Of a DNA stretch of 41,449 bases, positions 1 through 41,449 are shown in pieces (the first letter of the stretch is position 1; each line of letters opens with the position of its first letter). The DNA is taken from the NCBI RefSeq assembly GCF_014132355.1, contig NZ_BLZO01000142.1:1-41449 (forward strand), given 5' to 3'. The position numbers and the translations under genes are program-made. The stretch is from Okeania sp. KiyG1. GTDB lineage: Bacteria; Cyanobacteriota; Cyanobacteriia; Cyanobacteriales; Microcoleaceae. The notes under the pieces are model-generated. The model was not told where the DNA came from. It ran no database searches and worked only from the letters and a program-made list of their open reading frames with translations.

Positions 1-355
1 TAAAAATGGGATTAGTTCTTTGTTGAGTTGGCTTTCATAAGCAAAAGGATATTTTTTCTGCATAATTTTCTAGGAGAAAATCAAAGGGATTTATTGGTTT
101 TAGTTCGGCTATTATGTCAACTTCTATTTTGAGTTTATTTGTTTTTTGAAGAAAGTTTATTTTGCTAATAAAATTACTGTAGAGGTCTTGTTGCCAAGTA
201 ATTTGATGTTCTTGAGGTTCAATTTTTAGTGAATAATTTTGAATGGGGGTACGACAATGAGGAGAAGGTCGTAATCCTAATAAATGCGGACCGAGAATAA
301 TCGGGCGGTCAAAGTTATAAATAAGTTGATGATTGAGACTGACTTTTATTGACAT
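1..355 (-). pseudogene. Transglutaminase-like protein, N-terminal part, frameshifted and cut by window edge
   Basis: The 106-residue reading frame begins at 355 and ends at a TGA at 35-37. It resembles the bacterial transglutaminase-like N-terminal domain: a beta-rich start, a conserved 'LGPHLLGLRPSPH' stretch near residue 22, and 'W.QDLYSNF' near residue 54. Family members continue with an aromatic-Pro-Phe-aromatic segment and a helix. Exactly that appears one frame over: after a run of six A (plus-strand T6 at 52-57), shortening it to five would read 'EKYPFAYESQLNKELIPFL' and run out of the window. So the true gene is longer than 106 residues and has a +1 insertion, a slippage site, or a sequence error. 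Domain assignment is by recognition only. Confidence 0.55.
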
Positions 356-534
356 TATTATTTCTGCTATGAAACAGGAAACAGGTTGATTTTGAAACTG
401 TTTTTATCCTAGAGATAATCTTAATTATAACAATTCATAGAGAAATACTAAAAATCTAAATTAGCTAGTTATAGTTAATAATTTTACTGTTTTTTTGAGG
501 TTTAATAATTCTTGATTTATGACTAGGCTAGCAG

Positions 535-684
535 TTAACGAAGTCAGAAGTCAGAAGTCAGAAGTTAACCCACCCCCGCCCCTCCCAGGAGGGGAGCCAG
601 GAGGGGAAGTAGGGGATTTGAGCAACTATCCAAAAATATTTCGCCTTAAAAGGCGGGGTTTCACGACCCAATTATTTTGATAAT
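535..684 (-). repeat. Dispersed repeat R1, copy 1
   Basis: Begins with a 7-bp microsatellite (AAGTCAG)n, then a G-rich block, then the hairpin-like 'CGCCTTAAAAGGCGGGG' and a tail reading AATTATTTTGATAAT. The same unit recurs in opposite orientation at about 5674-5792 and 40400-40527. Noncoding. The rest of 356-1720 holds further repeats and no gene I can support. Confidence 0.7.
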
Positions 685-1017
685 AAATGGCTGCTATTAG
701 AGAAATAAAAGGTAATTTTTAGTTGATTTTGATTGATTTTCATTGTTCTTACTAAAGCTAGAAGTCCGGTAACATTAGCATAAATTAAGATAAAAAATTA
801 ATATATCAAAAACTGACTTAGAAGTAATAAAATTTTAGATATTATTTATATTTTTGAGAATATATAATTTTACTACAAATAGGAAAAATTAGTTGACCGG
901 AAGTTATGAGAATTTCTAATTGTCATCGAAATATTTTCTGCAAAATGAGGAAGGCTACCCTCGCAAGAAAAAAAACCATTATTTCCTGTAGATATTCACC
1001 CTTGGGTTTACCGAAAA

Positions 1018-1215
1018 ATTGTGGTTTAAAGCCTCCCCTTTTAAGGGGATAATAAGCGGTCGTTTGCGGAGCAGTCCGTTAGGATGGGATGGATGGGTTT
1101 CCTAACCATATCCAATCGACCAAGAGAAGAAAAATTTTCATGAATTTGTCAATCCTATCCGTTTCAAGGTGAGGTAATTATACATTATTCATTATTCATT
1201 ATTAATTGTTGAAAC
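1018..1215 (+). repeat. Dispersed repeat R2, copy 1
   Basis: Starts 'GGTTTAAAGCCTCCCCTTTT', continues with 'AAGCGGTCG', a variable GC-rich middle, 'CATATCCAATCGACCAAGAG', and ends in a 7-bp AT-rich microsatellite. Copies or parts recur at 7370-7565, 19979-20096, 20800-20930, 31105-31313 (reverse) and 39415-39535. Confidence 0.75.
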
Positions 1216-1426
1216 TAACGATATAAACGGACATGATATAATTAACATTATTCTCTACCAAATTTAACATTATGGTGGAGAATTTTTTATTTTGGTATCT
1301 TTGTCAACAATTAAGTTTTTTGACCAGGAGTCAGGAGGACCTCCTCATACTAAATCCGGCAATCGAAAGAACCGTTATTATGAAGGTAAGGCAGAAGGGT
1401 TAGAGAAGAATTTGAAAAACGGACTT

Positions 1427-1557
1427 TTACAGCGGTTTTCATTTGGGTAAACCACAGTAGGGGCGATTTCCGTTCCGGAATGCTCCGCAAACGCGCATCG
1501 CTCCTACAAAATTTTTGCTTGTGAAGATGTGGTTAATAAATTTGAAAAGCGCTGTAA
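1427..1557. mobile_element. Small inverted-repeat element (MITE-like), TTACAGCG family, copy 1
   Basis: Ends are inverted copies of TTACAGCGnTTTTCA; internal 'GGGTAAACCACAGTAGGG' and 'GCTTGTGAAGATGTGGTT' are shared with the copy at 38957-39063. The centre holds a GC-rich palindrome-derived segment. It sits inside another imperfect inverted pair (ACTAAATCCGG near 1350 and CCGGATTTGGT near 1562). No coding capacity. Confidence 0.7.
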
Positions 1558-1720
1558 TAACCGGATTTGGTATCAGGAGTCAGAAGATGGAGAGAAGGCA
1601 TCATGGATATGATATTACCCATGGACTCATCATCTCAAGTATAATTCTGGAAAATATGTAGCAGCAAATATTAAATCCTGTAAAGATTATATTCAAGTTA
1701 AAAATAACAGAGTCAAGTAG

Positions 1721-2518
1721 ATGATTAAATCCGATCAATTTGATAAAAATATATTCAAACTAATTCAAGTTATTTTACCTGAATTAATCGGCTTTATAGG
1801 AGCGATCGCTATATGGCAACTACTAGCAATGCACTATAGTTCAATCATTCTACCTTCTCCTCTAGAAACTCTAGTCGCTCTGAAAAATTTAGCAACAGCA
1901 AATAAATTAACTATGGCCATTTCAACTACTACTTTAAATGCAATTAGTGGTTTCACAATAGCAACATTAAGTGGCTGTTTCCTGGGAATAATATCTGGTA
2001 TAAAACCTTTGATTAGTCGAGCAGTCAGACCTCTAATTACTGCTTTGCAAGGAGTACCACCTATTGCTTGGATTGTAATTGCATTACTTTGGTTTGGCAC
2101 TGGTAATTCTACTTCAATATTTACTGTTGCTGTTGCTACTTTACCTATTATCTTTATTGGTGCTGTGGAAGGTGTGAGAAATATCAATTCACAGTTAATC
2201 GAAATGGCTTTTACTTTTAAAATTCCCATCAAAAATTTATTATTAGACTTATATTATCCACATTTATTATCAAGTTTATTTCCTTCAATAGCATCTGGAT
2301 TAGGATTAGCTTGGCGAGTGGCAATAATGTCTGAATTATTATCATCAGAAACAGGTATTGGTGCAGAAATGAATCTAGCTAGAATTAATCTTGATACAGC
2401 GGAAGTAATGGCATGGGTGGTTGTAACAGTAGTATTGATTTTGATATCTGAATATTTAGTTATTCGCCCCATCCGCAGATTTTTGGAACCTTGGCATTAT
2501 GGTGAAAAAAATAAGTAG
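1721..2518 (+). CDS. ABC transporter permease, TauC/SsuC/NrtB type
   Basis: A 265-residue integral membrane protein with about six hydrophobic segments, typical of the BPD_transp_1 permeases of the nitrate/sulfonate/taurine group. The ATPase-contact (EAA) loop lies near residues 160-185 (EMAFTFKIPIKNLLLDLYYP), followed by the usual 'GLGLAWRVAIMSELL'. N-terminus is cytoplasmic and short. A matching ATPase (6416) and binding protein (7566) are on the same strand, but are separated from it by three genes on the other strand, so the permease must have its own promoter. No convincing ribosome-binding site is visible ahead of the ATG. Substrate is not deducible; the family imports nitrate, cyanate, sulfonates, taurine or thiamine precursors. 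Confidence 0.85.
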   Translation: MIKSDQFDKNIFKLIQVILPELIGFIGAIAIWQLLAMHYSSIILPSPLETLVALKNLATANKLTMAISTTTLNAISGFTIATLSGCFLGIISGIKPLISRAVRPLITALQGVPPIAWIVIALLWFGTGNSTSIFTVAVATLPIIFIGAVEGVRNINSQLIEMAFTFKIPIKNLLLDLYYPHLLSSLFPSIASGLGLAWRVAIMSELLSSETGIGAEMNLARINLDTAEVMAWVVVTVVLILISEYLVIRPIRRFLEPWHYGEKNK

Positions 2519-2810
2519 GGTTTTCAAGAATTTAGAATTTAGAATTTAGAATTTAGAATTTAGCATTACCTCTCCTTGAAAAGAAGAGGATTGGGTTAAA
2601 AGGAATGTTTTTCTTTCACTAGCCACAGTTCAGGTGTTCCCTGTTCCCTGTGTCCTCACGCTTTGCAATATTTTATGAAATTGGTATAACTCATACAATT
2701 CAAGGGAATGAAGCTGACCGCTGATTGCTGAACTGCTGTTTGTGCAGCATTCCGTCAGGAAAGGCTTTTTAACAATTAAAATCTGAACAGTATCCAACCA
2801 GAAATAGCAC

Positions 2811-3968
2811 CTAAAAAATCATCAAAATAATATTTATCTTCCAACGAAAATTTATCAGACAAGCACATATAGCAATTAACCAAGTTTGCCAATTAATAAG
2901 TGTCGAGCTAGATAATGTCAGAAAAGCAGATGCCATTAAAGCAATAGAAGTAACATTAATAGCATCAAGTAATTCACAAGTCCACCGAAAATTACGCATT
3001 TGTGGAACCAAAGAATTGAGTGCAGCACTAAACAAAAATGCAGGTAATAAAATTGAAATAGTCCCTACTATTGCCCCTGGTAATCCTAATAATAAATAGC
3101 CGATAAAAGTGACGCTGGAAATCAAAGGTCCTGGTGTGATTTGTCCGATAGCAATAGCATCCAACAATTGTTGCTGAGTTAACCAATGAAACTGATCTAC
3201 TAAATCTTGTAGGAAGGCAATTAATACATAACCACTGCCATATAATAAACTGCCTACCTTCAGGCAAAAACTACTAAGTTTCCATAGAGAAATCTCGGAT
3301 GTTGTCAGGATATCAATCAATAAAAATACTCCCAGGAGTATCAATAAAATTATCAGTGTTTTTGGTAATCGAATTCTAGAATTTTCCGAAGGTATATTTA
3401 CCGGAGTTTCAGTGGTAAATTCCCGATAAAAATGAAGCCAAAACATACCCAAAAAACCCCCAAGAAGAATAACAATTATGTTATTTAATCCCAAGATTGA
3501 TGCTGGTATCACAAAGATGACAATTACTGCCAAACTCCAGTGTTTTATTGCTGTTTTGCCCAATTTATAGACAGGCACTAAAATTAAGGATAGAACAACT
3601 GGTTTAATCCCATCTAGAAAAGGTGTAACTTCAGGAAGTGAGCCAAATTGATTGTAGAGGATAGCCAAAGCAATTGCAATTAGAGCTGATGGGAAAACTA
3701 AACAAAGACCAGCAATAGCAAATCCCCACCATCCACTTTGCAAATAACCAACATGAGTAGCAATTTCCACAGTATTTGGTCCAGGGAGCAGGTTGGTAGC
3801 GCCAAAAAAGTCGATAAATTGGTCTTGAGTAAGCCATTTTCGCTTATCAGTAACTTCAGATTTGATCATAGCAATGATGGCTGGCATACCACCAAAACCG
3901 ATACTACCTACTTTGAGAAAAACACTTGCTAGTTCGAGGAGTCGTTGCAATTTTTCTTTGCTAATCAA
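2811..3968 (-). CDS. chrA: ChrA-family chromate transporter
   Basis: A 385-residue membrane protein built of two homologous CHR halves. The N-half carries the hallmark 'GFGGMPA' (about residues 24-30) and 'WLTQDQFIDFFGATNLLPGPN' split around residues 45-66; the C-half repeats a weaker version, with 'WLTQQQLLDAIAIGQITPGP' near residue 265. This is the usual length for two-domain CHR proteins, which export chromate by proton exchange and may act on sulfate-like anions. It lies between the permease gene and the E1-like gene, convergent with the permease and in the same direction as the E1-like gene, 600 bp downstream of it, so cotranscription is doubtful. Real substrate in this organism is unknown. 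Confidence 0.88.
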   Translation of the reverse strand: MISKEKLQRLLELASVFLKVGSIGFGGMPAIIAMIKSEVTDKRKWLTQDQFIDFFGATNLLPGPNTVEIATHVGYLQSGWWGFAIAGLCLVFPSALIAIALAILYNQFGSLPEVTPFLDGIKPVVLSLILVPVYKLGKTAIKHWSLAVIVIFVIPASILGLNNIIVILLGGFLGMFWLHFYREFTTETPVNIPSENSRIRLPKTLIILLILLGVFLLIDILTTSEISLWKLSSFCLKVGSLLYGSGYVLIAFLQDLVDQFHWLTQQQLLDAIAIGQITPGPLISSVTFIGYLLLGLPGAIVGTISILLPAFLFSAALNSLVPQMRNFRWTCELLDAINVTSIALMASAFLTLSSSTLINWQTWLIAICACLINFRWKINIILMIF

Positions 3969-3999
3969 TGACTTCTATCCTTAACTAATTTTCTAAGTT

Positions 4000-4149
4000 A
4001 TATCATGTCCGGTAGCATCGGTATTGTATAGAGAAGGTAAGGAAGAAGGAAGAAGGAAGAAGGAAGAAGCTTTAAGAGAAGGAAAAACCTTATATGGCGC
4101 TAGATATTTCCACAACTTTATATACAAACGATACCAACGGACATGATAT
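4000..4149. mobile_element. Small inverted-repeat element, ATATCATGTCCGG family
   Basis: Bounded by ATATCATGTCCGG and its inverse; the middle holds a GAAGGAA heptamer microsatellite. Related copies at 9180-9313, 31314-31520 and, altered, 24408-24656. Confidence 0.65.
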
Positions 4150-4345
4150 TATTACTATATAAACATCTCTTAAAATAGTTTAATCCCTATTATAATTATT
4201 TTTTAAGGAGCCTTAATTTATAATATATTTGATTTTTTTACTCTAATAATGATAGCAATTATCATATTGCTGATGTTCAAAATTATAGGTTTGATGGAAG
4301 AGGGAATATAGCAAAAAAATACAAGTGTACCTCGAAAATTAAAAA

Positions 4346-4560
4346 TGGTATATTCGAGAAAATTAGTATTAAAAATTAGCTCCTAAGTTGACTTTACCTA
4401 TCCATTTTTTCTTCCCTCTTCCTTCTTCCCTTTTCCTTCTTCCTTCTTCCTTCTTCAATGGTATATTCGAGAAAATTAGTATTAAAAATTAGCTCCTAAG
4501 TTGACTGTCCCCATCCATTTTTTCTTCCTTCTTCCTCCCCCCTTTTAAAGGGGGGCAAGG
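4346..4560. repeat. Tandem duplication, period 113 bp
   Basis: Two copies of a segment starting 'TGGTATATTCGAGAAAATTA' at 4346 and 4459, each followed by TTCCTTC-type microsatellite. Upstream, 4250-4266 contains the inverted repeat ATGATA-5-TATCAT, which resembles half of a Fur-type operator but is too weak to call. No gene in 3969-4576. Confidence 0.7.
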
Positions 4561-4576
4561 GGGATGCTTTCCTTCT

Positions 4577-5320
4577 TCAAATATCTCCGCAAACTGAACA
4601 ATTTGACTGCCTATAAATATCAAATTTCTGAAATGTCATCTGCCGTAAATTACAAATTAATAGTTTTCCTAACAGAGGTTCTCCTAGTCCGGAAATTACT
4701 TTAATCGCCTCCGTCGCGGCCATACAAGCAATCGTTCCAGAAACACTTCCAAATACTGGAAACTCTCTTTTCCAAATGTTAGGTTTTTCCGGATACAAAC
4801 AAGACAAACATGGGGTCTGACCAGGAATAATAGTTGTAATCTGCGCTTCCATTTCATACATGGCGCACTCTACCAGAGGTTTCTTCTGACGAACTATTTC
4901 GGAGTTCATGGCAAAACGTTCTTCAAAGAGTGGAGCACAGTCTACAACTAAATCGACTTCTCTCACCAAGCGCTCTACATTGCTTTCAGATATGTTTTCA
5001 GGAATAGCTTCAATTTCTACATGAGGGTTTAACTCTTTTAACCGACGTGTTGCTGATTCTACTCGCGATCTACCTATACCATCATAAGTCATCAAAAGCT
5101 GTCGGTTTAAGTCAGAAGGTTTAATATTACCTCCATGAGCTAAGACAAGTTTTCCTATTCCCGCAGCTGCTAGTTCTAAAGCTACGACGCTACCAACACC
5201 ACCAACACGGGAGATTAAAACCGATGCTTGTTTGAGTTTTTCCTGTCCTTGTTCGCCGAAACCAGGTACCCACATCTGCCATTGATAGGTTGCTTTTTCT
5301 TCTTCTGTTAATTTTTTCAT
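4577..5320 (-). CDS. HesA/MoeB/ThiF-family E1-like adenylyltransferase
   Basis: A 247-residue protein of the ubiquitin-E1-like family that adenylates the C-terminal Gly-Gly of a small sulfur carrier. Visible: N-terminal 'PGFGEQGQEKL', nucleotide-binding 'RVGGVGSV' (residues 38-45), the adenylation-site 'SDLNRQLL', a long Rossmann core, and two zinc-binding Cys pairs, CLSC in the middle and CSVC at the C-terminus. 'FPVFGSVSGTIA' is close to HesA, the paralogue found with nif genes in nitrogen-fixing cyanobacteria, rather than to housekeeping MoeB. A MoaD/ThiS-like gene lies 470 bp upstream on the same strand, the natural partner. The gap between them contains an inserted element, so the pair was probably once closer. 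Role in Mo/W cofactor, thiamine or Fe-S metabolism cannot be separated from sequence. Confidence 0.82.
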   Translation of the reverse strand: MKKLTEEEKATYQWQMWVPGFGEQGQEKLKQASVLISRVGGVGSVVALELAAAGIGKLVLAHGGNIKPSDLNRQLLMTYDGIGRSRVESATRRLKELNPHVEIEAIPENISESNVERLVREVDLVVDCAPLFEERFAMNSEIVRQKKPLVECAMYEMEAQITTIIPGQTPCLSCLYPEKPNIWKREFPVFGSVSGTIACMAATEAIKVISGLGEPLLGKLLICNLRQMTFQKFDIYRQSNCSVCGDI

Positions 5321-5380
5321 CTAGTTAATGTATTTATTTGAAAGTTTCCAAGTCAGTTCTAAAATGAAGACAAATAATTA

Positions 5381-5658
5381 GGGTTTGCGCTCAAAAGTCT
5401 TTTTGCTCTTTGTAGTAGTCAGTAGAGGTTATTTCCTAAGGTCATGCTCCGCAAACGTGAATCAACCGTACAGTAGTCAGGAGGAAAGGGGAATTTAGAG
5501 GAGGTAGGAGTAAGAGTTGTCCCTCAATTTTTCTGTTCTTGTCTACCTTTTATGCGTGCCTTTTTGAGCATGAAGAGCTGAAACCAGGGCACTTTTTGGG
5601 AATCTAAAAAGGGTCAAGCAAATATCAGTCAATGCTTTTAGATTAGATTGGTAAGTCC
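5381..5658. mobile_element. Small inverted-repeat element with 6-bp target duplication (GGG..CCC family), copy 1
   Basis: Flanked by TAATTA at 5375-5380 and 5659-5664. Ends are related inverted repeats (GGGTTTGC / GCAAACCC-like; right end reads GGACTTACC inverted). Shares the internal 'GAATTTAGAGGAGGTAGGAG' with the copy at 8673-8905. No open frame. Confidence 0.75.
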
Positions 5659-5673
5659 TAATTAATTTATCAA

Positions 5674-5794
5674 AATAATTGGGTCGCCCAACCCCACCTT
5701 TTAAGGCGAAATATTTTGGGATCGAACCTCCCCGTTACAAAAATAACTTCTGTACGGGCGAATCGCCATTCGCCCCTACTTACTTCTGACTTCA
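5674..5794 (+). repeat. Dispersed repeat R1, copy 2, with terminal palindrome
   Basis: Reads 'AATAATTGGGTCGCCCAACC', then 'CCTTTTAAGGCGAAATATTTTGGGATCG' in part, and ends in a palindromic segment of the type GTACGGGCGAAT/ATTCGCCCCTAC. Ends directly at the 3' end of the MoaD-like gene. Confidence 0.6.
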
Positions 5795-6076
5795 TCAGCC
5801 GCCTGCTAGTGGGGAAAGTAAACTAATCTCGTCTCCTTCTTTAATTTCTACAGGACTATTCCAAGGAATTTGAGCATCACCAATAACTAAAAGAATAGTT
5901 GAGCGTAAATTTCCGCTAGAATCTAGGAGTAAATTTTGCAATGAATCACCGTGATTTTCAACAAGTTTATTAACCAGTTGCTTAACTGAACAAGGAGTTT
6001 CTAGTTGGATAGTTTCAGAGTCAATTCCCCCTACAACTTGTTTGATTTGTGCAAAATAATTCACTTTTATTGCCAT
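5795..6076 (-). CDS. MoaD/ThiS-family sulfur carrier protein
   Basis: A 93-residue ubiquitin-like protein ending in the diagnostic LAGG, the Gly-Gly that is adenylated and thiocarboxylated by an E1-like enzyme. The body has the MoaD pattern: 'VNYFAQIKQVVG' at the start, a 'SVKQLVNKLVENHG' helix near residue 30, and 'EIKEGDEISLLSPLAGG' at the end. Size is normal. It lies upstream of and in the same orientation as the HesA/ThiF-like gene, and divergent from the ABC ATPase across a 340-bp AT-rich regulatory gap. Could serve molybdopterin, tungstopterin or thiazole synthesis; MoaE and MoaA are not in the window. Confidence 0.85.
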   Translation of the reverse strand: MAIKVNYFAQIKQVVGGIDSETIQLETPCSVKQLVNKLVENHGDSLQNLLLDSSGNLRSTILLVIGDAQIPWNSPVEIKEGDEISLLSPLAGG

Positions 6077-6252
6077 AGCTATTTTGAGAATGTCTATAGT
6101 ACATTCATAGAACTTTTTTCAGTGTGATTAGTAGTAATAATTATATATTTATTTGCATAAGTCAAGTAATTTTTTGGAAATATTAAAATAAATGTTAAGA
6201 GCTTCTAAATCAACTAAACGACAGGATTAGAAGAACTTTGACAGTTTGTCTT

Positions 6253-6281
6253 TTGACATAGTTAAACCTATTGTTTATAAT
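6253..6281 (+). promoter_or_regulatory. Consensus sigma-70 promoter ahead of the ABC ATPase gene
   Basis: TTGACA at 6253-6258, a 17-bp spacer and TATAAT at 6276-6281: both hexamers are perfect. Start of transcription would be near 6288, giving a leader of about 130 nt to the ATG at 6416. No riboswitch fold was recognised in that leader. Confidence 0.7.
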
Positions 6282-6415
6282 ATTTAACGCTATTATATTA
6301 GGAGTTTAAAAATAATTCATTAGAAAATAAAATCTAGGAATTTAAGAAGCAGGTCTCCAAAATACCACTAAACCAAGAGTTAAAAATTATTCCTATAGTT
6401 AGTAATTATGCTAAT

Positions 6416-7165
6416 ATGATTGTCTTAGAAAACATTCACCATAAATACAGTAACCTCACGGTACTTAATAATATTAATATTCACCTAAAACCAGGAAAAA
6501 TATTATGTTTAACAGGACCTTCTGGTTGCGGAAAAACTACTCTTTTACAAATCATAGCAGGCATAATTAAACCAACTTCAGGTAAGATAAAAAATCAATT
6601 TGTACAGACAAGTTATGTTTTCCAAGAAGCAAGACTACTTCCCTGGTTTACTACTTTAGAAAATATTGCTTTTGGTTTAAAAGCAAAAAGAATAACGAAA
6701 AAACAACGTCAAAAAATAGCGATCGCTCTGGCTCAACAATTAGGTATTAACGAAGCAGCTAACCAATACCCACATCAACTTAGTGGTGGAATGCAGCAGC
6801 GAGTTGCTTTGGGGAGAGCATTAGCAGTGGAACCCGATCTACTTTTGCTAGATGAGCCTTTTAGTGCTTTAGATATTGGTAGAAAACGCGATTTCCAGAG
6901 GCTATTGTTAAAGTTATTGAGCGAACGTAATATGGCAGCTATTTTAGTTTCCCATGACTTAGCAGAAGCAGTCTTAGTAGCAGACAACTTGATTATTTTA
7001 TCACCCTCTCCTAGTAACATTGTCTATGAGTGGCAACCCGATAGACCGCCAACAGTAAGAGATGAGGCATACATTTACAAAACACTTTCTCAACTTTTGA
7101 TGATTCCAGAAGTAGCGACTTGTTTCCGACTATCCACTGGATTATTTGTTGGTTCTAGCAGTTAG
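6416..7165 (+). CDS. ABC transporter ATP-binding protein, TauB/SsuB/NrtD type
   Basis: A 249-residue cytoplasmic ATPase. All signatures are present: Walker A 'GPSGCGKTT' (about 34-42), Q-loop 'VFQEARLLPW', signature 'LSGGMQQRVALGRALA', Walker B 'LLLLDEPFSALD' and the H-loop 'ILVSHDLAEAV'. The 'LLPW' after the Q-loop and the length match the nitrate/sulfonate/taurine importer ATPases. Partners are the permease at 1721 and the binding protein at 7566. A perfect-consensus promoter sits at 6253-6281. Downstream, 400 bp of repeats separate it from the binding-protein gene, so that gene may be transcribed separately. Confidence 0.9.
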   Translation: MIVLENIHHKYSNLTVLNNINIHLKPGKILCLTGPSGCGKTTLLQIIAGIIKPTSGKIKNQFVQTSYVFQEARLLPWFTTLENIAFGLKAKRITKKQRQKIAIALAQQLGINEAANQYPHQLSGGMQQRVALGRALAVEPDLLLLDEPFSALDIGRKRDFQRLLLKLLSERNMAAILVSHDLAEAVLVADNLIILSPSPSNIVYEWQPDRPPTVRDEAYIYKTLSQLLMIPEVATCFRLSTGLFVGSSS

Positions 7166-7330
7166 TCATTTCAGTTATCAGTTATCAGTTATCAGCTATT
7201 GCTTTTAGTTTAGGAGCAAAGCTTTATTAATTGTCTTACTACAAAAGTGACTTCCCTTGCTCTTAAAGTTATTAATTTAAACACTTTTCTGAAGGAGATA
7301 TTCTTGTTGTTGATAGCTGACTGCTTACGT
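7166..7330 (+). repeat. Intergenic repeat, empty-site copy
   Basis: Starts with (AGTTATC)n and continues 'AGCTATTGCTTTTAGTTTA'. A second copy at about 8612-9010 carries the 8673-8905 element in its middle; here the site is uninterrupted (ATTAATTGTCTTAC at 7231-7244). Confidence 0.65.
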
Positions 7331-7369
7331 TAGTCGCCTACTTTTTTTGATTCTAATTTTACCGAATAA

Positions 7370-7565
7370 TTAAGGTTTAAAGCCTCTCCTTTCAAGGAGA
7401 AACAAGCGGTCGAGGAATGGCGTTAGCGGAGCGGCTCTGATAAGAGCGGGTCTCCTCGCCATATCCAATCGACCAAGAGAGAAAAATTTTTCCTTTGAGT
7501 CAATCCTCTTCTTTTCAAGGAGAAGAAATTATTAATTATTAATTATTAATTATTAATTATTAAGA
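7370..7565 (+). repeat. Dispersed repeat R2, copy 2
   Basis: Full copy: 'GGTTTAAAGCCTCTCCTTTC', 'AAGCGGTCG', 'CCATATCCAATCGACCAAGA', ending in five AT-rich heptamers (TTAATTA) that run up to the start of the binding-protein gene, leaving no normal ribosome-binding site before its ATG. Confidence 0.75.
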
Positions 7566-8582
7566 ATGCTTAATCAAAAACGTCGTCAATTTTTACAATT
7601 AATATTAGCTACTACTGGTTTAACATTTACTACTAATTTATCTGAGGGAAAAGCAGAAAAAATTATCGCTCAGTCTGAAGAAAAACTGTCAAACTTAGCC
7701 ATTGGTGGCTCTCCAATTATGATTACAATTCTGCTAGCCTATTTAGCAGAACAAAGTACAATTAAAAACTTAGTAGAAACAGTAGACTTCCGTATTTGGA
7801 AGACTCACGACCAACTCCGAGCAGATGCTGTTTCTGGAAAACTACAAGTATCAGCAACTCCTACATCCCTTGCAGCAAATCTATATCAAAGAAAAGTTCC
7901 GATAAAATTACTTAATGTACTGGTTTGGGGAGTCTTAAATATTTGGTCCAACCAAAATATCCGCAGTTTTGAAGATTTAAAAAACAAAACATTACTAATA
8001 GCTTTCCGGGGCGGTTTACCTGCTCAATTATTCTTTTATTTAGCCAAAGAAAATGGATTAGATCCAGAGAAAGATTTAAAAATTCAATACACCACAGACT
8101 TTGCTCAAGCAGTGCAATTATTATTAGCTGGTCGTGGTGATGCAGCTCTTTTATCTGAACCTGCGGGTACTGGTGCTGAACTTCGCGGTCAACAACAAGG
8201 ATTAGATATAAAACTGGCAATTAATTTACAAGAAGAATGGGGAAAAGTGACAGGTAGAGCGCCTCGTTTTCCCCAAGCAGGAACTTTAGCTTTAACTTCT
8301 TTAATTGATAAATATCCCGATATAATTCAGACTATCCAAAATGGATTAGTTGAGGCGGTAAATTGGTCTCAAAAAAATCCTGATGATGCTGCTGCTTTGG
8401 GAGCAAAATATCTAGGATTGAAAGCTCCTGTTATTAAAAAATCTCTGGGATATACGCCATTAGAAATGGTGAGTGCTAAGGATGCAAAAGAGGATTTAGA
8501 GTTTTGGTATTCTCGTTTATTGGAGCAAAATCCTAAACTTTTTGGTGGAAGTTTGCCCGATGATGAATTTTATTATGGATGA
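7566..8582 (+). CDS. ABC transporter substrate-binding protein, NitT/TauT (TauA/SsuA) type
   Basis: A 338-residue exported protein. Residues 5-30 form a twin-arginine signal (KRRQFLQLILATTGL), so it is probably exported folded by Tat into the periplasm. The mature part has the two-lobed NMT1/TauA fold: 'FEDLKNKTLLIAFRGGLPAQ' marks the hinge-side motif and 'VQLLLAGRGDAALLSEPAG' the second lobe. 'ALTSLIDKYPDIIQTIQNGL' is typical of the C-terminal half. Ligand-binding residues cannot be assigned to a substrate. The gene follows its ATPase on the same strand, with a dispersed repeat inserted between, and is followed at 9369 by an outer-membrane porin that could admit the substrate. Confidence 0.85.
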   Translation: MLNQKRRQFLQLILATTGLTFTTNLSEGKAEKIIAQSEEKLSNLAIGGSPIMITILLAYLAEQSTIKNLVETVDFRIWKTHDQLRADAVSGKLQVSATPTSLAANLYQRKVPIKLLNVLVWGVLNIWSNQNIRSFEDLKNKTLLIAFRGGLPAQLFFYLAKENGLDPEKDLKIQYTTDFAQAVQLLLAGRGDAALLSEPAGTGAELRGQQQGLDIKLAINLQEEWGKVTGRAPRFPQAGTLALTSLIDKYPDIIQTIQNGLVEAVNWSQKNPDDAAALGAKYLGLKAPVIKKSLGYTPLEMVSAKDAKEDLEFWYSRLLEQNPKLFGGSLPDDEFYYG

Positions 8583-8672
8583 TAAATATGACAGAATTTA
8601 TGTAAGCATTCAGCCGTCAGCTATCAGCTATCAGCTATTGCTTTTAGTTTACTATAAAAGCTTGATTAATTA

Positions 8673-8905
8673 GGGTATGCTGAAAAAGTCTTTTAGTAGG
8701 GGTAGGAGACAGGAGACAGGAGACAGGAGAAATAGGAATTTAGAGGAGGTAGGAGTAAGAATTGTAAGAATGATTTTTCTGCCCAACTATGCGCCTAAAA
8801 TACTAACTTTTTGAGTGTTTTAGACTGAAAACTAAGCACTTTATTCGATCCTGAAAAGGCTAAATTCTTTATATGTCAATGCTTTTAGGTTTAATCAGTA
8901 AGCCC
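8673..8905. mobile_element. Small inverted-repeat element with 6-bp target duplication, copy 2
   Basis: Flanked by TAATTA (8667-8672 and 8906-8911). Ends GGGTATGCTGAAAAAGTC and, inverted, GGGCTTACTGATTAAACC. It interrupts a longer repeat whose uninterrupted copy is at 7166-7330, so the insertion can be seen directly. It contains an AGGAGAC heptamer microsatellite. Confidence 0.85.
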
Positions 8906-9179
8906 TAATTATCTTACTAGAAAAGTTGGCTCCCTTGCCCTTAAAGTCTATATTAATTTAAACACTGTCCTTAAGAAGAGAGTCTTGTTGCACTCGAACT
9001 GACAGCAAGCTAGCTGTTTGTGCAGCATTCCGCAGGAAATATTTACGAATTTATTAATCGCTGAAGGAACTAATTACTTGGCAATAATAGATATAGAGTT
9101 TCTCTTATAAATGAGATACATTTCCTAGTTAAAATGAAACTCCCCATTTCCGTCAGAACCGAGATAGAAATTCCTATTA

Positions 9180-9313
9180 ATATGATGTCCGGATAATAAG
9201 TGATAAAAAAGTTTTTGTTTGTAGTTTTGCTCTAGCCCCTGAAATATCTATCTTCTTACTCAACTTCTACTACGAGAGCTTCTAACTTATCACTATTTAA
9301 CTGGACATGATAT
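9180..9313. mobile_element. Small inverted-repeat element, ATATCATGTCCGG family
   Basis: Left end ATATGATGTCCGGATAATAA, right end inverse with 'CTATTTAACTGGACATGATAT'. Lies just upstream of the porin gene and may supply or displace its promoter. Confidence 0.65.
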
Positions 9314-9368
9314 AACATCTAGTCTAGAGTTCAATTTTTAATAAAATTAATTTTTTAAGGAGTTAAAT

Positions 9369-11042
9369 ATGTCAAAAATTTTATTTAATTGTCTTTTATT
9401 AATCTTCTGTAACACCGTAATATTTTGTGCTGTAACTCAAGCAAATGAAATTAAATATACACAAATAAATTCTGAAAGAAAAACATTAGAAAAAGAATCA
9501 TCAAAACCAAATATAACTCCGGTTGCTGAAGATGCAATTATCGTTAAACCAAATCAACTTGAGCAAAATACAGACTCAATGGGTCAAGTTACTTCTGTAT
9601 CTCAATTATCCGATGTTCAACCCACAGATTGGGCATTTCAAGCATTACAATCATTAGTAGAACGTTACGGTTGTATTGTTGGTTATCCCGATGGTAGTTA
9701 TCGTGGTAATCGTCCTATGACTCGCTATGAATTTGCCGCAGGTTTAAATGCTTGTTTAGACAGAATTACCGAATTAATTGCTGCCTCTACAGCAGACTTA
9801 GTAACTAAAGATGATTTAGCAGTTTTACAACGTTTACAAGAAGATTTTGCTGTCGAACTTGCAGAAATTCAAGGCAGAATAGATGCTCTAGAAGCACGGA
9901 CTACAGAACTAGAAGCAAATCAGTTTTCTACCACAACTAAACTAGGTGGAGAAATTGTATTTGCTATTAGTAATGTCTTTGGAGAAGAGAAAGCTGGTGG
10001 TGGTAGTTTAGAAGATAATACCGTTTTAAATAATCGAGTAAGTTTGAATTTTAATACTAGCTTTACAGGACGAGACTTATTTAGAACTCGTTTAGATGCT
10101 CTGGATACTGTTGCCTATGGAGTGCCAATAACTGGAACAAATATGACTCGTTTAGCTTTTCAAAGAAATACTAATAATACTGTTGATATTGGTAAATTGT
10201 TTTATCGTTTTCCCGTTGGGAAAAAATTTAGAGTTCATGTTGATGCTATTGGTGGTAGGTTTAATATGAATGTTTCTGATAACTTCAACAGACTTTTTGC
10301 AAATAGAATATCAGGGGCAATTTCTAGGTTTGGACGCTTCAATCCTATCTATGCCCAAGGAGCGCGGGGTGCTGGAGTAACAGTTGTTTATAATATTAAT
10401 AAATCAGTAAGTTTATCTTTAGGATATTTAGCAAGAGACCCGGAAAATCCAACAGAGAGTAATGGATTTTTTAATGGTAGTAATGCAGGTTTAGCACAAC
10501 TAGATATTCGACCAAGCGATCGCCTCCGTTTTGGCATTACTTATGTACGTTCTTATTATCCAAAAAGGAAGTTATTTGTCTCAGCAGCAACAGGTAGTAG
10601 AAGAGCAAATGCGCCTTTTGGTAATTTAGTTCCTACTTCCGCAGATCATTTAGGTATTCAAGGAAGTTGGCGTGCTTTGAATAATTTCACAGTTTCCGGT
10701 TGGACTGGATGGAGTTTTGCTGATGCTGAAAAATCTGTTGGTATGGTTAAGGAGGGAGATGAAGCAACTATTTTTAATTGGGCAGTTACTTTCGGATTTA
10801 CTGACTTAGGTAAACAGGGAAGTTTGCTTGGTTTTGTAATTGGAAATCCACCTAAAGTAACTGATACTGATAATGGTCCAGATGATGATGATACAGCTTG
10901 GCATTTAGAGGGTTTTTATCGTTATCAAATTAATGACAATATTTCAATTAATCCGGGAGTTTTGGTAGTTGTTAATCCCGAACATGATGAAGATAATGAC
11001 ACTATTACTGTGGGAATTATTCGGATGATTTTTTTGTTTTAG
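9369..11042 (+). CDS. OprB-family outer-membrane porin with SLH domain
   Basis: A 557-residue outer-membrane protein. Residues 1-25 are a Sec signal peptide (hydrophobic core, cleavage near TQA-NE). Residues about 80-130 form an SLH domain (DWAFQALQSLVERYGCIVGY..RPMTRYEFAAGL) that anchors to peptidoglycan-linked polymer, then a short coiled-coil 'LQEDFAVELAEIQGRIDALEAR', then a C-terminal OprB beta-barrel ending in the aromatic residue F. This is the standard cyanobacterial porin, often annotated as an iron-uptake or carbohydrate porin; small inorganic ions are the usual cargo. Strong ribosome-binding site AAGGAG 7 bases before the ATG. Same strand and downstream of the ABC binding protein. 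Confidence 0.88.
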   Translation: MSKILFNCLLLIFCNTVIFCAVTQANEIKYTQINSERKTLEKESSKPNITPVAEDAIIVKPNQLEQNTDSMGQVTSVSQLSDVQPTDWAFQALQSLVERYGCIVGYPDGSYRGNRPMTRYEFAAGLNACLDRITELIAASTADLVTKDDLAVLQRLQEDFAVELAEIQGRIDALEARTTELEANQFSTTTKLGGEIVFAISNVFGEEKAGGGSLEDNTVLNNRVSLNFNTSFTGRDLFRTRLDALDTVAYGVPITGTNMTRLAFQRNTNNTVDIGKLFYRFPVGKKFRVHVDAIGGRFNMNVSDNFNRLFANRISGAISRFGRFNPIYAQGARGAGVTVVYNINKSVSLSLGYLARDPENPTESNGFFNGSNAGLAQLDIRPSDRLRFGITYVRSYYPKRKLFVSAATGSRRANAPFGNLVPTSADHLGIQGSWRALNNFTVSGWTGWSFADAEKSVGMVKEGDEATIFNWAVTFGFTDLGKQGSLLGFVIGNPPKVTDTDNGPDDDDTAWHLEGFYRYQINDNISINPGVLVVVNPEHDEDNDTITVGIIRMIFLF

Positions 11043-11290
11043 GAAAAGAAGGAAGAAGGAAGAAGGAAGAAGGAAGAAGAGAGAAGGGAGAAGAGAGAAG
11101 GGAGAAGGAAAAGTATTACATTGTCTGAATTTTCAACTTTTGAACTGTCCTAACTAAAGAAGGAAGAAGGAAGGAGGAAGGAGGAAGAAGAGAGAAGGGA
11201 GAAGGAAAAGTATTACATTGTCTGAATTTTCAACTTTTGAACTGTCCTAACTAAAGAAGGAAGAAGGAAGAAGGAAGAAAGAAAAGTCTT
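11043..11290. repeat. Tandem duplication (period 97 bp) with GAAGGAA heptamers
   Basis: Two copies of 'AAGTATTACATTGTCTGAAT' (11111 and 11208) alternate with purine-only heptamer runs. 11291-11760 continues with fragments of other repeats; I see no gene there. Confidence 0.75.
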
Positions 11291-11768
11291 GCTTTGTCTG
11301 AGTTTTAGGGTGCATCTCATATTTGCAAAAATACTTTTTTCTTATCTATTCCCTGTTGCCTGTTGCCTGTTGCCTAAAAGCGATAAATTTTTGGCTTTAT
11401 TCAAAACTGCTATAATTAAGTATTGAAATTAAAAAATAACAGTCAACATTGTAGGGAAAAATGGCCGTTTGCCTCTACTAAAGGTAGAAATGATGTTACT
11501 CGCAAAGTAAACGGATTTGATATTAAGAAGTTAAAACTTAAAATTCTTGATATAGCAATTCCCAAAAAGCGTGAGGTACAAAATTTTATATTTGAGGGAA
11601 CAGGGAATAAAAAGACAAAAAGGTAACTGTATTTCACTAATTTAAGAAATGCTATACCAAACTATTTCTTTGTTGCTAAATAGACATCTCCAGAAATTAA
11701 ATATTACTATCTTCCTTCCAGTTAATAAATTTTAACTTCCAAAAGGATACCCACGGACATGATATTAC

Positions 11769-12036
11769 TTATTCCTTCTTCTTTCTTCCTTCTTCCCTCT
11801 TCCCTCTTCCTTCTTCCTTCTTAAATAAATCAAAAACTATGACAGATATTCGGACTTCTTTCTTCCTTCTTCCTTCTTCCTTCTTACCTCTTCCTTCTTC
11901 CTTCTTCCTTCTTAAATAAATCAAAAACTATGACAGATATTCGGACTTCTTTCTTCCTTCTTCCCTCTTCCTTCTTCCCTCTTCCCTCTTCCTTCTTCCT
12001 TCTTCAATAAATCAAAAACTATGACAGATATTCGGA
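11769..12036 (+). repeat. Threefold 91-bp repeat of the start of the next gene
   Basis: The segment 'AAATCAAAAACTATGACAGA' plus TATTCGGA occurs at ATG positions 11839, 11930 and 12021, exactly 91 bp apart, separated by TTCCTTC heptamer runs. Only the third ATG opens the real gene. The first two open short frames of 26 codons (11839-11919 and 11930-12010) starting MTDIRTSFFLLPSSF, both ended by TAA. Confidence 0.9.
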
Positions 12037-12860
12037 ATTTATTAAACCAATTAGCCGCTCAAGAAGCACAGTTAAATAATATTCAATTTCTAGCACCTTG
12101 TGTGGGAGGTGGGCGAGTAAAAACAAGAGTAGCAGGAATAGTTTATACCTTTCAAACTCAACCAAAAAAATTTGAAGGTTGGGGAATCTTTCAGCCAATT
12201 AATGACAAAACAGCAAAATTTGTAGAAGAACCAAGCTTACCTCAACTAGAGGAATATTTCCAACTTTTAAAACCTCTCAGATTATTCCTTGCCTATCAAT
12301 TAAAAGGGCAAAAATGGCTAGCATATCCAACTAATGAATCTGATGCTAAACAACGTTTTGGTTTTGCTAAACCAATAGCAGTTCATCTAGTAACAGAAGG
12401 AGTTATGTTTGAGTCAATAATTGCTAGATTTGATGGTAGTTCCTGGTGGTTTGAAGATATCGATCGCCGTGCCGATCCTTTTGTTGCGGAACAGTTACGG
12501 GAAGCGTTCAAAAATATTACCCCACCCAAAGAAGTCAGGTTTAAGGGGATAACTCCAGAAATGAAAACAGTTTATGACTTAGTAGCGCGACAAAAAGAAG
12601 AGTTTATGAAACAAATGCAACAACAAAGGGATGAAAAACAACTGCGTGAAGCGTTAGAAATGGGAGGAGGTGAATTGCAGAATTTTCGCGATCGCTCTAC
12701 CTATTGGCAAGTAGAATGGGTGACAAGGGATGGGGAACGTCATACTTCCGCTATTGATAAAAATGATTTGACTGTAGTGAGTGCTGGTATTTGTCTGAGT
12801 GGGGGCGATCGACATTTTGACTTACAATCTTTAGTGGGTGTTGTTGAGCAAAGATATTAA
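12021..12860 (+). CDS. Uncharacterised protein paired with a ThiF-fold protein
   Basis: A 279-residue soluble protein I cannot assign to a characterised family. N-terminal 'FLAPCVGGGRVKTRVAGIVY' is followed by a mixed alpha/beta region with many aromatic residues (GSSWWFEDIDRR near 150), a charged helix around residues 190-215 (RQKEEFMKQMQQQRDEKQLR), and a C-terminal beta-rich segment 'YWQVEWVTRDGERHTSAIDK'. No signal peptide or membrane segment. It ends 12 bp before the likely start of the E1-like gene, so the two form an operon and probably a functional pair. Two decoy copies of its first codons lie upstream and could act as upstream frames. No ribosome-binding site of AGGAG type precedes the ATG. 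Confidence 0.75.
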   Translation: MTDIRNLLNQLAAQEAQLNNIQFLAPCVGGGRVKTRVAGIVYTFQTQPKKFEGWGIFQPINDKTAKFVEEPSLPQLEEYFQLLKPLRLFLAYQLKGQKWLAYPTNESDAKQRFGFAKPIAVHLVTEGVMFESIIARFDGSSWWFEDIDRRADPFVAEQLREAFKNITPPKEVRFKGITPEMKTVYDLVARQKEEFMKQMQQQRDEKQLREALEMGGGELQNFRDRSTYWQVEWVTRDGERHTSAIDKNDLTVVSAGICLSGGDRHFDLQSLVGVVEQRY

Positions 12861-12872
12861 GTGGAAGGAACT

Positions 12873-13511
12873 ATGTCTATATTTTTTCACGAACAACTTT
12901 ACCGCAGTCCAGAAATTATGACAAAGCTAAAAAAATTGTCAATAACTATTTGTGGTGCAGGTGCTTTAGGAGCAAATATTACTGAAAATTTAGCTCGTTC
13001 TGGGTTTAGTAAATTACGGGTTATAGATTGTGATCGCATTGAAGAGCGTAACCTATCTACTCAACCTTATTATCGTTCTGATGTGGGAGCTTTTAAGGTG
13101 AAAATTTTGACCAATAGTCTCTATCGTGCTTTAGGAGTAAAAATTGATGGTCAAGCTCAAAAATTAACTGAAGAAAATGCAGGTAAACTATTAGGAAAAA
13201 GTGAGTTAGTGATTGACACTTTTGATAATAGTATTAGTCGGAGTGCTGTGAAAAATTATTGTGCTGATTCTAATATTTCTTGTGTTCATGTAGGGTTAGC
13301 TTCTGAATATTCAGAGATAATTTGGAATGAAAATTATCGAGTCCCTTCTCCAGTAAATGATGATATTTGTGATTATCCATTAGCGAGAAATTTAGTAATG
13401 TTAACTGTTGCTGTTGCTTGTGAAGTTGTGGTGAACTTTGCAGCGACAAAACAGCAGGATAATTTTACTGTTACTTTAGGAGATTTTGCTGTTAGGTCTA
13501 TAGATTTTTAG
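12873..13511 (+). CDS. Minimal ThiF/E1-like Rossmann protein
   Basis: About 212 residues from the ATG at 12873, chosen over a GTG at 12861 because 'GGAAGGA' sits correctly before the ATG. It has the E1-like core: 'CGAGALGANI' (27-36), 'IDCDRIEERNLSTQPYY' with the acidic strand and the Asn-x-x-x-Gln adenylation motif, 'DVGAFKVKIL', and 'ELVIDTFDNSISR'. It lacks the zinc Cys pairs of MoeB/ThiF/HesA and most of the C-terminal catalytic domain, so it is shorter than classical members and may not form a thioester. No small Gly-Gly carrier is encoded nearby. Its only partner is the upstream unknown protein. Confidence 0.8.
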   Translation: MSIFFHEQLYRSPEIMTKLKKLSITICGAGALGANITENLARSGFSKLRVIDCDRIEERNLSTQPYYRSDVGAFKVKILTNSLYRALGVKIDGQAQKLTEENAGKLLGKSELVIDTFDNSISRSAVKNYCADSNISCVHVGLASEYSEIIWNENYRVPSPVNDDICDYPLARNLVMLTVAVACEVVVNFAATKQQDNFTVTLGDFAVRSIDF

Positions 13512-13768
13512 AAAGGGAAAGAAAAAAATAATCTCAATATTTAGTAGAGTGGGTTAGGCAAGAACAATTCTACAAAATTACACAATTTTATAATTATCTG
13601 CTGTAACCCACCGAATATAACGAATATATTTAATTTCAAAAATATCTTCTGGTTGATTATTTGATGTTCATCTTTTTAGTATTCCAGAGATAAAATTGGT
13701 TATTTCATCAGACATAAAGTTTGGCAATGAAGTTAACTAAACTATTACCATTTGTATGATCTATTTTC

Positions 13769-14138
13769 CTATTCCTGATTTTGATAATCATCATCTTTTT
13801 CCTGACTAGCAATTATGTCCACATACTTAATTTTTTCTAATCCTTGCCTAAAAGATTCATAATCTTCTATGACTCTTGTCATCTCAGTGTCAAGTTGATG
13901 AACGGAGCGTAAATTATGAATTATTTTCGTAGCTTCTTCGTTATCAACACTATTATCATCATCTAATAAAACAGCTTCTAATTCCTCAAACAAAATTATT
14001 GCCTGCTCGCGTCTTGCTACTGTAGGATAATCTTGGAGGAAAGAGTCTATAAGGCGTTCTTTTTTTTGTGAAATATGCTCTTGAGTTAGTTTCTTTTCAG
14101 CTTGTCGCTTCCTTTTATTTAACTCAGAAAATAATATC
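13769..14138 (-). pseudogene. Frameshifted C-terminal tail of the OLD-family gene (possible)
   Basis: Downstream of the OLD gene's stop, coding-like sequence goes on in shifting frames: a lysine-rich helix 'SELNKRKRQAEKKLTQEHIS', then 'ERLIDSF', then 'EELEAVLLDDD' and 'VHQLDTEMTRVIEDYESF' in the last 74 codons (13769-13993, no ATG start). Joining them needs one-base changes at the A6 run (14145-14150), an A7 run (near 14061-14067) and a T4 run (near 14041). It may be a decayed extension of the nuclease, or a separate damaged gene. Confidence 0.45.
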
Positions 14139-16244
14139 TTAAAGTTTTTTCAAAATTTGTAACATCTTCCTCTTTAAAAGATTTTTATAACTTTTAAGAG
14201 AGTCAACTACATTTCTGGCAAATCCTACTTTGTCAATATGAAAACCCTCCTTAGATAACTCTTTAAAATAAGCTTTAATAGCTTTGAATATAGTTTTGTT
14301 ATCTGGTATTTTTTCCAAGATAGCTGATTCTGTTATAGACTCAACAACACTATTTTCCACTTGACAAATATCTTTCGCATAATCTTTAGCAGCTTTTACA
14401 CAGATAGATAAAGGAACAAGATCCTCTATTTCAGTTGGTATTAATCCTTCTGGCAAAGTTAAATCCGAATTTTTTTTTAAATCTCCTATCTGAAGAATAA
14501 AACTTTCCTTGAGTAATTCTTTTTTGTTTGCTCCCCCTCTTTTTAGAGCTTTCTTTGCATCATTACCTGCTTCATCACTATCTAACAAAACAATCACTGC
14601 TGGTTGTTCCTTATCTCTCCCACGAGCTAGATAAACCATGTAGGGAATATGTGAAGCTGAACCTGTTGGAACAATAGTAATTTGATTCAAATCAAGAGTT
14701 TCTATTTCCTTTGATGCTCCTTTCCGAAATAGATGAGTTGAAGCTCCTGCAATTAGAATTTGATCGGCAACTCCTTCAACCATTAAATTGCAGTTTCCAA
14801 TAAAAGTTGTCTCACCTAAAAAAGCACCAAAAGCAGACCTTAGTGGTTCATAGTGATTTCTTGCTACATCTTTAACTACTCTTGTTCCCTCTTCTTTTTT
14901 TCCTTTATCTAAAACTCTAATTCTTTCAGCATGATTTCTATCAATTAAAAATGGAGAATGAGTGACATAGATAACTTGAATAGGCTTTCCTTTATCAGGG
15001 TTGGAAAACTTTTCAAATATTTTGAGAAGGTCTTGTTGAGCTTGGCTAGATAGATAAGCATCTGGTTCATCCATCAAGAGAATTTCATCTTTTTCAGGGT
15101 GGGGTTTATGAGCACGATATTGAATGTAATAGCTTAAAAAATACTTAAGTCCATTGCTTCTTTCCTCAAAGGAGTATTCAGTACCAGTCCGGTCGCGAAT
15201 TGTAAATACTAAATCATGTTCTTGTGCTGATACCAGTAAGGAAAAATCCTTATCCTGTGTCCACCATTTTTGTAAATTGAGGCTATCAGATAGATGAGTA
15301 TTAATTTTGGCTATTATGCTATTAGCGTGACCTTCTTTTCCTTCTGCTAAGGAATCTGCCAGGGTAAGCAATACTTCTGGATCTACATTAGCAATTTTAC
15401 AGATTAAGTCATAAACAAGATCGTATTCTTTATGGTTTTTTTGAGACCCTTCAGAGTCATCATTTTTTAGACTATTGAAAATCGTAATTAATGATTTAAT
15501 GTTATTTTGTGCTGCTTCATCTGGCTTAGAAAATGTTGAATTGTTTTCTGGCAGATAAGCATGATATTTTTCCGAAATATTATCAACAATTTTACGAACT
15601 TTAGCCCTATCTGGACGTGTTATTAGTTCATATTTTGTACTCTTAATTTCTTGCTTTTTAATTCTCCTTACCAGTTGTTTAATCGGAATACTTCCAGGAA
15701 CAGCAATCTTTGCTTCTAACTCAAATACATTAGGCAATTGTTTTGAAACTTTTTCTATATTTTCTTGATTGGTAATTTCATATGTTGTGTACTTATCTGT
15801 TTCCTGCTGTATATAAACACAAAGATTTTTTCGATCAGTTCGGAAGAGAAAGAAGCGATCAAATTCAGTATTTTTCGGAATTGAACAAACAACGCAAATT
15901 TTTTCCCGCTCTTGCGGAGTTAAATTTGAGAACTCAAAGCCAAAATCAGGCAATCTTAGCTCATTTTTTCTAACCGTAAAAAACTGTGAGTAACGACAGA
16001 AGTCTTGATATGTAATTCCTTCACCAGAAATTCCCTTTTTAATCGCGCTCAATAAATGAGACTTTCCAGACTCGTTTGCCCCTACTACTGTAGTTACTTT
16101 GGAATCAATTGGAATTTGTACATACGGATACCACATCTTATCAATCATTTCCCAAGGTTTTTTTACAACATTTGGATGATGCTTTCTGAGGTAATCATAA
16201 TTAAAAGACTTGTAAAAACGAATGTATAAAGTTTTGAGAATCAT
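14139..16244 (-). CDS. OLD-family ATP-dependent endonuclease (AAA ATPase + TOPRIM)
   Basis: A 701-residue protein. ATPase: Walker A 'GANESGKS' (55-62), a long helical insert, signature-like 'ERSNGLKYFLSYY', Walker B 'EILLMDEPDAYLSSQAQQDL' and the switch 'VTHSPFL'. TOPRIM: 'NLMVEGVADQILIAGA' supplies the first acid and 'AVIVLLDSDEAGNDAKKAL' the DxD. This is the ABC-ATPase-plus-nuclease layout of phage P2 OLD and of GajA of the Gabija defence system. No UvrD-like helicase (GajB) is adjacent, so it is a stand-alone, class-1-like OLD protein; antiphage or DNA-repair function is plausible but not shown. The 3' end looks frameshifted (see 13769-14138). Confidence 0.85.
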   Translation of the reverse strand: MILKTLYIRFYKSFNYDYLRKHHPNVVKKPWEMIDKMWYPYVQIPIDSKVTTVVGANESGKSHLLSAIKKGISGEGITYQDFCRYSQFFTVRKNELRLPDFGFEFSNLTPQEREKICVVCSIPKNTEFDRFFLFRTDRKNLCVYIQQETDKYTTYEITNQENIEKVSKQLPNVFELEAKIAVPGSIPIKQLVRRIKKQEIKSTKYELITRPDRAKVRKIVDNISEKYHAYLPENNSTFSKPDEAAQNNIKSLITIFNSLKNDDSEGSQKNHKEYDLVYDLICKIANVDPEVLLTLADSLAEGKEGHANSIIAKINTHLSDSLNLQKWWTQDKDFSLLVSAQEHDLVFTIRDRTGTEYSFEERSNGLKYFLSYYIQYRAHKPHPEKDEILLMDEPDAYLSSQAQQDLLKIFEKFSNPDKGKPIQVIYVTHSPFLIDRNHAERIRVLDKGKKEEGTRVVKDVARNHYEPLRSAFGAFLGETTFIGNCNLMVEGVADQILIAGASTHLFRKGASKEIETLDLNQITIVPTGSASHIPYMVYLARGRDKEQPAVIVLLDSDEAGNDAKKALKRGGANKKELLKESFILQIGDLKKNSDLTLPEGLIPTEIEDLVPLSICVKAAKDYAKDICQVENSVVESITESAILEKIPDNKTIFKAIKAYFKELSKEGFHIDKVGFARNVVDSLKSYKNLLKRKMLQILKKL

Positions 16245-16410
16245 TCAGTAAGTTATAAATTTTAGGCTGTGAACATTAACTATTCTAGTCTAAAATTGAA
16301 CAATCATACAAACTCCGCACTATAGGTTCAATGTCAGAGTGCGAACTTGATTATCTGGTTATAAAGGTGGGTTTTGGTTTTGCCTAAAATGCAGCTAAGT
16401 TAAACATTTA

Positions 16411-16523
16411 CAGGACTTACGCGCGGATATTAATCAAGTAAGGGCGAATGCCATTTCCTAAGGTCATGCTCCGCAAACGCCCCTACATCTGGCGTTTTCA
16501 AGGTGAATTTGCGTAACCTTCAG
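16411..16523. mobile_element. Small element with CAGGACTTACGC ends, copy 1
   Basis: Left end CAGGACTTACGC, right end inverse with two or three mismatches (GCGTAACCTTCAG), with a GC-rich palindrome-derived core containing 'GCTCCGCAAACGCCCCTAC'. Same ends as elements at 37556-37668 and 39180-39311 and as the insertion sequence at 29539. Confidence 0.6.
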
Positions 16524-16546
16524 TCTCCTATCAGCAAAAGAAACAC

Positions 16547-16930
16547 CTAAGCTGCAACCGCTTCTTCATAAGGAACAAAAGATTTCTTCTGGGCTCCACA
16601 AATAGGACAAGACCAATCTTCAGGAATGTCTTCAAATGCTGTACCAGGAGCAATACCAGAGTCAGGGTCGCCAACAACTGGATCGTAAATCATCGAACAC
16701 ACCCGACAGATCCATTTACGGGTTGCAGCTTCCTTTCCAGCAGCTTTTTGTTTAGGTGCAACACCATTCAAACCTTCGAGAGCTTCCGTATATTGATCCG
16801 CGTGGTGATGCTCAATGCTAGTCAATAAACCAAACTTATGAGTTGCTTGACGAAACATGGAAGCGTGTTCTCGAGACTCTTCCTCTTGCTGCTTCATAAA
16901 ACTGATATAAAACGTCACATAGCCTGACAT
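16547..16930 (-). pseudogene. Rubrerythrin, C-terminal fragment
   Basis: This is the second half of a rubrerythrin cut by the TnpB insertion upstream. Recognisable from '[17 protein letters not shown]' onward: the last helix of the four-helix diiron domain, including the E-x-x-H iron ligands (ESREHA), then '[13 protein letters not shown]', then the C-terminal rubredoxin domain with both iron-binding Cys pairs (CRVC and CPIC). The dozen or so residues before that come from the element end, not from rubrerythrin. The intact protein would reduce hydrogen peroxide in the cytoplasm. The N-terminal half is at 19021-19310; about 25 codons between the halves are missing. Confidence 0.85.
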
Positions 16931-16938
16931 TCCAATGT

Positions 16939-18952
16939 TTACTTCCTGCTTCCACCGGAACTGTCGGCAGCACTCCGTCCACAGGCATTAACGGTCAAGC
17001 CGACCGCATCTCTTAAATTAATTGAGGCATTCAAGTCTCGGTCTATTGATATACCACATTCTGGGCAGTCATAAGTTCTTAGATTTAATGGCATATCTTG
17101 TACATGACCACACCTACTGCAAGTTTTTGATGATGGAAAAAATCTATCAACTACTACTAATTCACTGCCATACCATTGACACTTGTATTCTAGCTGTCTT
17201 CTAAATTCATAAAATCCTTGGTCGGCTATTGACTTTGCTAGTTTATGGTTGGCTAACATTCCAGATACATTTAAGTCTTCAATCACAACAGTGCCGTGGT
17301 TGTTATAGTCGATGTGGCGTATTACCGCCCGCACCTCTACTTCAAAACCCTGCGTGCGACTTTCACCGCACAAGGCTCCTAGCAGTCTATGGCAACGTAT
17401 CATGTGAGATACAAAATCCTTTGATTAAGACTAAACTTGGTCAGAGTCCAGTGATTCCTAATCTTCCACTATTGTTTTCAAGGAGTGTCTAATCCTACCG
17501 CCTTGGAGCTTCTGCTTCCGGGTCGCTTTGCATTCGACTAACGAGCAAGGCAATTACAGGTTAAAAGCTTCTGCCCTGTACGCATAGTTTCAGCGAGCTT
17601 CACTCTAGGTGTCTAAGCATCATCACCTATCCAACTACCGTTTCTCGACTGCCGGGGGCAATTCTGTTCCCCCATCCTACCCGTCAAGTGAGAATTCCGA
17701 GCTTCCCTCCTACTAACTAAATAACCTATTTTAGTCAGACTCACTTGCCGTTTTTCCTCGTTCCGAGTTACAGATTATTTTGACGGTTTAGGGCTGTCCA
17801 ATTCGCCTACACGATTCCCAGGGATGCGTCTAATGCCAAAATATTACGCGGGATTTCCTCGTGTGCGGTCAAGAGATAAGAGGTGGTTCTTGCCGTACTT
17901 TGAGGCGCTTTTTCAGGACATTCCGCCCCGGTACCCATGCCGTCTCCCCATTACCCCCAGTGTGCCTACCACTATACGCTCTGGTTGGGGCCTGTTGCCA
18001 GCTTCACTCTGCTAGTGGAAAGGTCTAGCTCGGTGTGGCCAGGTCGGGAGTCTGCCTTCCCTTGGCAGGTGGGACTTTCACCCACATCCGTGACTCAGTT
18101 ATTCATTGAGCTTAATTGCTCTTTGAACCCTGTTCATACCCCTCTAGTTTCTAGAGGCTCCTAACAGGAACGAGTCGCACCTTGGCTAAGTATGTTGTCA
18201 ATTTATCAAGTGCATCTCTGCGGATATTAGCTACTCGTCTATGCTGTTTGGCTAGCTTAATTACTGCTTTGTACCAATTGCTTGAATGCTTAACTTTTTT
18301 ACTCAGTTGTCTTTGTAATTTAGCTAATCTGTTTTGCGCTTTCTGTAGGGCTTAACACTCTCGAATACTTCACCATGTGCTTAGTGTTGCTAGTGTCTTA
18401 ATTCCTAAATCTACACCTACAATTTCTGTAGTTTTTGGTGTTAAAGTTGGAGTAAATTCATTCGTAGGGGCGAACGGCGTTCCTCAACAGATACCAATCA
18501 CCAGCTTGTCTGCTGATAGTTATTTTTTGAGTTGTTGCTTCAATTGGTTCGTAAGTTTTGACTATACCAATAAAAGGTAATTTGTGACTCCATCCGTTTA
18601 ATTCTATTGGTTTTCCACAATTATCTATTGTGAATGAATCAGATTTACCTTTCTTCTTAAATCTTGGATATTTACCTAAGCCTTGGAAGAACCTCTTAAA
18701 TGCTTCACCCAAGTTAATAAAAGCATATTGATAAACTTTAGATGATAAGTTTTTCATCCAAGGATAAAGTGGTTTTGTGTGATTGGTAAAAACCTCTCTG
18801 AGTTTACGAGGGCTGGGCTTGTAACCATCAACATAAGCAGCATTCCATAAACTTAAACCCCAGTTATAACACCAGCGTGAATAGCCAGCGTGTTGAGCCA
18901 TCAGAGTCTTCTGTTTATTATTAAGTTTTAGCTTTGTTCTAATGGATTTCAT
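16939..18952 (-). pseudogene. tnpB: TnpB (IS200/IS605 type), degraded and intron-split
   Basis: RNA-guided nuclease gene of an IS605-like element, inserted in rubrerythrin. The first part (18952 to about 18460) gives 'KLKLNNKQKTLMAQHAGYSR' and 'YPRFKKKGKSDSFTIDN'. A short palindrome-derived insertion near 18465-18490 breaks the frame. 'VGVDLGIKTLATLS' (RuvC first Asp) follows, then two compensating one-base shifts around 18350-18380, then the helix '..QRQLSKKVKHSSNWYK..' up to 'TTYLAK' at 18181. The group II intron interrupts there, and 'NHGTVVIEDLNVSGM' (RuvC Glu) resumes at 17301. The end has zinc pairs CSRC and CPEC and the last Asp (SIDRDLN). No tnpA is present. It cannot make full-length protein even after splicing. 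Confidence 0.85.
17302..18180 (-). ncRNA. ORF-less group II intron inserted in tnpB
   Basis: About 879 nt. The 5' end is GTGCGACTCG at 18180, the standard GUGYG start. Domain V (17346-17379) reads GAGCC..GTGCGGTGAAAGTC, with its GAAA tetraloop and complementary arm, and domain VI (17305-17342) follows, ending ..GACTATAAC at 17302. Domain I shows the usual 'GGGTGAAAGTCCCACC'. Removing it joins Leu-Ala-Lys to Asn-His-Gly in frame, as expected from other TnpB proteins. No reverse-transcriptase frame is inside (domain IV is short), so splicing and mobility would need a maturase from elsewhere. Confidence 0.9.
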
Positions 18953-19020
18953 GTATGCGTATTGGCATCCAGTCTAATGGTATGCTTAAATAGGTATTGT
19001 ATCGTTATTCTCTGATTAAG

Positions 19021-19310
19021 TCAATGCTCTCCTTCAATTGCTAATTCTAAACAACGAGAAGCGATCGCTTTTTTCTGCTCTTCGGTCAAAGTAGATGGGT
19101 CGTCTACTACTAACTCTGGGTGAAGTAGGCGAAAGTGGGAAAAAGCGTGTTGAGTTTCTTGGTTAGCTGTTTCCCGGAAAAGTTTGGCTAAATCTTCCAT
19201 GCCCAATTTCTTAGTTACTTCGGCAAAAAGAGATATTTACGGTTAGCCATTGATTCCCCTGCAAAAGCATCAGACAAGTTTTTGGCGGTGTTAGAGTTGG
19301 ACAAGTCCAT
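19021..19310 (-). pseudogene. Rubrerythrin, N-terminal fragment with frameshift
   Basis: Starts ATG at 19310 after GGAG. It reads 'MDLSNSNTAKNLSDAFAGES' and 'MANRKYLF', then hits a stop because a T run (plus-strand A5 near 19226) is one base short; adding one base continues 'FAEVTKKLGMEDLAKLFRE' and joins the remaining frame 'ANQETQHAFSHFRLLHPELV' to 'CLELAIEGE'. The E-x-x-H ligand pair QETQHA of the ferritin-like domain is present. After 'EGE' the TnpB element begins (near 19020). Together with 16547-16930 this is one broken peroxide-reducing protein. Confidence 0.85.
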
Positions 19311-19348
19311 GGTGTTCTCCTGAATTCTTTCTTTTACTCTGTTATATC

Positions 19349-19379
19349 TAAGAATAATTCTGATTTAAGAAAATGTCAA
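19349..19379 (-). promoter_or_regulatory. Rubrerythrin promoter overlapped by a PerR-box-like palindrome
   Basis: On the minus strand, TTGACA (19379-19374), a 17-bp spacer and TATTCT (19356-19351). The palindrome AGAAT-A-ATTCT (19351-19361) lies on the -10 element and resembles the PerR operator pattern. Placing a repressor there would block transcription. The regulator gene starts 110 bp away in the other direction. Confidence 0.55.
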
Positions 19380-19471
19380 GGATAATATTAAATTAAATTT
19401 AACAACCAATATTTGTTGAGATGTGTTATAATCTGAAGCTGGTATGAAATGTATATAATAAGCTTAAGTTA

Positions 19472-19921
19472 ATGAACAGTAACTATACTGCAACAAATAT
19501 TAAGGAAGAAATGCAATCTAAAGGACTGAGAATTACTCCTCAGCGGTTTGCGGTTTATGCTAATCTTTTATCTCGTTCAGACCATCCCACAGTTGAGGAG
19601 ATACTGAGTGAAGTCAACCGTGAGTTACCAATTTCTTCCAAGGCAACTATTTATAGCGCCCTAACTGTGTTACGAGAAGTAGGGTTAGTTAAGGAAGTAT
19701 TGCTAGAAGAGGGAGTAACTCGTTATGACGCTAACGTTAAACCTCATCATCATTTTTGCTGTCAAAAGTGTGGCGCGATCATTGATATCGACTGGGAAAC
19801 TTTTAGTAATTTACAAATAGATCGTTTACCACCAGGAATTTACCCTGAAAGTTATGAGGTTATTGTTAAGGGTACATGCAGTCGTGAAAGTTGTAATGGA
19901 GTATTGTTCAATAATGAATAA
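19472..19921 (+). CDS. perR: Fur-family regulator, PerR type
   Basis: A 149-residue DNA-binding regulator. Residues 10-75 are the winged helix (GLRITPQRFAVYANLLSRSD, then 'SSKATIYSALTVLREVGLV'). The regulatory half has the 'HHHFCCQKCGAIIDID' metal segment, with a CxxC, and a C-terminal pair (CSRESC) completing the structural zinc site. It is divergent from rubrerythrin, a classic PerR target, which favours PerR over Fur or Zur. A TATAAT-like -10 lies at 19427-19432. A strong hairpin terminator follows at 20005. Metal choice and peroxide sensing cannot be proven from sequence. Confidence 0.78.
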   Translation: MNSNYTATNIKEEMQSKGLRITPQRFAVYANLLSRSDHPTVEEILSEVNRELPISSKATIYSALTVLREVGLVKEVLLEEGVTRYDANVKPHHHFCCQKCGAIIDIDWETFSNLQIDRLPPGIYPESYEVIVKGTCSRESCNGVLFNNE

Positions 19922-20004
19922 TGAATAATTAATAATTAATAATTACCGAATAATGAATAATTAATAATTAAATAATTCTGGTTTAAAGCCTCCCCTTTAA
20001 GGGG

Positions 20005-20059
20005 AAAAAAGCGGTTGAGGGATGGTTAGGAAACCCATCCATCCCTCGACCGCTTTTTT
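20005..20059. terminator. Bidirectional hairpin terminator
   Basis: A6, a 15-bp stem (GCGGTTGAGGGATGG at 20011-20025 with its complement at 20039-20053), a 13-nt loop and T6. It lies within an R2-type repeat between perR and the VOC gene and could end transcripts from either side. Confidence 0.75.
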
Positions 20060-20097
20060 ATCCTTTACTAAGGAGAGACTTTAAACCTTAATTATTG

Positions 20098-20330
20098 GGT
20101 AATAAATTTGATAGTACGAGCATCTTGCTTGCGAATATTTTAGTATTGCTAAGAAGGAAGAAAGAGTAAGAGAAAAGTTGATGGGGATACTAAAAAGTTG
20201 ATGACCCTCGATCGCTCCCCAACCAATTCTAGATACCGTGGGTGAGGTTGGGGTATTAAACCCATCAGGGAAAAATAAATTTGATAGTGCGAGCATCTTG
20301 CTCGCGAATATTTTAGTATCGCCTGATGGA
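20098..20330. repeat. Direct repeat pair with internal palindrome
   Basis: 'AATAAATTTGATAGTACGAG' at 20100 and its near copy at 20274, each followed by a GCGAGCA-TCT-TGCTCGC-type palindrome and 'GAATATTTTAGTAT'. Noncoding upstream region of the VOC gene. Confidence 0.7.
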
Positions 20331-20399
20331 GCATTTTTAAACTGTAATTTTTATCATCTTCTTTTTGTTAATTACTATTGCCAACTACAGGATTACCCT

Positions 20400-20786
20400 A
20401 TGAAAATCAAAAGCTTCAATCATGTTGCAATTATTTGCTCTAATTATGAAAAATCAAAACATTTTTATGTGAATATTTTAGGGTTTGAAATTATTCAAGA
20501 AACTTGGAGAAAACCACGCAATTCTTATAAATTAGATTTACTGGTAGGAAGTGGCGATCGCATAGAGTTATTTTCATTTCCCAACCCTCCAAAAAGATTA
20601 ACTCGTCCAGAAGCTTGTGGTTTGAGACATTTAGCTTTAGAAGTAGATAATATTGATGAATCTGTCGATTATTTGAAGTCTCACAATATAGAAGTAGAAG
20701 ATATTAGAATTGATGAAATAACTGGCAAACGTTTTACTTTCTTTCCCGATCCAGATGGGTTGCCTCTGGAAATTTATGAAAGTTGA
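20400..20786 (+). CDS. VOC-superfamily (glyoxalase-like) protein
   Basis: 128 residues from the ATG at 20400; an upstream in-frame extension to 20238 is only repeat sequence. The beta-alpha-beta-beta-beta modules of the vicinal-oxygen-chelate fold are visible, with metal-ligand candidates His in 'FNHVAI', Glu in 'DRIELF', His in 'LRHLALEV' and the closing Glu in 'DPDGLPLEIYES'. 'FFPDPDGLPLEIYE' is characteristic of the small GloA2/SMU1112c-type proteins. All four ligand positions look filled, so it is likely an active metalloenzyme or a small-molecule resistance/lyase protein; substrate unknown. Stands alone. Confidence 0.82.
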   Translation: MKIKSFNHVAIICSNYEKSKHFYVNILGFEIIQETWRKPRNSYKLDLLVGSGDRIELFSFPNPPKRLTRPEACGLRHLALEVDNIDESVDYLKSHNIEVEDIRIDEITGKRFTFFPDPDGLPLEIYES

Positions 20787-21170
20787 AAAAGGCAATTAAC
20801 AATTAATAATTAATAATTAATAATTAATAATTACCTCTTCTTTTCAAGGAGAGATAATTATTAATTGTTTAGCAAAAATAAGGTCTAAAGCCTTCCTTTT
20901 CAAGGGGAAAAAAGAAATAATATTTCCTTATATTCAATCAAGAGCGGTTTTAACCAGAGGTAATTATCCATTATCAATTAATGAATTCCCCTCCTGGGAG
21001 GGTTAGGGGTGGGTTATCTCCCTGTACGGACGTTGCATACAACGTCCCTAGCTACTCAAGAAGGGGTTTGAGTACCTATCCACTTTTCCTTCTTCCTTCT
21101 TTCTTCTTCCTTCTTTCTTCTTCCTTCTTCCTTCTTCCTTCAAATAAATGCTAGGATTATTTATAAAACA
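20787..21170. repeat. Repeat-filled intergenic region
   Basis: Contains (AATAATT)n heptamers, a partial R2 repeat, a GTACGGACGTT/AACGTCCCTA palindrome near 21023-21050 and a TTCCTTC heptamer run at 21084-21142. No gene. Confidence 0.6.
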
Positions 21171-21186
21171 ATTAATTTAGAATTTA

Positions 21187-22452
21187 ATGGAACAAGAAAT
21201 TTATAAGCAAGCAGTAGTAAAATCTCGTGCTAAAGACTATGAGGCAGCAATTCAATATTTTAGTCGAGTTATAGAAATTAATCCTAATTTTGCTGAAGCT
21301 TATTACGGCCGAGGTTTAGCAAAGTTTGATTTAGGAAACAACAAAGAAGCGATCGCTGATTATACTCAAGCTTTGGCAATTAATCCTAATTATATAGATG
21401 CTTATTTAGCTCGTGGTATTGCTAAGTTGGCAGTAAAAGATATTTCGGCAACTATTGCAGACGCTAATCAAATAATTACTATTAATAATCACTATGCTCC
21501 GGCATATAAACTATTAGGTAATGCTTATCGTCAACAAAATAATCAAGCAGATGCAATAGATAATTTTAAGCGAGGAGCAGAATTATATTTAGAACAGAAA
21601 GATGCAGTTAATTGTCGGAAATGTTTGGATAATATTAAACAAATACAATCTGTATCTACTGCTGTTGTAAAAATTGAAAATAATCTCCAAAAAGGAGATA
21701 GTAAAACATTTTTAACCAAGATTTTGAGAAAATTTGAAAAAGGCGATCGCCAGGGAGTAATAGCAGATTTAAACTGGGCTTTACAAGTAGATCCAGAAGA
21801 TTCTCAAGCCTATTGTTGTCGAGGAATTATTCGTCATAAACAAGGGGATAATTTAGGCGCAATATCAGATTTTAATAAAGCTTTGCAATTGAACGACCGA
21901 GATGTTTTAGCTTATCAAAATCGAGGGATAATTCGCAGTAAAATGGGAGATTTTAAAGGAGCGATCGCTGACTTTGATGCAGCTTTAAAAATTGAACCGA
22001 ATAATTCACTTATTTATGTAAGTCGCGGAAATACTTATCGGGATATGGGGGCATATCAAGAAGCAATAAAAGATTATGAACAAGCATTAAAAATCAACCC
22101 TAATGAAGCCAAAGCTTTTTATCATCGAGGCATTGTTTATTCTCGTTTAGAAGACATGAAAAAATCCATAGATGATTATCAGAATGCTGCTAAATTATTT
22201 GGAGATGCTGAAGATTGGAGTAACTATAAAAAAACCTTAGATAATTTGAAGAAAATTCAGGGAATTGTTCCTAGTCAAAATCAGGATATTAACGAAGATA
22301 ATCAATATAAACAACTACAACAAAAACTTTTAAAAATGGTTGGTGGGCATTGGGAAATGGCAGAAAGATTAATCGCAAAAGTCCGAGAAAAATATCCTGG
22401 AAGAGATAGGATTTGGTATTTGGAAAAAGTTATATCTGATTATCAACAATAG
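21187..22452 (+). CDS. TPR-repeat protein with conserved C-terminal cap
   Basis: 421 residues. Three TPR units occupy about 1-105, followed by a degenerate linker region (105-190), then four more TPR units to about 330, each with the pattern A..Y..RG....D...AI.D...AL...P. The last 45 residues (LLKMVGGHWEMAERLIAKVR, then 'EKYPGRDRIWYLEKVISDY') form a cap that I recognise in many cyanobacterial TPR proteins. No signal peptide, so cytoplasmic. TPR arrays bind protein partners; the partner is not indicated by neighbours. Single gene with microsatellite upstream. Confidence 0.85.
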   Translation: MEQEIYKQAVVKSRAKDYEAAIQYFSRVIEINPNFAEAYYGRGLAKFDLGNNKEAIADYTQALAINPNYIDAYLARGIAKLAVKDISATIADANQIITINNHYAPAYKLLGNAYRQQNNQADAIDNFKRGAELYLEQKDAVNCRKCLDNIKQIQSVSTAVVKIENNLQKGDSKTFLTKILRKFEKGDRQGVIADLNWALQVDPEDSQAYCCRGIIRHKQGDNLGAISDFNKALQLNDRDVLAYQNRGIIRSKMGDFKGAIADFDAALKIEPNNSLIYVSRGNTYRDMGAYQEAIKDYEQALKINPNEAKAFYHRGIVYSRLEDMKKSIDDYQNAAKLFGDAEDWSNYKKTLDNLKKIQGIVPSQNQDINEDNQYKQLQQKLLKMVGGHWEMAERLIAKVREKYPGRDRIWYLEKVISDYQQ

Positions 22453-22479
22453 TAAGATAATTAATGACAGTAGATTGCA

Positions 22480-22660
22480 GGTATAGCATTTCTCATAAAG
22501 ATGAGGTACATTTACGATCCCCCTAAATCCCCCTTAAAAAGGGGGACTTTGAAACCTCCCCCCTTTTTTAGCGGTTCCCCCCTTAGTAAGGGGGGTTAGG
22601 GGGGATCTAAAACTGTATCTCACCAATTTGAGAAACTCTATATATAGCCTTTCTCAGGTT
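22480..22660. repeat. Inverted-repeat element with poly-C/G core
   Basis: Outer ends are the inverted pair 'GCATTTCTCATAAAGATGAG' and 'CACCAATTTGAGAAACTCTA'. The core carries GATCCCCCTAAATCCCCC and its inverted partner. Noncoding. Confidence 0.5.
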
Positions 22661-22764
22661 AGCGAGGTACAGTTATCTTTTTTTCTTCATATTTCCCTGT
22701 TGCCTGTTGCCTGTTGCCTGTTGCCTACTTCTGCAAAAATTCTATTCTTTTTCCCAGAGGTCTA

Positions 22765-23595
22765 ATGTTAAAGCGAAAATTAGTCTGCGTTACAGGTTTG
22801 CCCAGAGCAGGTTCCACCTTAACTTGCCAACTCCTGGCACAACACCCAGAAATCTACTGTAATGGCATGAGTTCGCCTCTGTTGCCGACATTACAAGCTA
22901 TTAGAGCGCATCTAAGCGATAACAATTTTTTGCTAGCTCAGTTAGATGGGGAATTTGAAACTGTATATGCAAGGTTGCAACGTGCTTGTCGTGCTTTTGC
23001 TACAGCATGGTGGGAGGAAACAGACTGTCCGGTAGTAGTAGACAAAAATCGGGGTTGGTTAAGTCAAGTAGAACTAGCTTTGGAATTAGACCCAGAAGTA
23101 AAAATGGTGGTGTGTGTCCGGGAGTTGGGACAAATTTTAGCATCCATTGAAACCCAACATCAAAAAACAGTATGGTTAGACTTCCCGGATAACCTAGCTT
23201 CTCTGTCTCCCTATGGACGTGCTGATGCTTTACTGGGGAAAAAAGGAGTGGTGGGAGGACCATTACGCTCTTTGCAAGGGATACAAGATATGAACCAGTC
23301 TCACCAACAACGAATGTATTTTCTGGTATTCGAGCATTTAATGTTGGAACCAGTACCAACGATGAAAGATTTGTTTGCTTGGTTGGGGGTGGGAAATTAT
23401 GAATTAGACCCGGAGAATTTGGTAGTACAACCAGGGGAAGCAGATAGTTTCTATCGGTTTAAATATCGTCATCGTACTTATACTAAGGTAAAACCACCAG
23501 AACGTCATTGGGTGTCACCACGCATTGAAGCAGAGTTAAGGAGTAACTACCAATGGTATTACGAGTTGTTCTATCCAGGGCTAATTCAGAGTTAA
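22765..23595 (+). CDS. Sulfotransferase family protein
   Basis: 276 residues from the ATG at 22765, preferred to an upstream frame start at 22714 because AGAGG lies just before it and the family begins right before the PAPS loop. The 5'-phosphosulfate loop 'TGLPRAGSTLTCQLLAQHPE' is at residues 10-29. A 3'-phosphate site is likely in 'VCVRELGQILASIE' (Arg, Ser). The C-terminal part 'RFKYRHRTYTKVKPPERHWV' is basic. It transfers sulfate from PAPS to an unknown acceptor (carbohydrate, peptide or lipid). Stand-alone gene, cytoplasmic. Confidence 0.8.
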   Translation: MLKRKLVCVTGLPRAGSTLTCQLLAQHPEIYCNGMSSPLLPTLQAIRAHLSDNNFLLAQLDGEFETVYARLQRACRAFATAWWEETDCPVVVDKNRGWLSQVELALELDPEVKMVVCVRELGQILASIETQHQKTVWLDFPDNLASLSPYGRADALLGKKGVVGGPLRSLQGIQDMNQSHQQRMYFLVFEHLMLEPVPTMKDLFAWLGVGNYELDPENLVVQPGEADSFYRFKYRHRTYTKVKPPERHWVSPRIEAELRSNYQWYYELFYPGLIQS

Positions 23596-23601
23596 CGAGC
23601 T

Positions 23602-23628
23602 GTAGGGGCGAATGGCATTCGCCCTTAC
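23602..23628. repeat. GTAGGGGCGAAT palindrome
   Basis: Near-perfect 27-bp palindrome with centre GGC. Related palindromes occur at about 5752-5780, 21023-21050, 38549-38577 and 38987-39014 and as cores of the CAGGACTTACGC elements. Could form an RNA hairpin after the sulfotransferase gene. Confidence 0.75.
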
Positions 23629-23660
23629 TAGATACCACAGTTCTGCATCAATCCTAATAG

Positions 23661-24200
23661 AATATGTGTCAGTCTACTACTGTAACTATTGGACAATAGA
23701 TAAATCAAACATCAATATCGGGAAACAGAGCGTTATAACTACAGCAGTTGCTCCGCCTTTTCCTGCGGAATTTTCCCCTTTCCATGTGCGTAGCAAATAT
23801 GTGTCAGTCTACTACTGTAACTATTGGACAATAGATAAATCAAACATAAATATTGGCAAACAGAGCGTTATAACTGCAGCAGTTGCTCCGCCTTTTCCTG
23901 CGGAATTTTCCCCTTTCCATGTGCGTAGCAAATATGTGTCAGTCTACTACTGTAACTATTGGACAATAGATAAATAAAACATCAATATCGGCAAACAGAG
24001 CGTTATAACTGCAGCAGTTGCTCCGCCTTTTCCTGCGGAATGCTCCCCTTTCCATGTGCGTAGCAAATATGTGTCAGTCTACTACTGTAACTATTGGACA
24101 ATAGATAAATAAAACATAAATATCGGGAAACAGAGCGTTATAACTGCAGCAGTTGCTCCGCCTTTTCCTGCGGAATGCTTCGCTTTCCATGTGCATAGCA
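23661..24200. repeat. Four tandem copies of a 135-bp unit
   Basis: Unit starts 'AATATGTGTCAGTCTACTAC' at 23661, 23796, 23931 and 24066, exactly 135 bp apart, over 95% alike. Each has 'GGACAATAGATAAA', a GC-rich 'GCTCCGCCTTTTCCTGCGGA' hairpin and 'CCTTTCCATGTGCGTAGCAA'. Because 135 is a multiple of three, copies 1-2 stay open in one frame, but TAA appears in copies 3 and 4, so I treat it as noncoding. Confidence 0.9.
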
Positions 24201-24260
24201 AAGCGGAACAGATGTTCTATCTCTACTTTCATGGAACAAAACAAATGAAAACTATAAGTA

Positions 24261-24735
24261 GGGCTTGCTGATTAAATATCAAAGCATTGACTGATATTGG
24301 TTTTAGCATTTTTTTGTCTAAAAAAGTACCAGCTTTTCGGTGGATACGAGCTGCATAAAGCTAGTATTTTGGGATGATTATGGCAGAAAAATCAAGGGAA
24401 AATTCTTATATCATGTTCCCCTTCCAGGGGAGCTGCGCTAACGGATAATCAGTTATAAATAAAATTTAATAACTGATAGTATCGACAGTACCAAAGAAAT
24501 ACTGAAATTCTCAATACCCCATCTCCAATATTTCCTCTTTTTCTCCTTTCTTCCCTCCTGGGAGGGGCGAGGGGTGGGTTGACTCCTGACTCCTCACAAC
24601 AGTTATTTATAAGTATTCAACCGTTAGCGTAGCTCCCCCTCCGGGGGAAGATGATATTACTCCTACCTCCTCGCTCATTCCCCCTGTCTCCTGTCTCCTG
24701 TCTCCTACCCCCCATAAGACTTTTTCAGCAAACCC
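24261..24735. mobile_element. Small inverted-repeat element with 6-bp target duplication, copy 3
   Basis: Flanked by the asymmetric direct repeat TAAGTA at 24255-24260 and 24736-24741, which defines the ends. Ends GGGCTTGCTGATTAAA and, inverted, GGGTTTGCTGAAAAAGTC. Reverse orientation to the other copies and larger because an ATATCATG-type element (24408-24656) sits inside. Confidence 0.85.
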
Positions 24736-24897
24736 TAAGTATGTTGTCACAATTCAAAAACTAGAAAGCAACACCTAAACTCTTACCCATTAACTATTGG
24801 CATTATTAATTATCCATTGCTAAAATTTAAGAGCGTAGGGAAATTGCCTTTAACGCCAACAACTTGGTACAACAATTATTAAGGAGAACTAACACAA

Positions 24898-27225
24898 ATG
24901 GCTATATTTGAAGTAACTAGACGAACAGATAATGGTAGGGGGAATACTCCCGGAACCCTAAGTAAAGCAATTTTGGATGCCAATAACCGACCAGGGAACG
25001 ATACTATTGTTATCAAGAACAATGTCAGATTATCTGGCGAAATGATTCAACTAATTGATAGTAATATTACCATTACGGGTGACGATCCGGATACAGCTCA
25101 GGAGGAAAGAGCTAGAATTAGTGGTGACAATACCTACCGTCCATTGTTCGTGAGGTCGGGAACGGTGAATATTAATAACTTAAACCTGACTAATGGTACA
25201 GCTCAGGGGGGAAATAGTAATCTATCAGGCGGAGGCGCCGGAATGGGTGGTGCCCTGTTTATCTATGATGGTAATGTTTCTGTAGATAATGTTAACTTTA
25301 GTAATAACCAGGCAATAGGTGGAAATTCTGATGATGATACTAATAGCAATGTAGGTGTAGGTGGCGGTATGTTTAGTACGAGGTTACCTGAGAATGAAGG
25401 AGTTAATGATTCAGGCATAGTATTCAACAGTAGGAGCGCCACTGGTGGCAACGGTGGCTTCCTTGGCAACGGTGGCTACGGCCTTGGTGGCCCGGCTTCA
25501 GGTATTGTCAGTGGCTTCACTGGCCGCGGTGGCGAAGGTGGCTTCGGTGGTAGCGGTGGCATTGGCATCGGTGGCCTTGGTGGCTTCGGCTCTACCAACT
25601 TCGGCTTCAGTGGCGACGGTGGCAACGGTGGCACTGGCATCGGTGGCAACGGTGGTTTCGGTGGTGGCGGTGGTTACGGTATTGGTGGCTTTGGTGGCGC
25701 TGGCGACAGCTTCATTGGCGAAGGTGGCTTTGGTGGCCTTGGCTACGGTGGCGAAGGTGGCTTCGGTGGTGGCGGTGGCGCTGGCTACGGTGGCCCCCCT
25801 GGCGCTGGTGCCTTCCTTGGTAGAGGAGGCGTTGGCTCTGGTGGCGATGGTGGCTTCGGTGCTGGCAAAGGTGGCAGCAAGTTTGGCGGGGGTGCTACTC
25901 CCGAGGTTTTCTTGGGTGGCGACGGTGGCGACGGAATGGGTGGAGGTGTATTCATCCGTTCCGGCAGCCTTAATATTTCCCAAAGTACCTTTAGCAATAA
26001 TAGTGCTACTGGTGGCTCTGGTGGAATATTTCCAGGTGGTCTCGATGGTGCAAATGGAGAAGGTCTCGGTGGTGCAATATTTGCTATGGAACTCACTGAT
26101 GAAAACCCCGATGGTAGCGACCAGGGGATGCCCACTTCTCTCCCTACTGTGACTATTGATGCCTCCACTACATTCTCCTCTAATAATGCTGCTAATGCTG
26201 ACACAAATGGTTCCGCCCCAGACAGCATTGCATCAGGGGATGACCAAGACAACGATGACCTGTTTGGTAGCACAATCACTCGTAGTAACGCTGTCAACAA
26301 CGAACCAGTCCGTTTTGATTTTAATAATGATGGAGTAGCAGATATTCTCTGGCGTAATGGAAATAATGGAGCTAACCGGATTTGGTTTATGGATGATGAC
26401 GGAAGAAGGATATCTCAAGCTAATCCAGGAAATGTAGGTACAGCTTGGGATGTAGCTGGAGTTGACGATTTTAATGATGATGGAGTAGCAGACATTCTCT
26501 GGCGCAATGGAAATAATGGAGCTAACCGGATTTGGTTTATGAATGATAACGGAAGAAGGAGCGGTCAACCTGCTAATCCAGGAAATGTAGGTACAGCTTG
26601 GGATGTCGCCGGAGTTGACGATTTTAATGATGATGGAGTAGCAGACATTCTCTGGCGCAATGGAAATAATGGAGCTAACCGGATTTGGTTGATGAATGAT
26701 AACGGAAGAAGGAGCGGTCAACCTGTTAATCCAGGAAGGTTAGGTACAGCTTGGGATGTCGCCGGAGTTGACGATTTTAATGATGATGGAGTAGCAGACA
26801 TTCTCTGGCGTAATGGAAACAATGGACGTAACCGGATTTGGTTGATGAATGATAACGGAAGAAGGAGCGGTCAACCTGTTAATCCAGGAAATTTAGGTAC
26901 AGCTTGGGATGTCGCCGGAGTAGGCGATTTTAATGATGATGATGTAGCAGACATTCTCTGGCGCAATGGAAATAATGGAGCGAACCGGATTTGGTTGATG
27001 AATGATAACGGAAGAAGGAGCGGTCAACCTGTTAATCCAGGAAATTTAGGTACAGCTTGGGATGTCGCCGGAGTAGGCAATTTTAATAATGATGGAGTAG
27101 CAGATATTCTCTGGCGTCGTGGAAATGGAGCGAACCGGATTTGGTTGATGGATGACGACGGCACATTAGACAGTAGCGTTAATCCCGGAAATATAGGTAG
27201 TGTTTGGGATGTAGCCGGAATATAA
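24898..27225 (+). CDS. Beta-helix / Gly-rich / FG-GAP surface protein, paralogue 1
   Basis: 775 residues. Residues 1-150 form a Pmp-like right-handed beta-helix (rungs such as 'VNINNLNLTNGTAQGGN', 'VSVDNVNFSNNQAIGG'). Residues about 170-350 are a Gly-rich loop of GFGG/GGxGG units. Two more rungs follow ('LNISQSTFSNNSATGG'). Residues 477-775 are six 51-residue FG-GAP/VCBS-like repeats with the calcium loop DFNDDGVADILWR, nearly identical in DNA (153-bp period). There is no N-terminal signal peptide, so export, if any, would use a type I or other C-terminal signal. AAGGAG precedes the ATG. The neighbouring 27348 gene is a duplicate including its leader. Likely an extracellular, calcium-binding matrix or adhesion protein. 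Confidence 0.8.
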   Translation: MAIFEVTRRTDNGRGNTPGTLSKAILDANNRPGNDTIVIKNNVRLSGEMIQLIDSNITITGDDPDTAQEERARISGDNTYRPLFVRSGTVNINNLNLTNGTAQGGNSNLSGGGAGMGGALFIYDGNVSVDNVNFSNNQAIGGNSDDDTNSNVGVGGGMFSTRLPENEGVNDSGIVFNSRSATGGNGGFLGNGGYGLGGPASGIVSGFTGRGGEGGFGGSGGIGIGGLGGFGSTNFGFSGDGGNGGTGIGGNGGFGGGGGYGIGGFGGAGDSFIGEGGFGGLGYGGEGGFGGGGGAGYGGPPGAGAFLGRGGVGSGGDGGFGAGKGGSKFGGGATPEVFLGGDGGDGMGGGVFIRSGSLNISQSTFSNNSATGGSGGIFPGGLDGANGEGLGGAIFAMELTDENPDGSDQGMPTSLPTVTIDASTTFSSNNAANADTNGSAPDSIASGDDQDNDDLFGSTITRSNAVNNEPVRFDFNNDGVADILWRNGNNGANRIWFMDDDGRRISQANPGNVGTAWDVAGVDDFNDDGVADILWRNGNNGANRIWFMNDNGRRSGQPANPGNVGTAWDVAGVDDFNDDGVADILWRNGNNGANRIWLMNDNGRRSGQPVNPGRLGTAWDVAGVDDFNDDGVADILWRNGNNGRNRIWLMNDNGRRSGQPVNPGNLGTAWDVAGVGDFNDDDVADILWRNGNNGANRIWLMNDNGRRSGQPVNPGNLGTAWDVAGVGNFNNDGVADILWRRGNGANRIWLMDDDGTLDSSVNPGNIGSVWDVAGI

Positions 27226-27347
27226 TATCAAATCCAGTAGCATCGATACAATTTCAGAATCTAGGAGTTTGGTCTCCAAACTCCGTAGACACCTTGCCTT
27301 CAATGTCAACAAATTAATACAACAATAACTCAGGAGGACTAACAAAA

Positions 27348-29531
27348 ATGGCTACATTTGAAGTAACTATACCAACAGATAATGGTTTGGGGAATACTAC
27401 CGGAACCCTAAGTAAAGCAATTTTGGATGCGAATAACCTACCAGGGGACGATACTATCGTTATCAAGAACAATGTTACATTATCCGGCGAAATGATTCAA
27501 CTAATTGATAGTAATATTACGATTACGGGGGACGATCCGGATACAGTTGAGGAAGAAACAGCTATAATTAGTGGCGACGATACCTACCGCCCATTGTTTG
27601 TTAGGTCGGGAACAGTGAATATTAACAACTTAACCCTGACTAATGGTAAAGCACAGGGTGGAAATAGCGATCAAGGAGGCGGGGGTGCCGGAATGGGTGG
27701 TGCCCTGTTTATCTATGATGGTAATGTTTCTGTCGATAGTGTTAACTTTAGTAATAACCAGGCAATAGGTGGAGATTCTGGTGATGCTACTGCTAGCAAT
27801 GTAGGTGGCGGTATCTTTAGTACTAGGTTATCTTCTAATAATGGTACTGATGATATAGGTGATTACGGCGGTTACGATGGTAACGGTGGCGACGGTGGCT
27901 TTCTTGGCGACGGTGGCCAGGGCATCGGTGGCGACAACTTCAGTGGCAACGGTGGTGACGGCAACGGTGGTGATGGTGGCTTTGGTGGCGACGGTGGTGA
28001 CGGCGACGGTGGCTACAGCTACAGTGGCAACGGTGGCGATGGCTACGGTGGTGACGGTGGCTTTGGTGGCGGCGGTGGCCAGGGCATTGGTGGCGATAGC
28101 GATGGCGATGGCTACGGTGGTGATGGTGGCTTTGGTGGCGGTGGTGGCCAGGGCATTGGTGGCGATAGCGATGGCTTCAGCTCTGGTGGCAACCGTGGCT
28201 ACGGTGGTGGCAACGGTGGCTTCAGCGACAGTCTAGGTAGCAATAGTGGCGATGGTGGTTATGGAATGGGTGGAGCTGTATTTATCCGTTCCGGCAGCCT
28301 TAATATTTCCCAAAGTACCTTTAGCAATAATACTGCCACTGGTGGTTCTGGTGTAAGCAATGGAGAAGGTCTCGGCGGTGGAATCTTTGCTATGAAACTC
28401 ACTGGTACAAACTTCCTTGGTAGCGATCAAGGAATGCCAACTTCTCTCCCTACTGTCACTATTGATGGCAGCACTACATTCGACTCTAATGATGCTGCTG
28501 ATGCTGGCACAGATGGTTCTGCTCCAGAGATCATTGCATCAGGTGATGACCAGAACAACGATGACTTGTTTGGCATTACGATTACTCGCAGTAACGCTGT
28601 CAACAACGAACCAGTCCGTTTTGATTTTAATTCCGATGGAGTAGCAGACATTCTCTGGCGTAATGGAAACAATGGAGGTAACCGGATTTGGTTCATGGAT
28701 GATGACGGCACACGGAACAGTCAACGTAATATCCAAAGGTTAGGTACAGCTTGGGATGTCGCCGGAGTAGACGATTTTAATGATGATGGAGTAGCAGATA
28801 TTCTCTGGCGTCATGGAAATAATGGAAATAACCGGATTTGGTTCATGGATGATGACGGCACACGGAACACTCAAGCTAATCCGGGAAGGTTAGGTACAGC
28901 TTGGGATGTCGCTGGAGTAGACGATTTTAATGATGATGGAGTAGCAGATATTCTCTGGCGTCATGGAAATAATGGAAATAACCGGATTTGGTTTATGAAT
29001 GATAACGGAAGAAGGAGCGGTCAACCTGTTAATCCGGGAAGGTTAGGTACAGCTTGGGATGTCGCCGGATTAGACGATTTTAATGATGACGGAGTAGCAG
29101 ATATTCTCTGGCGTCATGGAAATAATGGAAATAACCGGATTTGGTTTATGAATGATGACGGCACACGGAACACTCAAGCTAATCCGGGAAGGTTAGGTAC
29201 AGCTTGGGATGTCGCCGGATTAGACGATTTTAATGATGATGGAGTAGCAGACATTCTCTGGCGTAATGGAAATAATGGAGCTAACCGGATTTGGTTTATG
29301 AATGATAACGGAAGAAGGAGCGGTCAACCTGTTAATCTGGGAAGGTTAGGTACAGCTTGGGATGTCGCCGGAGTTGCCGATTTTAATGATGATGGAGTAG
29401 CAGATATTCTCTGGCGTAATGGAAATAATGGAGCTAACCGGATTTGGTTGATGGATGACGACGGCACATTAGACAGTAGTGTTAATCCCGGAAGTATAGG
29501 TAATGCTTGGGATGTAGCCTTCAACAATTAA
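27348..29531 (+). CDS. Beta-helix / Gly-rich / FG-GAP surface protein, paralogue 2
   Basis: 727 residues, same architecture as the gene 120 bp upstream: beta-helix start 'MATFEVTIPTDNGLGNTTGT', a Gly-Asp-rich insert (GGDGGDGDGG, GYGGDGGFGGGGG) where paralogue 1 has GFGG units, the 'GGAVFIRSGSLNISQSTFSN' rung, and six FG-GAP-like repeats (DFNDDGVADILWRHGNNGNN). The Gly insert is shorter and more acidic. GGAGG precedes the ATG at the right distance. The conserved ends and divergent Gly region show tandem gene duplication followed by rapid change of the Gly-rich loop. Cotranscription with paralogue 1 is possible as no terminator is evident between them. Confidence 0.8.
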   Translation: MATFEVTIPTDNGLGNTTGTLSKAILDANNLPGDDTIVIKNNVTLSGEMIQLIDSNITITGDDPDTVEEETAIISGDDTYRPLFVRSGTVNINNLTLTNGKAQGGNSDQGGGGAGMGGALFIYDGNVSVDSVNFSNNQAIGGDSGDATASNVGGGIFSTRLSSNNGTDDIGDYGGYDGNGGDGGFLGDGGQGIGGDNFSGNGGDGNGGDGGFGGDGGDGDGGYSYSGNGGDGYGGDGGFGGGGGQGIGGDSDGDGYGGDGGFGGGGGQGIGGDSDGFSSGGNRGYGGGNGGFSDSLGSNSGDGGYGMGGAVFIRSGSLNISQSTFSNNTATGGSGVSNGEGLGGGIFAMKLTGTNFLGSDQGMPTSLPTVTIDGSTTFDSNDAADAGTDGSAPEIIASGDDQNNDDLFGITITRSNAVNNEPVRFDFNSDGVADILWRNGNNGGNRIWFMDDDGTRNSQRNIQRLGTAWDVAGVDDFNDDGVADILWRHGNNGNNRIWFMDDDGTRNTQANPGRLGTAWDVAGVDDFNDDGVADILWRHGNNGNNRIWFMNDNGRRSGQPVNPGRLGTAWDVAGLDDFNDDGVADILWRHGNNGNNRIWFMNDDGTRNTQANPGRLGTAWDVAGLDDFNDDGVADILWRNGNNGANRIWFMNDNGRRSGQPVNLGRLGTAWDVAGVADFNDDGVADILWRNGNNGANRIWLMDDDGTLDSSVNPGSIGNAWDVAFNN

Positions 29532-29538
29532 TAATTAA

Positions 29539-31101
29539 CAGGACTTACGCAAAGACACTATATATAGTTTATGGCAAACTGAGCGATAGCTATAATTTTT
29601 AAGCGATCGCCAGAGCAACAAAATTATTATAACTTATACCAAGACACTATATATAGTTTATGGCAAACCGAGCGATAGCTATAATTTTTAGAGAGCGATA
29701 TAGCTGCCGCACTTGCTCCGCCAACGCCGAGAATTTCTCTAGTGATAAAAACTTAAATAGCCGTCATTTTAATTGCAGGATATTTGAGTTCAGATACTAG
29801 ATATTTAGATAATAATTGATGTTTGAGTTGATAAATAGTTTTTCCCAGAATGTAAGCTAATTTTTTTAAATTATTCCAAACTAACATAGCACAGGCAATA
29901 TGATTTTTTTGATTTTTTGCCAGGCGACATTGACAAAACTCTATTCCTGTTAATTGCTTAATTTATCTGTGAAATTCTTCGATTTTCCATCAAGGAAAGC
30001 GACTCGAATTCTACATCATCTGTCGAAGATTGACTTAAGTCATTAGTGACAATGTATTCTGTTCTATTGGCAGAAATAGTAGCCCAGAATAGTTTGACTT
30101 TTTTATCTCTTGGAAAACCTTTAATTTTTATTATTTTACCTGATGTTCTTTCTGATTCATTCCAGCTTAATTTACCAATACTTTTATATTTTTCTGCACC
30201 ACCAGTATCATCTACTAAACGATTAATTTTTAAGGGGAAATAATAAATTTTTCCTAAGTTATCTATCAGTCCCATTAATCTTTGTGTTGCATACCAACTA
30301 TCCATTAGTACAGTTTTAAATGCTAATTTATTTTTATTTACCACGTTTAAGATCATTTATTCAACATGATCAAACTCACGTTTTTTTGTCACTTTCTGGA
30401 TCATAAATACGGTAATCTATTATCCAAAATTGTTAGTTTTGGGGATTAAAATAAATACAATTAACTATTCCTATACCCTGAATTACTTGATGTTCATTAC
30501 CACTATATTGTTTTCGCACAAGTGCCTCTTTCAGAGGAGCTACGCTTTCAATTTTATTAGCATATTTTTTCTTAATTACTGTATCATCAAAAATCAGGTA
30601 TGCTTCCGTATTTTGGACAATTTCCTTTTTGACATTTTCCCATAAGTCTTGTGAGTTTAGAGATTCTGTTCTTAAATAACGATTAATCGTATCATGGCTA
30701 ATGTTTTCTAGGTGATTTGCTAAATTTGTGATGGTATAATTTGTATGATAATTTAGTAAATATTGACAATAATCAATATAGTTAAAATTCATTTTGTTAG
30801 CTCAAATTAACAGTAATATTATTCTACAATAATCAGGGTATTTGAGCCAAACTTATTTACAATTAGCCACATATCATAGAGCTAAAATTAATTATACTAG
30901 ATTATATTTAATATTAGTTATAAGAATGTTTTTGTGCAGGCGATCGCTATAAATTTTTAAGAGTTCGCTCTATTCAGTATACGTTATATATAGTGTCTTG
31001 TTATAAGTTATAATAATTTTGTTGCTCTGGCGATCGCTTAAAAATCATAGCTATCACTCAGTTTTCCATACACTATATATAGTGTCTTTGCGTAAGTCCT
31101 G
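29539..31101 (-). mobile_element. Insertion sequence with about 120-bp inverted ends
   Basis: 1563 bp. Outer ends are CAGGACTTACGCAAAGACAC and its inverse; inversion extends about 120 bp ('GCGATCGCCAGAGCAACAAA' present at both sides). ATTAA flanks both ends as a possible 5-bp target duplication. Left end has an extra internal copy of 'AGACACTATATATAGTTTAT'. The transposase inside is dead. Confidence 0.8.
29753..30792 (-). pseudogene. DDE transposase pseudogene (IS701/IS4-like)
   Basis: The reading frame is recognisable from 'MNFNYIDYCQYLLNYHTNYT' at 30792 to 'YLVSELKYPAIKMTAI' at 29753. It carries a first-Asp motif 'AYLIFDDTVIKKKYA', 'YSGNEHQVIQGIG', the second-Asp region 'FKTVLMDSWYATQRLM' and 'EFHR-IKQLTGIE' with the catalytic Glu region. 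In-frame TAA codons interrupt it after NPQN, after DHVE and in EFHR, and there are frameshifts near 30385 and 29975. Family name is by resemblance to cyanobacterial IS701-type transposases and is uncertain. Confidence 0.7.
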
Positions 31102-31104
31102 ATT

Positions 31105-31313
31105 AATAATTACCTCTCAAAAGAAAACGGAATTGATTGACTAATAATGAAAATTTTTTCTCTCTTGGTCGATTGGATATGGCTCCGAAACCCGCTCTTA
31201 TCAGAGTTGCTCCGCTTTATATGTTGCGTGCGGAGCAAAACGCCATCCCACCCTACGGGAAGCTCCGCTACGACCGCTGTTTTCCTTTAAAGGAGAGGCA
31301 TTTTACCTTAATT
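31105..31313 (-). repeat. Dispersed repeat R2, reverse copy
   Basis: Mirror image of the copies at 1018 and 7370: 'TCTCTCTTGGTCGATTGGAT' at 31156-31175 and 'AAAGGAGAGGCATTTTACC' near 31289. It abuts the insertion sequence on one side and the next element on the other. Confidence 0.7.
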
Positions 31314-31520
31314 ATATCATGTCCGGATAATTAGTTATAAAAAAAACTTTCCCCTTCCTCTTCTTCCTTCTTCCAACTTCAGTCTTCCCTCCTGACTTCC
31401 CCTCCCCTCCTGGGAGGGGTTAGGGTGGGTTGGGAGGGGTTAGGGTGGGTTGACTCCTGACTCCTGACTCCTGACTCCTCCGTCGTTATTTATTTATAAC
31501 TGTTCAACCGGACATGATAT
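31314..31520. mobile_element. Small inverted-repeat element, ATATCATGTCCGG family
   Basis: Ends ATATCATGTCCGG / CCGGACATGATAT with 'AGTTATAAA' and its inverse just inside. The middle carries TTCCTTC and CTCCTGA heptamers and a tandem 'GGGAGGGGTTAGGGTGGGTT'. Confidence 0.75.
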
Positions 31521-31634
31521 TATTCGGTAATGTAATATAAAGTTCGTATTCATTCTCGATAGACACGGGGACACTCCAGACACGGGGACGCGGGGACACG
31601 ATAATTGATAATAATAATCATTATTGCTAAGAGA

Positions 31635-31676
31635 AAGGGGCTGCTATGAGCAGCCCCTTCCCACTCCACTTTTTTT
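31635..31676 (+). terminator. Strong hairpin with downstream T run
   Basis: Perfect 11-bp stem AAGGGGCTGCT / AGCAGCCCCTT with loop ATG (31635-31659), then TTTTTT at 31671-31676. It has no intact gene upstream on the plus strand; T run is 10 nt from the stem, so termination may be weak. Confidence 0.5.
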
Positions 31677-31725
31677 GTAGTAAACTTGAAACTGGTATTG
31701 ATTTGAGGATATTGAGGCCATTGGG

Positions 31726-31872
31726 ATGTCGATAGAATTAACTGAGGAGCTGAAAGTCTTGTTGTCTGAAACCGCAGCTCAACTTCGTGGTCCTTGTTTG
31801 CGTAAATTTATGGCACGAACGGTCTTAGGATTAGGCTTAAGAGTAGGGGAGCGGCTTTTAACGTCCCGCTAA
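31726..31872 (+). pseudogene. Transposase N-terminal remnant
   Basis: 48 codons: 'MSIELTEELKVLLSETAAQL', then 'RGPCLRKFMARTVLGLG', ending at TAA. The 'RKFMARTVLGLG' segment looks like the start of ISKra4/ISAzo13-type transposases ('RRLFMA..V..LG'). The gene breaks off 46 bp before priA; the rest is absent. Assignment is tentative. Confidence 0.4.
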
Positions 31873-31917
31873 TTCTTTTGTAAAGTACCCTACTTGTCCT
31901 CTAGTTAATTTGGCAAA

Positions 31918-34530
31918 ATGTCCCAAACTACTCAAGCGCTCTCAAAACCAATATTGGCTGAACCTGGATCGTCTTACACAAACAACCATCCTCAAGAGTC
32001 CCAAGAGTGGGTGGAAGTTTTAGTTGATGTTCCTTTCAAAACTTCAACAGATGATGCTGAAGAGGAGGAAAAATTATTTACATATAAAATACCTCCCGAA
32101 CTGGACATTCAACCAGGAGACATTTTAACAGTACCCTTTGGCAGTCAACAGGTAGGAGCGATCGCTATTCGTAAAACCTCCCAACTACCAGAAGGGTTAA
32201 CGAGGGAGCGCATAAAAAATGTATCGGACATTATTACTAGAGGTTTTTTCCCTCCCACTTATTGGCAACTTATAGAAAAAGTCGCTAGTTATTATCAAAC
32301 ACCTATTATTAGAGTTATTCGCACAGCTCTACCACCAGGGTTACTCAAACGTAGTCAACGACGCATCCGCATTATAGAAGAAGCAATACCAACAGGTGCA
32401 GAAATTTTCCTCAATGCTACCGCTAAAAAAATTCTGGAAGTTCTGCAAAATTCCAAAACCAAAGATTACACCTGGCAATATATCCAACGTCAAGTCAAAG
32501 GTGCTAACAGAGGATTAAAAGATTTACTCCAACGAGGTTGGGTAGAAAGTTATCTCGAACCTCCTTCGCCACCAAAACCAAAATTGAGACAAGCTGTAAC
32601 TTTAGTTGTTCAAAACTTACCCAAAGATTTAACCCCACGTCAACAAGAAGTGATGGAAGTACTACGGCGAAACGGTGGAGAAACATGGTTAACTGAATTA
32701 CTTAACAGTTGCAAAACCAACTCTTCTGTGGTAAGAAAACTAGAAGAAAAAGGCTGTGTCATCATAGAAGCACAGGAGGTGTTGCGACGAGAACAAGGTA
32801 GGGGCAATATCAGAGATGAAATCAAAATGCTGACACCCTATCAAGCAGAAGCACTAACAACTATTACCCAAATACAAGAATTTGCTCAAATATTGTTGCA
32901 TGGAGTTACGGGGTCTGGGAAAACAGAAGTATACTTACAGGCGATCGCTCCTATTCTCGAAAATGGCAAATCTGCTCTTGTACTCGTTCCCGAAATTGGT
33001 CTAACACCCCAACTCACAGATAGATTTCGCGCTCGTTTCGGAAAAAAAGTCTACGTTTACCATAGCGCTCTGTCTCCGGGGGAACGTTACGATACCTGGC
33101 GTAATATGACATGGGGTATTCCTCAAGTTATTATTGGCACTCGCTCTGCCATCTTTGCCCCATTACCAAAACTAGGTTTAATAGTATTAGACGAAGAACA
33201 CGATAACAGTTTCAAACAAGACCGCCCCGCCCCTTGTTATCATGCTTGCACTGTAGCGAAATGGCGAGCAGAGCTGGAAAACTGCCCATTAATATTAGGT
33301 TCCGCAACACCCTCTTTAGAAAGTTGGTTGGAAACAAGAGAATACCATCCAGAAAACCTGAGTCAAGCATCTCCTAATCTACCAGAAAATGTAGATGAAA
33401 CTGTTTCCTCAAAACCTAACACCCAAAACCTAACACCTAAAACCTACTACCTGTCACTACCAGAGCGCGTCCAATCACGACCGATGCCACCCATAGAAAT
33501 AGTGGATATGCGCCAACAACTACGACAGGGAAACCGCACAATGTTCAGCTATCCTCTACAAGAAGCACTGCAACAACTACAGGAAACAAAACAACAAGGC
33601 ATTTTATTCATCCACCGTCGCGGTCATAGTACATTTGTGTCTTGTCGTAGTTGCGGTTATGTAATGGAATGTCCCCATTGTGACGTTTCACTTTCCTATC
33701 ATTACACCCACGAAGGCGGAACTCAACTGTTACGTTGTCATTACTGTAATTACACCCAACTACAACCCCAACGTTGTCCGGAATGTGATTCTCCTTTCTT
33801 TAAATTTTTTGGCAGCGGTACTCAAAAGGTAACTCAAGAGTTAACTAGACAGTTTCCAGATTTACGATGTATTAGATATGATAGCGACACTACCCGCACC
33901 AAAGATGCACACCGAATATTGTTAACTCAGTTTGCTAATGGAGAAGCAGATTTATTAATTGGTACTCAGATGTTGACCAAGGGTTTAGATTTAGCTCAGG
34001 TAACATTAGTAGGAGTTGTTTCTGCTGATGGGTTGCTGCATTTTTCAGATTATCGTGCTAGTGAGCGTGCTTTTCAAACATTGTTGCAAGTAGCAGGACG
34101 TGCAGGTCGTGGAGATAACCCAGGGCGAGTAATTATTCAGACTTATACTCCCGAACATCCTGTGATTCAAGCAGTGCAACGTAATGATTATGAATCTTTT
34201 GTGGAGACAGAATTACAACAACGAGCAGAGTTACGATATCCTCCCCACGGGCGGTTAATTTTGTTGCGTTTGAGTAGTTATGACCCGACTGAGGTAGCGG
34301 TAACTGCTCAAAAGTTAGCAAGTGTGTTGATGGAAAAAGCGGAAGAGGGAAAATATGATTTATTGGGGCCTGCGCCTGCTCCTATTGCCAGAGTAGCTAA
34401 TCGTTATCGGTGGCAGATTTTATTAAAGTTATTGCCTGGATGTGAGGATGTACCCGATCTGACTAGGTTGAGTAATCTTTGTCCTCCTGGGGTGAGTTTG
34501 ACTGTGGATGTCGATCCTATGAATTTGTGA
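31918..34530 (+). CDS. priA: Primosomal protein N' (replication restart helicase PriA)
   Basis: 870 residues. N-terminal DNA-3'-end-binding domain (VEVLVDVPFKTSTDDAEEEE, 'FTYKIPPELDIQPGDIL', 'VPFGSQQVGAIAI'), a winged-helix segment, then the SF2 helicase: Walker A 'GVTGSGKTEVYLQAI' (about 336-350), DEEH box 'LIVLDEEHDNSFKQ', 'ILGSATPSLES'. The eight zinc cysteines are present in 'CRSCGYVMECPHC' and 'CHYC...CPEC'. Motifs V-VI appear as 'LLIGTQMLTKGLDL' and 'QVAGRAGRG'. Restarts stalled forks by loading the replicative helicase. The N-terminal extension of about 30 Ser/Pro/Gln-rich residues is common in cyanobacteria. A variable linker near residues 480-510 (SQASPNLPENVDETV) contains short repeats. 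Confidence 0.95.
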   Translation: MSQTTQALSKPILAEPGSSYTNNHPQESQEWVEVLVDVPFKTSTDDAEEEEKLFTYKIPPELDIQPGDILTVPFGSQQVGAIAIRKTSQLPEGLTRERIKNVSDIITRGFFPPTYWQLIEKVASYYQTPIIRVIRTALPPGLLKRSQRRIRIIEEAIPTGAEIFLNATAKKILEVLQNSKTKDYTWQYIQRQVKGANRGLKDLLQRGWVESYLEPPSPPKPKLRQAVTLVVQNLPKDLTPRQQEVMEVLRRNGGETWLTELLNSCKTNSSVVRKLEEKGCVIIEAQEVLRREQGRGNIRDEIKMLTPYQAEALTTITQIQEFAQILLHGVTGSGKTEVYLQAIAPILENGKSALVLVPEIGLTPQLTDRFRARFGKKVYVYHSALSPGERYDTWRNMTWGIPQVIIGTRSAIFAPLPKLGLIVLDEEHDNSFKQDRPAPCYHACTVAKWRAELENCPLILGSATPSLESWLETREYHPENLSQASPNLPENVDETVSSKPNTQNLTPKTYYLSLPERVQSRPMPPIEIVDMRQQLRQGNRTMFSYPLQEALQQLQETKQQGILFIHRRGHSTFVSCRSCGYVMECPHCDVSLSYHYTHEGGTQLLRCHYCNYTQLQPQRCPECDSPFFKFFGSGTQKVTQELTRQFPDLRCIRYDSDTTRTKDAHRILLTQFANGEADLLIGTQMLTKGLDLAQVTLVGVVSADGLLHFSDYRASERAFQTLLQVAGRAGRGDNPGRVIIQTYTPEHPVIQAVQRNDYESFVETELQQRAELRYPPHGRLILLRLSSYDPTEVAVTAQKLASVLMEKAEEGKYDLLGPAPAPIARVANRYRWQILLKLLPGCEDVPDLTRLSNLCPPGVSLTVDVDPMNL

Positions 34531-34539
34531 TCAACTTAG

Positions 34540-35090
34540 TTCAGTCGGGAAGTTAGGGCAAGACACGGATTTGGCCACGGATGCACGGATGGATGCAGTT
34601 CAGTAGTGGCGTGACACAGCTAAGACTGTGCATTAGCTTTTAACTTGAAAATTCTTACTTTTGACTTTTGACTTTTGACTTTTGAATTGAATCTAATGCA
34701 CCATTTTAGCTGTGTCGGTCCAGTAGGGTGCGTTAGGCGCTTACTACAAAGTATGGTTGAATACTCAAGTGTCACGTTGCACCGTAACGCACCTTTGAGT
34801 AGCTTGTGCTATCTAAAATGTTTCGGTGCGTTATATCAAATCCGCCTAATTGCACATAAAAAAATTATCCAATCGTCATAAGTAGGCTCATCTTTGTAAT
34901 TCTCTCTCCTCCTGACTCCTGTACGGGCGTTAGCGGAGCTTTGCGCAAGCTTTCGGCCGAAAGCTTGCGCATAACTATCGAATGGCGCCCCTACTACCTG
35001 ACTCCTCCTGACTTAACCATTCTATGGCTGTTTAACCGGATTTGATATTTCGCTTTCCTTCGGAATGCTGCGCAAACGCTAAGACACCCT
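34540..35090. repeat. Repeat-filled intergenic region after priA
   Basis: Contains (CTTTTGA)n heptamers near 34659-34686, a 'GGTGCGTTA..TAACGCACC' repeat at 34725-34850, and a perfect 28-bp palindrome at 34943-34970 (GCGCAAGCTTTCGG and its inverse) sitting inside a larger GTACGGGCG..CGCCCCTAC palindrome. I do not support any gene here. Confidence 0.6.
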
Positions 35091-35091
35091 T

Positions 35092-35363
35092 ACGGTTATT
35101 CAGACTCTAAAAAAAGAGCCACTATTTTCCCATAGTACCAATCTAATCTCAGAATATAGCAACTTTTTCTAATTGTCAAGGTGCGATCGCTATTAAATTA
35201 CCAAAAACTACTGGAGTAATTTTAATTACGGTTATTCAGACTCTAAAAAAAGAGCCACTATTTTCCTATAGTACTAATCTAATCTCAGAATATAGCAACT
35301 TTTTCTAGTTGTCAAGTGCGATCGCTATTAAATTACCAAAAATTCCTGGAGTAATTTCAATGT
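35092..35363. repeat. Tandem duplication, period 136 bp
   Basis: Two copies of 'ACGGTTATTCAGACTCTAAA' (35092 and 35228) through 'GGTGCGATCGCTATTAAAT' and 'CTGGAGTAATTT'. Each has an 'GACTCTAAAAAAAGAGCC' hairpin. Ends just before the HicB pseudogene. Confidence 0.85.
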
Positions 35364-35404
35364 GTGTTATATTACTCCTATAAATAAAAATTATAAATCT
35401 TTTT

Positions 35405-35653
35405 ATGAAACAGTAAATTACTTGTAAAGTAGAATCATTCTGGGATGCAGAAGCAAAAGTTTGGGTAGCAACAAGTGCTGATGTTCCTGGATTAGCAACA
35501 GAAGCAGATACCATTGAAGCACTCAGTCAGAAACTCCGGCAAATGATTCCATAATTAATGGTTTTGAACAATATAATTTCGTCTGATTATGTTGGGTACA
35601 TTGAATTTCAACTAACCAGTCATCGAGAAGAACAAATCAAAGTAGCTTCTTAA
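35405..35653 (+). pseudogene. HicB-like (DUF1902) antitoxin with two in-frame TAA codons
   Basis: An 82-codon frame from ATG 35405 to TAA 35651-35653. It reads 'MKQ', stop, 'ITCKVESFWDAEAKVWVATS', 'ADVPGLATEADTIEALSQKL', 'RQMIP', stop, 'LMVLNNIISSDYVGYIEFQL', 'TSHREEQIKVAS'. This is the DUF1902/HicB-like antitoxin pattern. Both internal stops replace codons that are Lys or Glu in relatives, while the frame is otherwise perfect to the end, 1 bp before the HicA start. The antitoxin is probably not made as a full protein; a piece from an ATG at 35560 remains possible. Confidence 0.75.
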
Positions 35654-35654
35654 A

Positions 35655-35846
35655 ATGGTTTCATCACTAACTCCTAGATTAAAAAAAAATCTCACACAAG
35701 CAGGTTGCTATTTCGAGCGACAGAGTAAGGGAGACCATGAATTTTGGCATAGCCCAATTACCGAAAAATTGGGGTATGTGCCTCGCCCTTCTAGGGCGAC
35801 TTTATTAGTTGATTATTTACAAAAGATCATGTTATCATATTGTTAG
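35655..35846 (+). CDS. HicA-like toxin, 3' end replaced by the TnpB element
   Basis: 63 codons. Residues 1-37 match HicA mRNA interferases: 'LTPRLKKNLTQAGCYFERQS' and the catalytic-His segment 'KGDHEFWHSPIT'. HicA then normally continues with an Arg-rich strand and a helix; here the frame goes into 'EKLGYVPRPSRATLLVDYLQ', which is the left end of the IS605-like element. The insertion probably followed a TTAC tetranucleotide in codons for Ile-Thr, a known type of target for this transposon group. Toxicity is unlikely without the last strand and helix, which would explain survival with a broken antitoxin. Confidence 0.65.
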   Translation: MVSSLTPRLKKNLTQAGCYFERQSKGDHEFWHSPITEKLGYVPRPSRATLLVDYLQKIMLSYC

Positions 35847-35861
35847 TTCAAAAGTCGTTTT

Positions 35862-37064
35862 ATGAAAGCGAGATTTAAGTACCGTATATATCCAACATCA
35901 GGACAAAAACACCGATTAGCAAGGCTATTTGGTTGTGTTCGTGTTGTCTGGAATGATAGTTTAGCTTGCTGTCAGGAAAAGTATACTTCAGGAGAGAAAA
36001 AACCTGTTAACTCACAGCTACAAAAACAGTTTATTACTCAAGCTAAAAAAACTGAAGACAGAGAGTGGTTATCAGAGGTTTCTGCTATACCACTACAGCA
36101 ATCTTTAAACCATTTAAACCAGGCTTATCAAAATTTTTTTCAATCAACCAAAGGTAAGAGAAAGGGTAAACCTGTTAAACCTCCTAAATTTAAGAGTAGA
36201 AAGTCAAGGCAAACAGCTAGGTTTACAAAAGGTGGATTTAAAGTTGGTCAGCATAAAGTTTATTTAGCCAAAATAGGAAAACTGAAAATTGTGTGGTCAA
36301 GGGAACTACCTGCTGCTCCATCATCAGTAACAGTAATCAAAGATTCAGCTAACAGATATTTCTTAAGTTTTGTAGTAGAAATACAACCAGAAACTTTAGC
36401 AAAAACTGATAATTCAGTAGGTATAGATTTAGGAATTAAAACCTTTGCAACATTGAGTAATGGTCAAAAAATTGATGCACCGAAACCATTAAAGAAAAGG
36501 ATTAATAAGTATCGAAAGTTGAGCAAGTCTTTATCTAAAAAAACTAAGGGGTCATATAGATACGAAAAAGCGCGGGTTAGAGTTGCTAAATTTCATGCCA
36601 AACTAAAAGATACCAGAACAGATTTTCTACATAAATTATCCACCGAAATAATTCGTGAAAACCAAACAATTGTCTTGGAGGATTTGAACGTTTCTGGAAT
36701 GGTAAAAAACCGCAAATTATCCAGAGCCATATCAGATTTAGGTTGGAGACAGTTCCGGACATTCCTAGAAGGAAAAGCAGAAAAATATGGTCGTGATTTC
36801 AGAGTAATTAGTCGTTGGGAACCCACATCTCAAACTTGCTCTAGCTGTGGTTTTAAAGGTGGCAAGTTAGACCTTTCAGTAAGAGTATGGGAGTGTCTCA
36901 ACTGCGGTGCAAAACACGATAGAGACCAGAATGCAGCAATAAATATATTAGTCGCGGGCGGGCAGCTCGAGACAAAAAACGGACGTGGAGGCAAGCGTAA
37001 GACTAGCGTCAAGGTAGCAGCAGCCTATGAAACGTCAACCCGCCGAGGAGCTACGGCCCGGTAG
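35862..37064 (+). CDS. tnpB: TnpB RNA-guided nuclease (IS200/IS605 family), intact
   Basis: 400 residues. N-terminal 'KARFKYRIYPTSGQKHRLAR' and helical wedge domain, then RuvC: Asp in 'SVGIDLGIKTFATLS' (about 189), Glu in 'IVLEDLNVSGM' (273), final Asp in 'KHDRDQNAAIN' (353 or 355). Zinc cysteines CSSC and CLNC are intact. No frameshift. No tnpA is adjacent, so this is a TnpB-only element. Such proteins cut the donor site using a guide RNA from the right end (see 37066-37099). Inserted in hicA; the other flank belongs to a different gene. Confidence 0.92.
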   Translation: MKARFKYRIYPTSGQKHRLARLFGCVRVVWNDSLACCQEKYTSGEKKPVNSQLQKQFITQAKKTEDREWLSEVSAIPLQQSLNHLNQAYQNFFQSTKGKRKGKPVKPPKFKSRKSRQTARFTKGGFKVGQHKVYLAKIGKLKIVWSRELPAAPSSVTVIKDSANRYFLSFVVEIQPETLAKTDNSVGIDLGIKTFATLSNGQKIDAPKPLKKRINKYRKLSKSLSKKTKGSYRYEKARVRVAKFHAKLKDTRTDFLHKLSTEIIRENQTIVLEDLNVSGMVKNRKLSRAISDLGWRQFRTFLEGKAEKYGRDFRVISRWEPTSQTCSSCGFKGGKLDLSVRVWECLNCGAKHDRDQNAAINILVAGGQLETKNGRGGKRKTSVKVAAAYETSTRRGATAR

Positions 37065-37065
37065 G

Positions 37066-37099
37066 AATCCCCGTGCCTTTGGGCCGGGGAGGATGTCAA
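37066..37099 (+). ncRNA. Right end and 3' part of TnpB guide (omega) RNA
   Basis: After the tnpB stop, 'GAATCCCCGTGCCTTTGGGC' and CGGGGAGGATGTCAA form the hairpin (CCCCG/CGGGG) typical of cyanobacterial TnpB right ends. The guide would start in the flanking DNA at about 37100, which here is PEP-CTERM coding sequence. Confidence 0.6.
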
Positions 37100-37325
37100 C
37101 GCACCCGACGGTTCTGCTGACGACAGCTTCGGATTCTCAGTAGCTCTAAGCGATAACACAGCTCTGATAGGTTCCCGGGTTGACGACGACAATGGAACAG
37201 ACAGTGGTTCAGCTTACCTGTTTACCATTAACGCTCAATCAACACCAGAACCATCATCGCTCTTAGGAATAGCAGGCACTTTCGCGATCACCGCCTTATC
37301 CCGAAAGAAGCAGCAGAAAAAATAA
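37092..37325 (+). pseudogene. C-terminal fragment of an FG-GAP / PEP-CTERM protein
   Basis: 77 codons without a start: 'NAPDGSADDSFGFSVALSDN' and 'TALIGSRVDDDNGTDSGSAY', an FG-GAP repeat, then the sorting tail 'TPEPSSLLGIAGTFAITALS' followed by 'RKKQQKK' and TAA. PEP-CTERM tails (Pro-Glu-Pro, membrane helix, basic end) direct proteins to the exosortase pathway. The rest of the gene is absent because the TnpB element lies at its 5' side. Confidence 0.8.
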
Positions 37326-37360
37326 CCATAAAAATTCCTCATAGCTAATTTATCAAGCAA

Positions 37361-37637
37361 GGAATTCAGGCTCTAAATCTTTGCTTGATTTTCTTTTGAG
37401 AGTTCTACTTACATTTTCATAACTTACGCACGGGCACGCTTATCCATTGAGGGCGTTAGCGGATATTGGCGTTAGCCAATGTCATTCGCCCCTACATAAG
37501 GAATTCAGCCTCTAAATCTTTGCTTAATTTTTTTTGAGAGTTCTACTTATATTTTCATGACTTACGGACGGAAACTAAATCCAGTGAGGGCGTTAGCGGA
37601 GCTTGGCGTTAGCCAATGCCATTCGCCCCTACATATG
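37361..37637. repeat. Tandem duplication, period 139 bp
   Basis: 'GGAATTCAGGCTCTAAATCT' at 37361 and a near copy at 37500, each ending in 'GTTAGCCAATGTCATTCGCC'-type palindrome. The second unit overlaps the CAGGACTTACGC-type element 37556-37668. Confidence 0.8.
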
Positions 37638-37668
37638 GCGTTTTCAAGGTAAATTTGCGTAAGTCCTG
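37556..37668. mobile_element. Small element with CAGGACTTACGC-type ends, copy 2
   Basis: Left end CATGACTTACGGACGG, right end inverse of CAGGACTTACGCAAATTTAC. Core is a GGCGTTAGC..GCCAATGCC palindrome. Confidence 0.65.
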
Positions 37669-37769
37669 AAAATGTTATAAAAACTTGTAGATAACTATAG
37701 ATGGAAAAAATCCATCAAAAAAGTTTGATATTTTCAGTAAACACTTATACATGAGAACAAACTAAAAAT

Positions 37770-38534
37770 ATGGTAGACGTTTTCTTTAATTCTTGGGATG
37801 ATGGCGGATTAAATAATTCACGCTCTATAGACACAAGCGATCCTACTTATGTAATCGTACATGGTTTCCAAAGTACGGGTGGAAATTCAGGTAATAACTT
37901 TACCCCTGAAGGTTGGATGTCAGAAATGGCACAAAATATACGAGATTTGGAGGGCAATGATGCTAACATTTTGTTAGTAGATTGGCAAGATGGCGCTGAT
38001 ACTCTCAATTATTGGGCTGCTGCTGACAGAGTTGATGATGTGGGAGTTGAAGTAGCAGACTATTTGTTGGGTCAAGGTATTAATCCTGCCGATACCACAC
38101 TTATTGGTCACAGTCTAGGTGCTCATGTGATGGGTGAAGCAGGAGAAGAATTTCGCGAACGTAGTGGGGAAGTCGATCAACTTATTGGTCTCGATCCAGC
38201 AGGTCCTGAGTTTGAAGGAGGTTGGTTCTCTAGTGCTAACCCCACAGACGATCGCCTAGATCCAAGTGATGCGGATAGAGTTGTTGCTTTCCATACCAGC
38301 AGTACATTGGGATACGACGCTCCATTAGGAGACTTAGATTTATACATTAACTGGGACGATCTATTCCAACCAGGTTCCTTTAGTTTTGTAGGTAATCACG
38401 GCTACGCTCACACATTGTATAACGATCTATTAGATGGAGCCGCATTCGCGCAAAACAACGGCACTACTTTCTCACTCGCGACCGTTAATGGTAACACAAC
38501 AGGTTCAGTATCTGTAGATACTTTCGCTGTATAG
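37770..38534 (+). CDS. Lipase of the pancreatic-lipase (alpha/beta hydrolase) family
   Basis: 254 residues. Oxyanion-side 'YVIVHGFQSTGG' (27-38), nucleophile elbow 'LIGHSLGAHVMG' with Ser about 115, Asp in 'IGLDPAGPEFEG' (about 141) and His in 'FVGNHGYAHTLYNDLL' (about 210). 'DPAGP' after the Asp and the 'D.ADRVVAFHTS' stretch are typical of the vertebrate-type lipase family (PF00151), which occurs in some cyanobacteria. No N-terminal signal peptide. The acidic, Ser/Thr/Asn-rich C-terminus (TVNGNTTGSVSVDTFAV) is suggestive of a type I secretion signal, but this is inference. Substrate may be lipid or polyester. Confidence 0.85.
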   Translation: MVDVFFNSWDDGGLNNSRSIDTSDPTYVIVHGFQSTGGNSGNNFTPEGWMSEMAQNIRDLEGNDANILLVDWQDGADTLNYWAAADRVDDVGVEVADYLLGQGINPADTTLIGHSLGAHVMGEAGEEFRERSGEVDQLIGLDPAGPEFEGGWFSSANPTDDRLDPSDADRVVAFHTSSTLGYDAPLGDLDLYINWDDLFQPGSFSFVGNHGYAHTLYNDLLDGAAFAQNNGTTFSLATVNGNTTGSVSVDTFAV

Positions 38535-38548
38535 AACCTATTAGGGAG

Positions 38549-38580
38549 TAGTCGTAGGGACGTTGCATGCAACGTCCGTA
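38549..38580. repeat. GTAGGGACGTTGCA palindrome after the lipase gene
   Basis: Imperfect palindrome that can form a hairpin just past the lipase stop (38535), so it may act as its transcript end. Same family as 38987-39014. Confidence 0.55.
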
Positions 38581-38585
38581 CAGAG

Positions 38586-38880
38586 TAGTGGACTGTTTCA
38601 TCTTAAATGTTGCATTAGAAAATGGGGTGATGGGGGATGGGGGATGGGGTGATGGGGGGATGGGGGATGGGGGGATGGGGTGACGAAAAAGCGCTCTGCA
38701 CTATTTTAGGTGAAACAATCCAGTAGTGGACTGTTTCATCTTAAATGTTGCATTAGAAAATGGGGTGATGGGAACCCACCCCTCGCCCCTCCCCTCCGGT
38801 GGAGGGGAATTTGGGGGTGATGGGGGGATGGGGTGACGAAAAAAGCGCTCTGCACTATTTTAGGTGAAACAATCCAGTAG
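38586..38880. mobile_element. Two tandem small inverted-repeat elements
   Basis: Copies 38586-38725 and 38724-38880 share ends 'AGTGGACTGTTTCATCTTAA' and, inverted, 'ACTGGATTGTTTCACCTAAA'. The middle of each has a GGGGGAT heptamer microsatellite; the second also contains a C-rich insertion. Confidence 0.7.
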
Positions 38881-38956
38881 GGGGAAATAATTGATGAATA
38901 AGAGTGCAATAATTGATTTGATTTTTGATTGTTGGAGAATAATATCAATTATGTAA

Positions 38957-39063
38957 TTACAGCGGTTTTCATTTGGGTAAACCACAGTAGGGACGTTCCA
39001 TGGAACGTCCCTACAATATTTTGCTTGTGAAGATGTGGTTCATCAATTTGAAAAGCGCTGTAA
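38957..39063. mobile_element. Small inverted-repeat element, TTACAGCG family, copy 2
   Basis: Same ends and flanks as 1427-1557. Its centre is the perfect 28-bp palindrome 38987-39014 (GTAGGGACGTTCCA and inverse), in place of the different GC-rich core in copy 1. Confidence 0.75.
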
Positions 39064-39179
39064 ATATAAAGATCCTAACTTCTTGGCAAAAAAAAACCAG
39101 CATTAGCAAAGATACTAAATGGCTTCTATAGTCTGATGGATAAGGTGATGCTGTTTTCCTAATCAACGCAATAACAACT

Positions 39180-39311
39180 CAGGACTTACGCACGCATATC
39201 AAATCACACACCATCTGTAGGGGCGAATGGCATTGGCTAACGCCAAGCTCCGCTTTATATGTTGCGGAGCAAAACGCCCTCCCTGTATGTAGAGCCTCTG
39301 CGTAAGTCATG
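39180..39311. mobile_element. Small element with CAGGACTTACGC ends, copy 3
   Basis: Ends CAGGACTTACGCACGC and inverse (GCGTAAGTCATG), flanked by AACT at 39176-39179 and 39312-39315. Core 'GGGGCGAATGGCATTGGCTA' with GCTCCGC/GCGGAGC palindrome. Confidence 0.7.
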
Positions 39312-39414
39312 AACTGTAGCCTTAGCAATGCTTTGCCTGAAAAACTAACAACAAAAAAAATAGTGGTTTGCACATAAATCGATTGCAAGCCACTATATTT
39401 TTTTACCAAGAAAT

Positions 39415-39537
39415 TGTGGTCTAAAGCCTCCCCATTCATGGAAAAAGAAGAAAAAAATCTTTTTAGCCAATCCTCATTCTTTATAAAAAGAGGTAATTAT
39501 TAATTATTAATTATTAATTATTAATTGTTGAACTATA
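39415..39537 (+). repeat. Dispersed repeat R2, short copy
   Basis: 'GTGGTCTAAAGCCTCCCCAT' to a run of TTAATTA heptamers, ending just past the 3' end of the TPR gene that reads toward it. Confidence 0.6.
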
Positions 39538-39543
39538 TTACTC

Positions 39544-40062
39544 TTAAGATTCTGCTTGAATTCTCTGTATTGCTTTATCGATTTTTTCTGCATCTTCTCC
39601 TTTACCTTGCTCTTTTAATAAGTCTCTAGCTTTAGTGAGAGATACTAATGCTTCAGGTCGTTTATTTTCCAAATACAAAGCTACCCCTAATTGATAATGA
39701 AGCACTGCTAAGTCTGGTTTAAGGCGAACAGCATTTTCAAATTGGGAAATTGCTTCTGACAAATTATTTTGATTCGCTAAAAGACTGCCGAGATTAGCAT
39801 AAGCTTCTGCAAATTCTGAATCTAATTCAATAGCTTTACGAAATGCTGCTTCTGCTGATGTCAGGTCTCCTTCCTTATAGAGTTTTACCCCACGATCGAA
39901 TTCTGCTTTGGCTTCTCCTTCCAGGGCAATAATTGTTGTGTTAGCTAATTGGGTTTGTTTTGCGGTTGGTTTGAGAGTTGAAGCATAAGCTGAAGTGGTA
40001 CTGACTAAGCTTAGTATTGTGACTATGGCCAATAAATTGTACTTAGATTTTTTATAAAACAT
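39544..40062 (-). CDS. Exported TPR protein
   Basis: 172 residues. Residues 1-27 are a signal peptide (KKSK, hydrophobic core, cleavage near AYA-STL). Three TPR units follow from residue 51: 'AKAEFDRGVKLYKEGDLTSA', 'AEAYANLGSLLANQNNLSEA' and 'AVLHYQLGVALYLENKRPEA'. A charged helix (EQGKGEDAEKIDKAIQRIQA) closes it. Periplasmic or thylakoid-lumen scaffold, partner unknown. Its 5' region (40063-40400) is AT-rich, with no clear promoter to name. Confidence 0.85.
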   Translation of the reverse strand: MFYKKSKYNLLAIVTILSLVSTTSAYASTLKPTAKQTQLANTTIIALEGEAKAEFDRGVKLYKEGDLTSAEAAFRKAIELDSEFAEAYANLGSLLANQNNLSEAISQFENAVRLKPDLAVLHYQLGVALYLENKRPEALVSLTKARDLLKEQGKGEDAEKIDKAIQRIQAES

Positions 40063-40399
40063 TTTTAAGAATGCTAATAGTAATAGTTACTTTTTTCAGC
40101 ATACTACTTATTTTTAGATTTGATCCCCTCTTTGTGAAATAAACCTTAAGAAAACTCAACTTGTTTAAATTTCTGCTTAAGGCTCTTGATAAATTGTCTA
40201 CTCATCAGAAATTTGTTCAAAATGAGCATCTTTACTCTTGACTCTTATCTAGGATTTCTTTAAAGCAGAATCAAATTCTAAACATTTGCTATTTTTATAT
40301 CTGTGATACAAGGAAAATAATGGCAGTTTTGTCAAATTTTTGTTATATTTTGTAACATGATGCGATAGTCTTACGAATTCTCACAAGTTGTAGAAAATT

Positions 40400-40530
40400 T
40401 ATCAAACAGGATTGGGTCGGGCAACCCCGCCTTTTAAGGAGAAATGTTTTGGAGGCTTGCTCAAGTCCCCTACTTCCCCTCGGGGTGGGTTAACTTCTGA
40501 CTTCTGACTTCTGACTTCTGACTTCGTTAA
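40400..40530 (+). repeat. Dispersed repeat R1, copy 3
   Basis: 'GGATTGGGTCGGGCAACCCC', 'GCCTTTTAAGGAGAAATGTT', and a (CTTCTGA)n heptamer run, i.e. the inverse of the copy at 535-684. Confidence 0.7.
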
Positions 40531-40583
40531 GGCGATCGCTAAATCAAACAAGGCATATCTGGAGCAATCCAGATAGATTTGTT

Positions 40584-40597
40584 GTATCTAAATTTAC
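40584..40597 (+). promoter_or_regulatory. NtcA-type box upstream of nblA
   Basis: GTA-N8-TAC (GTATCTAAATTTAC), the NtcA consensus. A TATTAT -10-like hexamer lies at 40634-40639. The spacing from box to this -10 (36 bp) is longer than the usual 22-23, so the operator may be of the upstream type or fortuitous. NtcA control of nblA under nitrogen starvation is known in other cyanobacteria. Confidence 0.5.
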
Positions 40598-40656
40598 CGA
40601 GTTTACTCTGAAGTAGGCTCAGTACATAGTTGTTATTATAAATATGGAGTAAAGCT

Positions 40657-40854
40657 ATGGACCAACCGATGGAAATGCCACTGGAAAAGCAATTTAGCGT
40701 TCGGTCTTTTGAGGCTCAGGTACGCCAGATGAGTTTACAACAGGCTCAAGATTGCTTGGTTCAATTATATGAACAGATGTTGATGAGGGAAACTCTTTAC
40801 CAACAATTTTTAAAGCATAAGTGGGGATTAGAATCTAACCCTGATTTTGATTAA
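40657..40854 (+). CDS. nblA: NblA phycobilisome degradation adaptor
   Basis: 65 residues, the normal NblA size. It begins with the polar 'MDQPMEMPLEKQFSVRSFEA' and has the helix-turn-helix 'QVRQMSLQQAQDCLVQLYEQ' and 'MLMRETLYQQFLKHKWGLES' that define the family. NblA binds phycobiliproteins and the Clp chaperone so that phycobilisomes are dismantled under nitrogen or sulfur starvation. GGAG sits 8 bases before the ATG. It shows that the organism has phycobilisomes. Single gene. Confidence 0.93.
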   Translation: MDQPMEMPLEKQFSVRSFEAQVRQMSLQQAQDCLVQLYEQMLMRETLYQQFLKHKWGLESNPDFD

Positions 40855-41265
40855 AACGGAAGTTGTCTTAGGGACGACCTCTTTCTCTCACTCAGTTTCA
40901 AATTAATGAAATAGAGTCGGGGATCGTGGGGAGTCATTTCAGTTATCAGTACCTCTGGAATAAAGAAGCTACAAAAATACAGAATCTTCTTTTTTATCTT
41001 CGTTAAAGGGAGGGTTCAGACCCAAATTTTTCGGTCAACTAATACTGTTTCACTGAACTTAAAAGTAAGATTTTATGAGCTAAGAAGTTTCATTGACAAC
41101 AACTTTAGGCGATTATTTCATATCAATATATATTTGTGTGACATTATTTAATTGGATTGGTATAAATTTACAAATATTACAAGTATTAACAACATCATTG
41201 AGTGACTAGCTAAAAAATTAAGAATACTCAAAGAATACTAAAAAATATTAATAATTGTTTATTAA
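40855..41265. other. Intergenic, nothing recognised
   Basis: AT-rich sequence without an open frame or repeat that I recognise, apart from a few AATATT-rich stretches near 41100-41260. Confidence 0.5.
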
Positions 41266-41449
41266 TTAGTCTGGTTGACGCTCTATAGTAGCCTCCATAG
41301 CACTACTCAAAGAAAGACCACTTAAAACTCCGCCAGTAGAATAATATCGCTCTGGGTCTAAGCGTAGTAAAGTTTCAAAACCACTACGACGTTGGACATC
41401 ATTTCCCAGTACCCAATAGCGCTGAATAATTGAATCAATGCCCAGCCAT
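41266..41449 (-). CDS. C-terminal end of an unidentified protein (window edge)
   Basis: About 60 codons in one frame from the window end to TAA at 41266-41268: 'WLGIDSIIQRYWVLGNDVQR', 'RSGFETLLRLDPERYYSTGG', 'VLSGLSLSSAMEATIERQPD'. The sequence is protein-like (no stop, balanced composition). I do not recognise the family. The start lies outside the window. Confidence 0.6.
   Translation of the reverse strand, partial: WLGIDSIIQRYWVLGNDVQRRSGFETLLRLDPERYYSTGGVLSGLSLSSAMEATIERQPD

Follow-up and report, generated by a model that had tools for sequence, protein, structure and literature searches.

A group II intron with no protein of its own is present, in essentially identical copies, in five clearly diverged tnpB genes of a single Okeania genome (11 Mb, 198 contigs, completeness given as 92%), and comparison of these sequences indicates that it very probably homed separately into the diverged copies by means of a reverse transcriptase that a related intron provides. 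One of the five lies in the window, which is the whole of contig C142 (41,449 nt), where the intron interrupts the tnpB gene of an IS605-type element that itself interrupts a rubrerythrin gene; this three-level nesting, proposed in an initial annotation, is borne out here. Because a single intron in identical copies, clearly different hosts and empty targets acting as controls occur together, the set amounts to a natural experiment that separates retrohoming from riding along and lets a target rule be read from the gene of an RNA-guided transposon.

The outermost layer is a rubrerythrin gene on the reverse strand, whose 5′ part (19027–19310, with the ATG at 19310) ends at the target GAG adjoining the element and whose 3′ part (16547–16888) includes a rubredoxin domain (PF00301, 9.3e-23) and is 97–98% identical to its counterparts in congeners. 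Weakly matched by PF02915 when taken alone, the 5′ part aligns with the intact gene in all five Okeania congeners used for comparison (G001–G005), where both halves form a single open frame of 255 amino acids (237 counted from the ATG) and belong to one gene, as had been supposed, rather than to two unrelated ones. Diiron N-terminal and C-terminal rubredoxin domains share one frame in each of these congeners and no longer do so in the window, where alignment to the congeners shows that 81 bp of the gene are absent between the two parts. The halves had been rightly placed on one strand on either side of tnpB, but position 16930, from which the 3′ part had been started, falls inside the right end of the element. 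The rubrerythrin frame is additionally broken by a 1-nt deletion in a T run (19225–19229, reverse strand), possibly a sequencing error.

Relative to the five congeners, the rubrerythrin remnant has six synonymous changes of its own and, inside the gene, no replacement unique to it (the one replacement that was counted sits in CAG, which is part of the right end of the element and outside rubrerythrin proper), so that selection appears to have acted on the gene until not long ago and, judging from these sequences, its disruption looks recent. This Okeania genome seems recently to have lost a peroxide-stress gene, and at the given completeness of 92% a PF02915 profile search found no second classical rubrerythrin in it. 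The only other match, on contig C39, was rejected as a substitute, being AcsF, magnesium-protoporphyrin monomethyl ester cyclase (532 bits against a cut-off of 192.5); all six Okeania genomes have a second PF02915 match of like length and in this range of scores, the identification as AcsF applying to that of the window genome only. Divergent from rubrerythrin is a PerR-like gene of the Fur family (19472–19921, forward strand; PF01475, 2.4e-24), which reaches 99.8 bits against NCBIfam PerR, below the curated cut-off of 180, and which is kept beside the intact rubrerythrin in 5/5 congeners, in one continuous alignment that leaves out no more than 24 nt of the Fur gene. Of the initial reading, the disabled rubrerythrin and the presence beside it of a Fur-family gene, a putative regulator, are upheld. 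On the other side of rubrerythrin, downstream of it, a repeat at 16406–16516 recurs on contigs C1 and C82 at 91% and 95% identity.

The element interrupting rubrerythrin (16889–19026, reverse strand) extends from a left end CATTGACTTAATCA to a right end ...GAAGCAG. These ends were read across 18 tnpB copies, all from the window genome (right end in 18, left end in 16); the copy list is incomplete, the similarity search having scored 40 of 525 candidates. The left end starts straight after the target, reading AATTGAC in the C31 copy, and directly 5′ of it lies the target motif GAG (19027–19029, reverse strand), found at the same place in 15 of the 17 copies read and predating the insertion, as it is present in congener empty sites. 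Support for a 6-bp hairpin in the right end (16889–16950, reverse strand) is moderate, with 91.7% of cells paired in the 18-copy alignment and two pairs changed on both sides; of 500 shuffles, 4 reach the covariation score and 46 the count of such two-sided changes. No match to tnpA (Y1, PF01797) lies within 16889–19026, and Y1_Tnp has 24 matches elsewhere in the genome, at least four of which are open and nearly full length. Together with its tnpB domains and an insertion 3′ of a short motif without duplication, the right-end hairpin likens this family to IS200/IS605 elements carrying tnpB without tnpA, from which the window copy differs in having lost 81 bp of target.

Both tnpB exons are on the reverse strand, exon 1 (18181–18952) matching PF12323 (HTH_OrfB_IS605) and exon 2 (16939–17301) matching PF07282 (Cas12f1-like_TNB, 8e-27). 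A short insertion and 1-nt indels break the frame of exon 1, and the gene is broken even without the intron, its open stretches being 171 and 177 codons long; the initial annotation had missed this damage. Among the other intron-bearing copies, that on C109 has no stop over 367 codons and retains PF12323, PF01385 and PF07282, that on C171 (L035) is a single open stretch of 371 codons, that on C60 has a frame shift ahead of what we take to be the last catalytic region, and that on C31 has an internal stop. The short insert in exon 1 of the window copy is at 18458–18490; in the nearest copy, that on C85, an in-frame palindromic insert related to it occupies roughly this position.

The intron itself (17302–18180, reverse strand; 879 nt, GTGCG...ACTATAAC) splits tnpB between LAK and NHG, as initially described, its limits being set by alignment with intronless tnpB copies. 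Its assignment to group II, previously made from the sequence alone, agrees with a domain V and VI match (17302–17380, reverse strand; RF00029, 51.3 bits, E 2.4e-07, gathering threshold 40) and with the GTGCG...AC ends of all five copies, which follow the 5′ GUGYG/3′ AY rule of group II introns. Whole-intron single-sequence folding adds little (z −2.39, 20 shuffles), and the list of open reading frames has no reverse transcriptase or maturase within the 879 nt. In IStrons the intron reaches from one end of the element to the other, and its splicing removes the insertion from the host gene; here the intron ends inside tnpB and the element ends outside the intron.

Group II introns are numerous in this genome, with at least 43 RF00029 matches at E ≤0.001 (150 of 531 candidates scored). 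Exact-pattern searches for this particular intron at this site had no match in a genome contig database, from which its own genome may be absent, and, across 389 genomes of the order, recovered only the window genome, exact patterns being such that variants would escape them. An ORF-less intron at locus L104 (contig C51 of G012) is 85% identical, and its 5′ and 3′ exons, which from reading by eye we take to be tnpB-like and formylglycine-generating-enzyme-like, resemble different genes, as if recombined at the intron.

Within the window genome, the copies on C142, C109, C31, C60 and C171 are 100% identical to one another in all ten pairwise comparisons of the intron (that on C60 lacks 1 nt), whereas their host exons are only 76.8–90.0% (exon 1), 78.9–87.4% (exon 2) and 79.0–89.2% (both together) identical. 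A single gain of the intron, which then spread as a passenger of tnpB transposition, would account for its occurrence in one element family at one site. Intron-bearing copies may also have moved recently, as congeners hold the element at none of the five intron-bearing loci where the flank was found (five congeners each examined for C142 and C31, three for C60 and one each for C109 and C171). Of seven resolved intronless loci, congeners have the element at four (G004 at C110, C118 and C172, and G001 at C58; p 0.07 for the comparison with the intron-bearing loci). Against spread as a passenger, the exons differ by about 11–21% while the introns do not; moreover, when the exons of 18 copies are placed in one joint tree, the intron label changes four times, each change being forced by well supported branches, and 0/200 bootstrap trees need a single change, which leaves this alternative very unlikely. 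Among 500 shuffles of the label, 174 give a value as low, so that intron-bearing copies cluster no more than at random. Since trees of single exons, which also need four changes each, force only two of them, since label changes can be gains or losses (the sister copies L035 and L037 could share one gain), and since some copies are recombinant, separate entry into each of the five copies is a likely reading, not a count.

Recombination among copies is probable for L036, L045 and L047, whose nearest tnpB relatives differ between exon 1 and exon 2. Their chimeric appearance is what might be expected had older introns been made uniform by DNA gene conversion or recombination between copies. Yet sequence identity stops near the splice sites (exon bases at 11 nt downstream, and at 15 nt or more upstream, are no longer alike in the five copies), and chimerism is not special to intron-bearing copies, as L045 and L047 lack the intron and no chimerism is seen in L033, L035 and L037; homogenization of this kind is accordingly rated highly improbable. 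Equally to be weighed is an assembly artifact in which one intron sequence was placed at several loci, for which there is a precedent of sorts in contigs C152, C153 and C154, 99.97% identical up to the 3′ end of an intron and divergent thereafter. Against this, the two flanks of the C142, C109, C31 and C60 insertions lie 81–1229 bp apart at one congener place, so that these four joins are right (C171 being outside this comparison), and the 1-nt difference of the C60 intron is at odds with a single misplaced sequence; an artifact is thus very unlikely.

The preferred reading, separate homing, is reinforced by how the intron matches its target. The latter consists of IBS2 and IBS1 in tnpB (TACTTAGCCAAG; 18181–18192, reverse strand), identified by pattern search and junction reading, and is paired over 6/6 positions of IBS1 by EBS1 (TTTGGC, 17835–17840, reverse strand) and over 5/5 positions of IBS2 by EBS2 (AAGTA, 17896–17900, reverse strand) of the window intron. 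The places of both EBS motifs were picked first, by complementarity and alignment by eye, and scored afterwards on eight aligned introns, four from the window genome and one each from G001, G012, G022 and G050. At its one aligned place, EBS1 pairs 6/6 with its own exon in all eight introns, the best value in its row each time, against a mean of 2.5 and a maximum of 5 for 56 cross pairings; EBS2 pairs with its own exon at 4 or 5 of 5 positions in 8/8 introns, against a mean of 1.8 for cross pairings, one of 56 reaching 5. Related introns therefore sit at differing sites, each matched to its own EBS.

Occupancy is restricted in the same way. The string TACTTAGCCAAR occurs 15 times in the window genome, at five occupied tnpB sites, six empty tnpB sites and four empty sites elsewhere. 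Across 28 tnpB copies, comprising 11 perfect targets from an exhaustive pattern search and 17 imperfect ones whose junction was read, the intron occupies 5/11 of the former and 0/17 of the latter (p 0.005); unreadable fragments on C165, C68 (two) and C116 were left out of the junction reading, and the copies on C172 and C113, whose printed junctions are displaced by an insert, are respectively imperfect by alignment and absent from the perfect-target pattern matches. That 10 of the 15 perfect 12-nt targets are empty genome-wide counts against homing. Nevertheless, identical introns in exons that are 79–89% alike, the label changes, the pairing with the target and the restricted occupancy together make separate homing the most likely explanation. 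An A at position −13 goes with occupancy in 5 of 6 copies, against 0 of 22 copies without it, an association noticed post hoc on which no claim is made. The inserts in the C172 (L043) and C113 (L224) copies are palindromic and follow directly on AACCAC, a short way past the homing site.

A tnpB element landed in rubrerythrin, destroying the gene with loss of 81 bp of target, and from these data we infer that its tnpB gene is the homing site of an 879-nt intron without its own protein. Having presumably spliced, the intron RNA would recognize tnpB through EBS1 and EBS2, reverse-splice into the target just ahead of the NHG codons and be copied into DNA by a reverse transcriptase that a related intron, on C152, provides in trans, most likely entering each of the five tnpB copies separately. 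The C152 intron has 94% identity to that of the window in its first 54 nt, about 82% across 437 nt and 83% in its last 82, and its protein is open over 528 amino acids with RVT_1, RVT_N and GIIM; it scores 296.3 bits with a group II reverse transcriptase/maturase model (cut-off 300) and displays, by eye, a YADD motif and an HNH-like end. The relatives on C116 and C124 have broken frames in the list of open reading frames. The C152 protein is the best candidate for help in trans, against which counts the roughly 82% RNA identity between the two introns over 437 nt. The contigs C152, C153 and C154 (L083, L227 and L228) share 3.89 kb and then branch at the intron repeat in the assembly.

The intron is younger than the tnpB gene and the element is younger than rubrerythrin. 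Of the order that had been put forward, rubrerythrin followed by the element and then by the intron, the first step is retained and the second is not readable, because the disruption and the intron both look recent and the tnpB copy is old and decayed, being about 10% distant from its nearest relative with broken frames. The element may thus have been in decay before it landed, and the intron was possibly in place by then too.

Target deletions accompany all four resolvable intron-bearing insertions and one of eight resolved intronless ones (p 0.01, post hoc and from small numbers); C171, whose flanks are repeats, and the copies on C98, C94, C25, C91 and C170, which have no usable empty site, are omitted from this count. 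In the four cases the match to the congener runs exactly up to the left end on one side and resumes at the right end on the other, and the congener DNA between the flanks measures 81 bp for C142 (five congeners), 225 bp (G001) or 512 bp (G003) for C31, 1156 bp for C60 (G005 alone) and 1229 bp for C109 (G001 alone). The C31 case is intergenic and relies on G001 and G003. The congener bases preceding the right flank are GGAG (C142 and C31), GAAG (C60) and AGGA (C109), resembling the target motif in three. Seven of the eight resolved intronless copies are precise: five have aligned right flanks and congener empty sites that reveal insertion without duplication (C110, C118, C167, C146 and C58), one is matched to its empty site by 13 identical bases (C172), and one is judged by eye from the continuity of the interrupted reading frame (C160); the right flank of the eighth (C85) is absent from the 5.5–6.5 kb examined in three congeners. 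Some gaps may represent gains in congeners, as G002 and G005 hold 213 bp more than G003 at the C110 site. Chimeras made by the intron were rejected as a general cause of the deletions, since the conflict between exon neighbors is also seen in intronless copies.

IS605-type elements travel as single strands, and the strand that bears the target motif on the 5′ side of the left end is here the tnpB sense strand, with which the intron RNA pairs. It is conceivable, though unlikely, that the intron enters the element during transposition by reverse splicing into this single-stranded intermediate, in which case introns would be confined to newly landed copies; the unshared intron-bearing loci and the target deletions are in line with this route, which, if true, would link two mobile elements working through single strands.

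The principles involved are already known from Thermosynechococcus elongatus, and the Okeania case is an unusually clear instance of them. There, ORF-less introns are moved by driver proteins and their EBS motifs diverge; F3 comprises seven identical ORF-less introns, F4 consists of three introns at a conserved site of the IS200-family element ISEL1, and mobile introns and insertion elements are preferred insertion sites (Mohr et al. 2010, PMC2882425). Cyanobacterial ORF-less introns, drivers acting in trans, EBS divergence and an IS200-family site are thus common to both systems, whereas the Okeania host is mesophilic and marine, its host copies differ strongly from one another, so that homing can be told from co-transposition, and one of them lies in a chromosomal gene; mobility was assayed in Thermosynechococcus (PMC2882425). 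IStrons likewise combine a self-splicing intron with an insertion sequence, of IS605 type in several, but they join a group I intron to the latter and the whole insertion is spliced from the host gene (PMC4227781), whereas splicing of the Okeania group II intron from inside tnpB could restore at most tnpB, not rubrerythrin. The nested group II introns, or twintron, of the marine cyanobacterium Trichodesmium represent an intron within an intron (PMC4649490) rather than an intron within a transposon within a gene. Some cyanobacteria are reported to have over 100 group II introns in a genome (PMC8919778), and the matches listed in a literature search include no description of the Okeania case.

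Elsewhere in the window, a tandem array at 23661–24202 consists of four 135-bp units with 96% matches. Two adjoining large open reading frames (775 and 727 amino acids; 24898–29531) also contain tandem repeats, including 153-bp units in about 5.5 copies and 150-bp units in about 5.9.
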